This document shows positions 1-64,000 of a stretch of DNA of 64,000 nucleotides, in pieces. Both the position numbers and the translations under genes were made by a program. Positions within the stretch are counted from its first letter, which is position 1. Each line of letters opens with the position of its first letter. The notes beneath the pieces are model-generated. The model did not search any database. It was not told the DNA's origin and was given only the letters and a program-made list of their open reading frames with translations. Source of the DNA: Sphaerochaeta pleomorpha str. Grapes (lineage in GTDB: Bacteria > Spirochaetota > Spirochaetia > Sphaerochaetales > Sphaerochaetaceae); the NCBI RefSeq assembly GCF_000236685.1, contig NC_016633.1, forward strand, positions 3,229,815 to 3,293,814, given 5' to 3'.

Positions 1-2
1 TG

Positions 3-179
3 GGGTCACTGCTGTATGTTGGCGATTCGGAGGTGGATTGGCAAACAGCACAAAATGCAGGTTGCCTGCATGTCTTGGTTACTTGGGGGTTTCGCAAGAG
101 AAGCGAGCTGCTTACAATTGAAGGAGCCCGGTTGGTTGATTCTGTAAAAGAATTGGAGGATGCATGCAATGGCTTATAA
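3..179 (+). CDS. HAD phosphoglycolate phosphatase, C-terminal end (partial)
   Basis: Only the last 58 codons are in the window; the gene starts upstream. The reading frame beginning at base 3 gives LYVGDSEVDWQTAQNAG followed by a VTWGFR-type segment. This is the typical C-terminal core of Gph-like HAD phosphatases, in which the G-D-S/T-x-x-D motif binds Mg2+. The family dephosphorylates 2-phosphoglycolate or related small phosphate esters. The stop (177-179) lies 11 bases inside the start of the next gene, so the two are translationally coupled. The family call is fairly sure; the exact substrate cannot be judged from this fragment. Confidence 0.75.
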   Translation, partial: GSLLYVGDSEVDWQTAQNAGCLHVLVTWGFRKRSELLTIEGARLVDSVKELEDACNGL

Positions 180-1881
180 TGAGAAAGAACTGAGAAATAA
201 GGCTGAAGCTTATCGTAAGGCTGAGAATGATCCGTTATTCAAGAAAGAAATCGAAGATGCCCTGTCAGAGAAAAACTGGGAAAACCTTTTTGACCGATTC
301 TATACCACCCTGGCGTTTGGGACAGCAGGAATGAGAGGCGTGCTCGGGGGTGGGACAAACAGGATCAATAACCTTATAGTTCGAAAAGTTACCCAAGGAC
401 TCAGTGAATATCTGAATGAAACCTCAACGAACCCTTCTGTGGTCATCGCCTATGACAGCCGGCACTACAGCAAGGAATTTGCCATGGAAGCTTCCCTGGT
501 CCTGGCGGGCAATGGGGTATCGGTATATCTGTACGATACGCTCCATCCGGTCCCGATGCTGAGCTTTGCCGTACGGTATCTCAAGACGACAGCGGGAATT
601 GTAATAACTGCAAGCCATAATCCAGCAAAATACAACGGTTACAAAGTGTATTGGTCCGATGGGGGACAGGTTACCCCTCCCCATGATTTCAATATTGCAG
701 GAAAGGCCAATGCGGTAAAATATGAGGACATCCACTGCCTGACTGAGAAGCAGGCAAGGGACAAAGGCCTTTTGGTCCCCGTACCGGAATCTGTCGATGA
801 AGCTTATTACCATATGGTCCTTGCCAGTCTGCGCAGGCCAGCTTTAGTCCAGAACAGTCCCATTACCGTTGCCTACACTCCCTTGCATGGAACAGGGAAT
901 GTCCCGTTGCGCCACCTGCTTGAGCGCGTCGGCATACGGTGTGTTGTGGTCAAGGAACAGGAACAGCCTGACGGTTCTTTCCCGACAGTTACCCTTCCAA
1001 ACCCGGAAAACCCCCAGGCAATGGAACGCGTCATTGAATTGGCAAAGAAAGTTAAGGCAGATATTGTGCTGGGAACTGACCCCGATGCTGACCGTCTGGG
1101 CATAGCTATTCCCGTCTCTGCAGATAAGAAAGAATATAAATTGCTGACTGGTAATCAGATAGCGGCTTTGCTCTGTGATTACCTGATTCGATCAAATGAA
1201 GAATTGCAAACCGAAAAGAGAACTCCCCTCTGTGTGAAAAGCCTGGTTACAACCGATTTGGTAAAAGACATAACCCTTAAACACGGCGGCAAATGCAAGG
1301 AAGTCCTTACCGGATTCAAATACATAGCTGAACAGATTGCCGCCCTCGAAGGCCCGCGGGGAGAGGACGAATATTTTCTCTTCGGATGTGAGGAAAGTTA
1401 TGGCTATCTTACCGTTCCTTCCGTGCGGGACAAAGATGCAGTGAGTTCTGCTTTGGTCGCAGTTGAGATGATGTGCTATTATGCAAAGCAAGGAATTTTG
1501 CTGCAGCAACGGCTGGAGGCAATCTATGATGAGTATGGATACCGCTCTGAAGTTGTCTTTTCCCGGGATTACGAAGGATCAGCAGGGAAAGAGCGAATGG
1601 TTTCCATCATGACTTCCTTACGGAGCCTTAAAGAGGGCGATGTGCTTGCCGGCCGTACAATCGATTCAATCGAAGACCTGCTTTCTAAAACCTATACAGG
1701 ATTCCCCCCCTCGGATGTGGTTATTATCCACTTCGTCGGTGGTGAGAAATTGGTAGTCAGGCCTAGCGGAACAGAACCAAAGATTAAATACTATCTGTTT
1801 TTGACTGCACCGAAAGGAAAAGCTGACTTGTTGCAACAACAGTTGCCTTCCATCGTAGAAACATTCAAGGCGGCGTTATAA
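169..1881 (+). CDS. Phosphoglucomutase/phosphomannomutase family phosphohexomutase
   Basis: The enzyme interconverts hexose 1-phosphate and 6-phosphate in the cytoplasm, feeding glycolysis and cell-envelope sugar synthesis. The 570-residue product has all four alpha-D-phosphohexomutase signatures in order. These are the phosphoserine loop TASHNPAKYNGY (Ser about 149), the metal loop GTDPDADRLG (about 302-311), the sugar loop GCEESYGY, and the phosphate loop VRPSGTEPKIKYY near the C-terminus. An ATG at 160 is in frame, but GGAGGA at 155-160 sits 8 nt before the ATG at 169, so 169 is chosen. Length and motifs fit the long PgcA/PGM2-like branch. Glucose versus mannose preference cannot be settled from the sequence. 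Confidence 0.93.
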   Translation: MAYNEKELRNKAEAYRKAENDPLFKKEIEDALSEKNWENLFDRFYTTLAFGTAGMRGVLGGGTNRINNLIVRKVTQGLSEYLNETSTNPSVVIAYDSRHYSKEFAMEASLVLAGNGVSVYLYDTLHPVPMLSFAVRYLKTTAGIVITASHNPAKYNGYKVYWSDGGQVTPPHDFNIAGKANAVKYEDIHCLTEKQARDKGLLVPVPESVDEAYYHMVLASLRRPALVQNSPITVAYTPLHGTGNVPLRHLLERVGIRCVVVKEQEQPDGSFPTVTLPNPENPQAMERVIELAKKVKADIVLGTDPDADRLGIAIPVSADKKEYKLLTGNQIAALLCDYLIRSNEELQTEKRTPLCVKSLVTTDLVKDITLKHGGKCKEVLTGFKYIAEQIAALEGPRGEDEYFLFGCEESYGYLTVPSVRDKDAVSSALVAVEMMCYYAKQGILLQQRLEAIYDEYGYRSEVVFSRDYEGSAGKERMVSIMTSLRSLKEGDVLAGRTIDSIEDLLSKTYTGFPPSDVVIIHFVGGEKLVVRPSGTEPKIKYYLFLTAPKGKADLLQQQLPSIVETFKAAL

Positions 1882-2670
1882 ATGATTAATTGTTATGTAC
1901 TTACCCGAACGAAAAGACCAGATATCTACTTAGATCCATATCTTCAACAGGAAAAATTGGACCAATGGGGAGCCGATGAGCCGGTATGTCTCAAAAGTGG
2001 CGGAAATCTCACGAAACAGCAGAAAGACGAGGCTTCTTACAGTCTCTATGCTTCCATCGATTTTGCTGTGGACCGTTGGATCCAGGACAAACAGTATATT
2101 CCCAGGCTCTTGGTTTCTGCTTTGGTATTTCTCCTCATGTATTTTTTCCTTTCTTTGGTAATTAGAGACCCTATCCCGATGGTAGATGAACTGGTTATCA
2201 GTTCAGCCCTGACTATTTTGACCTGGGTATTGCTTTCACGCAGGGATACCCGATCTTCAGTTGCCTTGAAAAGACGCTATGAGTTAAAGCAGAGGGCGGG
2301 GAGCCCTACCTTGGAGAAACTTGAAGGGTTGCTAGACCTTGAATCGTTCCTTGAGGATGTTTCCCATTTCGATTCGCTAGACCTTTGTGAAGCCTTGTGC
2401 CTGCAAGGGAAAGAGAAACTGCCTGCAATAACTGTCGAAGGCGACTCTACATGGGTCGAAGAGCTTTCGTCTCTTTTGCAATTGCAATTGAAGACTTACA
2501 AAAAAAGCCTGTACAAGATATTCAAACGAGTCGAAGCAGTCAGAAACAGCAAAAACAAAGCCAGCAAGCTTCCTGCGCGGTTGTTCCATCTGTCAATGCA
2601 GCAGAAACTCGACCTTGGGTTGCTTTCCCTGGTGGTTGCCCTTGATGAGCAATTTGGATTGAAGCAATAG
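1882..2670 (+). CDS. Hypothetical membrane protein with two central transmembrane helices
   Basis: I do not recognise this 262-residue protein. It begins at the base after the mutase stop codon, so it is co-transcribed with that gene. A hydrophilic N-terminal region of about 70 residues is followed by two hydrophobic helices (about 75-94 and 102-118) joined by a short loop. A long charged, helical C-terminal region follows, with several Leu-rich segments around 140-170 and 185-215. No signal peptide or catalytic motif is visible. The topology suggests a hairpin anchored in the inner membrane with both tails on the same side. It could be a spirochaete-specific scaffold or regulator, but no function is claimed. 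Confidence 0.7.
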   Translation: MINCYVLTRTKRPDIYLDPYLQQEKLDQWGADEPVCLKSGGNLTKQQKDEASYSLYASIDFAVDRWIQDKQYIPRLLVSALVFLLMYFFLSLVIRDPIPMVDELVISSALTILTWVLLSRRDTRSSVALKRRYELKQRAGSPTLEKLEGLLDLESFLEDVSHFDSLDLCEALCLQGKEKLPAITVEGDSTWVEELSSLLQLQLKTYKKSLYKIFKRVEAVRNSKNKASKLPARLFHLSMQQKLDLGLLSLVVALDEQFGLKQ

Positions 2671-2694
2671 CGGGACCTTGTTGCCTTTGGGGGT

Positions 2695-4128
2695 ATGAAT
2701 GGTACCCGCTTTGCCAATCTTTCCATTGCTTTGCTACTTCCTGTTTTCTTTTATCTTTCCTATATATCCTCAGACCTTCTTTTCTATCCTGTCTTGGCTG
2801 CAATGGTCTTGGGTGGCTGTGGATTCCTGTGGGTATTGATCCGGCCTGATCTAAAAAAAACCATCTGCCTCTTTGTATCTTCCTTCTACCTTGGGTATGC
2901 CCTTTTTGGATTTGCAACAACTAGCAACCGGGCATGGTTCTGTTTCCCGAAAGAGAGGATAGTTGCCCTATCAGGAAATCTGGTGGAAGATTCTTCCCTG
3001 ACAGAAACCGATAAGCAGCTTTTGAGACTCTCTCTCACCCGATGTACAACCCGCGACGGCTCTTTTGGCAGTGCCAGGGGCACGATAGCCGTTCTCTGTC
3101 CGCTCAAGGATTTTTTTGTGAGTGGCAGCAGTCTTTCGGTAAAAGGGACTTTTTCACAGGATGGTTCGCTGTTCTTTGGCGAAAGGTATCAAATCGAACA
3201 TATTACCAGGCTCGGATATATCCGGCAGATGTATATGACTCGTTTGGAGAACCGGCTATTTGCGGTCATGCCTGACAGCCGTAGCCGTTCACTTTCCATG
3301 ATGTTGCTGCTTGGCAGGAGTAGTGATGATGCGTTCCCACTTAAAAAACTCGGCATGGAAAGTGGTTGTGCCTTCATCCTTGCCCTTTCCGGCATGCACC
3401 TGCAGTTCTTCTCTGTATTTTCTTCCTTCCTATTCATCGGGTTACTCGGGAAACGGCGGGGAAAATTCTGTTCCTTGCTCATACCGGTAGCGTTTGTACT
3501 GTTTGTAGGGCCAAAGCCTTCCTTGATCAGGGCCTTGGGGATGTATGGGTGTTCTCGCTTTTTGCAGAAAAACCCGCGTTCCCTGTTCCTTTGTTTCTGG
3601 GTTACCGCGATGTGCCAGGCACTTCTGTTTCCCCAGAGTCTGCAGAGCATGGGGTGTTTGCTCAGTTATGTATCCTTTTCTGGACTTCTCTGCAGTTCCC
3701 TGCTGTGGGGCTACTGTCCACCGTATTTCAAAAACCTGATTTCTTCACTCTTTGCAATCGTATGTACTGCCCCGATTTGTCTGCAGGTAACCGGCAAGTG
3801 GCAACTCTCCTCGATTATCGTTGGACCGCTGGCATCCGCTCTTGTCGCCTTGGATATGTTTTTTTCCCTGTTGACCCTGTTCTTCGGTGTGTGGTTTTCG
3901 CCTTTTGCAGCTTGGTGTTGCACCGAATTGTTCACTCTCTTGGAGTTTGGGAGCAATCTGGTGCGGTTTTCCCTGCTTCTCAAAGAATATTATGTGTATC
4001 TTGCGGCCATGTTGACCTGTCTTGCCTCAATTGGATATGCTAAGCGGGCTTTGCAGAGAAAAAGGAGACGTTCCTATGAGTTGGAATTTTGCATACGATT
4101 CCCCGATAGCTATCGGGAAACTACTTGA
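2695..4128 (+). CDS. ComEC/Rec2-family competence membrane protein lacking the metallo-beta-lactamase domain
   Basis: This is a 477-residue polytopic membrane protein. The segment ALSGMHLQFFSVFSSFLF carries the ALSG-x-H signature of the ComEC/Rec2 competence domain. Further hydrophobic helices follow, including NPRSLFLCFWVTAMCQALLF and SMGCLLSYVSFSG, which match the usual ComEC order. ComEC forms the channel that brings single-stranded DNA across the inner membrane. Full-length homologues of about 700-800 residues also carry a C-terminal metallo-beta-lactamase-like nuclease domain, which is absent here; the frame ends 50 nt inside the longest rsmA frame. It starts 24 nt after the upstream gene and has only a weak G-rich ribosome site. 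It may be a core-only ComEC or a specialised derivative. Confidence 0.8.
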   Translation: MNGTRFANLSIALLLPVFFYLSYISSDLLFYPVLAAMVLGGCGFLWVLIRPDLKKTICLFVSSFYLGYALFGFATTSNRAWFCFPKERIVALSGNLVEDSSLTETDKQLLRLSLTRCTTRDGSFGSARGTIAVLCPLKDFFVSGSSLSVKGTFSQDGSLFFGERYQIEHITRLGYIRQMYMTRLENRLFAVMPDSRSRSLSMMLLLGRSSDDAFPLKKLGMESGCAFILALSGMHLQFFSVFSSFLFIGLLGKRRGKFCSLLIPVAFVLFVGPKPSLIRALGMYGCSRFLQKNPRSLFLCFWVTAMCQALLFPQSLQSMGCLLSYVSFSGLLCSSLLWGYCPPYFKNLISSLFAIVCTAPICLQVTGKWQLSSIIVGPLASALVALDMFFSLLTLFFGVWFSPFAAWCCTELFTLLEFGSNLVRFSLLLKEYYVYLAAMLTCLASIGYAKRALQRKRRRSYELEFCIRFPDSYRETT

Positions 4129-4978
4129 TAGGGAAGGTCTGTCGATGAGCAAAAAGTTCGGGCAGAACTTTCTCTTATCGAACCAGGTCAGGGAACATAT
4201 TGTCCAGATCCTAGGGGTTGATGAAACCATGAAAGTCTGGGAAATCGGTCCCGGAATCGGAGCATTGACGAAAGTCCTGATTGCAAAGCAAGCTTCGGTA
4301 ACTGCTTTTGAGATTGACCATGGGTTTTGCAGGATTCTTTCTTCCGAAGCCTTTTGTGACGATGCGAATTTCCGCCTCATAGAGGGCGATGCCCTCAAAA
4401 CCTGGGAACCGTTGTTTTTGAAAGAAGGGGTGCCTGACAGAATCTGCGGAAACCTACCCTATAATGTCGGTTCGATCTGCATTGCAAAACTTCTCGAAGG
4501 GCAATGCCTTCCCCCACGCATGGTATTTACCCTGCAAAAGGAAGTATCGGACAGGCTCTGTGCCACTGCCGGGGATAAAAACTGGTCATCCTTCACACTT
4601 CTTGCACAGACAGATTATATAATCAAGACAGAGTTTACCATCAATAGCGGCGCTTTCTATCCTGCCCCCAACGTTATGAGCAGTGTCATTTCCATGGTCA
4701 AACGGGATAAGCCTTTGGTCGATGCTGCTTTGCGTCCCTCATTTTTGCTGGTTATCAGGGACTTGTTCGCCCAGCGGCGAAAGACCGTGAAAAACAATCT
4801 GCTTTCAGGGAAAGTAGGGGCCCTTGTAGGAAGGGAAGGGGTGGAAGCAATCCTTGAAGAAAGTGGGGTGGCCCCTTCCAAACGCGCAGAGCAATTGGAT
4901 TGGCCTCAGTTTTTGGCTCTCAGTGAGGTTACTTCCAGGCTTTCTGCCACGATCCACCGCGATAGCGGAAATAACTGA
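4076..4978 (+). CDS. rsmA: 16S rRNA (adenine(1518)-N6/adenine(1519)-N6)-dimethyltransferase
   Basis: RsmA (KsgA) dimethylates two adjacent adenines in helix 45 of 16S rRNA late in 30S assembly, using S-adenosylmethionine. The 300-residue protein shows KKFGQNFLLS near the N-terminus, the SAM-binding motif VWEIGPGIGALT, and the catalytic motif NLPYNVGS (family N-L/I-P-Y). The frame is open from 4022, but AAAGGAG at 4062-4068 is correctly spaced for the ATG at 4076, so that start is preferred. It overlaps the end of comEC by 53 nt. At its 3' end it overlaps the oppositely oriented MATE gene by 50 nt. Confidence 0.96.
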   Translation: MSWNFAYDSPIAIGKLLDREGLSMSKKFGQNFLLSNQVREHIVQILGVDETMKVWEIGPGIGALTKVLIAKQASVTAFEIDHGFCRILSSEAFCDDANFRLIEGDALKTWEPLFLKEGVPDRICGNLPYNVGSICIAKLLEGQCLPPRMVFTLQKEVSDRLCATAGDKNWSSFTLLAQTDYIIKTEFTINSGAFYPAPNVMSSVISMVKRDKPLVDAALRPSFLLVIRDLFAQRRKTVKNNLLSGKVGALVGREGVEAILEESGVAPSKRAEQLDWPQFLALSEVTSRLSATIHRDSGNN

Positions 4979-6314
4979 TAATCCCCCTGAGTATCAAGTC
5001 ACTCATCATGGCAATCCAGATTCCCTGAAGGCCCAAATGTGTCGTTCTCAATAGAACCCAGGCCAAGGGGAGTCTGAGCAGCCACATGCCTGCCAGGGAA
5101 ATGGTAAAGGGCCCTTTCATGTCCCCTGCTCCCCTAAGGACTCCGAAAACCAGAAGGGACAAGCCGAATGCAGGTTCTGCAAAGGCCTCGATCCTGAGTA
5201 TCTTGGCACCTAGATGTACCACTGTCTGGTCACTGGTAAAGATTCCCATCAATTGTGGGGCAAAGAGAAACATGAAAAATCCCATGGTACTCATCAGAAT
5301 GGTCCCCGCGACCACACAATTGTCGGCGAATTTCTTTGCAAGGGTGGTGTCGCCTTTGCCGAGGGACTGTGCTACCAGCGTAGTGGCAGCCGTTGAAATC
5401 CCGGAGGGGGGGAGATAGGTGATCGACTCAGCTGTGTTTGCCAGGTAATGCGCGGCCAAGGCTGCCGTTCCAAGGGTGCTTACCATTTTGGTTAGCACGA
5501 TTTGCCCAAAAGACAGTGTTGAACGCTCGAGTGCGACCGGGATGCCAAGTTTTAAAGCCTGGGCATGAATCTGCCGGTCAAACTTCCAGTCTTTTATTTC
5601 AAGTTTGATAAGCCTATCGTTTCTGAAGAGGGATAGTAGTAGTAGAACCGCGGTAAACGTACAGGAGAGAGTCGTTGCTAAAGATGCCCCTCCAACTCCC
5701 ATTCCAAGTCCTTTCAGCGATAATGACCCTACTTTGACTACAGGGAATATGAAAAACAGATTCAGCAGGATATTGAGTAGGTTGTTGAAAGTATTGAGAT
5801 ACAGCGGCGTGCGCGAATCCCCACTGCTTCTGAGAATTCCCCCGATTACAATCATCAGTAGGTTCGGAATGTACCCGATTGCGATGAATTTCATGTAGTC
5901 CTTGGCAAGGGGCCTGACATTTTCTGCTGCGCCCAGCCAAGTGGGAAGATAGAGTCCCACAACAGAAAGCAAAGCGGTGAGGAAAGCCCCATACCAAAGC
6001 GATGCGAGAAGCGATTGCTTGACAACTTGTTTTGCACGTACCGTATTGCCGGCTCCAATATTACGTGCCATCAAAACGGAAAAGCCTATCGCTATGGCAT
6101 TCATCCATCCGTTTACCAGCCAGATCATGGAGTTGTTTATGGAAATAGCCGCGGTAGCCTCCGCCCCGAGGGACCCGACCATAGCAGAGTCTACATAGGT
6201 AACGGTAACCTGCAGTATTTGTTCCACAATGGTAGGCCAAGCCAGAAACCAGATAATGGAACGTGCCGGAATCGTGGGATCCAGCAAATTGAGTTGCTTC
6301 GTTGAAGGCTGCAT
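4929..6314 (-). CDS. MATE family multidrug efflux transporter
   Basis: This is a 461-residue, 12-helix inner-membrane antiporter of the MATE superfamily, which exports cationic drugs and metabolites using a Na+ or H+ gradient. The N-terminal helix IIWFLAWPTIVEQILQVTVTYVDSAMVG and the paired repeats with GAGNTVRAKQVVKQ are typical of the family. The frame extends upstream to 6374, but AAGGAG in the correct register precedes the ATG at 6314, which is taken as the start. The last 50 nt lie inside rsmA on the opposite strand. The pta terminator at 6385-6411 separates it from the upstream gene. The substrate is unknown. A second MATE protein is encoded at 25603-26964. Confidence 0.9.
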   Translation of the reverse strand: MQPSTKQLNLLDPTIPARSIIWFLAWPTIVEQILQVTVTYVDSAMVGSLGAEATAAISINNSMIWLVNGWMNAIAIGFSVLMARNIGAGNTVRAKQVVKQSLLASLWYGAFLTALLSVVGLYLPTWLGAAENVRPLAKDYMKFIAIGYIPNLLMIVIGGILRSSGDSRTPLYLNTFNNLLNILLNLFFIFPVVKVGSLSLKGLGMGVGGASLATTLSCTFTAVLLLLSLFRNDRLIKLEIKDWKFDRQIHAQALKLGIPVALERSTLSFGQIVLTKMVSTLGTAALAAHYLANTAESITYLPPSGISTAATTLVAQSLGKGDTTLAKKFADNCVVAGTILMSTMGFFMFLFAPQLMGIFTSDQTVVHLGAKILRIEAFAEPAFGLSLLVFGVLRGAGDMKGPFTISLAGMWLLRLPLAWVLLRTTHLGLQGIWIAMMSDLILRGIISYFRYRGGSWQKAWK

Positions 6315-6384
6315 GGGGACTTTCTCCTTGGAAAGTGCCCCTATCGTAACGAAAAGCCAGACAAGAGGCAACAAGGAAGATCAT

Positions 6385-6411
6385 GAAAAAACGAGGCCCC
6401 TAAGGACCTCG
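6385..6411 (-). terminator. Rho-independent terminator of pta
   Basis: On the minus strand a hairpin with CGAGG/CCTCG outer stem (6392-6411) and a GC-rich interior is followed by a run of six T residues (6385-6391 region). It lies 34 nt past the pta stop codon and before the MATE start. Confidence 0.8.
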
Positions 6412-6444
6412 CTTCTTCTTTGATAACCGTCGTAGATGTGAAAA

Positions 6445-7449
6445 TTACGTAAGTGAAGCTGCCTGGGCTAAGGTAATGGAGGCGGTGACTACGATGTCGT
6501 CAACCGAACAACCACGGGAAAGGTCGCTGACAGGTTTTGCGAAACCCTGGAGAATAGGACCATAGGCCTCTGCCCCTGCGAGTCTCTGAACGAGTTTGTA
6601 CCCGATGTTTCCAGCCTGCAGGTCAGGGAAAATCAAGGTGTTTGCCTTGCCAGCAACAGGAGAGCCTGGGGCTTTGCTTTTTGCTACGCTGCCGATGATT
6701 GCTGCATCAAGCTGCAACTCACCATCAACTGCCAGATCCGGGCATTTCTCTTTGACCAGTCTTGTTGCTTCCACTACCTTGTCCACCAGCTCGCCCTTGG
6801 CAGATCCCTTGGAGGAGTAGGAGAGCATTGCTACCTTTGGTTCAGCACCAAGGAAGGTGGAACAGGAAAGGGCAGAGGCTTCTGCGATTTCAGCAAGCTG
6901 TTCTGCTGTCGGGTTGGGGATAGTCGCACAGTCGGCAAAAATGAACGAGCCATTTGCACCGAGTTCGGTTTTGTCAGTTGCCATTACAAAGCAGGAGGAA
7001 GCATATTTGATGCCGGGTTTGCATTTGATAATAGTGAAGGCCGCCAACAGGACATTACCGGTTGTATTTTCTGCACCGGCTACCATCGCATCTGCCTTGC
7101 CAAGGTGAACCATCATAGCTCCCCAGCGTAAAGGCTGCGTAATACCTTCAAAAGCCTCTTCTTCACTCATGCCCTTATGCTTGCGAAGTTCATAATATTC
7201 CTGGCCGAAGGCTTTTCTGTCCTCACTGGTTTTAGGATCCACAACCAGGATTCCTTCAAGGGAGGTGCCCACAGCTTCAGCTGCTGCCTGTACTGCCTCT
7301 TTCGTTCCGACGAGGGTTACTGTTTTGGCGATTTTCTCGTCAATAATCTTGCGGGCGGCCTGAATAGTCCTGGGTTCCGTCCCTTCTGCAAGCACAAGGT
7401 TTTTATTTGCCTCTACTGCCTGTGCTTTCATTTTCTCTGCAAATGTCAT
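6445..7449 (-). CDS. pta: Phosphate acetyltransferase (phosphotransacetylase)
   Basis: Pta converts acetyl-CoA and phosphate to acetyl phosphate and CoA, the first step of the acetate-forming, ATP-yielding branch of fermentation. The 334-residue protein is the compact PTA_PTB type with no regulatory N-terminal domain. Typical segments are [19 protein letters not shown] and the C-terminal [20 protein letters not shown]. An AAGGAG site lies 8 nt before the ATG. The gene stands alone with its own terminator; acetate kinase is not adjacent. Phosphate butyryltransferase is the closest alternative family, but the C-terminal motif strongly favours Pta. Confidence 0.95.
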
Positions 7450-7570
7450 TGTTTCGCTCCTTGGCAGGAAATATTGTTTACTCTGGTGTTAAGGATACCA
7501 CTATTAACCTTCTTGGAAAAGTGCCGCAAGAGTCTGTATCCCTTCCATTTAGTATGATAACCTATGGTTC

Positions 7571-8734
7571 ATGCAAATTAGAAATTTATTATTTGGGATG
7601 CTTGTAGTATTTGCCTTTGCTGGAAATTTGTTCGGGACTATGAGTGCCGATATCCAGCAAACCTGTTCCATTGATTTGAATCAACTCAGTATTATCATGA
7701 GCCTGAGCCAGGTTGGTACGTTTGTCTCTTTCTTAATGCTTCCTTCTTTGGTCAAGCGCATCGGTTCCTACCGTTTGATGCTTCTCGGCATCTTCGGGGC
7801 AGGAATCGGATTTTTGGGGATGGGCCTTTCCCGGTCAATGATTACTTTTGGCATTTCCTTTATGGTAAACTCATTGCTGGGGTATTATTACTGGAGTTGC
7901 AGTTACAGTGTCATGGTCTTTTGTGACCCTCAGAGACGGACAGTCAATATTCCGCTGACCCATCTGGTCTACAGCCTTGCAAGCGTAGCCAGCGGTTTGT
8001 ATATAGCCAAGATAAAGGGACCCCGTTGGTACAATGGCTATTACCAGATGACCATTGTGTTTCTGGTGATGACCTTTTTGTTTATCATTGCTTTGCCGAA
8101 GGCCAGGGAAATTCCTGCCTTGATGAAGCAACCCAAGCGAAAAGTACCCTTTCTCAATAGCTTCTCTCTTCTGGCAAAGCGTGATTTTCTCTCTTTTTTC
8201 TTGTTTTTGGTTTTTTTCAGTTCTGTTGAATTCTGCTGCAGCGTGTATCCGCTCTTGTTCTTTCAGAGGCTACTGGGTGCAACTGCCTCCCAGGTTGCGC
8301 TGGCATTTTCGCTCTACTACGTTGGAAGTTCTACGAGCCGTCTCTTTATCATGCCGGTTCTTAAAAAAGTAAAAAGCCCGTTCACCCCATTGAAAGCACT
8401 GTGTATCTTGGCAATATTTTTCTTGGCAGTCTTGGCTTCCAGCAAATCACTTACTTCTGCTTATATCGCCATGATTTTAGTCGGTTTTTCGTTCGGGGCG
8501 ATAAACCCGTCCAGCCAGATTCTGGAGATTATGAGTTGGCCGGAGGATATCGACCAAGTGGCTAATCTCCACATGATCAGCTCGGTTGTCGGCAAGTTGG
8601 TTGTTCCTTTGGCAGTAGGGGCAATTTCACAGCGTTATTCATTGGTTCAGGGGTTGCTTTTTCTCTCTGTTACCATGACGCTTGCGTTATTCTTTTTGTT
8701 TCTGGCAAAATGGTTGCAACCAAGTTCTTGCTAG
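7571..8734 (+). CDS. Major facilitator superfamily transporter
   Basis: This is a 387-residue protein with about twelve hydrophobic helices and a short, charged central loop (KAREIPALMKQPKRKVP) between the two six-helix halves, which is the MFS layout. The N-terminal SLSQVGTFVSFLMLPSLVKRIGSYRLMLLG resembles the helix 2-3 region of FucP-like or drug-type MFS members. No substrate can be assigned. No Shine-Dalgarno precedes the ATG; a TATGAT box lies at 7553-7558, but I could not find a convincing -35. An internal ATG at codon 10 is an alternative start. It is followed directly by the prephenate dehydrogenase gene, whose own promoter lies inside its 3' end. Confidence 0.8.
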   Translation: MQIRNLLFGMLVVFAFAGNLFGTMSADIQQTCSIDLNQLSIIMSLSQVGTFVSFLMLPSLVKRIGSYRLMLLGIFGAGIGFLGMGLSRSMITFGISFMVNSLLGYYYWSCSYSVMVFCDPQRRTVNIPLTHLVYSLASVASGLYIAKIKGPRWYNGYYQMTIVFLVMTFLFIIALPKAREIPALMKQPKRKVPFLNSFSLLAKRDFLSFFLFLVFFSSVEFCCSVYPLLFFQRLLGATASQVALAFSLYYVGSSTSRLFIMPVLKKVKSPFTPLKALCILAIFFLAVLASSKSLTSAYIAMILVGFSFGAINPSSQILEIMSWPEDIDQVANLHMISSVVGKLVVPLAVGAISQRYSLVQGLLFLSVTMTLALFFLFLAKWLQPSSC

Positions 8735-8756
8735 CCGTTCTTCTTTTCTGTACAAT
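8728..8756 (+). promoter_or_regulatory. Promoter of the prephenate dehydrogenase-mtaB operon (leaderless)
   Basis: TTGCTA at 8728-8733 and TACAAT at 8751-8756 are separated by 17 bp. The -10 box ends 7 nt before the ATG at 8764, so transcription should start on or next to the start codon. The promoter lies across the end of the MFS gene. Confidence 0.65.
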
Positions 8757-8763
8757 ACCCGCC

Positions 8764-9513
8764 ATGAATAGTTCAATGCGTATCGGAGTATATGGCCTCG
8801 GCCGTTTTGGTTCATTCTGGGCCCGCGAGCTGGTAAAACACGGTTTTACCGTGGTTGGGTATGGCCGAAGTGCCAAACAGGCTCCCGAGGGCGTTGTTCT
8901 GGGAACAGAAGATGAAGTGCTTACCTGTGACGTGCTTTTTTTCTGTGTGTCGATAAGTGCCTTTGCCCAAGTGCTGCAAAACACAGCCAGTCGCATCGGA
9001 CCTTCCACGTTAGTTATGGATACGTGTTCCGTTAAATTATATCCAGCGAAAAAAATGAGGGAACTTCTCCCTTCTTGCGTCAGGACAATTGCTACCCATC
9101 CGATGTTTGGGCCCGATTCCGGAAAAGACGGGGTTGCAGGACTTCCTATGGTGCTTTGCCCGGTGAATTGCCCCAAAAAGGATTTTCAATTCTGGGTCGA
9201 TGAATTCAAGAACTGGAAATTGCAGGTCATTGAAATGACTTGCGACCAGCACGACCGAGAGGCTGCCTGGTCACAGGGGATTACCCATTTCATAGGGCGA
9301 ACTCTCTCGGAACTCAACCTGCAGGATACCAAATTGGCCACGACCGGGTACCGGACGCTCATGTCTATTGTCGAACAGACTTGCAACGACCCATTGCAAC
9401 TGTTCTATGATTTGCAGCGTTATAATCCGTATGCGCGGCAAATGCGAATGGGTCTGAAAGGTTCCCTCGATACTGTAATGCAGGTGTTGAAGGAACAGGA
9501 GAAAATTGTATGA
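8764..9513 (+). CDS. Prephenate/arogenate dehydrogenase family protein
   Basis: This 249-residue protein has an N-terminal Rossmann fold (MRIGVYGLGRFGSFWARELVKHG) and the family motif HPMFGPDSG, where the His is the catalytic residue of TyrA enzymes. TyrA oxidatively decarboxylates prephenate (or arogenate) in tyrosine synthesis. It is shorter than bifunctional TyrA, has no chorismate mutase or ACT domain, and looks like the monofunctional class. The frame is open from 8710 inside the preceding gene, but the promoter places the mRNA start at about the ATG at 8764; ATG 8776 is a second possibility. The stop overlaps the mtaB start by 4 nt. Prephenate versus arogenate specificity is not resolved. 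Confidence 0.85.
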   Translation: MNSSMRIGVYGLGRFGSFWARELVKHGFTVVGYGRSAKQAPEGVVLGTEDEVLTCDVLFFCVSISAFAQVLQNTASRIGPSTLVMDTCSVKLYPAKKMRELLPSCVRTIATHPMFGPDSGKDGVAGLPMVLCPVNCPKKDFQFWVDEFKNWKLQVIEMTCDQHDREAAWSQGITHFIGRTLSELNLQDTKLATTGYRTLMSIVEQTCNDPLQLFYDLQRYNPYARQMRMGLKGSLDTVMQVLKEQEKIV

Positions 9514-10814
9514 ATGTGTGTGTATATACGTTAGGTTGCAGGCTTAACCAATGCGAAAGTGAAGCTATTGCCGATGCTTTCGCACAGGAAGGCTTTACTG
9601 TTGTCGGTGAGGAAACCCCTGCAGATCTATATATTGTGAATACCTGTACGGTAACGAGCAAGGCAGAGCAAAAGGCCCGGAGAATGATTCGCAAATTTGC
9701 TACCACTGCTGTTACGGTTGCAACAGGGTGTTATGCCCAGGTGAACGAAGAGGAATTGGCAGGTCTTTCTGAAAATGTCATCGTTGTCCCTCTCGAAAAA
9801 AAAGCCCATCTGTTAAAATTGGCAACACATCTCAAGGCCTCCCTGATTTCAGGTTTTGATTTGCGTACCGGCTGTCTTTCGTTTGCCGATGGACAAGCCT
9901 CTGTTTTCGATTACGATGCAGCTTCTTTTTCCTATCATAGCAGGGCCTACTTGAAGATTCAGGATGGCTGCGACAATAATTGTGCCTATTGCAGGGTGCA
10001 TATTGCAAGGGGAAAAGCCCTTACCCTTGATTCCGATACCGTACTGGAACGCGCGCTGGCCCTTGAGGCTGCCGGTTTCAGCGAGATTATGCTGACCGGG
10101 GTGAATTTGACCATGTATGATCACCAGAACGGAGGGTTGGGAGGGTTGTTGGAGAAGCTGCTTGCCAAGCTTGGCCCTTCGATTCGCCTTCGTCTCAGTT
10201 CCATGGAACCAGACCATATCGATGACCGCTTGCTCGATATCCTTTCCGATTATCGGATGCAACCCCATTTCCATATCCCCGTGCAGAGTGCCAGTGACAA
10301 AGTCTTGGTCAGGGTTAACCGCCACTATGGCATGGATCATCTTACCAGGGTCGTACAAAGGCTTCGCCAGGTAAAGGATGATCCGTTCCTTGCCGCCGAT
10401 GTCATTACGGGGCTTCCTGCGGAGGACGATGAGGAATTCGAGAAAACCTATCGGTTCTTTGCAGAACAGAAATTCGCCCAAATGCACGTTTTCCCTTTTT
10501 CACCCCGGCCTGACACTGCCTTGTATATGGCTCGGGACAAAGTGCCTGAAAGTGTACGTGACGAAAGGGCCGCAAGGCTTCGGGAGCTTTCTGCAACATT
10601 GCACACTGATTACCTGGTCAGGCAGAGCGGAAAAGAGACTGAAGTGGTTTTGCAGAACAGAAAGGGAGGCCATTGGTACGGAGTGAGCGGAAACTATATC
10701 GATGTCAAGGTAATCGACGCTCCCCCGTTCTCCAAGGAAGGAACCTTGGTTAAGGGAACGTTCGGTATCATCACTGCCGAAACCGTGAAACCCACAGTAC
10801 TTTGCCATGCATAA
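9510..10814 (+). CDS. mtaB: tRNA (N6-threonylcarbamoyladenosine(37)-C2)-methylthiotransferase
   Basis: MtaB is a radical-SAM enzyme that adds a methylthio group to t6A37 of ANN-decoding tRNAs. The 434-residue protein has the N-terminal UPF0004 domain with cysteines at about 10, 46 and 74 for the auxiliary 4Fe-4S cluster. The radical-SAM CX3CX2C motif is at 154-161 (CDNNCAYC), and a TRAM-like C-terminal region follows. The opening MNVCVYTLGCRLNQCES matches MtaB rather than MiaB or RimO, which have their own variants here. Translation is coupled to the dehydrogenase by an ATGA overlap, and the stop overlaps the next gene by 8 nt. Confidence 0.93.
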   Translation: MNVCVYTLGCRLNQCESEAIADAFAQEGFTVVGEETPADLYIVNTCTVTSKAEQKARRMIRKFATTAVTVATGCYAQVNEEELAGLSENVIVVPLEKKAHLLKLATHLKASLISGFDLRTGCLSFADGQASVFDYDAASFSYHSRAYLKIQDGCDNNCAYCRVHIARGKALTLDSDTVLERALALEAAGFSEIMLTGVNLTMYDHQNGGLGGLLEKLLAKLGPSIRLRLSSMEPDHIDDRLLDILSDYRMQPHFHIPVQSASDKVLVRVNRHYGMDHLTRVVQRLRQVKDDPFLAADVITGLPAEDDEEFEKTYRFFAEQKFAQMHVFPFSPRPDTALYMARDKVPESVRDERAARLRELSATLHTDYLVRQSGKETEVVLQNRKGGHWYGVSGNYIDVKVIDAPPFSKEGTLVKGTFGIITAETVKPTVLCHA

Positions 10815-11373
10815 GCTATTTGAGACCGAACGCCTCAGTGCTTTCGTACTTGACCAGAGCGGAGGACGGCAATTGTTGTCCTACGAAGTGAGAAACCGGG
10901 AATTTTTCCGTCAGTATTCCATCGCCCGCAATGACAGTTATTTTACGCATGCGAACTTTCTCTCTGTATGCGAGAACCAGCATACGCTGTTCGAACAGAA
11001 TCGGAAGCTTCCCCTGGTTTTCGTAATGAAAGGGAAAGGGAAAATCGTCGCTACGGTCAATCTCAATGAAATCGTGTATGGTGTCTTCCGTTCCTGTACG
11101 ATTGGCTACAGCGTCGATGCTGAGCTGATTCGCAGGGGAATAGGGAAGGAAGCTGTCTCGAAGGTTGTAGAATATGCCTTTGATACCTTGCTTTTACATA
11201 GGATCGAGGCAAATATCATGCCACGAAACGAGGCTAGCCTTGCCTTGGCCACATCCTTGGGTTTTTGCAATGAGGGGCTGTCAAAGAAATACCTGTATAT
11301 CAATGGAAAATGGGAGGACCACGTAAACATGGTCCTCATCAATGACAAATTGGATATGCAGAAAATCCATTAG
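10807..11373 (+). CDS. GNAT family N-acetyltransferase (RimJ/RimL type)
   Basis: This is a 188-residue acetyltransferase. The stretch CTIGYSVDAELIRRGIGKEAV carries the acetyl-CoA binding R/Q-x-x-G-x-G/A motif. The later LLHRIEANIMPRNEASLALATSLGF is the typical C-terminal half of RimJ/RimL ribosomal-protein N-acetyltransferases. Homologues acetylate N-terminal amines of ribosomal proteins or small amines, so the real substrate is unknown. It overlaps mtaB by 8 nt and ends convergently with cysE, sharing the four bases TTAG at 11370-11373. Confidence 0.85.
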   Translation: MHKLFETERLSAFVLDQSGGRQLLSYEVRNREFFRQYSIARNDSYFTHANFLSVCENQHTLFEQNRKLPLVFVMKGKGKIVATVNLNEIVYGVFRSCTIGYSVDAELIRRGIGKEAVSKVVEYAFDTLLLHRIEANIMPRNEASLALATSLGFCNEGLSKKYLYINGKWEDHVNMVLINDKLDMQKIH

Positions 11374-12290
11374 TCTTTTTTCAGTTTCAAATCCCTGAAC
11401 GTGGTCTTCGGTTCCTGCAAGACAACCATTGTGTCAGGGGGGACGTTTTCCTTGATCCAGACGTTCGACCCTATGATTGCATTTTGTCCAACGGTAATAT
11501 CGCCGAGGATTGTCGCATTCGAATAAATCGTTACGTTGTCTTCAATGGTAGGATGCCGTTTGGTTCCCCTGATGAGCATCCCGCAGGCATCTTTGGGAAA
11601 GCTGAGGGCCCCAAGGGTTACGCCTTGGTAGATTTTTACATTCTGGCCGATGATTGAAGTCTCCCCGATTACCGTACCAGTGCCATGGTCGATAAAGAAA
11701 GAGGCTCCGATCTGTGCCCCGGGGTGGATGTCGATACCCGTTTCCCTATGTGCATATTCGTTGAACATGCGGGGTATGAGCGGGATGCCCATCACAAAGA
11801 GCTCATGGGCAACCCTATGGATCGTGAGCGTCATGATACAGGGGTAGGAGAGGATGACTTCCCCCACGGTTCTGGCCGCAGGGTCGCCGTCAAACCCTGC
11901 CTGTGCATCCTTTTTGAGGCTTAACCTGATCTCGGGTAACCGGAGGCAGAGCTCTCTCAGGTTCTGCTCTGTCCTTTCCATGAGGATGCATTCCTCAGTA
12001 TCTGGATTCTCATATTTATAGGCAAGGAATATTTGTGATTTCAAAAGTGAGCAGACCCGATTCATCTGTTCCAGGAGAATTTCTGACAGACTTTCCGAAG
12101 GCCTGTCATGGCCACACCGGCCCGGGAACATAAGTTCCAGCAGATTTGCCGCTATCTCGGCGATGGTCTGCATTTGGGGCAATAGTTTCATCCCATGGAA
12201 GTTTGCTGTCCCTGAGATTCTGTCGAACGTATCAAGGAAATCAGGGAGATATCTGCTTGCATCAAAGCTTTGCTCTTTACATTCTTTCAT
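11370..12290 (-). CDS. cysE: Serine O-acetyltransferase
   Basis: This enzyme transfers acetyl from acetyl-CoA to L-serine, giving O-acetylserine for cysteine synthesis. The 306-residue protein has a helical N-terminal domain of about 180 residues. A left-handed beta-helix of hexapeptide repeats follows (GIDIHPGAQIGASFFIDHGTG, then VIGETSIIGQNVKIYQGVTLG), with the catalytic HPGA/DHGTG histidines. It is longer than E. coli CysE because of the N-terminal region, as in EpsC-like family members. The promoter abuts the ATG with no Shine-Dalgarno (see 12297-12326). It is convergent with the GNAT gene and shares its stop codon bases. Confidence 0.93.
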   Translation of the reverse strand: MKECKEQSFDASRYLPDFLDTFDRISGTANFHGMKLLPQMQTIAEIAANLLELMFPGRCGHDRPSESLSEILLEQMNRVCSLLKSQIFLAYKYENPDTEECILMERTEQNLRELCLRLPEIRLSLKKDAQAGFDGDPAARTVGEVILSYPCIMTLTIHRVAHELFVMGIPLIPRMFNEYAHRETGIDIHPGAQIGASFFIDHGTGTVIGETSIIGQNVKIYQGVTLGALSFPKDACGMLIRGTKRHPTIEDNVTIYSNATILGDITVGQNAIIGSNVWIKENVPPDTMVVLQEPKTTFRDLKLKKD

Positions 12291-12296
12291 GGATAT

Positions 12297-12326
12297 ACCA
12301 TACGGTTGTTCCTAGGGGTTTTTCAA
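12297..12326 (-). promoter_or_regulatory. Leaderless promoter of cysE
   Basis: On the minus strand TTGAAA (12321-12326), an 18-bp spacer and TATGGT (12297-12302) are followed by only 6 nt before the ATG at 12290. No Shine-Dalgarno is present. Confidence 0.65.
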
Positions 12327-12347
12327 TAGCTACCACCCCGTTTTTTT

Positions 12348-12905
12348 TTATTCAGTCTGTTGCGCAGTGATAAACGTGCGGACACGTTCGGAAAAACTGC
12401 CTGAAAGGGTTACGGCAACGATCAGTTTGACCGTATCGCCAATCAAGAAAGGAAGCATACCTGCCTTGATCGCAGGTCCCCAGCCCATCGAGAGGTTTAG
12501 CTTCAAGAAGGGTACCCCAATGAGGTAGATGGTAATAGTGCCTGCCAAACCGCCGAGAAAGCATCCTAGGGCATAGCTTTTTTTTGTACCCGCTTTGTAC
12601 CCGATATCACTTCCGATACCGACGATAAAGGCAGCAGGGAGCAATGCAAGCAAATATCCGCCGGTAGGCCCGAGGAGAATTCCTATTCCTCCCCCGGAGG
12701 TGAAGACAGGCAGTCCAATGGCTCCCAGCAAAAGATAGATTGCTGTTGCCAATGTGCCAATCTTCCTTCCACCCAGCATGGCTGCCACGAGCACAAACAT
12801 GGTTTGCAACGTGATGGGGACAGGAGGAAGGGGGAACCTGATATAGGCTCCTACGATGATAAGGGCACTGAAAAGCGCAGTTAAAATAGTTTTTCTGTTG
12901 TTCAT
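12348..12905 (-). CDS. bioY: Biotin transporter S component
   Basis: BioY is the substrate-specific membrane subunit of the ECF biotin uptake system. The 185-residue protein has about six hydrophobic helices. It also carries the family segments IRFPLPPVPITLQTMFVLVAAMLGG near the N-terminus and GPTGGYLLALLPAAFIVG in the middle. The frame extends to 12959, but the promoter and BirA-type operator show that ATG 12905 is the start. The gene is divergent from birA, and the 94-bp gap holds both promoters and the operator. No ECF A or T subunit is encoded nearby, so it must use a shared energising module or act alone, as reported for some BioY proteins. Confidence 0.94.
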   Translation of the reverse strand: MNNRKTILTALFSALIIVGAYIRFPLPPVPITLQTMFVLVAAMLGGRKIGTLATAIYLLLGAIGLPVFTSGGGIGILLGPTGGYLLALLPAAFIVGIGSDIGYKAGTKKSYALGCFLGGLAGTITIYLIGVPFLKLNLSMGWGPAIKAGMLPFLIGDTVKLIVAVTLSGSFSERVRTFITAQQTE

Positions 12906-12911
12906 GGGAAA

Positions 12912-12941
12912 ACCATAGCATAAACGGATTTTTGTTGTAAA
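12912..12941 (-). promoter_or_regulatory. Leaderless promoter of bioY
   Basis: TTTACA (12936-12941, minus strand), an 18-bp spacer ending in an extended TGC, and TATGGT (12912-12917) lie 6 nt before the ATG at 12905. The -35 box is inside the left arm of the BirA-type palindrome, so a bound repressor would block polymerase. Confidence 0.7.
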
Positions 12942-12959
12942 CCATGTTTTGGTTGACAA
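12935..12959. promoter_or_regulatory. BirA-type operator between bioY and birA
   Basis: The inverted repeat TTGTAAACC-N7-GGTTGACAA matches the half-sites of known BirA operators (TTGTAAACC...GGTTTACAA) with one mismatch. It lies exactly between the divergent biotin genes. The spacer is only 7 bp, compared with about 14-16 bp in described operators. The site covers the bioY -35 and ends 5 bp before the birA -35. Confidence 0.75.
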
Positions 12960-12964
12960 TCCAC

Positions 12965-12993
12965 TTGCCCCTCTTTGCCTGTTTCGCTACTAT
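12965..12993 (+). promoter_or_regulatory. Leaderless promoter of birA
   Basis: TTGCCC (12965-12970), a 17-bp spacer and TACTAT (12988-12993) are followed by 6 nt and the ATG at 13000. There is no Shine-Dalgarno. This position rules out the longer frame starting at 12949. Confidence 0.65.
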
Positions 12994-12999
12994 TTTGCC

Positions 13000-13974
13000 A
13001 TGAGTACCGTACAAGACGTCCTTGCTTTCCTTCATATCCATGAGGATACCTATGTTTCCGGCCAGCTGATCGCCCAGAACCTGGGGATAAGCCGCAGTGC
13101 CATCTGGAAAGCCATTGAGTTATTGCGTGATGAAGGCCATAGCATCGATGCGGTGACGAACAAAGGGTACCGCCTTATGCCCAATCTAGATGTATTGGAT
13201 AAAAACCGGCTTGAAACCCTGTTGGGCGGTTTTCCCGTGCATCTTTTTGATACCATCGATTCAACCAACCGGTTTGCAAAACAGCTCGCAGCCGAGGGTT
13301 CTTGCCACGGGACGGTAGTAGTTTCTGCATCCCAGAGCCAGGGGCGTGGCAGGCTAGGCAGGGAGTTCTCAAGTCCCAAAGGTGGCCTGTATATGAGTAT
13401 TATACTCAGACCCAGGTGTAAAACCGAGGAGGCCCTGCTTGTTACCAGTGCTGCCGCGGTTGCCGTTGCCCGAGCTGTTGAAAAAGTCTGCAACCTGGAA
13501 CTGGGGATCAAATGGGTCAATGATCTGTTCTTCAGGAAAAGAAAAGTGTGTGGTATCCTTACTGAGGGTGTTATCGATTTTGAAGCGGGGGTTCTTTCCT
13601 CCCTGGTCGTTGGTATCGGGTTGAATTACTCGACCCCCTCTGCGGCCTTTGAGGCGAATCTCAGGTCGGTTGTTACCTCCCTTTATGATGGACCTTCCCA
13701 GGTTCCTCCTTTTCTGGATGCAAACGTATTGGTCGCCGAGATTGTGCGCACGGTTGTATCGCTCAGTGACCTGCTTCCCGACCGTTCATTCCTTCAGGAA
13801 TACCGCGACCGTTCTCTTGTACTGGGCAATACGGTTTCGGTTGTCCAGGCTAAGAAGACAAAGACTGCCTTGGCCCTGGAAATCGATGACGATGCCCATC
13901 TGGTCGTCGAATATGGCGATGGCAGCATAGAGTCGCTTGGCACCGGGGAAATCAGCATCCGGCTTGATGTATGA
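13000..13974 (+). CDS. birA: Bifunctional biotin-[acetyl-CoA-carboxylase] ligase and biotin repressor
   Basis: BirA attaches biotin to carboxylase carrier domains and, when loaded with biotinyl-AMP, binds DNA as a repressor. The 324-residue protein has an N-terminal winged helix (about 1-60, VSGQLIAQNLGISRSAIWKAIELLR). The ligase core follows, with the biotin/ATP loop GRGRLGR at 115-121 and GIKWVNDLFF further on. A small C-terminal SH3-like domain completes it. The DNA-binding domain and the adjacent BirA-type palindrome together indicate that it represses bioY and possibly itself. Confidence 0.95.
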   Translation: MSTVQDVLAFLHIHEDTYVSGQLIAQNLGISRSAIWKAIELLRDEGHSIDAVTNKGYRLMPNLDVLDKNRLETLLGGFPVHLFDTIDSTNRFAKQLAAEGSCHGTVVVSASQSQGRGRLGREFSSPKGGLYMSIILRPRCKTEEALLVTSAAAVAVARAVEKVCNLELGIKWVNDLFFRKRKVCGILTEGVIDFEAGVLSSLVVGIGLNYSTPSAAFEANLRSVVTSLYDGPSQVPPFLDANVLVAEIVRTVVSLSDLLPDRSFLQEYRDRSLVLGNTVSVVQAKKTKTALALEIDDDAHLVVEYGDGSIESLGTGEISIRLDV

Positions 13975-13992
13975 GTTTTGATATAGTATAGT
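13964..13992 (+). promoter_or_regulatory. Promoter of argS
   Basis: TTGATG (13964-13969), a 17-bp spacer and TATAGT (13987-13992) predict a start near 13999. This gives a leader of about 24 nt that includes an AAGGA ribosome site before the ATG at 14023. It overlaps the end of birA. Confidence 0.6.
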
Positions 13993-14022
13993 TTCACCGA
14001 CTTCTCAGATAAGGAAAATAAT

Positions 14023-15786
14023 ATGCTTTTTAAGGTACGTCAGTTATGGAAAGCTCTGGTAGAAGAGCAGATAGGGATTTATGCTCGTGAAATGCTTGGT
14101 TCGGATATTGTCCTTCCTCCCCTTGCTGTACAGACACCTCCGAAACCGGAGCTGGGAGACATTGCATTCCCCCTGTTTGCCTATGCAAAGCTGTTAAGGA
14201 CAGCTCCCGTGAAACTCGCTTCCGAGTTAAAGTCCCGGATAGAGAAAATCGACAACCGTCCTCTTGGGGATTTGCTTATTGCCGGCCCCTATCTCAATAT
14301 TCGAATAGATATGAATTCCCTTGCCAGTGAGCTCTCAACAGAGATTGCCAGCAGGAAAGAAGCCTATGGAACCAACGATACGATGGCAGGCCAGCGGGTG
14401 ACCATTGAATTCAGTTGCCCCAATACGAATAAGCCACTCCATCTTGGGCATATGCGTAATGACAGTATCGGGGAAAGTGTCTCTGCGATTCTCAAGGCAA
14501 ATGGGGCCAATGTCAGGAAGGTCAACCTGATCAACAACCGTGGAGTCCATATTTGTAAATCTATGCTTGCCTACCAGAAGTTTGGAAACGGGGAAACCCC
14601 CGAGTCTACAGGCATCAAGGGTGACCATTTTGTCGGCAAATTCTATGTGAAGTTCGCCAATTGGGCAAAGGAAGACCCGACAGCTGAGGCCCAGGCCCAG
14701 GAAATGCTCAAGAAATGGGAAGACGGGGACCGTGAAGTCTTGGCTTTATGGGAAACCATGAACAAATGGACCCTCGATGGGCTGGCAGAAAGCTATAAAA
14801 AGATGGGTATCAGTTTCGATGCCTTCTATTATGAGTCAAACACCTATAAGTTTGGCAAGGATGAGATACTCAAGGGCCTTGCAGACGGGGTTTTCTATCA
14901 GGAAGACGATGGTTCTGTCTGGGTCGACCTTTCCTCGATCAACCTCGACAAAAAGGTTTTGCTCCGTAAGGATGGGACTAGCCTCTATATGACCCAGGAT
15001 GTCGGGACCGCTATCATGCGTCACCAGGATTGGCCGTTCGATTCACTCATCTATGTAGTAGCAAGCGAACAGCAATACCATTTCAAGGTTTTGTTCTATG
15101 TCTTGGACCAGCTCGGTTACGATTGGGCAAAGAATCTTCACCATCTTTCCTACGGCATGGTCAATCTTCCCGAAGGCAAAATGAAAAGCCGTGAGGGTAC
15201 GGTAGTCGATGCAGATGACCTGGTTGCCCAGCTTACTGAGCTTGCATCCTCTGAGATCCATGAGAAACAACGTGAGGATTTGGTAGGTGATGTGGAACAG
15301 ACTGCTTCCAGCATCGCGCTCGGTGCCCTGAATTATTACCTCTTGCAGGTAATCCCTACCAAGGATATGGTATTCAACCCAGCTGAATCGATTTCCTTTG
15401 CCGGTAATACAGGACCTTATCTCCAGTATATGGGAGCCAGGATCTGCAGCATGCTGAGAAAATTCGAAACAGAGGAAAAAGGGTATGAGGGCATCGGTTT
15501 CGATAGTAGCCTGCTCACACTCAGTGATGAGCGCGAATTGGTGAAACAACTCGCCCTCTATCCCCAGATTGTAGCAAAGGCTGGTGCTGACCTTGACCCC
15601 TCGATTGTCTGCTCCTTCCTGTATGAGCTTTCCAGGCTCTTCAGTAAGTGGTATCACGACAATCCTGTGCTCAAGGCAGGGGACAAGGCCCTTGTCCGTT
15701 CAAGGATAGAGCTGTCGAAGATGGTGCTTCAGGTTTTGAAGAATGCCTTTGAGCTCATCGGGATTCCTTTCCTCGAATCGATGTAA
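14023..15786 (+). CDS. argS: Arginyl-tRNA synthetase
   Basis: ArgS is a class I aminoacyl-tRNA synthetase charging tRNA-Arg. In 587 residues the order is an N-terminal Add-1 domain, the HIGH motif as HLGH in SCPNTNKPLHLGHMRND, and a catalytic core containing VASEQQYHFKVLFYVLDQLGYDWA. The KMSKS-like loop is KMKSREGTV, and the C-terminal DALR anticodon-binding domain contains NTGPYLQYMGARICSMLRK. Length is normal. It is a single-gene unit with its own promoter and ends 2 nt before the convergent tetR stop. Confidence 0.96.
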   Translation: MLFKVRQLWKALVEEQIGIYAREMLGSDIVLPPLAVQTPPKPELGDIAFPLFAYAKLLRTAPVKLASELKSRIEKIDNRPLGDLLIAGPYLNIRIDMNSLASELSTEIASRKEAYGTNDTMAGQRVTIEFSCPNTNKPLHLGHMRNDSIGESVSAILKANGANVRKVNLINNRGVHICKSMLAYQKFGNGETPESTGIKGDHFVGKFYVKFANWAKEDPTAEAQAQEMLKKWEDGDREVLALWETMNKWTLDGLAESYKKMGISFDAFYYESNTYKFGKDEILKGLADGVFYQEDDGSVWVDLSSINLDKKVLLRKDGTSLYMTQDVGTAIMRHQDWPFDSLIYVVASEQQYHFKVLFYVLDQLGYDWAKNLHHLSYGMVNLPEGKMKSREGTVVDADDLVAQLTELASSEIHEKQREDLVGDVEQTASSIALGALNYYLLQVIPTKDMVFNPAESISFAGNTGPYLQYMGARICSMLRKFETEEKGYEGIGFDSSLLTLSDERELVKQLALYPQIVAKAGADLDPSIVCSFLYELSRLFSKWYHDNPVLKAGDKALVRSRIELSKMVLQVLKNAFELIGIPFLESM

Positions 15787-15788
15787 GG

Positions 15789-16364
15789 TTATTGTATTGC
15801 ATAGAGCTTGCAGAATTTGGTTATAAACCTTTCTTCCTGCCAAAGGATATCAGGGTCGTTCCCGACCATTGCCTTGGACAGGAAGTTCTGCACCGTTGCA
15901 CTGAAGGTCATGACGGCAAGGTCCAGTTCCTCGATATCGAGTCTCAGCGAATCGGAAAGGGTCTCCAAAAGGATTCTGCTTTGCCCGTCGACCATTTCTC
16001 CCAGTGTCTTGCTGATAACCCCTGCTTCCCTATGGGTGAGTTTTTCCGACTCTACGATGCGGTAAAACCAATTCAGGGGCTCTTTTGTATATACTTCATG
16101 CCAATGGTCCACTGCCCTGAGTAATACCTCTTCTGCCGTCCCCGCAAGGGAGATGGTTGCCTGCTGTGTGTAGGCGAGGTTCGAGCAGAAGGCAAAAAGA
16201 TGGGAGATAAGTTCCTCCCTGTTGGAAAAATGGTGAAAAATGGAAGCCTTCGAAATCTTGTTCTCTTTTGCAAGGTCGGAGAGTGAGACATTGTCCAGCC
16301 CCTTGAGAGAACCTAGGTGCAAAAGCGAAAGGGTCAGTTGGTTTTTCATATCTGTGGTATGCAT
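15789..16364 (-). CDS. TetR/AcrR family transcriptional regulator
   Basis: This is a 191-residue regulator. Residues about 7-55 form the TetR helix-turn-helix (LSDLAKENKISKASIFHHFSNREELISHLF), and the rest is an alpha-helical ligand-binding and dimerisation domain of unknown specificity. The promoter shows that the start is the first ATG (16364), not the internal ATG at 16349: TAGTAT ends 6 nt before it and there is no Shine-Dalgarno. A TetR-type operator fills the promoter spacer, so autorepression is expected. It is divergent from rplU. No dedicated efflux or target gene is adjacent. Confidence 0.88.
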   Translation of the reverse strand: MHTTDMKNQLTLSLLHLGSLKGLDNVSLSDLAKENKISKASIFHHFSNREELISHLFAFCSNLAYTQQATISLAGTAEEVLLRAVDHWHEVYTKEPLNWFYRIVESEKLTHREAGVISKTLGEMVDGQSRILLETLSDSLRLDIEELDLAVMTFSATVQNFLSKAMVGNDPDILWQEERFITKFCKLYAIQ

Positions 16365-16370
16365 ATATCA

Positions 16371-16400
16371 ATACTAACCTATCGGTCGGTAGTTTTTCAA
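16371..16400 (-). promoter_or_regulatory. Leaderless tetR promoter with embedded TetR operator
   Basis: On the minus strand TTGAAA (16395-16400), an 18-bp spacer and TAGTAT (16371-16376) end 6 nt before the ATG at 16364. The spacer holds ACTACCGACCGATAGGTTAG (16374-16393), an imperfect palindrome of the ACCGACCG-x-x-GGT kind bound by many TetR regulators. Binding there would shut the gene's own promoter. Confidence 0.7.
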
Positions 16401-16442
16401 GCACTTTTTCTTTGTTTTTGAAGCACTTGCAGTTCATACACC

Positions 16443-16472
16443 TTGAATCTTGGTTGCTTTCTATAGTATAAA
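16443..16472 (+). promoter_or_regulatory. Promoter of the rplU operon
   Basis: TTGAAT (16443-16448), an 18-bp spacer and TATAAA (16467-16472) give a predicted leader of about 30 nt. The leader includes the AAGGA site at 16494-16498 used for the ATG at 16510. Confidence 0.55.
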
Positions 16473-16509
16473 AAGTGAGCACAAACTAAATTTAAGGATG
16501 AATATCGAC

Positions 16510-16824
16510 ATGTACGCACTTGTAGAGATTCTCGGAAAGCAGTACAAAGCAGTCGAAGGCCAAACCATTCAGGTTGACTTGATCAACAAAATGGAAGAAG
16601 GCTCTTCACTTGAGTACGCAACTGTCCTCGCCGTTGTCGATGAGAACAGTGCAAAGTTTGGCACCCCCTATATTGCAGATGCAAAAGTCAAAGTGACCTA
16701 TGTTGGCGATAAGAAAGGTGACAAAATCAGGGTTTTCAAATATGAAAAACGAAAAGGATATCGCAGGACACAAGGTCATCGTCAGCGGTATTCGCTGATC
16801 ACAATTGATCAAATCATTGCATAA
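16510..16824 (+). CDS. rplU: 50S ribosomal protein L21
   Basis: L21 is a 104-residue large-subunit protein that binds 23S rRNA. The start MYALVEILGKQYKAVEGQ and the C-terminal KRRKGYRRTQGHRQRYSLI-like basic segment (here YEKRKGYRRTQGHRQRYS) are characteristic. In-frame starts exist at 16450 and 16498, but AAGGA at 16494-16498 overlaps the 16498 ATG and is properly spaced for 16510. It is first in the rplU-rpmA-obgE-nadD-yqeK-lipoprotein-rsfS unit. The ysxB/prp protease gene often found between rplU and rpmA is absent. Confidence 0.96.
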   Translation: MYALVEILGKQYKAVEGQTIQVDLINKMEEGSSLEYATVLAVVDENSAKFGTPYIADAKVKVTYVGDKKGDKIRVFKYEKRKGYRRTQGHRQRYSLITIDQIIA

Positions 16825-16836
16825 GGAGTAAGGAAA

Positions 16837-17088
16837 ATGGCACATAAGAAAGGTGGCGGAAGCTCCCGCAATGGTCGCGATTCCAACTCCCAGCGCTTGG
16901 GTGTAAAAAGATTCGGTGGTCAACTTGTAAAGGCCGGCGAAATTATTGTACGTCAGCATGGAACAGTCTTCCATCCCGGGCAGAATGCCGGTGTTGGCTC
17001 AGACTGTACAATCTATGCAAAGGCTGCAGGTACTGTTTTGTTCCATGTACGGAACAACCGCAAGTACATCAGCATCGTAACTGAGTAG
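16837..17088 (+). CDS. rpmA: 50S ribosomal protein L27
   Basis: L27 lies near the peptidyl-transferase centre and its N-terminus contacts the tRNA acceptor ends. The 83-residue protein begins [20 protein letters not shown]. It has the mature form directly after the start codon, with none of the N-terminal extension that needs Prp protease in Firmicutes. This agrees with the missing prp gene upstream. GGAGTAAGGA provides the ribosome site, 12 nt after rplU. Confidence 0.96.
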
Positions 17089-17115
17089 TAGTTTATTCGA
17101 CGAAAATGGCCTTAG

Positions 17116-18216
<1,101 letters not shown>

Positions 18217-18225
18217 GGGGGCGAT

Positions 18226-18864
18226 GTGGCATCGGTAGTTCCAACAGCTATGGTCGGGGGAAGTTTTGATCCAGTTCACCTTGGTCATCTTCACTTGGTC
18301 CATACGGTACTCAATGCAACGAACTACCGTCGTTTTGTGTTTGTCCCCGTGGCACAGAATAATTTCAAACCACAGGCCCAGCTGGCAAGTGCCAAGGACC
18401 GAATTGCTATGTTACGGTTAAGCTTCAAGGCTTACCGGCGCCTGTATCCGGATGATCCTCCCTGTGAGTTGCTTCTCGATGAGTGTGAGCTGCATAGGGG
18501 AGGGGTTTCCTATACCTATGATACAGTCAAACACCTCTATTTGCAGTATAGTATAAAAGGGAGGTTGGGTTTGGTCATGGGTGATGACCTTTTGCCTGAT
18601 CTTTCCAAATGGCATGAATTTGAATCCCTGAAGGAATTGGTTTCTTTCGTGGTCATCCGTAGGGATGCAACGGCTACGGTTTTCAAGGATTACTTTGTTG
18701 ACCTTTCCTACGTCGATAATGCAGTATTCGATGATTCTTCCTCAAAGATCAGGGCAGCCTGTGCCCGGTTGGGCGAGGATGAACCGTTAGGCGATGACAT
18801 TCGTTCCCTGATGACCAAGGAGGTTGCTGATTATGTTCAGCAAAACAAGCTTTACCGTTCTTGA
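18226..18864 (+). CDS. nadD: Nicotinate-nucleotide adenylyltransferase
   Basis: NadD adenylates nicotinate mononucleotide to deamido-NAD in NAD synthesis. The 212-residue protein has the nucleotidyltransferase motif GGSFDPVHLGH (11-21) and the C-terminal SSSKIRAA segment corresponding to the ISSTxIR motif. It starts with GTG at 18226, preceded by a G-rich site, 9 nt after obgE. An ATG at 18250 would truncate the beta strand before the motif and is less likely. It overlaps yqeK by 32 nt. Confidence 0.93.
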   Translation: MASVVPTAMVGGSFDPVHLGHLHLVHTVLNATNYRRFVFVPVAQNNFKPQAQLASAKDRIAMLRLSFKAYRRLYPDDPPCELLLDECELHRGGVSYTYDTVKHLYLQYSIKGRLGLVMGDDLLPDLSKWHEFESLKELVSFVVIRRDATATVFKDYFVDLSYVDNAVFDDSSSKIRAACARLGEDEPLGDDIRSLMTKEVADYVQQNKLYRS

Positions 18865-19417
18865 AAGGGATGTCAGGTCCCTCATGAGTGAGAGACGCTT
18901 CCTCCATAGCCTGGGGACTGCCCAGACTTGTGTAAGCCTTTGTGAGAGGTATCATGAGAACGTTGAGGTGGACGACTGCTACCGATGTGGTTTGCTGCAT
19001 GACATCGCAAGGGAATGGCCGGATGCCAAGCTTCAAGAATATGCCAGGGAACACCAGCTCTCATTGGAAAGTGAGGAGAAACTCATTCCGATGTTGCTGC
19101 ATGGTCCGGTTGCCGCAGATATGTTGGCCTATAAGGGGTATGACTCTGCCCTATGCACTGCGGTACGCTACCACACCCTGGGAAGCCCCTACATGGGGCG
19201 GTTGGGGCTTATCCTGTTCATTGCAGACTTTATTGAACCTGGCAGGACACACCTCAGTGGGGGACAAAGGGAGTCGTTGCTGGAAAAAAGAAGTCTGGAA
19301 GAGGTTTGCTGCGGCTTGCTTTCCCTGCAGGATAGTTATTTCGAAAGCAAAGGAAAACGTCCCGCGTTTTCTTCCTTGTCCCTGAGAAAATTCATTGAGG
19401 AGGGGGGCAGGCTTTGA
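18833..19417 (+). CDS. yqeK: HD-domain hydrolase YqeK (symmetrical Ap4A hydrolase family)
   Basis: YqeK-type HD proteins cleave diadenosine tetraphosphate symmetrically to ADP. The 194-residue protein shows the HD metal ligands in GLLHDIAREW, then LLHGPVAADML and AVRYHTLG. The usual YqeK tail follows, with ILFIADFIEPGRTH. A frame-open TTG at 18824 exists, but AAGGAGG ending at 18823 is correctly placed for the ATG at 18833. It overlaps nadD by 32 nt and the next gene by 4 nt. The nadD-yqeK-rsfS order is common in bacteria. Confidence 0.92.
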   Translation: MFSKTSFTVLERDVRSLMSERRFLHSLGTAQTCVSLCERYHENVEVDDCYRCGLLHDIAREWPDAKLQEYAREHQLSLESEEKLIPMLLHGPVAADMLAYKGYDSALCTAVRYHTLGSPYMGRLGLILFIADFIEPGRTHLSGGQRESLLEKRSLEEVCCGLLSLQDSYFESKGKRPAFSSLSLRKFIEEGGRL

Positions 19418-20013
19418 AACGGTTCCGCTCTTCTCCCTGCTTTTTGGTCTGTGCTCTTCTCATACTTCTGGTTGGCTGTAGGCAGGAAGGAATCCAAGCC
19501 GAATACGGTTTGTTTGGTTCTGAGGCTATCGTCCTCCTGAAACAAGGGGAAACTCTCAGTGTTTTGTCCTTACCTGCTGACATTGTTGACGGGTATGCCC
19601 TTCATACAAAGTTGGGAAAACAATTGGCTGTGCAGGATCTGCTGGGAATTCCTCCTACCGGTACGTTTGGGACGACTAGCGGCAACCTCGCCCTGCTCAG
19701 GGAATTGAGTAGGACTCTTGCAAGCGAAAGACTGGGGGTCGGGGAAGACCAAATTACCGACCAAATGCGTCTTGATGCGATGTTTGCCAGCGCTGAAGAC
19801 TTGAGAAAAACAGAGTTGGACAATACACTGCAAAGGCTCAGCGGTCTGGATTCTGTCCTTGACCGTTTTTCGGATGTGAAATACTGCCATTATTATGATG
19901 TTGGCAGGTTTATCACGATAGATACAACAACGGATTGGGAAGCATTAAGCCTGTATATCAGGCAATGGCTTGCAGAGGCCATGCTTCTGGACCGAAGGAG
20001 AAATATTTCATGA
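19414..20013 (+). CDS. Hypothetical lipoprotein between yqeK and rsfS
   Basis: I do not recognise a family. The 199-residue product starts with TTG (overlapping the yqeK stop as TTGA, with an AGGAGG site upstream). It has a lipoprotein signal: basic KRFRSS, a hydrophobic stretch CFLVCALLILL, and lipobox LVGC with the modified Cys at about 22. The mature part contains LLKQGETLSVLSLPADI and a second soluble region. In some bacteria a LytR-CpsA-Psr gene sits between yqeK and rsfS; the VLSLPADI segment faintly recalls the LCP start, but the protein is too short to be a full LCP enzyme. Translation is coupled to rsfS by ATGA. Confidence 0.65.
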   Translation: MKRFRSSPCFLVCALLILLVGCRQEGIQAEYGLFGSEAIVLLKQGETLSVLSLPADIVDGYALHTKLGKQLAVQDLLGIPPTGTFGTTSGNLALLRELSRTLASERLGVGEDQITDQMRLDAMFASAEDLRKTELDNTLQRLSGLDSVLDRFSDVKYCHYYDVGRFITIDTTTDWEALSLYIRQWLAEAMLLDRRRNIS

Positions 20014-20348
20014 ATGAATTGATCGATTCCAATGCAAAGACCATTGGGCAGTTTCTTGAAGACCACAAATGTAAGGATATCCATATCATCGATGTTAGCG
20101 GAGAATGTTCCTGGGCGGATTGCTTTGTCATTGCTACCGTCAACAGTGTCGGACATCTCAAAGGTGTAGCCCATGAATTATGGAGTGAGCTCAACAATCT
20201 CGGACTTGAAGTGAACAATCGTCATAAGAATCCCCAGGGAGACGGCTGGGAATTGATAGATTGTGGCAGTATTGTCATACACCTGATGAGTTCAGAGCTC
20301 AGGGATTTCTATTCCCTTGAGAAGCTTTGGCAGAAAAAAGACCTCTAG
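20010..20348 (+). CDS. rsfS: Ribosomal silencing factor RsfS
   Basis: RsfS binds L14 on the 50S subunit and blocks joining of the 30S, lowering translation in starvation. The 112-residue protein carries the DUF143 core DIHIIDVSGECSWADCFVIATVNS and the C-terminal GWELIDCGSIVIHLM. The frame is open from 19935, but the coupled ATG at 20010 fits the family length. It is the last gene of the rplU unit. Its TAG stop shares CTAG (20345-20348) with the stop of the convergent lacI-type gene, with no terminator between them. Confidence 0.94.
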   Translation: MNELIDSNAKTIGQFLEDHKCKDIHIIDVSGECSWADCFVIATVNSVGHLKGVAHELWSELNNLGLEVNNRHKNPQGDGWELIDCGSIVIHLMSSELRDFYSLEKLWQKKDL

Positions 20349-21376
20349 TCCTCGATATTCTCCCGGATTTTGATAATCGTATTGGTTATTGAATCCGTGG
20401 GAGGATTTTTCTGGTTTCCTATCATATAGGCGAAGAGTTTTTGAATGGCCTGGTATCCCTGTTGTGTAGGGTTCTGGCATAAGGTAAAGGAAATGATATT
20501 TTTCTTTACCAGTTTTTTTGTCGAGGGAATGTCATCAAAAGTAAGCACTTTGACCAGACCTTCCCTTTTTAGTTTCGTGACTGCCCTGCAGGCGCCTTCC
20601 ACCCCGGCAGCAGCTATAAAGATGCAATTGATCTGCCGATGCATTGTCAGGGCCTGGGTCGTGACCGTGAAAGCCAAGTCATCATCATCGAGGCTTTCCT
20701 TTGTTTCTACGATTTCAAAGGGTACATTCTTTTCTTTCAACCCCTGCAAGAATCCCTTGATCCTTTCGTTATGGCCCAGAATATTAAATGAACCGGTAAG
20801 AATGAGCAATTCCTGCTTATCCTTGCTGATCATGGACAGAAGCCCTGCAGCAGTCTTTCCCGCATGGTAGTAATCGGGTCCGATATAACAGAGCCTGCCG
20901 CAATCAGGGATGTCTGTGTTGACACAGACGACGGGAATCCCTCCTGCAATGGTCTTTTCCAGGGCCATTCTTACCTGAGGCACATCAACTGAGGTTATGC
21001 AGAGGGCGGAATACCCTTTCTCCTGCAATTCCCGTATGGCATTGACATGGGTTTCAGTATCGAATGATTTGACCTCTTTAATGTCGATAGAAAGCCCAAA
21101 ATCAGAGAGTTCGCGCTCTGCAATCCTGAAACCGGCAATTACATCCTCAAAAAAAGGGTTTCCTATACTGGGAAGGAGGCAGGCAAAGGTCATGGGTTGC
21201 TTGAGGGCTGCCAATACTTTACCTGCCCGGTTAGGGAAAAAGCCCAAATCCTCGGCTATTTCCCTGACCTTGGCAGCTACCTCTGCATTAACCCCGCCCC
21301 TATTATGCAATACCCGGTCAACAGTGCCTCTAGAGACTCCTGCAACCCGGGCTATATCCTTAATTGTAACTGACAA
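20345..21376 (-). CDS. LacI family transcriptional regulator of the ChvE-type sugar operon
   Basis: This is a 343-residue LacI/GalR regulator. The N-terminal HTH is VTIKDIARVAGVSRGTVDRVLHN with the hinge helix AAGKVLAALKQ-like region. The effector domain is a periplasmic-binding-protein fold, including GIPVVCVNTDIPD. It uses a TTG start (21376) preceded by AAGGA at good spacing. It is the last gene of the ChvE-type importer operon, 54 nt after the permease. It is therefore likely to control that operon through the palindrome at 25429-25440; the effector is presumably a monosaccharide. Confidence 0.88.
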   Translation of the reverse strand: MSVTIKDIARVAGVSRGTVDRVLHNRGGVNAEVAAKVREIAEDLGFFPNRAGKVLAALKQPMTFACLLPSIGNPFFEDVIAGFRIAERELSDFGLSIDIKEVKSFDTETHVNAIRELQEKGYSALCITSVDVPQVRMALEKTIAGGIPVVCVNTDIPDCGRLCYIGPDYYHAGKTAAGLLSMISKDKQELLILTGSFNILGHNERIKGFLQGLKEKNVPFEIVETKESLDDDDLAFTVTTQALTMHRQINCIFIAAAGVEGACRAVTKLKREGLVKVLTFDDIPSTKKLVKKNIISFTLCQNPTQQGYQAIQKLFAYMIGNQKNPPTDSITNTIIKIRENIED

Positions 21377-21430
21377 TTACGTATCCTTTTTTGCGAAGTC
21401 TACCGTAACGTTTCATCCACATCAATATAA

Positions 21431-22612
21431 CTAGTTTGATTTGACTCGTTTTTTGCTCAATACATCAAAGACTACAGCTCCAAGCACTACGATGCCCTTG
21501 ACGGCCTTCTGCCAGTTGGAATCGACGCCGAGAATGGACATACCATTGTTCAAAACCCCCATGAAGATTGCACCGATAACCGCTCCGCCTACAGTACCTG
21601 TTCCGCCATAAGCCGAAGCACCGCCGATGAAACAGGCTCCGATGGCATCGAGCTCGTAGTTTGTACCTGCGGTGGGTGCTGCTGAATTGAAGCGCGCCAC
21701 ACAGACCAAAGCAGCGACTGCTGATAGGAACCCCATGTTTGTGTAGGCTGAGAAGAGAACCTTGTCCGTATTGATGCCTGAGAGCTTTGCGGCTTTTTCG
21801 TTTCCACCTATTGCATAGAGATGCCGCCCCGGGACAGTGCTCGAGGTGTAATAGCTGTAGGCAAGTACGATGACTGCCAGTTGAATCAGGACAACGGGGA
21901 TTCCCTTGTGCCTTCCGAGCAAGGAGAAGACAAGCAACACGGCAAAGGAAATGAGCACCGTGCGGGTAATTGTCATGGCTGGGTGTTCTGTCTGGTAGCC
22001 TTTCCGTTTCTTGTTGAAGCGGTCAAAGACTGCAAACGCGATATACACCAGGCAAATAATGATGCCTACCAGAAGAGTAACCGTGAAAATCGTTTCTGCG
22101 TTGGAAGTCCCCGGAAGATACGTAGTAAAATATTTCTGGTAGCTTTCAGGGAACGGGGAGATGGTAAGGCCATTGAGAATGAGCAGGGCTACACCTCTCC
22201 AGAGCAACATCCCTGCCAAGGTTACGATGAACGGCGGTATTCTCACGAATGCAATCCAAAAACCCTGCCAAGCCCCAATAAGAGTCCCTACGATAAGGCA
22301 AATAATGATCGAGAGAAAAATATTGAGGTGCATGTTGACGACCAACGTACCTGCAACAGCTCCGACGAGTGCGACAATCGAGCCTACCGAAAGGTCGATG
22401 TTTCCACCGGTAAGGATGCAGAGCAACATACCTGAAGCCAAGATTACCACATAGGAGTTCTGGCTGATAATATTGGAAATGTTTGCCGGGGCAAAGAGGG
22501 AACCCCTGTCCTGACTGACAATAAGAAGCTGGAACAGTATCATGGTAGCTATCAATGCAATAAGCATCGAGTTCTTTTTCATGGTGTTCTTTATTACGCT
22601 CGTATTAATCAT
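21431..22612 (-). CDS. Multiple-monosaccharide ABC transporter permease (MmsB/GguB type)
   Basis: This is a 393-residue inner-membrane permease of the CUT2 ribose/xylose/ChvE class with about ten helices. Family features are LCILTGGNIDLSVGSIVALVGAVAG and, near the end, IGACFIGGASAYGGTGTVGGAVIG. The long insertion around residues 190-240 (FDRFNKKRKGYQTEHPAM) is typical of XylH/GguB proteins rather than RbsC. The ATG at 22612 overlaps the ATPase stop as ATGA, with GGAG upstream, so the longer frame to 22648 is rejected. It works with the ATPase and binding protein encoded just upstream. Confidence 0.9.
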   Translation of the reverse strand: MINTSVIKNTMKKNSMLIALIATMILFQLLIVSQDRGSLFAPANISNIISQNSYVVILASGMLLCILTGGNIDLSVGSIVALVGAVAGTLVVNMHLNIFLSIIICLIVGTLIGAWQGFWIAFVRIPPFIVTLAGMLLWRGVALLILNGLTISPFPESYQKYFTTYLPGTSNAETIFTVTLLVGIIICLVYIAFAVFDRFNKKRKGYQTEHPAMTITRTVLISFAVLLVFSLLGRHKGIPVVLIQLAVIVLAYSYYTSSTVPGRHLYAIGGNEKAAKLSGINTDKVLFSAYTNMGFLSAVAALVCVARFNSAAPTAGTNYELDAIGACFIGGASAYGGTGTVGGAVIGAIFMGVLNNGMSILGVDSNWQKAVKGIVVLGAVVFDVLSKKRVKSN

Positions 22613-24153
22613 TCTTTGTTTGCTCCTTTGTTTGATTGCACAATGCACTTCATTATTGCTTCCTGGGTAGCATCTTTCTGGAGCAATTCTCCCACGATGC
22701 GCCCTTCATTCATGACATAGATCCTATCGCACATACCCAATATCTCCGGGAGTTCCGAGGAAATGACCAATACCGATTTCCCTTCCTCCACCAGTTGATT
22801 GATAATGCAGTAGATTTCATATTTGGCCCCGACATCAATGCCTCTTGTCGGTTCGTCGAGGATCAAGATGTCTGGTTCGGCAAATATCCACTTGCCAAGT
22901 AGCACCTTTTGCTGGTTTCCCCCCGAAAGGTTGTTTACATCTTCCCTGACTGAGGAACATTTTGTACGAAGTTTCTCGCTGATATCCTTTGCCACATGGA
23001 ACTCCATGTCCCGGTCGATCCTCTGGTGCTTGCTTATGGCCTTGAGGTTGGCAAGGGTTGTGTTCTCCATAATTGATTTGGATAATATCAAGCCGTTGCC
23101 TTTCCGGTCTTCGGTGACATAGGCAATTTTATGGTCGATGGCTGTTTTTACCGAATGAAGCTGGACTTCCTTCCCATCGATGAATGTCTTGCCGGTAATA
23201 TTCCTTCCATAGCTATGCCCGAAGATACTCATTGCCAATTCTGTTCTTCCAGCCCCCATCAGGCCGCTGATACCCACGACTTCCCCCTTGTGAAGGGTAA
23301 AGGAGATGTCTTCACAAACCTTCCTGCCTTCATACAGCGGATGGAATACGGTCCAGTTCTGCACCTCAAAACTGATAGGGCCTATCTTTGGAGTGCGTTT
23401 GGGGAACCGGTCGGTGAGGCTCCTTCCTACCATGGCACTGATAATTTCGTTTTCATTGAAAGACTGAGTTTTTTTCTCCAGCGTGGTAATGACTTCGCCA
23501 TCACGGATAACTGTCACCCTGTCGGCAATATACGATACCTCGTTGAGTTTGTGTGATATGAGAATGGACGTCATGCCGTTTTTCTTGAACTCCAGAAGGA
23601 GGTCTAAAAGTTTTAGGGCATCCGTATCGTTGAGGGAAGCGGTAGGTTCGTCAAGGATGAGCAGTCTGACATTCTTGGCCAGAGCCTTTGCTATTTCGAC
23701 AAGCTGCTGTTTGCCGACGCCAATATCCTTGATAGGGACCCGGGAAGACTCCTTGAGTCCTACCATCCTCAATAGCTCATCTGCCTTGGAATAGGTATGG
23801 TCCCAGTCTACTTTGAGATAGGCCCCCCGCTCATTTCCAAGAAACATATTTTCCCCGATCGTAAGGTAGGGGACCAGTGCGAGTTCCTGGTGGATTATGA
23901 CAATTCCCTTGTTTTCGCTTTCTTTGATGGTATGAAAAGCGCATTCCTCACCATTGAGCACTATCGTCCCGCTATAGGTTCCTTGGGGGTAAATCCCACT
24001 GAGAACATTCATCAGGGTTGATTTTCCTGCCCCGTTCTCTCCAACGATTGCATGGATCTCTCCCTCTGTAATCTGTAAGCTTACATCATTGAGGGCTACG
24101 ACACCGGGGAATCGTTTGGTGATGTGTTTCATTTCCAATAACGTGTTTTCCAA
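22609..24153 (-). CDS. Multiple-monosaccharide ABC transporter ATP-binding protein (MmsA/XylG/GguA type)
   Basis: This is a 514-residue protein with two fused ABC cassettes, as in MglA/XylG. The first cassette has Walker A GENGAGKST and Walker B LLILDEPTASLND. The second has a degenerate P-loop (SGLMGAGRTELAMSIFG), signature LSGGNQQKV and Walker B ILILDEPTRGIDVG. The YPQGTYSGTI segment after the first Walker A is a XylG/GguA trait. It energises sugar import with the permease and ChvE-like protein. The gene lies 71 nt after the binding-protein gene, separated by a stem-loop. Confidence 0.92.
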   Translation of the reverse strand: MENTLLEMKHITKRFPGVVALNDVSLQITEGEIHAIVGENGAGKSTLMNVLSGIYPQGTYSGTIVLNGEECAFHTIKESENKGIVIIHQELALVPYLTIGENMFLGNERGAYLKVDWDHTYSKADELLRMVGLKESSRVPIKDIGVGKQQLVEIAKALAKNVRLLILDEPTASLNDTDALKLLDLLLEFKKNGMTSILISHKLNEVSYIADRVTVIRDGEVITTLEKKTQSFNENEIISAMVGRSLTDRFPKRTPKIGPISFEVQNWTVFHPLYEGRKVCEDISFTLHKGEVVGISGLMGAGRTELAMSIFGHSYGRNITGKTFIDGKEVQLHSVKTAIDHKIAYVTEDRKGNGLILSKSIMENTTLANLKAISKHQRIDRDMEFHVAKDISEKLRTKCSSVREDVNNLSGGNQQKVLLGKWIFAEPDILILDEPTRGIDVGAKYEIYCIINQLVEEGKSVLVISSELPEILGMCDRIYVMNEGRIVGELLQKDATQEAIMKCIVQSNKGANKE

Positions 24154-24176
24154 TTGAATCCTCCACCCAGAAGTTG

Positions 24177-24203
24177 CAGGCGGGCATTTTGAGTGCCCGC
24201 CTG
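24177..24203 (-). other. Intercistronic stem-loop between binding-protein and ATPase genes
   Basis: A perfect 10-bp stem CAGGCGGGCA/TGCCCGCCTG with a 7-nt loop lies directly after the binding-protein stop. No T-run follows on the minus strand, so it is not a standard terminator. It is well placed to protect the upstream mRNA end and give excess binding protein, as in other sugar ABC operons. Confidence 0.7.
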
Positions 24204-24224
24204 TACGGTAATACGAGAAATGGT

Positions 24225-25313
24225 TTAGTTAATAGCCAAATCAGCTTCTTTGTAGTAACCGCTGTCGATCAAGAGAGCCTTGTAGTTATCCAAGGTAGCG
24301 AAAACAGGATCGCAGAGGTAGGAAGGAATGATTCCGGTTCCATTGTCATAGGTCTTGTTGTCGTTGATCTCAACAGTTGAACCCTTGACAATTGCGTTGA
24401 CCATATCTACGACCTTGCTGGCCAAGGTGCGGGTATCTTTGAAAATCGACATACTCTGCAAGCCCTGGAGCATATTCTTTACTGCTGGCTTGTCACAGTC
24501 CTGACCGGTGAGGATCGGGAAATTGTCTTTGGTATAGCCAGCGGCTACGAGCGCGTTGGTAATTCCGTTTGCTACAGAGTCATTGGAGGAAAGAACTGCA
24601 TCGAGCCTGTTGCCCTTCGGTCCATAGCCATTGGCGGTAATCAGGTTTTCCATTCTCTTCTGGGATTCTTCAGTTGACCAGTTCGGGGTTGCGCACTGGG
24701 CTTTTGTGGTCTGGCCAGAGCGAACTACGAGCTTGCCGCTCTTGATATAGGGCTCAAGAATGGACATTGCTCCACCGAAGAAGAAGTTTACGTTGTTGTC
24801 ATCGGGGGAACCGGTGAACAATTCAATGTTGAAGGGGCCTTTTGCGGTGTCGAGTTTCAATGCATCGCGGATGAAGGTTCCCTGGATGGTACCGACTTTG
24901 TAGTTGTCAAAGGTCGCATAATAGGATACTGCATCACTGTTCATGATCAGGCGGTCATAGGCAATGACAGCGATTCCCTTTTGCTTTGCGGTTTTCAGGA
25001 CCTCGGTGAGGGCCGATCCATCGATTGCAGCGATAACCAGAACTTTGCAATTGCTGGTAATCATGTTCTCGATCTGTGCAACCTGGGTCGGAATATCATT
25101 GTCACCAGCATATTGCAAGTCAACCTTGTATCCGGCTTTTTCAAGCTGTGCTTTCATGTTAGCACCGTCTTGGTTCCATCTCTGCAGGCTTTGCGTAGGC
25201 ATAGAGACACCGATTTTTGCAACTGATGAGGAAGCAGCTTCAGTGCTTCCAGCCGCAAACATTGCCGATGTTGCTAGCAACAGGATCAGCAATACACTTG
25301 TAATCTTTTTCAT
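24225..25313 (-). CDS. ChvE-type sugar ABC transporter substrate-binding protein
   Basis: This is a 362-residue periplasmic or lipid-anchored receptor. The N-terminal signal is MKKITSVLLILLLATSAMFAAGS, and the mature part starts with IGVSMPTQSLQRWNQDG. The stretches VIAYDRLIMNSDAVSYYATFDNYKVG and LTGQDCDKPAVKNMLQG are hallmarks of ChvE/XylF-like receptors for arabinose, galactose, glucose or xylose. It is first in the operon and has an AAGGAG site before the ATG. A leader of about 130 nt carries a palindromic candidate operator. The real sugar cannot be read from the sequence. Confidence 0.9.
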   Translation of the reverse strand: MKKITSVLLILLLATSAMFAAGSTEAASSSVAKIGVSMPTQSLQRWNQDGANMKAQLEKAGYKVDLQYAGDNDIPTQVAQIENMITSNCKVLVIAAIDGSALTEVLKTAKQKGIAVIAYDRLIMNSDAVSYYATFDNYKVGTIQGTFIRDALKLDTAKGPFNIELFTGSPDDNNVNFFFGGAMSILEPYIKSGKLVVRSGQTTKAQCATPNWSTEESQKRMENLITANGYGPKGNRLDAVLSSNDSVANGITNALVAAGYTKDNFPILTGQDCDKPAVKNMLQGLQSMSIFKDTRTLASKVVDMVNAIVKGSTVEINDNKTYDNGTGIIPSYLCDPVFATLDNYKALLIDSGYYKEADLAIN

Positions 25314-25428
25314 AGGTCACTCCTTAATTAACTGGATTTCTCCAGATATTAACAAATCAAGTGAGCTATAGCACATGCAAGTAGAACGAAGGAGTAGAAT
25401 AATCACATTAGGTCATGATTACTAAACC

Positions 25429-25440
25429 GTGCTCGAGCAC
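25429..25440. promoter_or_regulatory. Candidate LacI-type operator of the ChvE operon
   Basis: GTGCTCGAGCAC is a perfect 12-bp palindrome with a central CG, the style of LacI-family operators. It lies just downstream of the predicted -10 and start site, where a repressor would block initiation. Confidence 0.55.
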
Positions 25441-25448
25441 AACTAGGT

Positions 25449-25479
25449 ATAGTATTAAGCGGATTTGCTGAATTGTAAA
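25449..25479 (-). promoter_or_regulatory. Promoter of the ChvE-type sugar operon
   Basis: On the minus strand TTTACA (25474-25479) is followed by AATACTATACC. The -10 is either AATACT at 17-bp spacing or TACTAT (25449-25454) at 19 bp. Either gives a long leader before the ATG at 25313. Confidence 0.5.
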
Positions 25480-25602
25480 CAAAATTTTTCTAAAATTTTA
25501 CTTTACCCAAAGGATTTTCGGGTAGTAAGAAAGGCGAGACTTATGAAAAATCATTGTCTCACAGCCTGGAATACCTATTTCCTGCATAAGGAACATTGTT
25601 TC

Positions 25603-26964
25603 TCAGATTACAATTTTCGTTTTCCATTTTCCCCGGGCAAAACGGACAATGAAACAGATGGAACGGAAAATCCAGTCGATATACATTGCATACCATACCC
25701 CAAGCAATCCAAAGCCGAGCTGTAATGCAAGCAGGTAGCTCATACCGACACGGAATACCCACATACTGAACATGGAGACTATCATGGTGTACTTGGCATC
25801 CCCTGCGGCCCTGAGGAAGTTGGGAAGCGTAAAAGCTGTCGGCCAGATGAGGATCGAAGCCACCATACAGGTTTTTATGACATGGCTTGCCATTAGGGTA
25901 GCCTCAACCGATAGGTTGAATACCTGTACAATCCCTGAGGAAAAGAAGAAGATCGGGGTAACGATGAGGCCCATGGCAAAATAGGCATAAACAAGAAATT
26001 TCTTGGAATAGTATACGGCTTGGTCGGTTTGCTGGGCCCCGACACATTGGCCTACGACCGTTATGGAGGCTAGGCCCAAGGCGTTCCCCGGTATATTGGC
26101 AAAGGAACCTACTGAGTTGGCTATGGCATTTGCGGCCAGGGAAGCAGTTCCAAAGGAAGCCGTAATACCTTGGACGAGCAATTTGCCGATTTGGAAGACG
26201 CTTCCTTCGATACCGTTAGGCACGCCAATGCGCAAAATCCGCTTGATCATGTCGCCCTTCCATTCGAATTTCCAGAGCTTGTAGATAAAGATGCTGTTGT
26301 TCCTGTTGCTTATCAGGACAACCATGATGAGAGCCCCGATGATTCTGCTGAGCATGGTTGCCAGTCCTGCCCCGGTAACCCCAAGGCCGAGACCGAAAAT
26401 AAAGTAGGCATTCCCACAAATGTTTATGAAATTCATCAATACGCTGACTGCAAGGGAGACCTTGCTGTTGCCCATTGACCTGAACAGCGCGGCACAGGAA
26501 TTGTACACGGCAAGGAAGGGCAAGGAAAACAATACAAAGATAAAGTACGTGACTGAGTTCACCATGACTTCGGCATCGATCGAGCCGAAAATCAATCTGA
26601 TGATAGCACCTCTGAAGGGCAGGCAGATTGCCATCAGGGAAACCGAAACCACCAAAGACAGAATCAACAATTGTTTGGCTGCAATGTTTGCAGAGGCGTT
26701 GTCTTTTCTCCCCAGATATTGGCTCGACACTACAGCCCCTCCGGTAGCAAACGAGGCAAATACCTGTACGATCAAAATGGAAATCGAATCGACAAGACTG
26801 ATGGCGCTTACTGCCGCTTCACCGGCTGAGGCCACCATAACGGTATCGGCCATGCCTATGGTAACGGCAAGGAATTGTTCGATAATCAAGGGTATTATAA
26901 GTTTCGATAAAAACTGCGGGGTAAATATGGATTCACCCAGAAAAGGGAGGGCTTGTGACTTCAC
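25603..26964 (-). CDS. MATE family efflux transporter (second copy)
   Basis: This is a 453-residue, 12-helix MATE antiporter. The family pattern is visible in LIIPLIIEQFLAVTIGMADTVMVASAGEAAVSA and the second-half GIPNGIEGSVFQIGKLLVQ-like repeat. It belongs to a different MATE subgroup from the copy at 4929-6314 and is not a recent duplicate. The frame can be read back to a TTG at 27012. A promoter (TTGTAT, 17 bp, TACTAT at 26984-26989) would start the mRNA inside that extension, so the GTG at 26964 with AGAGG upstream is chosen. The substrate is unknown. Confidence 0.85.
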   Translation of the reverse strand: MKSQALPFLGESIFTPQFLSKLIIPLIIEQFLAVTIGMADTVMVASAGEAAVSAISLVDSISILIVQVFASFATGGAVVSSQYLGRKDNASANIAAKQLLILSLVVSVSLMAICLPFRGAIIRLIFGSIDAEVMVNSVTYFIFVLFSLPFLAVYNSCAALFRSMGNSKVSLAVSVLMNFINICGNAYFIFGLGLGVTGAGLATMLSRIIGALIMVVLISNRNNSIFIYKLWKFEWKGDMIKRILRIGVPNGIEGSVFQIGKLLVQGITASFGTASLAANAIANSVGSFANIPGNALGLASITVVGQCVGAQQTDQAVYYSKKFLVYAYFAMGLIVTPIFFFSSGIVQVFNLSVEATLMASHVIKTCMVASILIWPTAFTLPNFLRAAGDAKYTMIVSMFSMWVFRVGMSYLLALQLGFGLLGVWYAMYIDWIFRSICFIVRFARGKWKTKIVI

Positions 26965-26983
26965 GAACGGTAACCTCTGGCCT

Positions 26984-27012
26984 ATAGTAGGTTGGTACTG
27001 AATATAATACAA
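26984..27012 (-). promoter_or_regulatory. Promoter of the second MATE gene
   Basis: TTGTAT (27007-27012 on the minus strand), a 17-bp spacer and TACTAT (26984-26989) predict a start near 26977. This is about 13 nt before the GTG start. The -35 overlaps the base of the upstream operon's terminator hairpin. Confidence 0.55.
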
Positions 27013-27035
27013 GGGGGGTAATCCCCCCCTGTATT
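27006..27035 (-). terminator. Terminator hairpin after the TrpXYZ-like operon
   Basis: AATACA and six or seven G face the matching C tract and TGTATT around a 4-nt loop (one mismatch in 13 bp). On the minus strand it is followed by a T/A-rich stretch (TTATATT). It lies 23 nt after the ATPase stop codon. Confidence 0.65.
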
Positions 27036-27057
27036 ACTACTGGAAATGTATTTGTGA

Positions 27058-27849
27058 CTACTCACAAGTAAGCAGGCCTTCGTCGTTATCGAAATCTTTT
27101 TTACGGATATTCTTGAAGAGCTCAACCAGCTTGTTGACAGTAAGCTTTTTCTTGTCTTCCCCGCTTACATCAAGGATAATCGTGCCTTCATCCATCATGA
27201 CCAGACGGTTGCCAAAATCGATGGCAAACTGCATGTTATGGGTTACCATCAAGGCTGTAAGGTCGTATTCCTTGATGAACCGTTCGGTAAGGTCCATGAC
27301 AATCTGTGCATTGCGGGGGTCGAGGGCCGCGGTATGTTCGTCTAGCAGAAGCATCCTCGGTTTGCTCATGACCGTCATGAGCAACGTAAGAGCCTGTCTC
27401 TGGCCACCGGAGAGCAATCCGACATTGTCCTTGAGCCTGTCTTGCATTCCGATCGGTTCCAGTAACTTCTTGAACTCTTCCCGCCTTTCATTGTTGAGGC
27501 TTATCCTGAGGCTTTTCATTCCCTTTGTTGCCGCGGTGATCATATTGTCCTCGATGGACATGTTGGCCGCCGTCCCTTTTGTCGGGTCCTGGAAAATCCT
27601 GCCAATGGTCATGGCCCGTTTGTATTCAGGGCTATTGGTCACATTCTTTCCGTCCAGGGTAATCTGTCCGCTGGTTACCGGGTAGGTACCGCTTATCAGG
27701 TTGAAAAGGGTGCTTTTCCCTGAACCGTTCGAACCTACGATACAAACTACATCACCTGGATTTACATGCAGGTTGATATCATCAAGGGCGAGTTTTTCAT
27801 TCACGGTCCCCGGGTAGAAGACCTTGGTCATATTGATAATGTCGAGCAT
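27058..27849 (-). CDS. ABC transporter ATP-binding protein of the TrpXYZ-like system
   Basis: This is a 263-residue single ABC cassette: Walker A GSNGSGKST, signature LSGGQRQALTL, Walker B LLLDEHTAALDP, and a switch His in VTHNMQFA. The unusual DEHTAALDP in place of DEPT is characteristic of the ATPases paired with PF04392 binding proteins. It powers import by the permease encoded immediately upstream; its ATG overlaps that stop codon by one base (TAATG). It is the last gene of a three-gene operon. Confidence 0.9.
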   Translation of the reverse strand: MLDIINMTKVFYPGTVNEKLALDDINLHVNPGDVVCIVGSNGSGKSTLFNLISGTYPVTSGQITLDGKNVTNSPEYKRAMTIGRIFQDPTKGTAANMSIEDNMITAATKGMKSLRISLNNERREEFKKLLEPIGMQDRLKDNVGLLSGGQRQALTLLMTVMSKPRMLLLDEHTAALDPRNAQIVMDLTERFIKEYDLTALMVTHNMQFAIDFGNRLVMMDEGTIILDVSGEDKKKLTVNKLVELFKNIRKKDFDNDEGLLTCE

Positions 27850-28796
27850 TAGTTTGACTCCTTGTTTTCGGCTTCGTGTCTGGCCAGGGAACGTGCGATG
27901 GCTTTTCTCTTTGCTCCCTTGGAGGAAGCAACGCTACGCGTCTGTGCTATGAACAGCGATGCGATGACCAAAATACCGGTGAGAAGCTTGAAGTCATTGG
28001 GGGTAATGTGGACCAAGTATCCATACTTGCGTCCGAAGAACATCAAGGCCTTATACATGATAGCCCCAAGGATGGCCCTGAGGGTAAGCAAGGAAATCCT
28101 GTTGGAGGAGAAAAGGAACTCCCCGAGCATTATGGCAGCAAGCCCTTGGACGACCATTCCGACTCCGAGGTTTGCATCTGCAAATCCTTGGTACTGGGCA
28201 AGGATCCCTCCTGAAAGGGCAATGAGACCATTCGATAGACCGATGCCCATGAGCTTGAGTATATTGGGGTTCATTCCCTGGCTGATGACCATCTGTTCGT
28301 TCCCGCCCATTGCACCCATCGCGACTCCAAGGTCGGTACGGAAGAAGATATCAATGAGCACTTTTACAAACAGCACAACCAGCAAGGTTCCCAGAAGCGA
28401 AGCCCATTCGGCCGGGATAAAGGCAAATATGCGGGGAAGTTTCGAGTACATGGTCTCTACCCTGAGCAACGGTACGTTTGCCTTGTTGCCAAGGATGCGC
28501 AAGTTGATGGAATAGAGCATCGTCATGGTCAAGATACCGGCAAGGAGGCCTGGGATTTTGAGTTTGTTATGGATAGCAGCAGTTACCATACCGGCTAAGA
28601 TCCCTGAAAGGAAAGAGAAGATCAAGGCAAGGTAAATCGGCCAGCCATGTATGATGAACATAGTTGCAACGGCGGCCCCGGTCGCTACTGAACCGTCGCA
28701 GGTAAGGTCTGCGAAGTCGAGTATGCGATAAGAAATCAAGATGCCGATGACCATGAGCGAAAAAACCAAGCCATCTACGAAAATTCCTTCTAACAT
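27849..28796 (-). CDS. ABC transporter permease of the TrpXYZ-like system
   Basis: This is a 315-residue inner-membrane permease of the BPD_transp_2 (LivH-like) family with about nine helices. Motifs typical of the PF04392-linked group are SYRILDFADLTCDGSVATGAAV near the N-terminus and GLSNGLIALSGGILAQYQGFADANLGVGM in the middle. The highly basic C-terminal tail (SKGAKRKAIARSLARHEAE) is cytoplasmic. An AAGGGG site precedes the ATG. The characterised relative is a tryptophan/tyrosine importer in Gram-positive bacteria, so an aromatic amino acid is a reasonable but unproved substrate. Confidence 0.88.
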   Translation of the reverse strand: MLEGIFVDGLVFSLMVIGILISYRILDFADLTCDGSVATGAAVATMFIIHGWPIYLALIFSFLSGILAGMVTAAIHNKLKIPGLLAGILTMTMLYSINLRILGNKANVPLLRVETMYSKLPRIFAFIPAEWASLLGTLLVVLFVKVLIDIFFRTDLGVAMGAMGGNEQMVISQGMNPNILKLMGIGLSNGLIALSGGILAQYQGFADANLGVGMVVQGLAAIMLGEFLFSSNRISLLTLRAILGAIMYKALMFFGRKYGYLVHITPNDFKLLTGILVIASLFIAQTRSVASSKGAKRKAIARSLARHEAENKESN

Positions 28797-28817
28797 GTAA
28801 AACCCCTTAAACAGAAA

Positions 28818-28847
28818 AACCGCCGGACTTATTCAAGACCGGCGGTT
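28818..28847 (-). terminator. Intercistronic hairpin with T-run between the first PF04392 binding-protein gene and the permease
   Basis: A 9-bp stem AACCGCCGG/CCGGCGGTT with a 12-nt loop is followed on the minus strand by TTTTTCTGTTT. This is a genuine intrinsic terminator shape inside the operon, probably a partial terminator that makes binding protein in excess. Confidence 0.75.
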
Positions 28848-28862
28848 CATGAAATTGCCAAA

Positions 28863-29864
28863 TTATTTCTGGCTTATTTTTTTGCCGTCTTTAATAAGCA
28901 CCGCCGCACTGTCTTGCAGTGACTGCGGAATAGTATATCCAAGCTTCTTGGCGGTATCAAGGTTAAACCACAACTCAAAATCAGAAGGATCGGAAAGATA
29001 TTCGGTTCCGATGGATTTTGGAGACTCACCCTTGAGAACTTTTTCGACTACCTTACCGGTTGCAACACCGATGCTGTAGTAGTTGAAGCCCCAGGCGACC
29101 ATGCATTCAAGGCCGTCGACACCGGAGGGGTCTGCACACAGAAGGGCTTTGCCTGCCTTGCTGGTTACGTCATCGACAGAGGCGATTGCACTGATTACAG
29201 CATTGTCTGTAGCAATGTAGATTGCATCTACACGGCCGATGATGGACTGGGCAGCCATCTTGACTTCGCTTGAATTGCTGATTGCAGCACTGACGAATTG
29301 CACCCCGAGGTTTTCACAGGCTTTTTTGGCCATTTCCATCAGGACAACACCGTTTGCCTCGCCAGAAGCGTAGATATTACCGATGGTTTTTGCCCCGGTA
29401 AGGTCAACGAGCAATTTAATCTGGGCTTCGACAGGGTTGCTATCGGATACACCGCAAATATTGTCAGCTACAAGACCGGCCTCGACAGGATCTGTGACGG
29501 CACTGAAGACGACAGGGGTGGTGGGGAATACGTTTGCCAGGGCCTGGGCCGAGGGTGTTGCGATACCTACTGCTACATCGACTTTGTCACTTTTGAACTT
29601 CTGGGCAATAGAAGAGGCAGTGGAGATGTCTCCGTTTGCATTCTGAAGGTCGTAGGAGACTACGAGCCCTGTGGTTGCAAGATAGTCCTGCATTCCTTTT
29701 TCCGCTGCATCGAGTGCAGGGTGGGCCAGGAGTTTTGAAACGCCGATTTTATAAGAAGGGGTGCTTGAAGAAGCTACTTCTGCAGTACCATTTGCAAAGA
29801 CCGGCAGAACCAAGGCTACAATCATGGCAAGCAACAGGATTGTGGTGCGAACTGAGTGTTTCAT
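28863..29864 (-). CDS. PF04392-family (TrpX-like) substrate-binding protein, copy 1
   Basis: This is a 333-residue exported binding protein. The signal is KHSVRTTILLLAMIVALVLPVFANG; the mature start is YKIGVSKLLAHPALDAAEKGMQDYL, as in the ABC_sub_bind family (tryptophan/tyrosine and similar ligands). GGAGG precedes ATG 29864, so the longer frame to 29915 is rejected. It heads the operon with permease and ATPase, with its own promoter at 29905-29933. A paralogue is encoded at 31256-32254. The two share a segment of the pattern DYLATT...QN-x-NG-(D/E)-ISTA...IAQKFKSD and near-identical C-terminal ends. Confidence 0.9.
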   Translation of the reverse strand: MKHSVRTTILLLAMIVALVLPVFANGTAEVASSSTPSYKIGVSKLLAHPALDAAEKGMQDYLATTGLVVSYDLQNANGDISTASSIAQKFKSDKVDVAVGIATPSAQALANVFPTTPVVFSAVTDPVEAGLVADNICGVSDSNPVEAQIKLLVDLTGAKTIGNIYASGEANGVVLMEMAKKACENLGVQFVSAAISNSSEVKMAAQSIIGRVDAIYIATDNAVISAIASVDDVTSKAGKALLCADPSGVDGLECMVAWGFNYYSIGVATGKVVEKVLKGESPKSIGTEYLSDPSDFELWFNLDTAKKLGYTIPQSLQDSAAVLIKDGKKISQK

Positions 29865-29904
29865 GTAATTTTCCTCCAATCGTGGAATCCTTTCGTTTTG
29901 CGAA

Positions 29905-29933
29905 ACTATAAACACAAATTTACCATTTGTAAA
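29905..29933 (-). promoter_or_regulatory. Promoter and inverted repeat upstream of binding-protein copy 1
   Basis: TTTACA (29928-29933), a 17-bp spacer and TATAGT (29905-29910) form a strong minus-strand promoter. The inverted repeat ATTTAC-N5-GTAAAT (29918-29934) covers the -35 and part of the spacer. Two TTATGCAA copies, 31 bp apart, lie farther upstream (29938-29945 and 29969-29976). Confidence 0.6.
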
Positions 29934-30027
29934 TCATTTATGCAACACAATGAATAATAATTCATAAGTTATGCAAGAAAACTATCTAAGACGTTTTATT
30001 CTTGGTTCCTGGGATGCTTCTTCCTGT

Positions 30028-30057
30028 TTGCCAGAGCTTCCCCTCATGCGGTATGAT
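30028..30057 (+). promoter_or_regulatory. Promoter of the Gfo/Idh/MocA gene
   Basis: TTGCCA (30028-30033), an 18-bp spacer and TATGAT (30052-30057) give a leader of about 16 nt containing GAGGA before the ATG at 30080. Confidence 0.6.
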
Positions 30058-30079
30058 TACAGCTAATAGAGGATCAATT

Positions 30080-31132
30080 ATGGAAAACACACAGACGTAC
30101 GGCTTTGGGATCATTGGCTTGGGTTCTATTGCCATTACCCATGCCCAGGCAATTAACCAAGCCAAGGGTTGCACCTTGGTGGCAGGATACCATGCAAACA
30201 AGGACCGTGCGGAACGTTTCTGCAAAGAACATGGGGGAAAGGCCTATTCTGACCTCAATGCATTCCTTTCCGACCCTAGACTCGACGTCGTAGTTGTTGC
30301 AACCCCTTCGGGCATGCATCTGGAGGCCGCTATTGCGGCAATAAGCAGCAACAAGCATGTCATCATCGAAAAACCCCTGGAAGTTACCGTTGCCCGCTGT
30401 GACCAGATCATTGACCTTGCCAGGCAACATGCTGTCAAGATAGGAGGAATCTTCCAGTCCAGATACTATGGAGCCTCACAGACGTTGAAAAAAGCAATCG
30501 ATGAGGGACGTTTCGGCAAGATTACCCTCATGGATGCCCAGTTCAAGTGGTTCCGGAGCCAAGAATATTACGATAGTGCTTCCTGGAGGGGGACTTGGCA
30601 ATATGATGGGGGAGGGGTTTTTATGAACCAGGGCATACACGCCATCGACCTGTTGCAATGGTTTGGCGGACCGGTAGTGGAAGTGAACGGTACCATAGCG
30701 ACCTTGGCCCATGAACGGATTGAGGTAGAGGATACTGCCGTTGCCACCCTGCGTTTTGCCAGCGGAGCTTTGGGCATCATAGAAGGCACCACAGGCTCGT
30801 ATCCGGGTTTCTTAAAAAGGATAGAGGTTTGCGGTACAAAAGGAAGTGCCATACTTGAGGAAGACAGCTTCCTTGCCTGGCAATTCCTGGAAGAACGGGA
30901 AGAGGATGCGGATATCCGAAGGATTTTTGGAAAGGACAATGCATCGACTATAGATGCAAGCAAGCCCAGTGGGTTGGACCCAAGTGGCCACCGTGCAGTC
31001 TTTGAGCAATTCTCCAAGGCCCTGCGTACGGGAACTGCACTTGATCTTCCGGGGGAAGAAGCAAAGAAGCCTGTGGAAATCATCGAGGCGATTTATAAAA
31101 GCGCAAGGGAAAAGACCTCCGTATTGCTATAG
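30080..31132 (+). CDS. Gfo/Idh/MocA family NAD(P)-dependent oxidoreductase
   Basis: This is a 350-residue dehydrogenase of the glucose-fructose oxidoreductase/inositol dehydrogenase family. It has the Rossmann motif GIIGLGSIAITHAQAI, the conserved HVIIEKPLEVT (Lys of the EKP motif is catalytic), and the C-terminal beta-sheet domain with GGGVFMNQGIHAIDLLQWFGG. Members oxidise or isomerise sugars, inositols or amino sugars, and the substrate here is unknown. The start at 30080 is preceded by GAGGA; the open frame back to 30002 is rejected because the promoter lies inside it. It is a single gene between two divergently or convergently placed transporter genes. Confidence 0.9.
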   Translation: MENTQTYGFGIIGLGSIAITHAQAINQAKGCTLVAGYHANKDRAERFCKEHGGKAYSDLNAFLSDPRLDVVVVATPSGMHLEAAIAAISSNKHVIIEKPLEVTVARCDQIIDLARQHAVKIGGIFQSRYYGASQTLKKAIDEGRFGKITLMDAQFKWFRSQEYYDSASWRGTWQYDGGGVFMNQGIHAIDLLQWFGGPVVEVNGTIATLAHERIEVEDTAVATLRFASGALGIIEGTTGSYPGFLKRIEVCGTKGSAILEEDSFLAWQFLEEREEDADIRRIFGKDNASTIDASKPSGLDPSGHRAVFEQFSKALRTGTALDLPGEEAKKPVEIIEAIYKSAREKTSVLL

Positions 31133-31153
31133 CAAAAGTCATCTATAAAATAC

Positions 31154-31191
31154 AGAAAGCCCACCGTTTGACGCAAACCGGTGGGCTTTCT
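31154..31191. terminator. Bidirectional terminator between oxidoreductase and second binding-protein gene
   Basis: A 13-bp perfect stem AGAAAGCCCACCG/CGGTGGGCTTTCT with a 12-nt loop lies between two convergent genes. It has T-rich sequence on both strands, so it can end transcription from both sides. Confidence 0.8.
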
Positions 31192-31255
31192 CTCTCTATA
31201 TATTGGGAATTATGCAGGTTGGAGAACCTCTCCTTTCATATGGGCATATCCGAGC

Positions 31256-32254
31256 TTATTTGCTGACCTGCCTCTTTTGTCCGTTTTCAATCAGTATTGA
31301 GGCTTTTGACAGCAAATCCGCATCTATTGCAATGCCCAATTTCTTTGCATTGTCCAGATTGAACCAGAGTTCGAACTGCGTAGGGTCGTTAAAGAAGATT
31401 GCTCCGATATCCTTGGGTTTCTCCCCCTTGATGATGCGTTCCACGACTTTACCGGTCTCAACGCCAACGGTGTAGTAGTTGAAGCCCCAGCTCATGAGAA
31501 AGTCGATATTCTCGCTACTGGTCGTGTCTGTATTAAAGAGTGGGACCCCTGCTTTGTTGCATACTTCACTGACGCTGGATATTGCACTTACCACCGTGTT
31601 GTCTATCGCGATATACATCCCGTCCACCCGGTCAATAATCGAGAGGGCAGCCATTTTGACTTCGCTTGAATTGCTTATTGCGGCAGCGACGAACTTGACC
31701 TGGTACTCTTCGCAGATCTGTTTTGCCAGTTCCATCATGGCAACCCCGTTTGCCTCGCTGCTGGTATAGATCATGCCGATACTTTTCGGTTTGATAAGGG
31801 AAAAATAGGTTTCCAGTTGCAACCTGACCGGGTTGAGGTCGGATATGCCGCATACATTGGTATCTTCTGTCCTGTCATAGTTTGCTACAAGCCCAGCCCC
31901 AAGCGGATCTGTGATTGCTCCGAATACTACCGGGATATCAGTGAAAACCTGGGCAAGGGCCTGCGCTGGTGGGGTAGCAATCCCTATGACTAGGTCTTTG
32001 CCATCGCTTTTGAATTTCTGGGCAATTGCAACCGCTGTCGATATCTCGCCATTGCAATTCTGTTTGTCGAAGGTTACTGACAAGTCTGTAGTGGCCAGGT
32101 AGTCCTCGATTCCCTGTTCGATGGAATCCAATGCAGGATGTGAGACCATTTTCGAGATTCCGATATTGGTTGCGTTATTCTTGACTTCGGCATTGGATTG
32201 GGCAAAAAGCATTGCAGGTACCAGTAAAAAAGCGATAAGCATTGTTTTTTTCAT
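31256..32254 (-). CDS. PF04392-family substrate-binding protein, copy 2 (orphan)
   Basis: This is a 332-residue exported binding protein, with signal KKTMLIAFLLVPAMLFAQS and mature start IGISKMVSHPALDSIEQGIEDYLATT. It is a paralogue of copy 1 and conserves the block VAAAISNSSEVKMAALSIIDRVDGMYIA. It has no permease or ATPase of its own: it is a single gene with its own promoter and terminator. It therefore probably delivers a different ligand to the shared transporter at 27058-28796. GAGGAG before ATG 32254 sets the start. Confidence 0.9.
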   Translation of the reverse strand: MKKTMLIAFLLVPAMLFAQSNAEVKNNATNIGISKMVSHPALDSIEQGIEDYLATTDLSVTFDKQNCNGEISTAVAIAQKFKSDGKDLVIGIATPPAQALAQVFTDIPVVFGAITDPLGAGLVANYDRTEDTNVCGISDLNPVRLQLETYFSLIKPKSIGMIYTSSEANGVAMMELAKQICEEYQVKFVAAAISNSSEVKMAALSIIDRVDGMYIAIDNTVVSAISSVSEVCNKAGVPLFNTDTTSSENIDFLMSWGFNYYTVGVETGKVVERIIKGEKPKDIGAIFFNDPTQFELWFNLDNAKKLGIAIDADLLSKASILIENGQKRQVSK

Positions 32255-32279
32255 GGGAAGCTCCTCTTGTAATAATGTT

Positions 32280-32308
32280 ACTATAAACAGAAACACTAGG
32301 GATGGCAA
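32280..32308 (-). promoter_or_regulatory. Promoter of binding-protein copy 2 with 32-bp-spaced direct repeats
   Basis: TTGCCA (32303-32308), a 17-bp spacer and TATAGT (32280-32285) form the minus-strand promoter. AGAAACACTA occurs at 32289-32298 inside the spacer. It recurs at 32321-32330, exactly 32 bp (three helical turns) away, upstream of the -35. Confidence 0.6.
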
Positions 32309-32434
32309 GTATCTTTCTATAGAAACACTATTTTTTTCTGCAAGGAATTCTGTTTCCTTCCGTGCAGGGCAAAAAAAGTTGTTCCGTATCGTTATAAACG
32401 TGTCTTCAGGTTATCTGGCTTCCCAAACATAGAT

Positions 32435-32460
32435 ACAGCCTCCCGTCACGGGGAGGCTGT
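32435..32460 (-). terminator. Hairpin downstream of the acidic-protein gene
   Basis: A 10-bp stem ACAGCCTCCC/GGGAGGCTGT with a 6-nt loop lies 44 nt past the stop of the acidic gene. The T-run is weak, so it may be a terminator or an mRNA-end protector. Confidence 0.5.
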
Positions 32461-32503
32461 GTTACATACACTGAGATCATTACATCAAAGGAGGCGAGAA
32501 GGG

Positions 32504-32767
32504 TTATTCCTCATCAAGGTCGTCGAATTCATCATCATCGAAGAATTCATCTTCGAATGACTCATCCCCATCAACCATGAAGCCGTCGTCGAGGAGTTCT
32601 TCATCCTCTTCCTCTTCAATGATTTCATCGTCATCATCACTGAATCCGATTACATCTGGGGCTTCGATATCATCTGCGAGATATTCGTCCTCATCGTCTT
32701 CCAGGCGACTGAAATAACGGTTCTCTTCGTCATCCAAATCGTCTTCTTCGTCACGGTATTTAGCCAT
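32504..32767 (-). CDS. Small, extremely acidic protein of unknown function
   Basis: This is an 87-residue protein, MAKYRDEEDD through DDLDEE, in which well over half of the residues are Asp or Glu and only a few are basic. A GGAAGGAG site precedes ATG 32767, so an 18-nt longer frame is not used. No membrane or signal segment is seen. Repeated blocks of D/E separated by single aromatics (YF, FMV, FED, FFDD, FDDL) suggest an unfolded polyanion. Such proteins can mimic nucleic acid or bind basic proteins (as the acidic tail of RNA polymerase delta does), but no function is proved. It is a single gene, convergent with nothing, upstream of pdxA in divergent orientation. Confidence 0.8.
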   Translation of the reverse strand: MAKYRDEEDDLDDEENRYFSRLEDDEDEYLADDIEAPDVIGFSDDDDEIIEEEEDEELLDDGFMVDGDESFEDEFFDDDEFDDLDEE

Positions 32768-32868
32768 GCAAGTACTCCTTCCCAATCAACTACTACTACA
32801 CTATACAACATAAAAGAAGCTATATGACTTGTCAATCAGTTTGCCACCGTTCGATACCTCATCATTAC

Positions 32869-32897
32869 TGGACAGCCTACAGGAGCACTGCTATGAT
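32869..32897 (+). promoter_or_regulatory. Leaderless promoter of pdxA
   Basis: TGGACA (32869-32874), a 17-bp spacer ending in an extended TGC, and TATGAT (32892-32897) end 6 nt before the ATG at 32904. No Shine-Dalgarno is present at useful distance. Confidence 0.65.
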
Positions 32898-32903
32898 GCA
32901 GAT

Positions 32904-33932
32904 ATGAATGACAATATCGTATACCTGACGGTTCCTATGGGAGATCCTGCCGGCATCGGACCTGAGATAGTTTTGAAAGTGATTGCCCAGAATGATTTTC
33001 TCCCCAATGTTGCACTGGTGTTTGTTGCTGACAGACAGCTTTTGGAGCTCACGGCTTCGCGTCTTTCCCTTCCCTTTTCCTTTGATGCAATCGTGGGCGA
33101 TGACCCTAGCCTGCGTGAGGCGATGCAAAGGGGGGCCAGGACAATTCTCTATGCCCTTGGTTTGGTGAACCTGCAACAGTTTTCCTTCGGTCAGATCAGT
33201 GCAAATTCAGGTAAAGCTGCCTATGACTGTGTCGCCAAATGTGTGCAATTGGTCACCGATGGCCTTGGCCAGGGCATCGTGACCCCTCCTTTGCATAAAG
33301 AGGCTTTGAAAAAAGCACAGGTGCCACAGATTGGTTATACCGAGATATTGTCATATCTTACCGGCACTGAGAACGCTGTGACTATGTTCGACACACTGGG
33401 GATGAAAATATTCTTCCATACCCGTCATCTTTCCCTTATTGAAGCGTGCAAGGCAGTGAAAACAGAGAGCATATTGCACACGATACTGACCTGTAACGAG
33501 ATTAGTACCAGGTCATCGGCCTTCAATAGGAACCTAAGCCTTGCAATTGCAGGGTTGAATCCCCATTGCGGGGAGCATGGGTTGTTTGGCAATGAAGAGC
33601 AGGAGGCTTTGGTTCCTGCAGTGCTCAAGGCGAGGGAGCTGGGGGTTTCCATTGAAGGCCCCATAGGTGCAGACTCTGTATTCTACCAGACGAGAATGGG
33701 GAAATACCGGGCAGTCATATCTCTCTACCACGACCAAGGCCATATTGCCGCAAAGACCTTGGATTTCAACCAGACCATATCGGTCACCTGGGGGCTCCCG
33801 TTTCTGAGAACAAGCGTAGACCATGGGACAGCCTTCGATATCGCTGGAAAAGGAATAGCAAACAGCCAGGGAATGGCCCGCGCTATTTTAGTCGCTTCAG
33901 AATATTTGATTTCAAAAGAATGTATCCAATAA
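32904..33932 (+). CDS. pdxA: 4-hydroxythreonine-4-phosphate dehydrogenase
   Basis: PdxA oxidises 4-phosphohydroxy-L-threonine in the DXP-dependent vitamin B6 pathway. The 342-residue protein opens VYLTVPMGDPAGIGPEIVLK. It has the metal-binding histidines in GIVTPPLHKEAL, FHTRHLSLIEA and LYHDQGHIAAKTL, and ends with GLPFLRTSVDHGTAFDIAGKG. The promoter excludes the upstream TTG-started extension to 32829. PdxA-like proteins also occur in sugar-acid catabolism (PdxA2/DenD types), and no pdxJ or other B6 gene is adjacent, so the pathway role is likely rather than certain. Confidence 0.9.
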   Translation: MNDNIVYLTVPMGDPAGIGPEIVLKVIAQNDFLPNVALVFVADRQLLELTASRLSLPFSFDAIVGDDPSLREAMQRGARTILYALGLVNLQQFSFGQISANSGKAAYDCVAKCVQLVTDGLGQGIVTPPLHKEALKKAQVPQIGYTEILSYLTGTENAVTMFDTLGMKIFFHTRHLSLIEACKAVKTESILHTILTCNEISTRSSAFNRNLSLAIAGLNPHCGEHGLFGNEEQEALVPAVLKARELGVSIEGPIGADSVFYQTRMGKYRAVISLYHDQGHIAAKTLDFNQTISVTWGLPFLRTSVDHGTAFDIAGKGIANSQGMARAILVASEYLISKECIQ

Positions 33933-33950
33933 TTATTATAAGGAAGACGT

Positions 33951-35135
33951 ATGAAAAAGAAGTTGGCCCTTGCCGTATGCCTGATTTCCCTTTTGACTCT
34001 GTTTGTGTCCTGTAGGACAACCCTTTCTGTAAGGCATCTGGTTCCAGGAGAGATGGATCTGAGCAACTATAGGACAATTGCCGTTGCCTCGACAGATGGG
34101 TTTGGTTTTCCCTATGGGAGCCCTTTGTCTTCCTGGGTAAGGGGAGGGTCTGAGAACCAGTATAGTCTGACAACCGGTTACCGCGGTGGACTCTCTGACC
34201 AGGTTGCAGACTTGGCTACGACGTATCTGATGGAGACCTTGGATAAAACACACTATTTTACCATTCTCAACCCGAAGACAACAGATGCCTATATTGCCAT
34301 TGGTCTCGGCGGGGACGATGCTATCTCTTTGCTAAAGGCAAAAGGTGTGCAGGCCATCCTTACCAGCGCCATCAGTTACATGGACTGCGAGGAGAATATC
34401 TATGGCAGGGATGTGAGCAAATGGGTAACCGAAGCCGATCCGAATGATGCAACGAAAACCATATCGTATTCAAAGGTAGTGGAACGGCAGTACTTTCTGA
34501 AACAGGAAGCCACCGTGACGTTCAACTTTTCCTTGATGGATATCAATACGAAACAAACCTTGGTATCGCGATCTTTCACTTCCAAGGACTCAAAGGAAAC
34601 TCTGATAGGAACCAGAACCTACCATGACCCCATAGACAACAATCCAGCCACCTATACCGACCGGCTTACCTATTCTTTCGGGTACGCCCCCTCGTTCTTG
34701 CCCTTGTTCGAGAGAATGCTCTCTTCCTTCCAGACAAACATAGGGAAAACCCTTGCACCGTCCTACGAAACCGTTCATCTATCCCTTATGCCAAACAAAC
34801 CCAAAAACAATCTGGCAAAGAGTGGATATAAGCTTGTTGAGTCAGGCTCCTTGAACTCTTCTTATTCTTTGTTCCGGGATATCTGGGACCAGGAAATGCA
34901 CACTCCCAGCGGCTATAACGCAGCTTTGATCCTCGAGGCTCTCGGCGATTTGCCCGGCGCAATCGATCTGATGCAGGAGGTCTGTGACTATAGTGGCAAT
35001 GAGGCCTGTTACGAGCAGATTGCAAGAATGAAATCTGCACTATCCAAGGAAGGCCAGGCTGCTAAACAGATTTCCGGAGAAGGTTCTGCCAATGATTCAT
35101 CAGTGACCAGGACGCAACTGATAACCGTGGAGTAA
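33951..35135 (+). CDS. Lipoprotein of unknown function with CsgG-like N-terminal region
   Basis: This is a 394-residue lipoprotein: signal KKKLALAVCLISLLTLF, lipobox FVSC with the lipidated Cys at about 21. The following region (VRHLVPGEMDLSNYRTIAVASTDGFG, then a regular alternation ending in AILTSAISYMDCEENIYG) looks like the CsgG/TolB-N-type fold seen in outer-membrane assembly lipoproteins. The C-terminal third (SSYSLFRDIWDQEMHTPSGYNAALILEALGDLPGAIDLMQEV) resembles tetratricopeptide-like helices. AAGGA precedes the ATG, 18 nt after pdxA. It ends 3 nt before cobO. No function is claimed. Confidence 0.75.
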   Translation: MKKKLALAVCLISLLTLFVSCRTTLSVRHLVPGEMDLSNYRTIAVASTDGFGFPYGSPLSSWVRGGSENQYSLTTGYRGGLSDQVADLATTYLMETLDKTHYFTILNPKTTDAYIAIGLGGDDAISLLKAKGVQAILTSAISYMDCEENIYGRDVSKWVTEADPNDATKTISYSKVVERQYFLKQEATVTFNFSLMDINTKQTLVSRSFTSKDSKETLIGTRTYHDPIDNNPATYTDRLTYSFGYAPSFLPLFERMLSSFQTNIGKTLAPSYETVHLSLMPNKPKNNLAKSGYKLVESGSLNSSYSLFRDIWDQEMHTPSGYNAALILEALGDLPGAIDLMQEVCDYSGNEACYEQIARMKSALSKEGQAAKQISGEGSANDSSVTRTQLITVE

Positions 35136-35138
35136 ACG

Positions 35139-35684
35139 ATGCAAGGAACAAACAAGCCCTTGATTCTCCTTTATACGGGGAATGGGAAAGGAAAGACTAC
35201 TGCTGCCATGGGGCAGCTGATGCGCGCCTTTGGACATGGTGCCAAATGTGCCGTTGCCCAATTTATCAAGGATGATCCGGAAAAATTGGATATCGGCGAG
35301 TATCGTACAGCCAAAACCCTTGGGGTTGCCTGGAAAAACTTTGGATGTGGTTTTACCTGGGAAGGGGATAACGACAAAGTCAACGCAGAACTTGCAAAAA
35401 AAGGCTGGGAGCAGGTCAAGCGATGGATTTCTACAGGGGCCTTTGAGATGATTGTCCTTGATGAATTTACGTATGCACTTTCACTTGGATATCTCGATAC
35501 TGAACAGGTTTGTATCTGGATAGAAGACCATAAAGGAAAAAATGATTTCCCCCATTTGGTTATAACGGGAAGAGATGCACCTCCCCGATTGCTGGCCATA
35601 GCAGATATGGTCAGCGAGATTGTGGAGATCAAGCACCATTTGACCAGAACAGGAAGAAAATCAGAGGCAATGATTGAGTTTTAG
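35139..35684 (+). CDS. cobO: Cob(I)yrinic acid a,c-diamide adenosyltransferase
   Basis: CobO/BtuR/CobA-type enzymes transfer adenosyl from ATP to reduced corrinoid, giving the coenzyme form of B12. The 181-residue protein has the characteristic reversed P-loop YTGNGKGKTTAAMGQLMRA (residues 12-30) and the Walker-B-like MIVLDEFTYALSLGY, and ends with VEIKHHLTRTGRKSEAMIEF. No cobalamin synthesis gene or B12 riboswitch is nearby, so it probably serves salvage of imported corrinoids. It follows the lipoprotein gene by 3 nt. Confidence 0.94.
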   Translation: MQGTNKPLILLYTGNGKGKTTAAMGQLMRAFGHGAKCAVAQFIKDDPEKLDIGEYRTAKTLGVAWKNFGCGFTWEGDNDKVNAELAKKGWEQVKRWISTGAFEMIVLDEFTYALSLGYLDTEQVCIWIEDHKGKNDFPHLVITGRDAPPRLLAIADMVSEIVEIKHHLTRTGRKSEAMIEF

Positions 35685-35712
35685 GCCATCAAAACCAAAT
35701 GATAGCCTAAAA
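35679..35712 (+). terminator. Hairpin overlapping the cobO stop codon
   Basis: The stem TTTTAGGC/GCCTAAAA (8 bp), then one mismatch and ATCA/TGAT, with an 8-nt loop, begins inside the last codon of cobO. There is no long T-run after it, so termination efficiency is doubtful. Confidence 0.45.
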
Positions 35713-35734
35713 TGCAAGTTAGTATTAATTATTC

Positions 35735-35763
35735 TTCCCCATTTGCACTAATCTGGGTATAAT
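35735..35763 (+). promoter_or_regulatory. Promoter of the CpsB-AAA15-RloB-LuxR-esterase unit
   Basis: A consensus TATAAT (35758-35763) is preceded at 17 bp by a weak TTCCCC (35735-35740). The leader is about 15 nt and includes TAGGAG before the ATG at 35785. Confidence 0.5.
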
Positions 35764-35784
35764 CTCATGTAGGAGTAGTGTGAG

Positions 35785-36420
35785 ATGGGAATTTGTGATT
35801 TGCATTGCCACTTGTTGCCGGAGATAGATGATGGATCTGTTTCTCGAGAAAACTTCGAACGAATGTTACAGTTGTATCGAGAGAGCGGAGTTGGTTCAAT
35901 TGCTTTCACCCCGCATGTGTACAATCCTTATGTCACTACCAATATCTCAATGTTAAGGGGAACGTATGAATGGGCTGCATCCATTGCCTCTTCGATGGGA
36001 CTTGTAACCTATCTTGGCAGTGAGCTGTTCGTGGGGACTCAAAAAGTACTCAAAAGCGTTCCTATCAAAAATACCTATTCGTTAGTGGAATTTGGGATCA
36101 ACCTCCCTCCTGCAAATCTTTTTGAACGGCTTGAAGCCCTTGCAGGGACCGGTTTGACCGTGATTGTTGCCCATATTGAGCGGTATCGTTGGCTTTCAGT
36201 GGAAAGCCCCTTGCTCGCCCGGTTCAAGGATCTTGGCGCTTTGGTTCAGGTCAATGTAGAAGCAGTTGAGAGTGGATTGGCATTGCCTTACTTGCATGCT
36301 GGTCTTGTCGACATAATAGCAACCGATAACCATGGGGAGGAAAGCCTTCCCGGGCGATTGCTTTCAGTATTGGGTAATTGGCCTGAAGTGTACCAGAAGA
36401 TGGAACGCATGGGGCTATGA
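35785..36420 (+). CDS. CpsB/YwqE-like PHP-domain phosphoesterase
   Basis: This is a 211-residue protein of the PHP superfamily. The N-terminal CDLHCHLLPEIDDGS supplies the metal-binding histidines (7 and 9). FTPHVYNP, GSELFV, VAHIERYRW and ATDNHG provide the remaining ligands in the order seen in the manganese-dependent tyrosine phosphatases CpsB/CapC/YwqE. It is shorter than those (about 250 residues), and the final motif is TDNHG instead of the usual S/T-D-A-H. No capsule gene or BY-kinase is adjacent, so the phospho-target is unclear. It begins a five-gene codirectional unit. Confidence 0.8.
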   Translation: MGICDLHCHLLPEIDDGSVSRENFERMLQLYRESGVGSIAFTPHVYNPYVTTNISMLRGTYEWAASIASSMGLVTYLGSELFVGTQKVLKSVPIKNTYSLVEFGINLPPANLFERLEALAGTGLTVIVAHIERYRWLSVESPLLARFKDLGALVQVNVEAVESGLALPYLHAGLVDIIATDNHGEESLPGRLLSVLGNWPEVYQKMERMGL

Positions 36421-36463
36421 AGTTACAAGGATCTCTCCCCCTAGGGGCAAAAGGAGGTGGCTT

Positions 36464-37711
36464 ATGCTACTGGACATGACTATTGCGAACTTTAAGTCCG
36501 TGAAGTCTCCCCAGACTATTTCGTTTGAAGCTATCAGGGACAATAGGCTCTCAGAATCCAAAGTGGTGGTAGTTAACGAAAAGCTGAAATTGATCAAAAC
36601 GGCCGCAATCGTAGGACCTAACGGTGCTGGTAAAAGCACGTTTGTCAGGGCTCTTGAGGCGCTCAAAGGCATCGTTACCGCCTGTGAGGGGACTGAGAAT
36701 CCTCTTCTCGTCCTAGCCGGTACCTCGTTTGCCTATTCCGAAGTCAAAGGCCAACCTGCCACGATCATTATCAGGGTTCTCCTTGATCGCGGCGATGAGA
36801 CGCGTGAGGCTGAGATTGCACAATACACCCTGGTTGCCGACCGTGAGAAAATATATGAAGAGTCGTTGTACTATATTTTCGGAAGGTCAAAAAAGTTGAT
36901 GTTTGAGCGAAAGCTCATAGAATCGGTTTTGGTTGAACCTACCGAGGACCTCACCTATAAATACCGTTGGGGAAAAATGTACCGTGGTGAGAAAAAACGT
37001 CTGGTAAACAAGGTTGATGAGAAGCACTCCTTTTTGGCTGCCTCCAAGAACAAGGGAAGCGATACGACAACCCCGTTGTATACCTGGATCGAGGAATCCT
37101 TGCATCTTTTACCCATGGGCGTGTCGAATATTTCAGAAAAATATCTTATTCAGCAACTGACTGAACACCCCCAGTGGGTACAGCAACTCATAAATTTCCT
37201 CTGGAGTGTCGATATCACCGATATTCGTGATATCAGGGTTAAGGATGACCGTTTGATTTTCGTCCATACCAATGTCACCCAGCATTATGCCTCTTTCTTC
37301 TCTCTGGAAAGTTTGAGCCTCAGGCGTCTTTGTCTTATTGGTGTCGCTTTCTTTGAAAGTTTCATAAAGCCCAGAACCTTGATCATCGATGATTTCGGAA
37401 TGCTCCTGCATCCTGATGTGCTTGCCCATATCGTAGAGATATTCGAAGCCTGCAATACAGGGTATGGATCACAGATGCTCACGGTTGACTGCAACCCTTC
37501 CTTGCTACGGCCCAATTTGATGCGGCGTGACGGGGTGTACTTTGCAGAGAAAGACAGCGAGAGCGCCACTGTGTATTTCAGCCTGGCCAACTTCAAGTAT
37601 TCCCGGAGCAAGGATCGTACCCAGTCTCAATATATGAGCGGTGCCTTTGGTGCTTTGCCGATCCTCTCGGAGTTTTGTTTCGTTGATGGAACCAAGGATA
37701 AGGAGGTCTAA
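36464..37711 (+). CDS. AAA15 (AbiL-like) ATPase with altered active-site motifs
   Basis: This is a 415-residue ABC-like AAA15 protein resembling the ATPase partner of RloB in AbiL-type defence modules. Walker A GPNGAGKST (51-59) is intact and the C-terminal YMSGAFGALP (from 390) matches the family's YLxGRYGAIP. Other motifs differ from what I recall of the family. The ESDGT-like signature is ESLSL (282-286), the Walker B acid is IIDD rather than I-D-E (307-310), and the TTHD switch is VDCN (341-344). AAAGGAGGTGG before ATG 36464 fixes the start; the frame to 36332 is rejected. It is followed by rloB after 2 nt. ATPase activity is doubtful. Confidence 0.78.
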   Translation: MLLDMTIANFKSVKSPQTISFEAIRDNRLSESKVVVVNEKLKLIKTAAIVGPNGAGKSTFVRALEALKGIVTACEGTENPLLVLAGTSFAYSEVKGQPATIIIRVLLDRGDETREAEIAQYTLVADREKIYEESLYYIFGRSKKLMFERKLIESVLVEPTEDLTYKYRWGKMYRGEKKRLVNKVDEKHSFLAASKNKGSDTTTPLYTWIEESLHLLPMGVSNISEKYLIQQLTEHPQWVQQLINFLWSVDITDIRDIRVKDDRLIFVHTNVTQHYASFFSLESLSLRRLCLIGVAFFESFIKPRTLIIDDFGMLLHPDVLAHIVEIFEACNTGYGSQMLTVDCNPSLLRPNLMRRDGVYFAEKDSESATVYFSLANFKYSRSKDRTQSQYMSGAFGALPILSEFCFVDGTKDKEV

Positions 37712-37713
37712 CC

Positions 37714-38355
37714 ATGGCAAGAAAAAGAATCAAGGAAGAACCTCGCAAAACAATTCTGATAGTCACGGCAACCGAATCGGAAGCTCTGTATTTTTCCCAG
37801 ATGCGCAAGGACTGCAGGTTTTCGAATATGACTGTGCAGTGGGTAGAGAAATACAAGGATCTTACTGATTTGGTCAATATTTCCTCACGGATGCGCGGTG
37901 CTGGGAATTTTGCATCAGTCTGGGTTGTCTTTGGTCTTTCAGACCTGGAAATCACCCCTGAGGAAGTTAAGGCCTTGCTTCCGTATGCCAAGAAAAAGAA
38001 AGTAAAGCTCGCCTGGACAAATCCATCCTTCTCGCTTTGGTACCTGCTTCACCTACAAACCCCCCGTGGTTTTGTAGCGGAGTCCCAGACCATTGCCAAA
38101 GCCCTTGAAACCCCTCTGGCCGGTTTTTCCAAAGAGCCCGCCTATCTGCTTACCGACGGGTTGAACCTGCATCTGAAACTGTATCCTTACAAGGCACGGG
38201 CTGCAGTGAATGCAAGCAACTATAACAGTTTGGTGGAAGCCCGCCTGGGCTTGCCGGCAACTAACCTTATTTCCCTGTTCAATGACATAACCGATGTCTG
38301 CGGACTTGCCGATTTGACTCATAACCAAAAGCAACTCGGCATGAAAAAGAGCTGA
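37714..38355 (+). CDS. RloB-like (AbiLii-type) protein with degenerate TOPRIM-like residues
   Basis: This is a 213-residue protein with the RloB outline: basic start, beta strand KTILIVTATESEALYF (12-27), WVVFGLSDLE (70-79), TNPSFSLWYLLHL (102-114). In typical RloB proteins these read roughly IVCEGEKTEPxYF, WxVFDxD and SNPCFELWLLLHF. Here the motif-I Glu, the first Asp of the D-x-D and the Glu of FELW are all replaced. The frame is intact, so the protein is expressed but probably not a nuclease. It follows the AAA15 gene by 2 nt and the next gene by 7 nt, indicating co-expression. Confidence 0.72.
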   Translation: MARKRIKEEPRKTILIVTATESEALYFSQMRKDCRFSNMTVQWVEKYKDLTDLVNISSRMRGAGNFASVWVVFGLSDLEITPEEVKALLPYAKKKKVKLAWTNPSFSLWYLLHLQTPRGFVAESQTIAKALETPLAGFSKEPAYLLTDGLNLHLKLYPYKARAAVNASNYNSLVEARLGLPATNLISLFNDITDVCGLADLTHNQKQLGMKKS

Positions 38356-38362
38356 GGAACCT

Positions 38363-39250
38363 GTGAATGGAGTAACCCTTCTCGTCTATATGCTTGCGTT
38401 TGCCATAGGCTGTATGACTTTGGCACTAGCTGTAGTGTATTGTATCCAGAGCCCTCATACCTGGACAAAATATTTTATCATCTGCCATGCATCCCTTTTG
38501 GGATGCATGATGTTCCTTGCTTTGCAACTTATATCGAGTTTATTCCTTTCTGGTCAAACCTCTGTGGTAATCGGGTATGTAATTGAGGGCATAATTATCG
38601 CAGATATTACGTTTTTGACGGTTTTTATCCCGTATTTTACGACTTGGGTAATCGCTCAGCCCTGGAGGAATCCCTACAGGCTGTTGTTTTTCTGTCTCGG
38701 CGGAATCTATCTTGCCTGTGGTGTTCTCAATGTAATTTTTGAAATCAAGATCCTTTCGGATATAACGATACTGCTTTTTGTATTTGTCGTTGGGTTTTGC
38801 CTGATTGTCATGTTGAAAAATATCAACTCGATCGAAGATAAACGGGCCAGGGCCACTTGCTTTGCAACCATTATCGTGAGTGCCACAATGCTTCCGGCCA
38901 TTATGCTCGCCCTTTTCTTCCCTGCGATCAAGCCCCTGATGTATGGTATTTACTTTTTGGCATTTTCCATAACCATTATGACCTTTCTCTTTATGGAATT
39001 CACAGGACGTAGCAGGGAGATGCTTCAGGCAAAGAAAGAACTTACCCTTGCAGACCTTGAGCCCTATCATATCACCGAGCGTGAATTCGGGGTAATCCAG
39101 CTTATCAGCAAGGGTTTGACCAATAAGGAAATTGCAAGCGAACTGAATATCAGTGCCAATACGGTAAACAATCATGTTGCCAATATTTTTTCCAAGGCAA
39201 AGGTTCGTAGCAGAATCGATTTGCTGAATTTGCTTAAACAGCCTTGGTAA
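38363..39250 (+). CDS. Membrane-embedded LuxR-type regulator (7TM sensor with HTH)
   Basis: This is a 295-residue protein with about seven hydrophobic helices in residues 5-215 (first helix LLVYMLAFAIGCMTLALAVVYCI). A short linker and a C-terminal LuxR/GerE helix-turn-helix follow (ITEREFGVIQLISKGLTNKEIASELNISANTVNNHVANIFSKAKV). DNA binding from a membrane-anchored sensor avoids a separate kinase. Such 7TM-LuxR proteins recur in spirochaetes and some Actinobacteria; the signal is unknown. It starts with GTG at 38363, with GAGGA upstream. The co-directional neighbours on both sides suggest it controls its own operon or a linked envelope process. Confidence 0.85.
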   Translation: MNGVTLLVYMLAFAIGCMTLALAVVYCIQSPHTWTKYFIICHASLLGCMMFLALQLISSLFLSGQTSVVIGYVIEGIIIADITFLTVFIPYFTTWVIAQPWRNPYRLLFFCLGGIYLACGVLNVIFEIKILSDITILLFVFVVGFCLIVMLKNINSIEDKRARATCFATIIVSATMLPAIMLALFFPAIKPLMYGIYFLAFSITIMTFLFMEFTGRSREMLQAKKELTLADLEPYHITEREFGVIQLISKGLTNKEIASELNISANTVNNHVANIFSKAKVRSRIDLLNLLKQPW

Positions 39251-39263
39251 GGAGGAGATTCCC

Positions 39264-40100
39264 ATGCATATAAGCTATGATGTATCTGACTGGACGAGAA
39301 AACACTATCAGGACAAAGGACCCGTACGTATGTGTGCGCGCCCATGGAAAATGGTTCATGACGAAAAGGCAGCCAAGGCTGTCCTTTGCTGTCATGGTTA
39401 TACCGGGTATCCGGGAGAATTGATTAGGCCTGGCAAAGACCTCTATGAGGCTGGTTTCGATGTCTATGCGGTCAGATATCCCGGGCATGGGACTACAGGC
39501 GAGGATTTTCTGCAAAGCAAGGCAGAGGATTGGATCGGGGTTGCCTATGATGCCTATGCAGAGTTGAAAGATCAGTATGAAGAGGTGTATTTGGTGGGGC
39601 ACTCCATGGGTGGGGCCATCGCTACGATTATCAGCGACGCCTTTGATGCGAAACGGTTGGCCCTTCTCGCCCCTGCCTTGGTTATACCTTCTGTTCCGGT
39701 TGCCCGGATTCGGTTTTTGCGGCATTTTGTCACGAAGACAAAAAAAGAATGGAAACGCGATCCCCTATACAAATTCTATTATGAAGGGGATCCTGATGAC
39801 GATGCTTTTTTGGGAAGCCAATACTGGTCGTTCAATTATCCGAAATCTATTTGGGAGTTGGAACGGGTACGCGCTCAAGCAGTAGCTTGCCTTGATCACC
39901 TCAAGGCTGATACCCTTTCTATCAGCGGGGGCCTTGATGTCACCATTCCTGAGGAGGCCTCAGTACTGGTTGTTGGCAAGAAACTGGGCAAGAATAAGCA
40001 TTTGCATATTCCCACTGCTACCCATCTGATGCCCTATGATAAAGATCTGAACGCACAGGATGAAGCAATGAAAGCCGTGGTAGACTGGCTGTCAAAGTAG
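39264..40100 (+). CDS. Alpha/beta hydrolase (carboxylesterase/monoglyceride lipase type)
   Basis: This is a 278-residue cytoplasmic hydrolase. CCHGYTGYPGELI supplies the oxyanion HG; GHSMGG carries the nucleophile Ser. The Asp in LDVTIP and the His in ATHLMPYD complete the triad, the arrangement of Est30-like carboxylesterases and monoacylglycerol lipases. GGAGGAG precedes the ATG, 13 nt after the LuxR gene. It is the last gene of the unit; its end overlaps the convergent S41-like gene by 9 nt. The substrate is unknown. Confidence 0.88.
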   Translation: MHISYDVSDWTRKHYQDKGPVRMCARPWKMVHDEKAAKAVLCCHGYTGYPGELIRPGKDLYEAGFDVYAVRYPGHGTTGEDFLQSKAEDWIGVAYDAYAELKDQYEEVYLVGHSMGGAIATIISDAFDAKRLALLAPALVIPSVPVARIRFLRHFVTKTKKEWKRDPLYKFYYEGDPDDDAFLGSQYWSFNYPKSIWELERVRAQAVACLDHLKADTLSISGGLDVTIPEEASVLVVGKKLGKNKHLHIPTATHLMPYDKDLNAQDEAMKAVVDWLSK

Positions 40101-41330
40101 GGTAGCCACTACTGAGTCTATGCCATTGAGATAATCGCCAAGGGTTTGTTCAACCAAGATGTCGGGTTGCAAGGAACCCTTGGTTTTTTTATCCATCACA
40201 AAGTGCTTCGAAGAATAATAGAGTGTGTTGCCACTATTTTCCAGTAGTTGGGTTTTTACTTCCCCAAAGTGGTTCACGCTCCCTCCTGTGTCATCGCCCA
40301 CAAGGGTGCAGAGTGTCCTTTGCTTGCATTGGACCGCATTCATGAGTGCTGAGGAAAAGGTTCCCCCCCCTATAAGTGTGAACAGTGTAAGCGGTTGTTC
40401 TTTCTGTATGGAAGCTATTTCCTTGATGAAAGGTTCCAGCAGGGCAGAGTTCCCTCCGCCGTTGAAACGGAGGTCTAACAGCAGGGTATCGCTTTTTTCG
40501 GTACGGATGATTGTGGTGACTTCGCTGATGAATTGCCAAATCGGGTAATCTGGATCATTTGAGCATGAGTTGTATTGGATGAACAGAGTGTTTTTCCCCA
40601 TCCTGAGATACCGATACGGTTCGCGGTTAGGGAATGTCACCGGATAGGTTTTTGGCTGTAAGGTCACAAGTTTGTCTTTGTTTAAGTTTTCAATGGGTAC
40701 GCTTTGCAGTGAAAGGCAGCTTCCTTCCCTGGTTTCGATATAAAGGGGTTCTCCTGGTTTTGCCAGGTTTGTAAAAACCAATGCCGAAGGAAGGTTCATA
40801 AGATTTGGTAACGATTGTTGGAGCCAGGCTTCATTGTCATGGCTGACAAGAACCGATAGGGCTGTTTCGACCTCTTGCATCGAGTATCCATTCAAAGAAG
40901 AGATTTCCTCCCCAAGATGTGCACTGTATGCATTATCGATTGCCCCAAGGTAATAGTGCCCGGCAAATCTGGAAAAGGCCAGGGGGAAAACGCGGAGGGT
41001 TTTCTGCATTTCCCCGGACATGGCCAGGGAGGTGTGGCTATCCCCCAGCTTCGCTAAAAGGCTTCTCATTGCAAAATATTGCATTGTTGCATCTCTGTCG
41101 TCATAGAGGTTTTCCGTCGAGATAGCCAGGTCAATGAATTCCTGTCTGCCAATCTGGGAATACGGATCAGGATGGTTCGCCTCAAGGGTCTGTACAATAT
41201 TCGCCAAATCCTTTGCAAAGGGGGTGTCCCCTCCTGTATAGGGAACCATGCTATTACAGGAGATAAGTGTACTGGCTAACAAAACCAATACATAAGGCAA
41301 TAGGGTTGGGGCAACAAGTCTGGTTTTCAT
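40092..41330 (-). CDS. Lipoprotein related to S41 (tail-specific) peptidases
   Basis: This is a 412-residue lipoprotein with signal LVAPTLLPYVLVLLASTL, lipobox LISC and lipidated Cys at about 25. It has an N-terminal helical region (FAKDLANIVQTLEANHPDPYSQIG, as in S41-like proteins), a PDZ-like middle (LGEEISSLNGYSMQEVETALS) and a C-terminal catalytic-like fold. The latter has LLLDLRFNGGGNSALL and GGGTFSSALMNAV, where the Ser after TF matches the S41 nucleophile. The usual general-base Lys is not obvious, so it may be a divergent or inactive member. The promoter ends 7 nt before the ATG. Confidence 0.75.
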   Translation of the reverse strand: MKTRLVAPTLLPYVLVLLASTLISCNSMVPYTGGDTPFAKDLANIVQTLEANHPDPYSQIGRQEFIDLAISTENLYDDRDATMQYFAMRSLLAKLGDSHTSLAMSGEMQKTLRVFPLAFSRFAGHYYLGAIDNAYSAHLGEEISSLNGYSMQEVETALSVLVSHDNEAWLQQSLPNLMNLPSALVFTNLAKPGEPLYIETREGSCLSLQSVPIENLNKDKLVTLQPKTYPVTFPNREPYRYLRMGKNTLFIQYNSCSNDPDYPIWQFISEVTTIIRTEKSDTLLLDLRFNGGGNSALLEPFIKEIASIQKEQPLTLFTLIGGGTFSSALMNAVQCKQRTLCTLVGDDTGGSVNHFGEVKTQLLENSGNTLYYSSKHFVMDKKTKGSLQPDILVEQTLGDYLNGIDSVVATLL

Positions 41331-41337
41331 TTACCTG

Positions 41338-41366
41338 AGTATATCTAACAGCCAAAACCCTTGCAA
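41338..41366 (-). promoter_or_regulatory. Leaderless promoter of the S41-like lipoprotein gene
   Basis: On the minus strand TTGCAA (41361-41366), a 17-bp spacer and TATACT (41338-41343) end 7 nt before the ATG at 41330. The intervening CAGGTAA contains at most a very weak ribosome site, and the transcript would start at about the ATG. Confidence 0.6.
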
Positions 41367-41386
41367 GCGCGATACTCCGTTGTTGC

Positions 41387-41392
41387 TATAAT
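41387..41392 (+). promoter_or_regulatory. Extended -10 of the gltX-glyQS-tyrS operon
   Basis: TGC-TATAAT (box 41387-41392) is a consensus extended -10; no good -35 is present at 17 bp. The leader is about 40 nt and carries AGAGGAG before the gltX ATG at 41438. Confidence 0.55.
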
Positions 41393-41437
41393 CCTTTATT
41401 TGCGATACAACAGTACCATTAAGAGGAGTAAATTCCG

Positions 41438-42922
41438 ATGGAAGTCCGAGTTCGTTATGCCCCTTCCCCGACCGGTTTACAACATATCGGTGGTGTTAGG
41501 ACGGCTTTGTTCAATTATTTCTTCGCCCGTGCCAACGGGGGGAAGTTCATTTTGCGTGTTGAGGATACCGACCAAGAGCGGTATAGCGATGAATCACTCC
41601 AGGATCTGTATGATACACTCTCCTGGTTGGGTATTTCTTGGGATGAAGGTCCCATTGTGGGTGGTCCCTGCGGCCCCTATATCCAGAGTGAACGATTCGA
41701 ATTATATAAGAAATATGCAGAGCAACTGGTTCGTGACGGAAAAGCCTATTACTGCTACTGCTCAAGTGAAAGGCTTGAACAGCTTCGCAGTGAACAACAG
41801 GCAGCGAAGAGCGAGCAACAGGGCTATGACCGACATTGTCGCACGCTTACTGATGAGCAGCGCTCTGCATATGAGCGTCAGGGAATTAAACCGGTTATCC
41901 GGTTGAAAGTACCCCTTGACGGAAAGACTACGTTCCATGATGTCCTGATGGGGGATATTACCCGTAGGAACCGTGATGTGAGTCCTGACCCTGTTCTGCT
42001 TAAGAGTGACGGTTTCCCTACCTATCACCTTGCAAATGTCATTGATGACCACATGATGGGCATAACCCACATCATGAGGGCCCAGGAATGGATTCCTTCC
42101 GGGCCTTTGCACATTCTGTTGTATGAAGCCTTTGGTTGGGAACCGCCTTTGTATTGTCATCTTCCTATGGTTATGGGCAAAGACGGCCAGAAGCTTTCCA
42201 AGCGCCATGGTTCCACTTCTGTCCGTGATTTCAGGGAGAAGGGATATCTTCCCGAGGCTTTGATGAACTATGTAAGCCTTGTCGGTTGGTCCTATGACGG
42301 GCAACGGGAATTTTTCAGCAAGCAGGATTTGGAACAGCTTTTCTGCCTGGAGAAGATCAACAAGGCCCCAGGTGTGTTCGATTATAAGAAACTCGATTGG
42401 TTTAACGGCCAATATATCCGTCAGAAGGACGATGCAGAACTTTCATTGCTGCTGCTGCCGTATCTGGAGAAAGCGGGTTTTGTCTCCCTGCCCCTTACCG
42501 AGACACAACAGGAACGTCTTTCTTCGTTGGTGCCTGCTGTCAAGGAACGTATGAAAGTGCTATCCGATGTCGTAGAGCTTTCCAGGTTCTTGTTCGAGGA
42601 GCCAAATCTTTGCGACCCCAGTGCTTTCTGTGGGAAAGGCGTGGACCTTCCTACGACGTTCACAGCCTTGGAGAAGGCTTATGCAATTTTGCGTAATGGC
42701 TTGGAGACAGGTTTGGAAGACAGTATCATCGAAAGCCAGCTGGTAGACCTGGCCACTTCAATGGAGATTAAAGTGAACGGGGTGTTTATGCCCATCAGGG
42801 TAGCGATTACCGGTAGTTCGGTTAGTCTTCCTTTGTTTGACTCGATCCGCCTGCTTGGGCAGGGGAAAACGTTCGATAGAATTGAAAAAGCATTGGCATT
42901 GCTGAAAAGTGAGGTACGGTAA
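41438..42922 (+). CDS. gltX: Glutamyl-tRNA synthetase
   Basis: GltX is a class I synthetase charging tRNA-Glu (and possibly tRNA-Gln). The 494-residue protein starts VRYAPSPTGLQHIGGVRTALFN with the HIGH motif as HIGG, and has KMSKS as GQKLSKRHG (about 250). The C-terminal region is the bacterial anticodon-binding helix cage. It is the first of three aminoacyl-tRNA synthetase genes in a row. There is no gatCAB or glutaminyl synthetase gene in the window, so its discriminating or non-discriminating nature is unknown. Confidence 0.96.
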   Translation: MEVRVRYAPSPTGLQHIGGVRTALFNYFFARANGGKFILRVEDTDQERYSDESLQDLYDTLSWLGISWDEGPIVGGPCGPYIQSERFELYKKYAEQLVRDGKAYYCYCSSERLEQLRSEQQAAKSEQQGYDRHCRTLTDEQRSAYERQGIKPVIRLKVPLDGKTTFHDVLMGDITRRNRDVSPDPVLLKSDGFPTYHLANVIDDHMMGITHIMRAQEWIPSGPLHILLYEAFGWEPPLYCHLPMVMGKDGQKLSKRHGSTSVRDFREKGYLPEALMNYVSLVGWSYDGQREFFSKQDLEQLFCLEKINKAPGVFDYKKLDWFNGQYIRQKDDAELSLLLLPYLEKAGFVSLPLTETQQERLSSLVPAVKERMKVLSDVVELSRFLFEEPNLCDPSAFCGKGVDLPTTFTALEKAYAILRNGLETGLEDSIIESQLVDLATSMEIKVNGVFMPIRVAITGSSVSLPLFDSIRLLGQGKTFDRIEKALALLKSEVR

Positions 42923-42923
42923 A

Positions 42924-44249
42924 ATGGCAGAAGTGACAATGGACAAAATTGTGTCCCTATGTAAGCGTCGTGGTTTTATTTTCCAGTCAAGTGAGATTTA
43001 CGGCGGATTGAACGGCGCCTATGACTACGGTCCGATGGGGGTTCAGTTGAAAAACAATATCCGTGATTTCTGGTGGAAGGAAATGACCCAGATCCATGAT
43101 GGTATTGTCGGTCTTGACGCTTCAATTTTGATGCATCCCCGCGTATGGGAAGCCAGTGGCCACGTTTCGAACTTTACCGACCCTATGGTTGACTGCAAAC
43201 AATGCAAGTCACGTTTCCGGGCCGACCAGATCGACCTCAACGGTGCCTGTCCGACCTGTGGGACAAAAGGTAGTTTTACCGAGCCCAGGAACTTCAACTT
43301 GATGTTTGCAACCCATATCGGGGCAAATGCCGATGCTGGTTCTACGATTTATCTTCGTCCGGAAACTGCCCAGGGTATTTATGTCGATTTCAAGAACGTT
43401 GTACAGTCGAGCAGGGTCAAGATTCCCTTCGGCATTGCGCAGATAGGCAAATCATTCCGCAATGAAATTACCACGAAGAACTTCATTTTCCGCTCCTGTG
43501 AATTCGAGCAGATGGAAATGCAGTGGTTCTGCAAACCCGGTACCGATGAGCAGTGGTTCCCCTACTGGCGGGAACAGAGAATGGCTTTCTACCAGAAGAT
43601 GGGCATTAAGAGCGAGAACCTGCGTTGGCACCAGCATGGTCCAGACGAACTTGCCTTCTATGCCAAGGATGCCTATGACATCCAGTTCCTCTTCCCAATG
43701 GGATGGCAGGAACTAGAAGGTGTGCATAGCCGAACCGATTACGACTTGACCCAGCATCAGACCTTCAGCGGCAAGGAAATGAACTACCTCGATCCCGAGA
43801 CCAATGAACGGTTCATCCCCTACGTTGTCGAGACTTCAGCCGGTTTGACCAGAAATGTATTGATGGCCCTCAGCGATGCCTACGACGAACAAGAACTTGA
43901 AGGTGGGGACGTAAGAACGGTTCTGCATTTCCACCCGCGTCTTGCCCCGGTTACCGTTGCTGTCCTGCCATTGGTAAAAAAGGATGGTATTGGGGAATTT
44001 GCAAACGAACTCGAGCATACGCTTCGAGAGGATTTTGCAACATTCTTTGACCAGAGCGGAGCTATCGGAAGAAGATATCGCCGAATGGATGAGATTGGTA
44101 CCCCGTATTGCGTTACCGTTGACTACGATACACTCAAGGACAATACCGTTACCTTGCGTTTCCGTGACTCTATGGAACAGAAACGTGTAGCAATCAGCGA
44201 CCTTGTTGCCACTATCAACCAGGCGACAAAGGATTACAAACGTATCTAG
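42924..44249 (+). CDS. glyQS: Glycyl-tRNA synthetase, homodimeric type
   Basis: This is a 441-residue class II synthetase of the alpha2 type (as in Thermus and eukaryotes, not the alpha2beta2 GlyQ/GlyS pair). Seen motifs are FQSSEIYGGLNGAYDYGPMGVQLKNN, FNLMFATHIG, LRPETAQGIYVDFKNV (motif 2 region) and the C-terminal HFHPRLAPVTVAVLPL anticodon domain. A CxxC...CxxC set (CKQCKSRFRADQI, CPTCGT) forms the zinc-binding insertion. It starts at ATG 42924, one base after the gltX stop codon, with GAGGT upstream. An in-frame start at 42909 inside gltX is less likely. Confidence 0.95.
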   Translation: MAEVTMDKIVSLCKRRGFIFQSSEIYGGLNGAYDYGPMGVQLKNNIRDFWWKEMTQIHDGIVGLDASILMHPRVWEASGHVSNFTDPMVDCKQCKSRFRADQIDLNGACPTCGTKGSFTEPRNFNLMFATHIGANADAGSTIYLRPETAQGIYVDFKNVVQSSRVKIPFGIAQIGKSFRNEITTKNFIFRSCEFEQMEMQWFCKPGTDEQWFPYWREQRMAFYQKMGIKSENLRWHQHGPDELAFYAKDAYDIQFLFPMGWQELEGVHSRTDYDLTQHQTFSGKEMNYLDPETNERFIPYVVETSAGLTRNVLMALSDAYDEQELEGGDVRTVLHFHPRLAPVTVAVLPLVKKDGIGEFANELEHTLREDFATFFDQSGAIGRRYRRMDEIGTPYCVTVDYDTLKDNTVTLRFRDSMEQKRVAISDLVATINQATKDYKRI

Positions 44250-44259
44250 GGGGATAGCA

Positions 44260-45516
44260 ATGAATGAAGCTCTTCAGACTTTGATGGACCGGGGGTTTAT
44301 CAAGGCATGTACTGATATCGATGCGCTAAGCGACCTTATGGATAAGGAAAAGGTGAAATTCTATGTCGGGGTCGACCCGACTGGAAAATCACTGCATGTC
44401 GGACATATGGTACCTTTTTTTGCGATGCACCATCTCCAGCTTGCCGGGCATAATCCTATTGCCCTGGTAGGCGGAGGGACTGCCATGATCGGGGATCCCT
44501 CGGGAAAAACCGATATGCGTAAAATGCTCACTCCCGAACAAGTCAGGGAAAACTGTGTTTCGATCAAGGACCAGCTCGGTACTGTTGTCGATTTTTCCGA
44601 GAACCCTGAAAAAGGAATGGGCAAAGCTGTCATGCTTAACAATGCCGACTGGTTGTCTTCTCTGAACTACATCGATTTTCTCAGGGAAATCGGGCGGCAT
44701 TTTTCTGTCAATCGAATGCTGACATTCGAATCCTATAAACAGAGACTCGAGCGAGGGCTTTCATTCATTGAATTCAACTATCAATTGTTGCAATCTTTCG
44801 ATTTCCTTACCCTCTACCGTAATGAAGGTTGTCGCCTCCAGATCGGTGGTGACGACCAATGGGGAAATATTGTTTCGGGAATCGAGTTGATCCGAAAGAC
44901 CGAAGGTGCGGAATGCTACGGCCTTACCTTCAATCTCATTACCCGCTCCGATGGGCATAAAATGGGTAAGAGCGAAAAAGGTGCTGTTTTCCTGGACCCT
45001 GAGATGTTCAGTGCCTATGATTTTTACCAGTACTGGCGTAATGTCAATGACGCAGATGTAATCAGGTTCCTCAAACTCTTTACCTTCCTTCCCCTTGCAG
45101 AAATTGCTTCTTATGAAAAAGAAGGGGTTAATATCAATGATGCCAAGGAAAGGCTTGCCTATGAACAGACTAGGATAATCCATGGCGAACAAGAGGCTGA
45201 GAAGGCCCGTGCTGCTGCCTCTGCCATGTTTGGCGGAACTGGGCATGGTATCGAAAGCCGTGAGGGTATGCCTTCGCATGAGATAACACGTTCTGAGCTT
45301 GAAAAGGGCATAGGGGTCCTTGACCTTTTTGCCAGTACCGATCTTGCTGCAACCAATAGCGATGCCAGACGTCTGGTAGCCGGTGGAGGTGCCTGGGTCA
45401 GTGACAAGAAAATCGAGGATCCTAAGGCTTTGATTGATTCTTCCTATCTTGATGAACATGGGGAGTTGTTACTGAGGGCAGGTAAGAAGCGATACTATCG
45501 AATTGTAGTAAAGTAA
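44260..45516 (+). CDS. tyrS: Tyrosyl-tRNA synthetase
   Basis: This is a 418-residue class I synthetase. FYVGVDPTGKSLHVGHMVPFFAMHHLQ carries HIGH as HVGH, and KMSKS is KMGKSEKGAV. The C-terminal S4-like domain with LLRAGKKRYYRI binds the tRNA. An open frame upstream to 44203 overlaps glyQS; AGGGGGAT gives the ribosome site for ATG 44260. It lies 10 nt after glyQS and 30 nt before the ABC transporter operon, suggesting co-transcription. Confidence 0.95.
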   Translation: MNEALQTLMDRGFIKACTDIDALSDLMDKEKVKFYVGVDPTGKSLHVGHMVPFFAMHHLQLAGHNPIALVGGGTAMIGDPSGKTDMRKMLTPEQVRENCVSIKDQLGTVVDFSENPEKGMGKAVMLNNADWLSSLNYIDFLREIGRHFSVNRMLTFESYKQRLERGLSFIEFNYQLLQSFDFLTLYRNEGCRLQIGGDDQWGNIVSGIELIRKTEGAECYGLTFNLITRSDGHKMGKSEKGAVFLDPEMFSAYDFYQYWRNVNDADVIRFLKLFTFLPLAEIASYEKEGVNINDAKERLAYEQTRIIHGEQEAEKARAAASAMFGGTGHGIESREGMPSHEITRSELEKGIGVLDLFASTDLAATNSDARRLVAGGGAWVSDKKIEDPKALIDSSYLDEHGELLLRAGKKRYYRIVVK

Positions 45517-45546
45517 TGAGGTAGTAAGCCCCAAGGGAGATTTTCG

Positions 45547-46524
45547 ATGAAAAAAGTTCTTGTTTTTATAATGCTTGCCTTGCTAGTACTGTCTTTTGCC
45601 AACGCCCAGCCAATGTACGAAGAGCGTCTCTCCAATGAACCTGTCAAAGCCAATATTGCAGTAATGGCCGGTCCTACCGGTTTCTCTTCGGTTGCCCTTT
45701 CTTTCAATGACGGAAAAATCAATGACTCGGTAGTTGCCGAGATTTCAGTCTATCCGTCTCCGAATGAAGTCATTGCCAGGCTCGCAAACGGTGAGCTTGA
45801 CTTTGCCTGCCTTCCGACCAATGTTGCAGCCAATATGTACAACAAGGGTGTGAAGGTCAAGATTGCCGCGGTTGTCGGCAACGGCATGCTCAGTGTCATC
45901 TGTAGCGATGGATCAGTAACCGATTATACAGGGTTGCTGGGAAAGACTATAAATGTTCCCGATGTGGGGAGCACTCCCGACCAGCTTTCCAAGCTTTTGC
46001 TGATGAAAGCCGGTCTTGAGAACGGAAAGGACCTTGTCCTGGACTATTCTGTGGCTTCGCCGGCACAGATTTCCCAGATGCTGATTGCAGGGAAAATTTC
46101 CCTTGCAGTGATGCCTCAGCCCTTTGTCTCTATGGTTTTGGCCAAGAATCCGAAAGCAAAAATCGTAGCAGACATCCAAGACCTCTATGCACAGGTATCC
46201 GGTATGGAAAACTATCCCATGTCTGTATTTGTCGTGACTGACAAGTTTGCCCAGAATCATCCTGTTGCAACCCAGTCGGTTCTCGAGGCCTATAAGGCAT
46301 CTGTTGCCTGGGTGAATGCTAATCCAGCGGAGGCCGGACAAGCCATTGAGAAAATCGGTATCATGAAGGCTGCCTTGGCCGCCCCTGCCATTCCGTATTG
46401 CAATCTTGTCTATGTTCCCGCAAAGGAAGCAAAGGCGCAGGTACAGGCATTCTTTGCATCACTCTATGCCTTTAGTCCAGCCTCTATCGGTGGTTCCATT
46501 CCCTCAGATGCCTTGTATCTGTAA
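45547..46524 (+). CDS. NMT1/SsuA-type ABC transporter substrate-binding protein
   Basis: This is a 325-residue exported binding protein (signal KKVLVFIMLALLVLSFANA) of the NMT1/THI5-like family, which binds sulfonates, nitrate, taurine or thiamine precursors. The mature start is VKANIAVMAGPTGFSSVAL. GELDFACLPTNVAANMYNKGVKVKIAAVVGNGM is the typical segment placing the ligand cleft. AAGGGAGA precedes the ATG, 30 nt after tyrS. It is first in an SsuACB-like operon; the ligand is unknown. Confidence 0.85.
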   Translation: MKKVLVFIMLALLVLSFANAQPMYEERLSNEPVKANIAVMAGPTGFSSVALSFNDGKINDSVVAEISVYPSPNEVIARLANGELDFACLPTNVAANMYNKGVKVKIAAVVGNGMLSVICSDGSVTDYTGLLGKTINVPDVGSTPDQLSKLLLMKAGLENGKDLVLDYSVASPAQISQMLIAGKISLAVMPQPFVSMVLAKNPKAKIVADIQDLYAQVSGMENYPMSVFVVTDKFAQNHPVATQSVLEAYKASVAWVNANPAEAGQAIEKIGIMKAALAAPAIPYCNLVYVPAKEAKAQVQAFFASLYAFSPASIGGSIPSDALYL

Positions 46525-46534
46525 AAGGTAGCCT

Positions 46535-47320
46535 ATGAAAGTTCGGACGAAGCGAAATCTGGTTGTCTTTGGCTCCTCTTTGTTGCTGATTGTGATTTGG
46601 CAATTGGGGGCTATGGTTCTTGATAGCCAGATTTTACTTCCCCAGGTAGGCCCTGTAGGGAAGGCTCTGGTTGCATTGGCTTCATCCTCTCCGTTTGCCT
46701 TGCATGTCGGTTTAACCGTATCCAGGGCATTGGAGAGTTTTTTTATCATAGTCATAAGTGCAACATTTTTAGGAATCCTTGCAGGGGGAAGCCCCTTCTT
46801 TTCCTTGTTTGTAAAGCCTCTGATCGTAGTGCTCAAAGCTGTACCGGTGATGAGTATCATCCTGCTGGCATTTATCTGGTTCAGTAGCGGGACGGTTCCT
46901 CTCTTTTCAGCCTTTCTGATGGGTTTTCCCGTCATGTTTGTGCAAATTGAGCAAGCCTTTCTCCACATGGATAAAAATCTTGAACAGATGTGTGACCTCT
47001 ATGACTTCTCAACCTCTCTGAAAATTCGGCATTATGTAATCCCTTCTCTGGTTCCCTTCTTCATAACTGGGGCACGTACCACACTCTCTATGGTGTGGAA
47101 AGTGGTTATCGCAGCTGAAGTGCTGACTGTTCCCCGCTATGGCGTGGGTGGGCAAATGCATCTTGCCCAGGTACAGTTGGATACAGAGTTCGTACTCTCC
47201 TGGACTTTGGTTGCCATTTTACTGACAGCCTTGGGGGATTTGGCTTTTGATGGGCTTGTAGCACTTGCGGGGAAATTGAAAAAACAACTGGATAAGCGGA
47301 GATTGCCATGCGATTTGTAG
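46535..47320 (+). CDS. SsuC/TauC-like ABC transporter permease
   Basis: This is a 261-residue inner-membrane protein with about six helices of the BPD_transp_1 family. The EAA-like loop is DKNLEQMCDLYDFSTSLKIRHYVIPSLVPFFITGARTTLS. It partners the binding protein just upstream (10-nt gap) and the ATPase downstream, whose start overlaps its end by 13 nt. The predicted role is uptake of the same ligand. Confidence 0.88.
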   Translation: MKVRTKRNLVVFGSSLLLIVIWQLGAMVLDSQILLPQVGPVGKALVALASSSPFALHVGLTVSRALESFFIIVISATFLGILAGGSPFFSLFVKPLIVVLKAVPVMSIILLAFIWFSSGTVPLFSAFLMGFPVMFVQIEQAFLHMDKNLEQMCDLYDFSTSLKIRHYVIPSLVPFFITGARTTLSMVWKVVIAAEVLTVPRYGVGGQMHLAQVQLDTEFVLSWTLVAILLTALGDLAFDGLVALAGKLKKQLDKRRLPCDL

Positions 47321-48021
47321 AAGTCTCGAAGCGGTTTGGCGACAATATAGTGTTCGACCAGTTTTCGCTTGCTATTCAGCCAAAAACTATCATGGCAGTC
47401 GTTGGTCCTTCCGGAATGGGAAAAACAACCCTGTTGCAGATGGCTTCAGGGCTTCTCGTCCCTGACAGCGGGGCAGTGGTAAAGGAAGAAGGGGAATCGG
47501 GCTCTGTTAGCTATCTGTTCCAGGAACCACGTCTGTTGCCACAGGGAACCGTATTCTCCAATGTGGAACTTTCCCTGCATAAAGCGTTCCCTGACAAGAA
47601 GGAACGTACCGATGTTGCGATGCATTATTTGAATCTGGTAGGGTTGCATGACTTTATTGCCTATTATCCCAGGCAATTGTCCGGGGGTATGCGCCAGAGG
47701 GTGGCGATAGCCCGTTCCTTCGCCCATCCCTCTGCTGTAATACTGATGGATGAGCCTTTCCAGAGCCTTGATATCAAACTACGATACAATCTACTTGATT
47801 CGTTTGTTTCGCTTTGGAACGAGAGTCCTAGGACGACAATTTTTGTTACCCATGACCCGAAGGAAGCAGTATTAGTCGGTGATAGCGTCTGCTGTCTGGG
47901 AAATCCGAAAGAACCCAATCTCCTGTTCAAAATACATATTCCCCGCGAAGCGAGGAATATTAGTGATTCTGAATTGCTTGGCCTTGAATCCAAGCTTGTC
48001 AAAGCCCTGGTAGAAGCCTAG
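47308..48021 (+). CDS. SsuB/TauB-like ABC transporter ATP-binding protein
   Basis: This is a 237-residue single cassette: Walker A GPSGMGKTT, Q-loop SYLFQEPRLLP, signature LSGGMRQRVAIARSF, Walker B ILMDEPFQSLD, and H-loop VTHDPKEAV. It powers the SsuABC-like importer. Its ATG lies in the permease end. The stop codon shares CTAG (48018-48021) with that of the convergent superoxide reductase gene, with no room for a terminator between the two. Confidence 0.9.
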   Translation: MRFVEVSKRFGDNIVFDQFSLAIQPKTIMAVVGPSGMGKTTLLQMASGLLVPDSGAVVKEEGESGSVSYLFQEPRLLPQGTVFSNVELSLHKAFPDKKERTDVAMHYLNLVGLHDFIAYYPRQLSGGMRQRVAIARSFAHPSAVILMDEPFQSLDIKLRYNLLDSFVSLWNESPRTTIFVTHDPKEAVLVGDSVCCLGNPKEPNLLFKIHIPREARNISDSELLGLESKLVKALVEA

Positions 48022-48398
48022 AGCTTTACTTCCCAGAGGCCATGAAGGTTGCAATAGGCAAACACTGCAAGTGGCTTGTCTGCTTCAACCATAAAGACAG
48101 CATGTGGTTTTCCATCGATAACCGGGTTCTTTCTTTGTCCACCGTGCTCGGTCTGGAGATAAATCCATCCGATATGGTGTTCTTTTGTCATGGGATGATC
48201 AACTGAACCCACATTGACAGTAACCTTATTGCCTTCTACTTTGACAACTGGTACATGTTTTTCTTTGGCTGCATCAACGGTATTTGCCTTGATAAGCATC
48301 ATTTCCTCGCCGCAGCAGGAAATAGCAGGACCATGGTCCTCTACTTTGGCCACAATGTTACCGCAATGTTTGCAGATGTAGAATTCTTGTTCTTTCAT
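48018..48398 (-). CDS. dfx: Desulfoferrodoxin-type superoxide reductase
   Basis: Superoxide reductase reduces superoxide to peroxide without making oxygen, a typical defence of anaerobes. The 126-residue, two-iron form has the rubredoxin-like centre I ligands C9, C12, C28, C29 (CKHCG, CCGE). The centre II ligands follow: H48 in EKHVP, H68 in DHPM, H74/H75 in EHHIGW, C116 and H119 in YCNLHGLW. It therefore matches class I desulfoferrodoxin. AAGGAG precedes the ATG. Confidence 0.94.
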   Translation of the reverse strand: MKEQEFYICKHCGNIVAKVEDHGPAISCCGEEMMLIKANTVDAAKEKHVPVVKVEGNKVTVNVGSVDHPMTKEHHIGWIYLQTEHGGQRKNPVIDGKPHAVFMVEADKPLAVFAYCNLHGLWEVKL

Positions 48399-48649
48399 GG
48401 TTTTCTCCTTAGATAATATTCACCTATTTACATAGATGTCCGTTTATAGGCTAGGGTAATATCCTGTAGCCAAGGGTGCGATACATCAAACTCCATTGGT
48501 TACTATATACTTAATAGTACTGTAATTTGAGCAAAGCGTATAGCAAATTCTGGAATTGCGGGTTTCAATGAGAAAATGAAGACCTCTTTGAACCTCCGGT
48601 TTTGTTCTGGCAGGTGCCGTATTGGTGAATAAGGGAAGAATCCATATGC
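48399..48649. other. Intergenic region with the dfx promoter region
   Basis: About 300 bases separate dfx and the gdhA stop. The region is AT-rich and holds the start region of dfx (minus strand), with several TATA-like boxes (for example TATATAGT and TACTAT on the minus strand) but no single convincing -35/-10 pair. I see no open reading frame with a ribosome site and no recognised RNA. Confidence 0.4.
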
Positions 48650-48676
48650 AAAAGAAAAGCAGGCCTAAGCCTGCTT
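48650..48676 (-). terminator. Rho-independent terminator of gdhA
   Basis: An 8-bp stem AAGCAGGC/GCCTGCTT with a 4-nt loop (48657-48676) is followed on the minus strand by TTTTCTTTT. It lies 26 nt past the gdhA stop. Confidence 0.85.
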
Positions 48677-48701
48677 GTTTCAAATCATGGAAAATGTAGG
48701 T

Positions 48702-50063
48702 TTATACATAGCCCTGGGCAATCATAGCCTCGGAAACTTTCAAGAAACCGGCGATATTTGCACCATCGATGAAATTGTTTTTCGTGCTGTATTTCTCTGC
48801 GGCGGCATCGATCGAAACATAGATGTTTTTCATGATACCCTGCAGCTGCTGGTCGACTGTCTGTGCCGACCACTGCAAGCGTCCGCTATTCTGGGACATT
48901 TCCAATCCGGAAACGGCAACCCCTCCGGCATTTGCTGCCTTTGAGGGAGCCTGGAGCACTCCTGCATCGGTAAAGATATCATCAGCCTCGAGGGTCGTAG
49001 GCATATTTGCACCTTCCCCGATGAGTTGTATGCCATTTGCCACGAGGTTTCTTGCATCCTTGGCATTGATTTCGTTCTGGGTAGCCGAGGGGAAGGCATA
49101 GTCAGCCTTTACTTCCCAAAGTGGGTTGTAATCCCTCTGTCCATTATGAGGTATATAGGTGGCCTCTTTGTACTGTTGTGCATATTCGGCAATGCGTCCC
49201 CTGCGTACGTTTTTCAAGGTTTTTACGTAGGCAAGTTTTTTCTCGTCGATTCCCGAGGGATCGATAAGAACACCGCTGGAATCACTCATCGAGATAACCT
49301 TTGCACCCATTTGGTTGAGTTTTTCTGTAGTGTACTGGGCAACGTTTCCACTGCCGCTGACAAGACAGGTTTTTCCGTCGTAGGTTTTCCCTTGTGCCTC
49401 GAGCATGGCTGCACAAAGATAGACCAAACCGTATCCGGTAGCCTCCGGCCTGATATAGGATCCCCCGTAGGACATACCCTTTCCGGTAAGAATACCGACG
49501 AATTTGTTGTTCATCCGCTTGTACTGGCCGAACATATAACCGATTTCTCTTCCCCCGACGCCAATATCACCGGCAGGGACGTCAGTATCCTCTCCAATGT
49601 GCCTGCTGAGCTCGGTCATGAAGCTCTGACAAAAACGCATGACCTCCCCGTCGCTTTTCCCCTTTGGATTGAAGTCGCTTCCACCTTTGCCTCCACCCAT
49701 GGGTAGTCCAGTAAGGCTGTTTTTAAACGTTTGTTCGAATGCAAGGAATTTCAAGATGGAAAGGTTTACAGAAGGATGGAGCCTGAGACCTCCCTTGTAG
49801 GGACCGATTGCACTGTTCATCTGGACTCTGAATCCACGATTAAGTTGCAGTTGCCCGTCGTCATCGAACCAAGGGACCCTGAACATTACAACGCGCTCAG
49901 GCTCTACGACTCTATCAAGAACTTTGTGATATACAAGCTGTGGGATATCTTCGATAAGTTTGTCGATTGAATTCATGAAAGATGTGACAGCTTGGATGAA
50001 TTCAACTTGTCCTGGGTCAACTTGTCGGACATGGTCCATAACTTTTTGGGTTACCTCATGCAT
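48702..50063 (-). CDS. gdhA: Glutamate dehydrogenase (hexameric, NADP-type)
   Basis: GDH forms glutamate from 2-oxoglutarate and ammonia, the main nitrogen entry at high ammonium. The 453-residue protein has GPYKGGLRLHPSVN, the catalytic Lys region GLPMGGGKGGSDFNPKGKSD, DVPAGDIGVGGREIGYM and the C-terminal NAGGVAVSGLEMSQN. This is the class of small hexameric bacterial enzymes, usually NADP-specific. GAGGAG precedes the ATG. The upstream 284-nt region (50064-50347) is AT-rich and contains its promoter plus the mtnA terminator. Confidence 0.95.
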   Translation of the reverse strand: MHEVTQKVMDHVRQVDPGQVEFIQAVTSFMNSIDKLIEDIPQLVYHKVLDRVVEPERVVMFRVPWFDDDGQLQLNRGFRVQMNSAIGPYKGGLRLHPSVNLSILKFLAFEQTFKNSLTGLPMGGGKGGSDFNPKGKSDGEVMRFCQSFMTELSRHIGEDTDVPAGDIGVGGREIGYMFGQYKRMNNKFVGILTGKGMSYGGSYIRPEATGYGLVYLCAAMLEAQGKTYDGKTCLVSGSGNVAQYTTEKLNQMGAKVISMSDSSGVLIDPSGIDEKKLAYVKTLKNVRRGRIAEYAQQYKEATYIPHNGQRDYNPLWEVKADYAFPSATQNEINAKDARNLVANGIQLIGEGANMPTTLEADDIFTDAGVLQAPSKAANAGGVAVSGLEMSQNSGRLQWSAQTVDQQLQGIMKNIYVSIDAAAEKYSTKNNFIDGANIAGFLKVSEAMIAQGYV

Positions 50064-50309
50064 AAAAAACTCCTCTCTTCTTCTTTTTTCCTTATAAATC
50101 TGTATAAATATGCAAATTTATGTATGCATAATACTGAATTATCAGGATAAGGTATAGTATTTAGGTAAAACAAAATTTATTGAAAAAATATTGATGTATT
50201 ACTAAAAAGGAAGGAATTTTAAACAAACCTGAGGTAATGCGCAATTGGAGGGGGCTTCATTGAGAATGCACTAAAAACAGACCAAGGTCAAAAATGTGAA
50301 AAAAAGGTC
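50064..50309. other. Intergenic region upstream of gdhA
   Basis: This 246-base AT-rich stretch contains a TACTAT -10-like box (about 50155 on the minus strand) for gdhA. It also has a short palindrome-rich segment (TATGCATA, 50123-50130). I see no gene or RNA element. Confidence 0.4.
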
Positions 50310-50336
50310 AAAAAAAGAAGGCTGGAAAAACCAGCC
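50310..50336 (-). terminator. Terminator after mtnA
   Basis: The stem GGCTGG/CCAGCC (50320-50336) with a 5-nt loop is followed on the minus strand by TTCTTTTTTTG, 12 nt past the mtnA stop codon. Confidence 0.8.
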
Positions 50337-50347
50337 CCCTTTTATTC

Positions 50348-51400
50348 CTACAGCAAAGATTCGCCGTTTCTCAAACGTTCTATGTTCTCGCGGAAGGGAG
50401 GACGTATAATTCCTCTCTCTGTGATGATGCCGGTAATATTCTGGTGTGGGGTTACATCAAAACAGGGGTTGTACACATCCATGCCATCAGGGGCGACTTG
50501 CACGCCTCCAGGGTGGGTTACTTCTTCCTTTGACCGTTCTTCGATAGGAATGTCGGCTCCGCTCGCAATGGAGAAGTCGATGGTAGATACTGGAACGACA
50601 CTGTAGAAGGGAATCCCATATTCCTTGCAGATAACAGAGAGTGCGAAGGTCCCGAGCTTGTTGGCGACATCGCCGTTTGCAGCGACACGGTCCCCGCCGA
50701 GAACAACAAGGTCAATCTTCCCGTCTCGTATAAGGGTGGCCGCTGCGCTGTCGGGAATAAGTTTTGAAGGGATTTTTGCTTGCATGAGTTCCCAGGCTGT
50801 CAACCGCGAGCCTTGGAAGCGAGGTCTGGTTTCATCGGCATAGACAAAAATATTCTTGTCGTCGTAGAAAGCTGTTTTGATGACTCCCAGAGCCGTTCCC
50901 CATCCTGCGGTAGCAAGGGCCCCGGTGTTGCAATGGGTGAGAATGGTTGCATTGGCAGGAACCACAGTGTTGCCGATTCTTCCAATTTCCTTATTCGTAG
51001 CGATGTCTTCGCTACGGATAGCGTCTGCATCGGTTTTCAGGAGGGCGATAATTTGTTCGATAGGCAGCTTTTTTGCCTTTTCATAGGTACCGAGCATCCT
51101 GTCAATTGCCCATTTCAGGTTAACTGCGGTAGGGCGGGCGAGTGAGAGGAACGCACAGGCTTGCTTGAATTTCGTCTCGAAATCCTTCTCGCCTGCAAAT
51201 TCCTTAGCAGCCATATACACCCCGTAAGCCGCGGTTGCCCCGATAGCCGGGGCCCCCCGGACTACCATGTCACGGATCGAAAACTCGACATCTTTATACG
51301 TATTGCATACGAAAAGCGTAAACGTGGTAGGTAAAACCCGCTGATCGATCAGGAACAGCTTTTCCTCCCTGTATTCCAGGGTAATAAATGTTTCATCCAT
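50348..51400 (-). CDS. mtnA: S-methyl-5-thioribose-1-phosphate isomerase
   Basis: MtnA converts 5-methylthioribose 1-phosphate to methylthioribulose 1-phosphate in methylthioadenosine recycling. The 350-residue protein has VRGAPAIGATAAYGV, the catalytic Cys region THCNTGALATAGWGTALG, and GGDRVAANGDVANKLGT. These are signatures of MtnA within the eIF2B-like family. It is placed 12 nt after the MTA/SAH deaminase gene in one unit. MtnK/MtnP and later salvage enzymes are not in the window, so the route may be a partial shunt. Confidence 0.94.
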   Translation of the reverse strand: MDETFITLEYREEKLFLIDQRVLPTTFTLFVCNTYKDVEFSIRDMVVRGAPAIGATAAYGVYMAAKEFAGEKDFETKFKQACAFLSLARPTAVNLKWAIDRMLGTYEKAKKLPIEQIIALLKTDADAIRSEDIATNKEIGRIGNTVVPANATILTHCNTGALATAGWGTALGVIKTAFYDDKNIFVYADETRPRFQGSRLTAWELMQAKIPSKLIPDSAAATLIRDGKIDLVVLGGDRVAANGDVANKLGTFALSVICKEYGIPFYSVVPVSTIDFSIASGADIPIEERSKEEVTHPGGVQVAPDGMDVYNPCFDVTPHQNITGIITERGIIRPPFRENIERLRNGESLL

Positions 51401-51412
51401 TTTATCTCTCCT

Positions 51413-52702
51413 CTAGCGTTTTTGAATATCATCCCAACAGGCGTTTGTCTGTTCTCTTATCGATTCGAAATCGAGTCCGAGCAGATTTTTGTTTTCCATT
51501 ACCAGCTTACCCTGGCAGAATACAGAATCTATATCGGAAGCCTGTGTTGAGAATACCAAGGAACTGAAGGGATCGTTCAGTGGTGTGAGGTGGCTTTTCT
51601 TTGTATCTATGAGGATCAAATCGGCTTCTTTTCCTACTTCGATTGTGCCTATGCGTGAATCGAGGCCCAAGGCCTTTGCCCCATTGATGGTTGCCATTTC
51701 CAGAATTTTGTACGGGCTAAGGTTTCCAGGGTTTCCACTTGAAACGGTACTGAGCAAAGAAGCAATATGCATTTCCTCAAACATGTTCTGGTTGTTATTA
51801 CTGCTTGACCCATCTGTTCCCAGTGAAACGTTGATCCCTTGCCTCGAGTAGTTCCCTATCGGGGCGATTCCGCTTGCAAGTTTGCAGTTGCTTGTAGGAT
51901 TATGAGCAATCGAAGCGTCAAGGGTGGCCAAAAGACGGATATCCTCATCGGTCAGGTAGACACAATGGGCAAGGATGCTTTTGATGCCGGAGAAAATTCC
52001 CATGTCATAGAGATATCGCAAGGGGGTTTTTCCGTGCTCAGCTATGCACTCATCGAATTCAGCCTTTGTCTCGGAAAGATGGGTATGCAGCAGAAGCTGG
52101 TGGTCCAAGGCCCAATCGTGGCCATAACGGTACGTATCTGCAGAGCAGGTGTATATGGCATGGGGGGCCACAGAGACTATGATACGTCCATCCGATCGCT
52201 CAACCTCATATCGGATATCCTTGGGGTTCTTTGCCATTCTCTTCTTTGAATCTTCAAGGTTCCCGAACAGGGTCAATCCGATGCAAGCGCGAATTCCAGC
52301 CTCATTTGCTGCCTGTGCTGTAGCAGCCTGTGAAAAATACATGTCATTGAAGGTTGTAATTCCACTTTGTATCGATTCGATCACTCCGAGGCGGGAGGCA
52401 GTGAGAATATCTGAATCGGTTAATTTTGCTTCGATGGGGAATATTTCGCCCAACCAGTCCTGGAGATTGGCTGCGGTATCTTTATAGTTACGCATCAGTC
52501 CCATGCTGAGGTGGGTATGGGTATTCACCAAGGCCGGCATAGCAATAAAAGAGGATCCATCAATGGTTTTGTCTGCGACAAAATCCTGCGGACCCTTTCC
52601 TGCGAATACGATTTTTTTCCCTTCAATCCCAATATCTCCCGTAAACGAAACGTTCTCAGAAGTCATAGGTAGTATAAGGGCATTGGAAATAAGAGTTTTC
52701 AT
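51413..52702 (-). CDS. mtaD: 5-methylthioadenosine/S-adenosylhomocysteine deaminase
   Basis: The enzyme deaminates MTA and SAH (to the inosine forms), which helps drain the products of methylation and polyamine synthesis. The 429-residue amidohydrolase has THTHLSMGLMRN (metal His 62/64), the HTHLSETKAEFDEC motif, HCVYLTDEDI, and the GTDGSSSNNNQNM loop with the metal Asp. The promoter sets the start at ATG 52702, because the upstream ATG at 52711 lies in the -10 box. It is followed by mtnA. A related cytosine or guanine deaminase is possible but the motif set favours MtaD. Confidence 0.9.
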   Translation of the reverse strand: MKTLISNALILPMTSENVSFTGDIGIEGKKIVFAGKGPQDFVADKTIDGSSFIAMPALVNTHTHLSMGLMRNYKDTAANLQDWLGEIFPIEAKLTDSDILTASRLGVIESIQSGITTFNDMYFSQAATAQAANEAGIRACIGLTLFGNLEDSKKRMAKNPKDIRYEVERSDGRIIVSVAPHAIYTCSADTYRYGHDWALDHQLLLHTHLSETKAEFDECIAEHGKTPLRYLYDMGIFSGIKSILAHCVYLTDEDIRLLATLDASIAHNPTSNCKLASGIAPIGNYSRQGINVSLGTDGSSSNNNQNMFEEMHIASLLSTVSSGNPGNLSPYKILEMATINGAKALGLDSRIGTIEVGKEADLILIDTKKSHLTPLNDPFSSLVFSTQASDIDSVFCQGKLVMENKNLLGLDFESIREQTNACWDDIQKR

Positions 52703-52709
52703 AGCTCCC

Positions 52710-52739
52710 ATACTAGCATCGAGTAGCTATGAAAGTCTA
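52710..52739 (-). promoter_or_regulatory. Leaderless promoter of mtaD-mtnA
   Basis: TAGACT (52734-52739), an 18-bp spacer ending in extended TGC, and TAGTAT (52710-52715) lie 7 nt before the ATG at 52702. The intervening GGGAGCT contains GGAG only 2 nt from the ATG, too close for normal Shine-Dalgarno use. Confidence 0.6.
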
Positions 52740-52749
52740 TCGGCAATTT

Positions 52750-54459
52750 TTAGGCAATGACTTTTCCCCGTTTGATTTTCTGGGTACTGGTCATAGCCAT
52801 TGGTTTATCGATGAGAGTCAGCTTGGTAATCTTTTTATATCCGGATAGATTTTGGTTTACTTCTTTGATTACAGCCTCGAGGTTTTTCTGTGGATCTTCC
52901 TTGCTTTCCTTGAAAAAATCCATATTCGGATAAATGACGGCCTCGATGCATTCTGCAGGAACATCCTTTTTCTCTTGATAACCCCTGATAAGAACCTGTT
53001 CTACCTGGGTATAGAGTTGGAACAGATCCTCGATTTCCTCGGGATATACATTCTTTCCGCCCTCAGTAACAATAAGGTTTTTTGCCCTTCCTTTGAGATA
53101 GAGGTAGTTTTCCTTGTCAAGGCAACCAAGGTCACCGGTTTTCAAGTACCCATCCTCGGTAAAGAGTTCCTTGGTGTGTGCCTTGTCTTTATAATAGCCC
53201 CTGGTAACGTTGGGACCTTTCACGAGAATTTCGCCAATGCCTTTTTCGTCTGGGTTTCCGATTTTCATGTCGACCAGCGGGAAACACATGCCGACTGATT
53301 CAATTTTGAAATGGCTGATCGGATTGAGCGTGAGGATCGGACTGGTTTCTGTAAGGCCATACCCCTGTATAAAATCAAGTCCCAGTTGCTGATATTGTTT
53401 GAATACCTTGGGAGAAAGGGGACCCGCCCCACAGATACAGATCCGGTTGTGATCCAAGCCGATTTTATTGAGCAGAAGCTTGTTGAAGGTCTTTCGAAAT
53501 GGATTTAGATGGAGATATTTCTTCATGATTCCGTTTATGAACATCATCGTATGAACAAGGGAATTCACAAAGACCCCCTTTTTCTTGACTTGCTTCATCA
53601 TGCCCGAAAGTACTTTATTGTATAGCAGGGGAATGCCCATGAAAATTGTGACATTCCCTCTGGTCAGGTCGACGATCATCTTGGAAACGGCAATCTCATG
53701 TCCAAATACACATTCAGAGCCATGACGGATGCTTTCAAGCAAGACGGACGTGCAGCAATAGCTATGGTGGAGTGGCAACAGGGCATACAGGACATCCCGG
53801 TCATCCAACTCAAGGAAAATCCCATCGCAGGCTTGGTATACGTCGCTGATGATATTGGCGTGGGAAAGGACGGCACCTTTTTCATTTCCCGTAGTACCGC
53901 TGGTAAAAAGGATTGCAGCATCATCCTCGCACGAAGATGGCACAGAGGGATACAGCTTGGTTGGCTTTAACTCTTCTAAGGTCGGGCAATGTTTGCTTCT
54001 GCCGAGAAGGGTTGCAACTCCCTTGAGGTTATTTACCCAGGGTGCGTCTAGGGACAGTGCGTCGATTACCGAGCTGTCTCCAAAAAAGAAAGATGCCTCA
54101 CAGAAAGCACTGAGGGTTCCTACTCTGTCCGGATGCATCTGGTTATCCAAGGGGACAACGATACCGCCGGCATAGAATACAGATAGATAGGCCAAGGCCC
54201 ATTGGGGGGAATTTTTACCGTTGATTACGACCTTGTCCCCTTTTTTTAGACCCTGTTGCTGTAAGTATGATCCAATGCGGGAACATTCGTCATACACCTC
54301 GGTATAGGTCATAGTGTTTCGGTCTGGCGTAAATACCGTAAAACACTTATTTCCAGGGAATTGCTGCAAGCTGATCATAAACATTTCCAGAATCGTAGGC
54401 CATTTGCCGGGGAAAAGTATTCCCCTATATTCGTCTATCTCTTCCCATGAATGCTTCAT
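52750..54459 (-). CDS. AMP-dependent acyl-CoA/acyl-ACP synthetase (long-chain fatty acid ligase type)
   Basis: This is a 569-residue ANL-superfamily adenylating enzyme. Motif A3 LFTSGTTGNEKGAVLSHAN is complete. GYGLTETSPILTLNP is the A5 motif, TGDLGCLDKENYLYLKGRAKNL the A7/A8 region, and TSTQKIKRGKV near the end carries the A10 Lys. Such enzymes activate fatty acids with CoA or ACP. The substrate chain length is not known. AAAGGAG precedes ATG 54459, so the 9-codon longer frame is rejected. It lies 47 nt before mtaD, but mtaD has its own promoter. Confidence 0.88.
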   Translation of the reverse strand: MKHSWEEIDEYRGILFPGKWPTILEMFMISLQQFPGNKCFTVFTPDRNTMTYTEVYDECSRIGSYLQQQGLKKGDKVVINGKNSPQWALAYLSVFYAGGIVVPLDNQMHPDRVGTLSAFCEASFFFGDSSVIDALSLDAPWVNNLKGVATLLGRSKHCPTLEELKPTKLYPSVPSSCEDDAAILFTSGTTGNEKGAVLSHANIISDVYQACDGIFLELDDRDVLYALLPLHHSYCCTSVLLESIRHGSECVFGHEIAVSKMIVDLTRGNVTIFMGIPLLYNKVLSGMMKQVKKKGVFVNSLVHTMMFINGIMKKYLHLNPFRKTFNKLLLNKIGLDHNRICICGAGPLSPKVFKQYQQLGLDFIQGYGLTETSPILTLNPISHFKIESVGMCFPLVDMKIGNPDEKGIGEILVKGPNVTRGYYKDKAHTKELFTEDGYLKTGDLGCLDKENYLYLKGRAKNLIVTEGGKNVYPEEIEDLFQLYTQVEQVLIRGYQEKKDVPAECIEAVIYPNMDFFKESKEDPQKNLEAVIKEVNQNLSGYKKITKLTLIDKPMAMTSTQKIKRGKVIA

Positions 54460-54609
54460 TGAGGTAAATCTCCTTTCTGCCAGCATGATAGAAATGTACT
54501 ATTCATACTGAAGCTCAAATCATTCTTGATTTTTACAGAAAGGGGTATGATTGTCAATGAAAAAATAATTTCTTTGATTATTGGAGTTTAGAAATATAGT
54601 TATATATTA

Positions 54610-55371
54610 CTATGTGGAAGAAAAGAGCCTATTGTCATTACGAAGGCTAGAAATATCGTCATAGAGTACATCACATTTTTTTTGGAGTAGTTTTTTATTG
54701 TTGCTTCCGCTTAATAGTGCTATGCAATATCCAGCTTTGCTATTCTTGGCAAACTGCATATCGGTGCCTGTGTCTCCGACTACAGCCACCGATTCGCTTT
54801 TGAGATTGAATAGTGTGCAAAACTCGTTAAAAGCCTCGGGGTCCGGCTTTCTCTTATATCCACTATCCCTTGCGCTTATAAAGTCAACTTTATCGTCCAG
54901 TCCCATCTGTTTGAGAAACAGGAGTGTCGAGGATTTTGTGTCGCTGGTTATAACCCCGATACGGTATCCTGTTTCCTTTAGCTGTCTGAACAGTTCCTGC
55001 TGGACAGAGAAATCCATTGATTTGAGCTTTTCCTTTATCAGGTTTTCGCTGTTGTGGACATTCTCCTCGTAGGTTTTGAAGGCTTTGACTGCATTGATTC
55101 TATAGCGCAGGCAGAACAGCATGAACCTGCATAGAATCTTGCCTTTCTTGTGGGTGAATACCAACCCTTTTGCTATTGTATTGCCTTCGCTATCGATCCC
55201 AAGCATGCGTAACATGGCCTTTTTTGCCGATTCATTATGCGGTTTTCCCAATACGATGAAAGCATTGCTGATAGACTCTGCAAGTACTTCCGCCCAAACC
55301 TGTGCATAGTCAAAGAGTGTTCCGTCTTTATCGAAAATGATTCCCTTGAGAGGATAGCTGTTTTGTGTCAT
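54610..55371 (-). CDS. HAD family hydrolase (phosphoglycolate phosphatase-like)
   Basis: This is a 253-residue HAD phosphatase. Motif I is IIFDKDGTLFDYAQ with the nucleophile Asp, motif II IGVITSDTKSST, and motif III GYKRKPDPEAFN with GDTGTDMQFAKNSKAGY. Small cap domains of this size dephosphorylate sugar or glycol phosphates; the true substrate is unknown. The -10-like TATCAT lies 8 nt before the ATG with no Shine-Dalgarno, another near-leaderless case. It is divergent from the uracil-DNA glycosylase gene, and their -10 boxes overlap on opposite strands (55379-55385). Confidence 0.85.
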   Translation of the reverse strand: MTQNSYPLKGIIFDKDGTLFDYAQVWAEVLAESISNAFIVLGKPHNESAKKAMLRMLGIDSEGNTIAKGLVFTHKKGKILCRFMLFCLRYRINAVKAFKTYEENVHNSENLIKEKLKSMDFSVQQELFRQLKETGYRIGVITSDTKSSTLLFLKQMGLDDKVDFISARDSGYKRKPDPEAFNEFCTLFNLKSESVAVVGDTGTDMQFAKNSKAGYCIALLSGSNNKKLLQKKCDVLYDDISSLRNDNRLFSST

Positions 55372-55424
55372 GGTACGGTATGATAAATCAATTTGTGGTT
55401 GTCTGACTAGTGGAGGAGAAAGTG

Positions 55425-56159
55425 ATGGAATTTGCCCATACGGTTCGTGATCGTACGTTGTTGCTCAGGTCTCAGGTGGAATCGTTGCGATTCTCCAAAG
55501 ATTACATTGTCTATGACCCCCTCGATTATGCCTGGAACCTGCATGAACAGTATATTTTACGATATCTTTGCCACCCAGTGAAAGCTATCTTCCTTGGAAT
55601 GAACCCTGGTCCCTTCGGCATGGCACAGACAGGGGTGCCCTTTGGCGAAATCAATGCAGTGAAAACGTTCATGAAAATTGAAGGGGAGGTTGGAAAACCT
55701 TCTTTTGAACATCCTGCACGGCCGGTGAAAGGTCTTTCCATCCAACGGAGCGAAGTTAGCGGAAAGCGGCTCTGGGGGTTGCTGTCAGATCATTATGCTA
55801 CTGCTGAACAATGTTTTGGGGAGGTTTCCGTATTGAACTATTGTCCCCTTGTCTTCATGGATAGGGGTCCCACAGGAAAAAACATTACCCCTGACAAACT
55901 TCCCAAGATTGAACGTCTTGCTTTGGAAACCATATGTGATAGCTATTTGTCGGATTTGGTTGTCCTGCTGGAGCCTACCTATTTGATAGGGGTCGGCAAC
56001 TATGCAAAAGCAAAACTGATGAAAATCGCAGAATCACTTGGCACAGGTTGCAAGGTCGATTCCATTCTGCATCCAAGCCCGGGAAATCCTCTTGCCAACA
56101 AGGGGTGGGCTGAGAAAACCGAACAGAAATTGATAGATCTTGGGGTATGGGACGCGTAG
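55425..56159 (+). CDS. SMUG1-type uracil-DNA glycosylase
   Basis: This is a 244-residue enzyme of UDG family 3. GMNPGPFGMAQTGVPFGE (58-75) is nearly the vertebrate SMUG1 active-site loop, and ILHPSPGNPLANKGW towards the end supplies the second active-site His loop. SMUG1 removes uracil and oxidised pyrimidines such as 5-hydroxymethyluracil from DNA, with activity on single and double strands. GGAGG before ATG 55425 sets the start; the frame from 55410 is rejected. Bacterial SMUG1 is uncommon compared with Ung, so the organism may rely on it for base-excision repair. Confidence 0.9.
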   Translation: MEFAHTVRDRTLLLRSQVESLRFSKDYIVYDPLDYAWNLHEQYILRYLCHPVKAIFLGMNPGPFGMAQTGVPFGEINAVKTFMKIEGEVGKPSFEHPARPVKGLSIQRSEVSGKRLWGLLSDHYATAEQCFGEVSVLNYCPLVFMDRGPTGKNITPDKLPKIERLALETICDSYLSDLVVLLEPTYLIGVGNYAKAKLMKIAESLGTGCKVDSILHPSPGNPLANKGWAEKTEQKLIDLGVWDA

Positions 56160-56270
56160 GTACGCCAAGACGCTATGAATATTATATAACTTTTTTTTAA
56201 ATGCCCCACTCTAAGTGTAGTAAAAAAAGAAAAAATATGCTATTAGACTAGGTATCTGAAAAAAACTTAC

Positions 56271-56299
56271 TGGACAATATGGCAGGTGTTTGCTAACAT
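56271..56299 (+). promoter_or_regulatory. Leaderless promoter of ispE
   Basis: TGGACA (56271-56276), a 17-bp spacer ending in extended TGC, and TAACAT (56294-56299) end 6 nt before the ATG at 56306. There is no Shine-Dalgarno. Confidence 0.6.
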
Positions 56300-56305
56300 T
56301 TGAAA

Positions 56306-57187
56306 ATGGAATGCAAAATTTTTTGTCAGGCGTATGCAAAGATAAATTTACACCTTGCCGTAGGTTTGCCTGATGAAAGTGGGTATCACACAATAGAATC
56401 GATTTTTTCCAAAGTAGGGCTGTACGATTCGCTTGAGGTAAGCTATTCAGAAAGCCCTTTTTTTTCCATAGAGGTCAGGGGGCTCGAACAGTATTGTCTT
56501 CCTGGTATGGATACTCTCACGAAGGCTGCAAACCTTTGGTATGCGAAAAGCAAAGTCCCTTTTTCCATCCTGGTTGACTGTAAGAAGGTTATTCCAGTGA
56601 AGGCTGGATTGGGAGGGGGGTCCAGCGATGCTGCCTCGCTGTTGGCCGTCCTGCAACAAATTGCTGGTAAGAATGCTTTGGATTGTGAAGAACTGCAGCA
56701 AGTCGCCAGACAAGTAGGCAGTGATGTTCCGTTTTTCCTTTCGGGGTTTCCCAGCGCTCTGGTAAGGGGTAAGGGCGAGCTTGTCGAGAAAGTGAAGGTT
56801 CCTGAAAAGGAAGTTTTGCTGGTAATGCCGACCGGATTTGATATTTCTACGTCACAAGCCTACAAGGCTTTGGATGCGAGAAGGGAATCGGTCCCCTTGG
56901 TTGAGAGATATTCTCTTTCTTTTTTGCTTTCGCTGCTACAGAAAAATTGTTACACTTGGAATCATATGCTGTATAATGATTTTTCCCCATGTACTGGCCA
57001 TACTGAATTCTATGATTCTTTGAATCGGCTTGCCTGCGAGTATTCGGGGTTTTACAGTTTGACAGGTAGCGGGGCCTGTTGGTTTTTTGTCAGTGAACAG
57101 AAAGATAAGCTCTTGCAATTGCAAGAAAAGATTACATTGTTGTTTGGTTCAAAGGTTCGAATGTGGCTTGCGCCATTGATGCAATAG
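56306..57187 (+). CDS. ispE: 4-(cytidine 5'-diphospho)-2-C-methyl-D-erythritol kinase
   Basis: IspE phosphorylates CDP-ME in the MEP pathway to isoprenoids. The 293-residue GHMP kinase has an N-terminal AKINLHLAVG, the P-loop-like KAGLGGGSSDAASLLAVL, and LTGSGACWFF near the end. The promoter sets the ATG at 56306 as the start, and the TTG six bases earlier is not needed. It is followed 43 nt later by spoVG, an arrangement also common in Firmicutes (ispE-purR-spoVG). Confidence 0.95.
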   Translation: MECKIFCQAYAKINLHLAVGLPDESGYHTIESIFSKVGLYDSLEVSYSESPFFSIEVRGLEQYCLPGMDTLTKAANLWYAKSKVPFSILVDCKKVIPVKAGLGGGSSDAASLLAVLQQIAGKNALDCEELQQVARQVGSDVPFFLSGFPSALVRGKGELVEKVKVPEKEVLLVMPTGFDISTSQAYKALDARRESVPLVERYSLSFLLSLLQKNCYTWNHMLYNDFSPCTGHTEFYDSLNRLACEYSGFYSLTGSGACWFFVSEQKDKLLQLQEKITLLFGSKVRMWLAPLMQ

Positions 57188-57230
57188 GCGTTTCTTTTGA
57201 AAAGGGATTGCTTGCATTTGGGAGGTTGAA

Positions 57231-57515
57231 GTGGACATTTCAGAAGTACGTGTTCGAAAAGTTAATCAGAGTGGAAAACTCAAGGCCTATGTGACAGTGA
57301 CTTTTGATAATCAATTTGTTGTTCACAATATTAAGATAATCGAAGGGAAGGAAGGCGATTTCATCGCTATGCCCAGCCGCCAGTTGGCTAATGGTGAATT
57401 TAAGGATGTTGCCCACCCGATAAGCAGCGAATTCAGGGATCACCTACAAAAAGTAGTAATGGAAGCGTATGCTTCAGAGTCGGAAAATCCAGTTCTTGTC
57501 GATGATAGTCTTTAA
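57231..57515 (+). CDS. spoVG: SpoVG family RNA/DNA-binding regulator
   Basis: SpoVG is a small nucleic-acid binding protein first known from Bacillus sporulation and present in Borrelia, where it regulates gene expression. The 94-residue protein MDISEVRVRKV...VVHNIKIIEGKEGDFIAMPSR...DVAHPI matches the family fully. It starts with GTG, with GGGAGG upstream. In a non-sporulating spirochaete the role is regulatory; targets are unknown. Confidence 0.94.
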   Translation: MDISEVRVRKVNQSGKLKAYVTVTFDNQFVVHNIKIIEGKEGDFIAMPSRQLANGEFKDVAHPISSEFRDHLQKVVMEAYASESENPVLVDDSL

Positions 57516-57560
57516 CTGCTGGACAAAGGGTTGTTTTTATTATATTGTCGTATCGATCAG

Positions 57561-57633
57561 TGGGAAGTAGCCAAGCGGTTAAGGCTCTGGTTTTTGGTGC
57601 CGGCATGCGGGGGTTCGAATCCCTCCTTCCCAG
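57561..57633 (+). tRNA. tRNA-Gln (anticodon UUG)
   Basis: A 73-nt cloverleaf with acceptor stem TGGGAAG/CTTCCCA, D-arm GCC...GGC and anticodon loop TTTTGGT with TTG at positions 34-36. The T-arm contains GGTTCGAATCC, and the discriminator is G. The 3' CCA is not encoded; a T-run follows. It lies alone between spoVG and rplY. Confidence 0.93.
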
Positions 57634-57683
57634 TTTTTAAGGCAATCTATGTAATTGTAGGTTGCTTTTTTTTTGTAGTATGC

Positions 57684-57711
57684 TTGCAATGCAAGTTGTT
57701 GGTAGTATACT
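57684..57711 (+). promoter_or_regulatory. Promoter of the rplY-pth-tilS-ftsH unit
   Basis: TTGCAA (57684-57689), a 16-bp spacer and TATACT (57706-57711). The -35 sits inside the 13-bp palindrome CTTGCAATGCAAG (57683-57695). The leader before rplY is about 88 nt. Confidence 0.5.
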
Positions 57712-57804
57712 ATTGTGTTCCAGTGGATATCTTGGATATTCCCAGTTTATGGTAATTGGATACCCTCCTAAAGGTAGTTCCAATGAGAGTGCAAGGAGTT
57801 TTAT

Positions 57805-58440
57805 ATGGTTGATAGCAAGAAGCTCACAGCTAGCGAGCGTACTACTGATTTCGGTTCGGCCGGTTCACGCCGTCTTCTTCGCCAGGGTTTTATCCCTGCG
57901 GTAATTTATGGTAAGAATGCCCCTGTTCATATCGTATTGAATGCCAAGGAATTTACCATGAAGTTGCGTCATTTCTCTGAAACAGCACTTCTGGAAATTA
58001 CTGTCGGCAAGAAGAAATACGAGTGTCTCATGAAAGCCTATCAGGAAAATCTGATGAAAGGCCAGATCAAACACGTTGACTTCTACGAAGTTACCCGTGG
58101 ACATTTGCTTCGCACCAAAGTCACCCTTACCTTGGAAGGCAATCCGATTGGAACCCGTGAAGGTGGTGTCCTTGACCAGGTTGTCTATGAAATTGAAATC
58201 GAATGTATGCCAAAAGATCTTCCCCAGACCATTACCGCCAACGTATCTGGTCTTAAGTTGAACCAGGTTCTTCATTTGAAAGATATCGCCCTTCCTTTGG
58301 GTGTCAAGCTTCTTGAAGACGTCTCAATGACTGTTGCTTCTGTCAAATCTGTCAAGGAAGAAGTTGTAGCTGCCGCTGCTGTAGAAGAAGTTGTCGCTGC
58401 TGCTGCCCCTGTTGCTCCGGAAGCCAAGGCAAAGAAATGA
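57805..58440 (+). CDS. rplY: 50S ribosomal protein L25 (Ctc/TL5 type)
   Basis: L25 binds 5S rRNA. The 211-residue form has the N-terminal L25 domain (LTASERTTDFGSAGSRRLLRQGFIPAVIYG) and the longer Ctc C-terminal beta domain (GTREGGVLDQVVYEIEIECMPKDLP). The tail is a low-complexity Ala/Val/Glu sequence. AAGGAG precedes the ATG. It overlaps pth by 4 nt; the rplY-pth pair is common and both serve translation. Confidence 0.95.
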   Translation: MVDSKKLTASERTTDFGSAGSRRLLRQGFIPAVIYGKNAPVHIVLNAKEFTMKLRHFSETALLEITVGKKKYECLMKAYQENLMKGQIKHVDFYEVTRGHLLRTKVTLTLEGNPIGTREGGVLDQVVYEIEIECMPKDLPQTITANVSGLKLNQVLHLKDIALPLGVKLLEDVSMTVASVKSVKEEVVAAAAVEEVVAAAAPVAPEAKAKK

Positions 58441-59000
58441 AGCTCGTCCTTGGCCTAGGTAACCCTGGGACCAAGTATGAACACACCAGGCACAACGTCG
58501 GTTTCGATGTTGTGTCCCAATGTGCAGCGTTTTTTCAGGTTAGCCTGAGAAAACGCTGTTTTCATCTTTACCGGCAGGCGAGTGTTGAGGTGGAGGGTGT
58601 CGGTTATACCCTGGTCCAACCGTTGACGTACATGAACGAGAGTGGAAAAATTGCAAGTGACTTCCCTGATGTTTCAGCCCAAGATATGATTGTAGTCTGT
58701 GATCAGATGGATTTGCCTCCTGGTACGATACGGGTACGCAAGGGTGGTTCTTCGGCGGGTCATAACGGTTTGAAAAGTTTGATCTCGGAATTCAAGGGGA
58801 GTGGTTTTATTCGCATTTATGTCGGTATCGGAAGACCCGGCCCTGGGATTTCCGTAATTGACCATGTCCTGTCCCTTGATTCCGATCCGTTGGCAAGAAA
58901 GGGCGTAGACCTGGCAAGTAAGGCTCTTGTTGACTTACTCCAGGGAAAAACCCTCGAGGAGGTAGCATTTGCCTATAATCGACGAAACAGTCCCCAATGA
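58437..59000 (+). CDS. pth: Peptidyl-tRNA hydrolase
   Basis: Pth recycles peptidyl-tRNA dropped from stalled ribosomes. The 187-residue protein has GLGNPGTKYEHTRHNVGF with the catalytic His, the PLTYMNESG motif, and the CDQMDLPPGTIRVRKGGSSAGHNGLKSL core. The start codon overlaps rplY (ATGA) and the end overlaps tilS by 32 nt. Confidence 0.96.
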   Translation: MKLVLGLGNPGTKYEHTRHNVGFDVVSQCAAFFQVSLRKRCFHLYRQASVEVEGVGYTLVQPLTYMNESGKIASDFPDVSAQDMIVVCDQMDLPPGTIRVRKGGSSAGHNGLKSLISEFKGSGFIRIYVGIGRPGPGISVIDHVLSLDSDPLARKGVDLASKALVDLLQGKTLEEVAFAYNRRNSPQ

Positions 59001-60399
59001 AATTCGTCTTTTTTTGCAAAAACAGGGAATTGCCCGTGACGACCTGATAGTAGTCGCCTTTAGCGGGGGTAGCGATTCTTTGGCAATGCTTGCCGCTTTT
59101 TCTTCCTTGATGGAAGAGGGTTCCTTGCTTGCCGTATATGTCAACCATAGAATCAGGAGTGACAGCGAACTTGCCATAGAACTTGCATTGAACGAAAAGA
59201 ATTGTAAGGAGCTTGGCATCCCCCTTGTGGTTATCGACTTGGGATTCGGTGAAGTCGAACGGGTAAGCCTGCTGCGTTCCTCGGGTATCGAAGAGGCTGC
59301 GCGTACCTTGCGGTATGCTGCCTTGTCCCGGATTTGCCAGGAAAAAGGGGCTCGGTTTTTGGCGACAGCCCATACCTGCGATGATCAGATGGAAACAGTG
59401 CTCATGAGGGTTTTCCATGGTAGCCCTGTTTCCGCGCTGGGGGGGATCGACCCTTTCAGGAAGAATCATTTTGATGGAATCTCTCTTATTAGACCTGTTT
59501 TGGAGCTCAGCCACGTGCAGTTGCAGAGGTATTTGCAGGACCGTGGAATTGGCTGGACAGAGGATTCGACAAACCTTTGCGACAAATATTTCCGCAATGC
59601 CCTTCGCCATACGGTTTCCCCTGCAATCCTCTCTTTGTTCCCCCAAGCCTACTCAGCTTTGTCCCGGCTACATAAAAGAACAAGGGAAGTCTCTGATTTT
59701 CTTGAAAGAGAGGCGACAAAAGCAATGGAGCAGGTGGGGTGCTCCTTGCCTGTCAGCATCGGCCTTCCTTATTTCCTATCCATAGAACCCCTTGTCAGGG
59801 ATACTGTGCTCTATCGGATGTTCGATCTACTTTGTGGGGAAAAACCAATACGCATAAGCTATGCCATGATACAAAGGATCCGGGATGGGCTGGAATCCAG
59901 CAAGGAAGACGCAACCTGGACAATCTCTGCCTTTGGCACCACAGCGCGATTTTCGCACGGTGTGTTTACCTGGGAAAAAGAAAACACTGCATATCAATAC
60001 TGCCTTGAGTTGAAAAAGGATGGGAAGGAGTGTATTGTGGAACTTCCTGACGGTTTTTCGCTCGCTGTGAGGCAATATAAGGAAGATTCTGACCCGACAT
60101 TGATTCGCATAGGTATCGGAATCCTCGAAAACCCTATTGTCCGTTCACCTCTGGAAGGGGATACGATTTCCCTGCAGGGCAAAACTGTTTTGCTTTCCAA
60201 GCTTTTTTCTGAGTGGAAGATACCTGCTTCCCTCCAACCTTGTATTCCTGTACTTGAAGACAAACAAGGTATAGTTGCTGTTTTCGGAAGGATTTATGGA
60301 GGGCGTGACAGGCTGTGTGCCAGATGTAAAAGCACCCTTGCCCATGACCCGACAAATATATATAGTATTATAAAAAGGAACGAATGCCGTGAAATTTAG
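58969..60399 (+). CDS. tilS: tRNA(Ile)-lysidine synthetase
   Basis: TilS converts C34 of the AUA-reading tRNA-Ile to lysidine. The 476-residue protein has the PP-loop VVAFSGGSDSLAMLA, further N-type ATPase segments (TAHTCDDQMETVLMRVFHG) and GIGWTEDSTNLCDKYFRN. A C-terminal region with LQGKTVLLSKLFSEWKIPASLQ completes it. It uses a TTG start at 58969, supported by GGAGG at 58958-58962; no nearby ATG fits. The end overlaps ftsH by 11 nt. Confidence 0.94.
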   Translation: MPIIDETVPNEIRLFLQKQGIARDDLIVVAFSGGSDSLAMLAAFSSLMEEGSLLAVYVNHRIRSDSELAIELALNEKNCKELGIPLVVIDLGFGEVERVSLLRSSGIEEAARTLRYAALSRICQEKGARFLATAHTCDDQMETVLMRVFHGSPVSALGGIDPFRKNHFDGISLIRPVLELSHVQLQRYLQDRGIGWTEDSTNLCDKYFRNALRHTVSPAILSLFPQAYSALSRLHKRTREVSDFLEREATKAMEQVGCSLPVSIGLPYFLSIEPLVRDTVLYRMFDLLCGEKPIRISYAMIQRIRDGLESSKEDATWTISAFGTTARFSHGVFTWEKENTAYQYCLELKKDGKECIVELPDGFSLAVRQYKEDSDPTLIRIGIGILENPIVRSPLEGDTISLQGKTVLLSKLFSEWKIPASLQPCIPVLEDKQGIVAVFGRIYGGRDRLCARCKSTLAHDPTNIYSIIKRNECREI

Positions 60400-62455
60400 A
60401 AACGATAATCAGGAACCTGATACAGAAAACCAGCCCGATAAAAAGGATGATAAGCAATACTGGCAAGGCCGGTCGGATGATGGAAAAAAGCCTTCGTTCA
60501 TGCCTAAAAACAATCCCAAAAACCGTTTTGCCCTGATTGTATTCATTACCCTGGCAATTATGTTTACCTATATGTTTTTTGATAGTACGTCAAATGCAAA
60601 GGACCAGGTTGTTCCCTATACGACGTTCCTTTCCTACGTTGAATCAAACCAGGTGACCAAGGTCGAGATCAAGGAACAGACACAGATCCATTTCTCGCTT
60701 GAGAATGGTATTTCTGCGCAGACAAGGATTCCCTATTTTGACGATGGTCTTCTCGCTGTCTTGAAAGCCCACAAAGTCTCTGTCACCGGTTCGGCCCAAG
60801 AGATTTCTTTCTTGCAGATTTTGATTCAACTGCTCCCTTGGTTGATTTTTATTGGCTTTACCGTAATGCTTTACCGCCAAACAAGCGGCATGAATGGAAA
60901 GATGATGTCCTCTTTGGGTAAGAGCAAGGCCAAAGAATATATGGAAGGGGATACAAAGACCACGTTCAAGGATGTTGCAGGCCAGATAGAGGCCAAATAT
61001 GAATTGGAAGAGGTGGTTGCCTTTCTCAAGCATCCTGACCATTTTACCAAGGTCGGAGCTAAGATTCCCCGTGGCGTATTGCTTGTGGGACCTCCCGGAA
61101 CAGGTAAAACCCTGTTGGCCAAGGCGGTCGCAGGCGAAAGTGGTGTTTCCTTTTTCCATACCAGCGGTTCCGATTTTGTCGAGATGTTTGTCGGCATGGG
61201 GGCTGCCCGGGTCAGGGATCTGTTCGAACAAGCCAGAAAACACTCACCCTGTATCCTGTTCATCGACGAATTGGATGCAGTCGGGCGTACCCGCGGAGGT
61301 GGGCTTGGTGGGGGAAACGATGAACGTGAGCAGACTTTGAACCAGATTCTTGTTGAAATGGATGGGTTTGAAACTACCGCAGGCGTTATTGTCATGGCTG
61401 CCACCAACAGACCTGATGTCTTGGACCCGGCATTGCTTCGCCCGGGACGTTTCGACCGACAGGTCGTAGTCGATCTTCCGGATATCAAGGAACGTGAGGC
61501 TATTTTGAAAATTCACTGCAGGAAGATTAACCTGGAGAGCGATGTGGATCTCAAACGTCTTGCCCGTGGTTCTGCAGGAACCAGTGGAGCCGACCTTGCA
61601 AATATGGTCAATGAGGCTGCTTTGTTTGCTGCCAGGAAGAATAAGACAACTGTTAGCATGGCTGACATGGAAGAGGCAATTGATAAAGTCCTCCTCGGGG
61701 TTGCCCGCAAGAGTAGGGCAATGTCCGATGAGGAAAAAATGGCAACAGCCTATCATGAGGCCGGCCATACTCTTTTGCATTACTATCTCAAGAATCTCGA
61801 TCCGTTGCACAAGGTTACAATTATCCCCCATGGAAGAGCTTTGGGCCTGACTGTCAGTCTGCCCGAGCGAGACCCGTATACGAAGAGACGCTCGATGCTC
61901 AACGATTGGATCAAAGTCTGTATGGGTGGCTACGTAGCCGAGGATCTGGTGTACGGTGAAACAACCACCGGTACCAGCAATGATATAAAGCAGGCAACCG
62001 ATATTGCCAGGCGTATGGTAACCGAATGGGGTATGAGCGGTCTGGGGTTTGTCAATCTTGCAGATGAGTCAGAACCGTTGTTCCTTGGCAGGGAGATTAC
62101 CCAGCACAAGGATTATAGTGATGAAACGGCACGAAGGATTGATGAGGAAGTACAGAAGATATTGGCTGAAGCTATGGCTGAAACCCATTCGATTCTTTCT
62201 GTTCACCGAGACCAGTTGGATTTGCTGACCAAGGTCTTGGTCGAGAAAGAGACGTTGGATGACAAGCAGGTTCGAATACTCCTTGGCTTTGAGCTTTTGG
62301 ATAGCCAGAAGACTCCCCGTGAAGAAGCGGGAGTGGAAATGACTGATAAGCCCGAAGAAGCTTCCAGCGAAGAAACGGCCCAGGCCCAGACCGATGAGCC
62401 CCAAGAGACTCCCCGCGAAGATGTGAAACAGGACCAGAGCGAAACTAACGTATAA
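60389..62455 (+). CDS. ftsH: ATP-dependent zinc metalloprotease FtsH
   Basis: FtsH is a membrane-bound AAA+ protease that degrades membrane and regulatory proteins. The 688-residue protein has TM1 about 47-64, a periplasmic loop, and TM2 about 142-162. The AAA domain has Walker A GPPGTGKT (234-241), Walker [13 protein letters not shown] and the second region of homology with [20 protein letters not shown]; the protease zinc site HEAGH follows. A hydrophilic N-terminal extension of about 45 residues and a Glu/Gln-rich C-terminal tail are present. It starts with GTG (AAGGA upstream), overlapping tilS by 11 nt. The tilS-ftsH order is conserved in many bacteria. Confidence 0.96.
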
Positions 62456-62463
62456 GGATTAAT

Positions 62464-64000
62464 ATGTCGAAGGATTCTTCACTCACAAGAAATTTCTGTA
62501 TTATTGCCCATATAGACCACGGTAAATCGACGCTTGCCGATCGTTTTATCGAGAAAGCCAAACTCGGTGTTACCAGGGGACCTGCCCAGTCGCAGATCCT
62601 CGATAACATGGATATAGAGAGAGAACGGGGAATCACGATTAAAAGTCAGGCCGTTACGATTCCCTATACTGCAAAAGACGGTAAAACCTACGAGTTGAAT
62701 CTTGTCGATACTCCGGGACATGTTGACTTTTCTTACGAGGTCTCCCGGGCGATCAGTTCCTGTGAAGGAGCCTTGTTGCTCGTTGATGCATCCCAGGGGG
62801 TAGAAGCCCAAACGATAGCCAACCTCTATATGGCAGTTGAGCATAACCTGACGGTTATCCCTGTCATAAACAAGATTGACTTGGCTTCTGCCGATATTCC
62901 TGCATGCCTTCACCAGATTGACCATGACCTTGGGTTGGATACTGATCTGACCGTGCAGGTCAGTGCAAAGACAGGGGTGGGAGTCGATGAGCTTTTTGAG
63001 TCGATTGTCACTAATATTGAACCTCCCCAGGGTAGCGACGCAGCTCCTCTCCAGGCTCTGATCTTTGATTCCCATTATGATGCCTACCGCGGGGTTATCG
63101 TGCATTGCCGTGTTGTCGAAGGGGTAATGAAGGTCGGGGATGAAATAACCTTTATGCACAGTGATGCCAGCTATAAACTTGAAGAAGTCGGAATTTTCCA
63201 GCTTGGGCTGGTAAAGACCGGTGAGCTTCATTATGGCGATGTAGGGTATTGTGTAGCAGGGGTCAAGACCATCAGCGATATCCGTGTCGGCGATACGATT
63301 ACCAGTGTCATAAACCCTGCAAAGAGTCCTTTGCCTGGATTCAAGGATGTCAAACCTGTTGTCTTCAGCTCTATTTATCCGGTTGACACCAATGACTATG
63401 AAGAGTTGAATGATGCCATCGAGCGCTTGAAGCTCAATGATGCATCGCTTATCTATGAAAAAGATTCTTCGGCCGCACTTGGCTTTGGATTCAGGTGTGG
63501 GTTTCTGGGCATGCTTCATCTTGAAGTAGTTCAGGAACGCATCGAACGTGAGTTCAACCTTTCCATTGTGTTCACGAGTCCTTCTGTCTCCTATATCGTG
63601 CATATGAGAAACGGTGATGTGTTACATATCGATAATCCTTTGACTTACCCGGAACCGATGCAGGTAGAGTATGCCGAAGAACCCTATATCCGTGCGAATG
63701 TGATTACCCCGACCCAGTATGTCGGGCCAATCATTACCCTTTGCATGGAGAAACGTGGGGTACAGACCGGGATGAACTATCTGGATGAGAAGCGTGTCGA
63801 ACTTGTCTACGATATGCCCCTTGCGGAAGTCCTGTTTGATTTCTATGACCGTCTCAAGTCCATATCGCGGGGCTATGCTTCGTTTGATTACGAAGTGAAC
63901 GGGTACAAGAAGACAGATTTGGTCAGAATGGATATTCTGGTAAACGGTGAACCTGTCGATGCGCTCAGCCAATTGGTTTTCCGCGGAAACAGCCAGAAAA
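62464..64000 (+). CDS. lepA: Elongation factor 4 (LepA), 3' end beyond the window
   Basis: LepA/EF4 is a ribosome-dependent GTPase involved in 30S assembly and back-translocation. The frame is open from ATG 62464 to the window end (about 512 of roughly 600 codons). G1 is AHIDHGKS, the switch RERGITIKSQAV, G3 DTPGHVDF, G4 NKIDLAS; later come FRCGFLGMLHLEVVQERIEREFN and the EF4-specific C-terminal region VLFDFYDRLKSISRGYASFDYE. It lies 8 nt after ftsH. Long antisense open frames across it are shadows. Confidence 0.95.
   Translation, partial: MSKDSSLTRNFCIIAHIDHGKSTLADRFIEKAKLGVTRGPAQSQILDNMDIERERGITIKSQAVTIPYTAKDGKTYELNLVDTPGHVDFSYEVSRAISSCEGALLLVDASQGVEAQTIANLYMAVEHNLTVIPVINKIDLASADIPACLHQIDHDLGLDTDLTVQVSAKTGVGVDELFESIVTNIEPPQGSDAAPLQALIFDSHYDAYRGVIVHCRVVEGVMKVGDEITFMHSDASYKLEEVGIFQLGLVKTGELHYGDVGYCVAGVKTISDIRVGDTITSVINPAKSPLPGFKDVKPVVFSSIYPVDTNDYEELNDAIERLKLNDASLIYEKDSSAALGFGFRCGFLGMLHLEVVQERIEREFNLSIVFTSPSVSYIVHMRNGDVLHIDNPLTYPEPMQVEYAEEPYIRANVITPTQYVGPIITLCMEKRGVQTGMNYLDEKRVELVYDMPLAEVLFDFYDRLKSISRGYASFDYEVNGYKKTDLVRMDILVNGEPVDALSQLVFRGNSQK

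Follow-up and report, generated by a model that had tools for sequence, protein, structure and literature searches.

We found that a 25-bp inverted repeat at positions 12935–12959 of the window, the 64,000-nucleotide stretch of the Sphaerochaeta pleomorpha str. Grapes genome analyzed here, is a putative lineage-specific operator of the divergently encoded biotin protein ligase/repressor BirA, with a spacer of 7 bp (N7) in place of one of 13–17 bp; we regard this reading as highly likely. Judged by sequence comparison, the repeat appears to be a genuine operator variant, of a known type and shared across the clade, which is moderately surprising. Our literature search found no paper on BirA in Sphaerochaeta.

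The Palindrome between bioY and birA

The palindrome, TTGTAAACC-N7-GGTTGACAA, has no strand of its own and consists of a left half-site TTGTAAACC on the plus strand (12935–12943), which carries the bioY -35 element on the minus strand, a 7-bp spacer ATGTTTT (12944–12950, no strand), whose length is fixed and whose sequence varies among relatives, and a right half-site GGTTGACAA assigned to the minus strand (12951–12959), where it is read as TTGTCAACC. An earlier, sequence-only reading of the window had given both the sequence and its coordinates exactly. Its placement of the site between divergent bioY and birA genes was borne out by Pfam matches on both flanks. On the minus strand, bioY (12348–12905, ATG at 12905) encodes the substrate component of a biotin ECF transporter (PF02632, 1.6e-38); on the plus strand, birA (13000–13974, ATG at 13000) encodes a group II biotin protein ligase/repressor with HTH_11 (PF08279, 3.6e-14) and BPL_LplA_LipB (PF03099, 2e-16) domains, the only birA match in this genome.

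The N7 palindrome occurred at one place in the window with no mismatches, and 0.07 occurrences with up to three mismatches were expected in each shuffled sequence. Over the whole 3.59-Mb genome, 12935–12959 was the sole instance of TTGTNAACC-N{4-30}-GGTTNACAA, with none in the control. No other N7 palindrome with zero or one mismatch was found genome-wide, and the 14 others with two mismatches, against 19 in the control, corresponded to background. As in BirA operators, the inverted half-sites match TTGTNAACC and GGTTNACAA exactly, the site overlaps the -35 element of the promoter of a biotin uptake gene, bioY, and the genome encodes a cognate BirA with a DNA-binding domain, PF08279 in the product of the divergent birA. 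The 7-bp spacer, however, lies outside both the published 14/15 bp and the 12–17 bp found by wider sampling, and the site was therefore classified as a variant of the BirA operator and not as a standard member.

Conservation of the 7-bp Spacing

The birA loci were gathered at the levels of genus, family, and phylum, and all were oriented with birA forward before scanning. In the genus, birA was found in 24 genomes, and each of these had a site with exactly N7, as did all three genomes of a related genus, g171; the site was divergent from bioY at every one of these loci. The genus set includes a public Sphaerochaeta record (L114), whose site and birA are the same as those of L077. Across 20 non-redundant N7 loci, GTAAAC (columns 3–8 of the left half), GGTTGACAAT, and the right half-site GGTTGACAA (20/20) were invariant; the information content of the spacer was mostly 0.1–0.5 bits per column, climbing to 1.0 beside the right half. 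The BirA proteins of the compared set fall to as little as 43% identity to that of the window, and the retention of N7 despite this divergence indicates long-term selection on the spacing.

When the half-sites were slid over spacings of 0–24 bp, 6.8–7.0 of 7 positions matched at N7 and no more than 3.4 at any other spacing. This result bears on the idea that a standard-spaced partner half-site is hidden nearby and that the N7 pairing is incidental, as is seemingly the case in the Clostridiales G450, where TCGTCAACC-N16-GGTTGACAA overlaps an N7 pair. In the N7 clade, neither half averaged above that level of 3.4 at spacings other than 7, and a hidden partner is barely conceivable there.

In L079/L080 (G426), the birA matches formed two fragments of 205 and 149 aa that are not in the same frame, with the N7 operator intact; this birA may be frame-shifted or badly assembled.

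Spacing in Other Lineages and Origin of the N7 Form

At the bioY-birA junction of other genera of the family, identical half-sites were found at N13 (L186–188), N14, N15, or N17, the last in two genomes of genus g6 (L200 413 and L201 401). Brachyspira (name inferred) had N14 and, once, N15, and in one clostridial family 22 of the 24 best dyads had spacers of 12–16 bp, with a mode of 13. Among the matches listed for exact extended half-sites in 398 Bacillota genomes, 63 of 75 were at N13–16, and none of the seven palindromes spaced 3–11 bp lay at a biotin gene. The published BirA operator consensus, in the form quoted in PMC545781, is TTGTAAACC-[N14/15]-GGTTTACAA (Rodionov et al. 2002). The sequence-only reading had described known sites as having the same half-sites 14–16 bp apart; the half-sites were indeed the same, but the range was too narrow, as spacers of 12–17 bp occur. 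It had also proposed a search for the 7-bp spacing in relatives and had counted normally spaced relatives as evidence against itself. N7 was uniform in the genus and in g171, and normal spacing was confined to other genera; normal spacing elsewhere thus points to a switch and not to an error.

Two further observations were made in genus g6. The 17-bp spacer of L200 and L201 exceeds the published consensus and equals N7 plus almost exactly one helical turn. Directly upstream of birA in L054 and L197, three crowded half-sites were seen, ATGTAAACC[CT]GTTTACGATAT[CT]ATTGTAAACC-ATG, in which the inverted halves abut (N0) and a direct repeat lies 23 bp apart, unlike the usual BirA dyad.

The same comparison speaks to the possibility that the palindrome is read by another repressor. 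A spacing of 7 bp is indeed outside the known BirA range, but the half-sites fit the BirA consensus, the adjoining birA encodes an intact HTH, this locus holds the only such site in the genome, and sister genera have standard BirA sites at the same junction, which together leave another repressor very improbable.

On the BirA tree, the N7 label needs two changes, and a single N7 origin was not rejected (AU p = 0.26). We consider it most likely, from the sequences compared, that the spacing of the BirA operator was reset in an ancestor of the N7 genera. A search of 84,980 genomes with a strict N7 pattern returned 62 matches, against about 60 expected by chance on our own estimate. Four were at biotin genes, namely two Sphaerochaeta-type loci (L104 and L114), L121, and L138/L179. 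Because the total is close to chance and, beyond the Sphaerochaeta-type loci, biotin genes had only the isolated L121 and the ambiguous L138/L179, no clear independent second N7 lineage emerged. Three candidates were set aside. In L121 (3016–3040), from a Eubacteriales MAG, an N7 palindrome lies 62 bp upstream of bioY and congeners are without it. In L138 (4138–4162) and L179 (226–259), both of the Clostridiales G450, the sequence upstream of bioB-bioY is TCGTCAACC-TTGTCAACC-N7-GGTTGACAA, which the standard N16 pairing overlaps and which can be read as either N16 or N7. An N6 candidate in L156 has two mismatches and may be due to chance.

Promoter Elements at the Site

The predicted bioY promoter of the window, on the minus strand, has a -35 element TTTACA (12936–12941) within the left half-site and an extended -10 element TGC.TATGGT (12912–12920) 6 nt from the ATG, giving TTTACA-N18-TGC.TATGGT-N6-ATG. 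The same layout was seen in the 26 N7 loci, in which TTTACA of the left half is followed after 17–18 bp by a TAnnnT -10 element, usually extended (TGn), and after a further 5–7 nt by the ATG. The claim that the site covers the bioY -35 element was thus upheld across these loci. For birA, TTGACA of the right half has the position (N16–19) of a likely -35 element in 16 of the 26 loci. In the other 10, the window included, the birA start is too close to it or too distant, and GGTTGACAAT is unchanged. The birA promoter of the window is more likely TTGCCC-N17-TACTAT-N6-ATG (12965–12993, plus strand), with a likely -35 element TTGCCC (12965–12970) 5 bp downstream of the right half-site and a predicted -10 element TACTAT (12988–12993) 6 nt from the ATG, a layout shared by relatives.

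These positions allowed us to weigh whether the palindrome is a by-product of promoter structure, with divergent -35 boxes, TTTACA for bioY and TTGACA for birA, that resemble BirA half-sites by accident. The left half does coincide with the bioY -35 element in the 26 loci, and the right half is suitably positioned for birA in the 16. However, GGTTGACAAT is invariant even in the 10 loci where TTGACA cannot be the birA -35 element, the conserved stretch exceeds the hexamers, the boxes are always 7 bp apart even though divergent promoters have no need of one distance, and sister lineages hold identical half-sites at the standard BirA spacing. An accidental resemblance is accordingly quite improbable. 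Conservation of the right half where it cannot serve birA as a -35 element calls for something besides RNA polymerase to read it, for which BirA would be the obvious candidate.

A published signature of leaderless genes is a TAnnnT box some 12 bp ahead of the start codon (PMC3160421). Because the position of the TAnnnT boxes fits this signature, the bioY and birA transcripts are both probably leaderless (12903–12920, minus strand, and 12988–13002, plus strand). Several N14 relatives have apparent Shine-Dalgarno leaders, in contrast to the 5–7 nt between the -10 element and the ATG of bioY in the 26 N7 loci.

Geometry of the Site and Features of BirA

Geometry was computed from half-site center to half-site center at 10.5 bp per turn. 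The N7 centers are 16 bp apart, corresponding to 1.52 turns and a phase of 189 degrees, and those of N13–N17 are 22–26 bp apart, corresponding to 2.1–2.5 turns and phases of 34 to 171 degrees. The N7 phase thus lies just past the normal range, and the half-sites are about 20–33 A closer along the axis. Since the normal spacings alone span about 140 degrees of phase, mobile DNA-binding domains are implied. The sequence-only reading had put the change at roughly one helical turn, which applies only relative to N17; relative to N14/N15, the spacer is 7–8 bp shorter, or 0.67–0.76 turn. Its further claim that the two DNA-binding domains are placed closer together follows from the center distances of 16 versus 22–26 bp, on which the BirA domains would have to sit differently.

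The window BirA looks canonical, with the N-terminal winged HTH (residues 5–58), BPL catalytic domain, and C-terminal domain of group II biotin protein ligases. In a PDB sequence search, S. aureus BirA was the closest match (1.4e-36), and E. coli BirA was also matched. The AlphaFold model (pLDDT 87) matched the fold of both 2ewn and 6ndl with Z of about 30 (30.7 to 2ewn, with an rmsd of 5.8 A across 310 residues). The rmsd to the E. coli and S. aureus proteins was 5.8–7.3 A over the whole chain and about 2.2 A over the core, a gap suggesting that the HTH is swung on a hinge. A control model of BirA from a genus with N15 gave a whole-chain rmsd of 7.3–8.1 A and was thus equally displaced, so that the placement of the HTH is no mark of the N7 clade. 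The monomer fold was therefore discarded as a source of the 7-bp spacing, the N7 and N15 models having no explanatory difference. A change in linker length was likewise discarded, as no indel separates N7 from N15 BirAs, which differ only at scattered residues.

The core of the recognition helix, SRxA(I/V)WK, is common to N7 and normal-spacing BirAs, which fits the unchanged half-sites. The most N7-specific residues of the DNA-binding domain are E40, present in 26/26 N7 BirAs versus 1/15, and D or N at position 44, present in 24/26 versus 0/15. Both lie where the recognition helix ends (birA codons 40–44, 13117–13131); they are near-fixed in the N7 clade, and relatives with normal spacing seldom or never have them. 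As possible determinants of the spacing, E40 and D/N44 offer a lead only.

Proposed Mode of Regulation

We propose that abundant biotin would lead BirA, charged with biotinyl-5'-AMP, to occupy both half-sites. Bound BirA would cover the bioY -35 element and so switch off biotin uptake, and it would also cover the birA -35 element or the DNA just upstream of it, depending on the species, so that birA would be at least partly autoregulated. The closer placement of the DNA-binding domains would be expected to come from re-oriented, hinged N-terminal domains, possibly touching each other, on an ordinary core. It might be reached by a re-set hinge, by assembly on DNA as in S. aureus BirA, or by an altered dimer interface.

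Occupancy of the two halves need not involve a modified dimer, if BirA monomers, or one domain from each of two dimers, were to fill them separately. In S. aureus, monomeric BirA binds DNA and the protein assembles there, even on a single half-site (PMC6391492), whereas B. subtilis BirA shows no half-site binding (PMC4016012). Strict adherence to 7 bp among genomes so diverged that BirA identity falls to 43% speaks for simultaneous, cooperative contact, and separate filling appears unlikely. For contact by one dimer, we suggest tentatively, as possible rather than probable, a compact DNA-bound BirA whose domains are 1.5 turns apart and probably touching, and not extended as in E. coli, with the geometries of repressor and operator having co-evolved in one step.

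Comparison with Known Systems

The S. pleomorpha site shares with the BirA consensus of Rodionov et al. (2002; quoted in PMC545781) identical inverted half-sites at biotin gene promoters; it differs from it in having 7 bp and centers 16 bp apart in place of 14/15 bp and centers 23–24 bp apart. In Desulfovibrio, too, a BirA site lies between birA and a divergent biotin operon (PMC545781). The E. coli bioO-BirA system resembles the present one in that one operator serves divergent promoters and is read by a group II ligase-repressor of the same fold, but bioO is not known to control birA itself. The spacing in bioO is 16 by our own count. The BirAs of S. aureus and B. subtilis have control of bioY in common with the window BirA, and that of S. 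aureus is its closest solved structure by sequence. The palindromic elements of B. subtilis are reported to be spaced differently from those of E. coli (PMC4016012). Our literature search on the S. aureus and B. subtilis proteins found no report of a 7-bp form.

BirA is a textbook case in which ligand-driven dimerization is coupled to the binding of DNA, and the spacing of its operators has been treated as nearly fixed. A clade with N7 and unaltered half-sites provides a natural experiment on the ways in which a dimeric repressor can alter its geometry and still function, and close relatives are available for comparison at spacings of 13, 14, 15, and 17 bp. The existence of this clade also implies that such sites escape motif models in which the gap is fixed at N14/15.

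Outside the BirA family, CytR, of the LacI family, likewise meets very different half-site distances by means of mobile DNA-binding domains (PMC3454398). Its spacing varies within one genome, whereas the BirA spacing stays constant inside a lineage and switches from one lineage to another. Another parallel is the GlcC motif, in which an orthologous factor recognizes the same half-sites with a class-specific spacer length in each lineage (PMC5343134), although GlcC belongs to another protein family.
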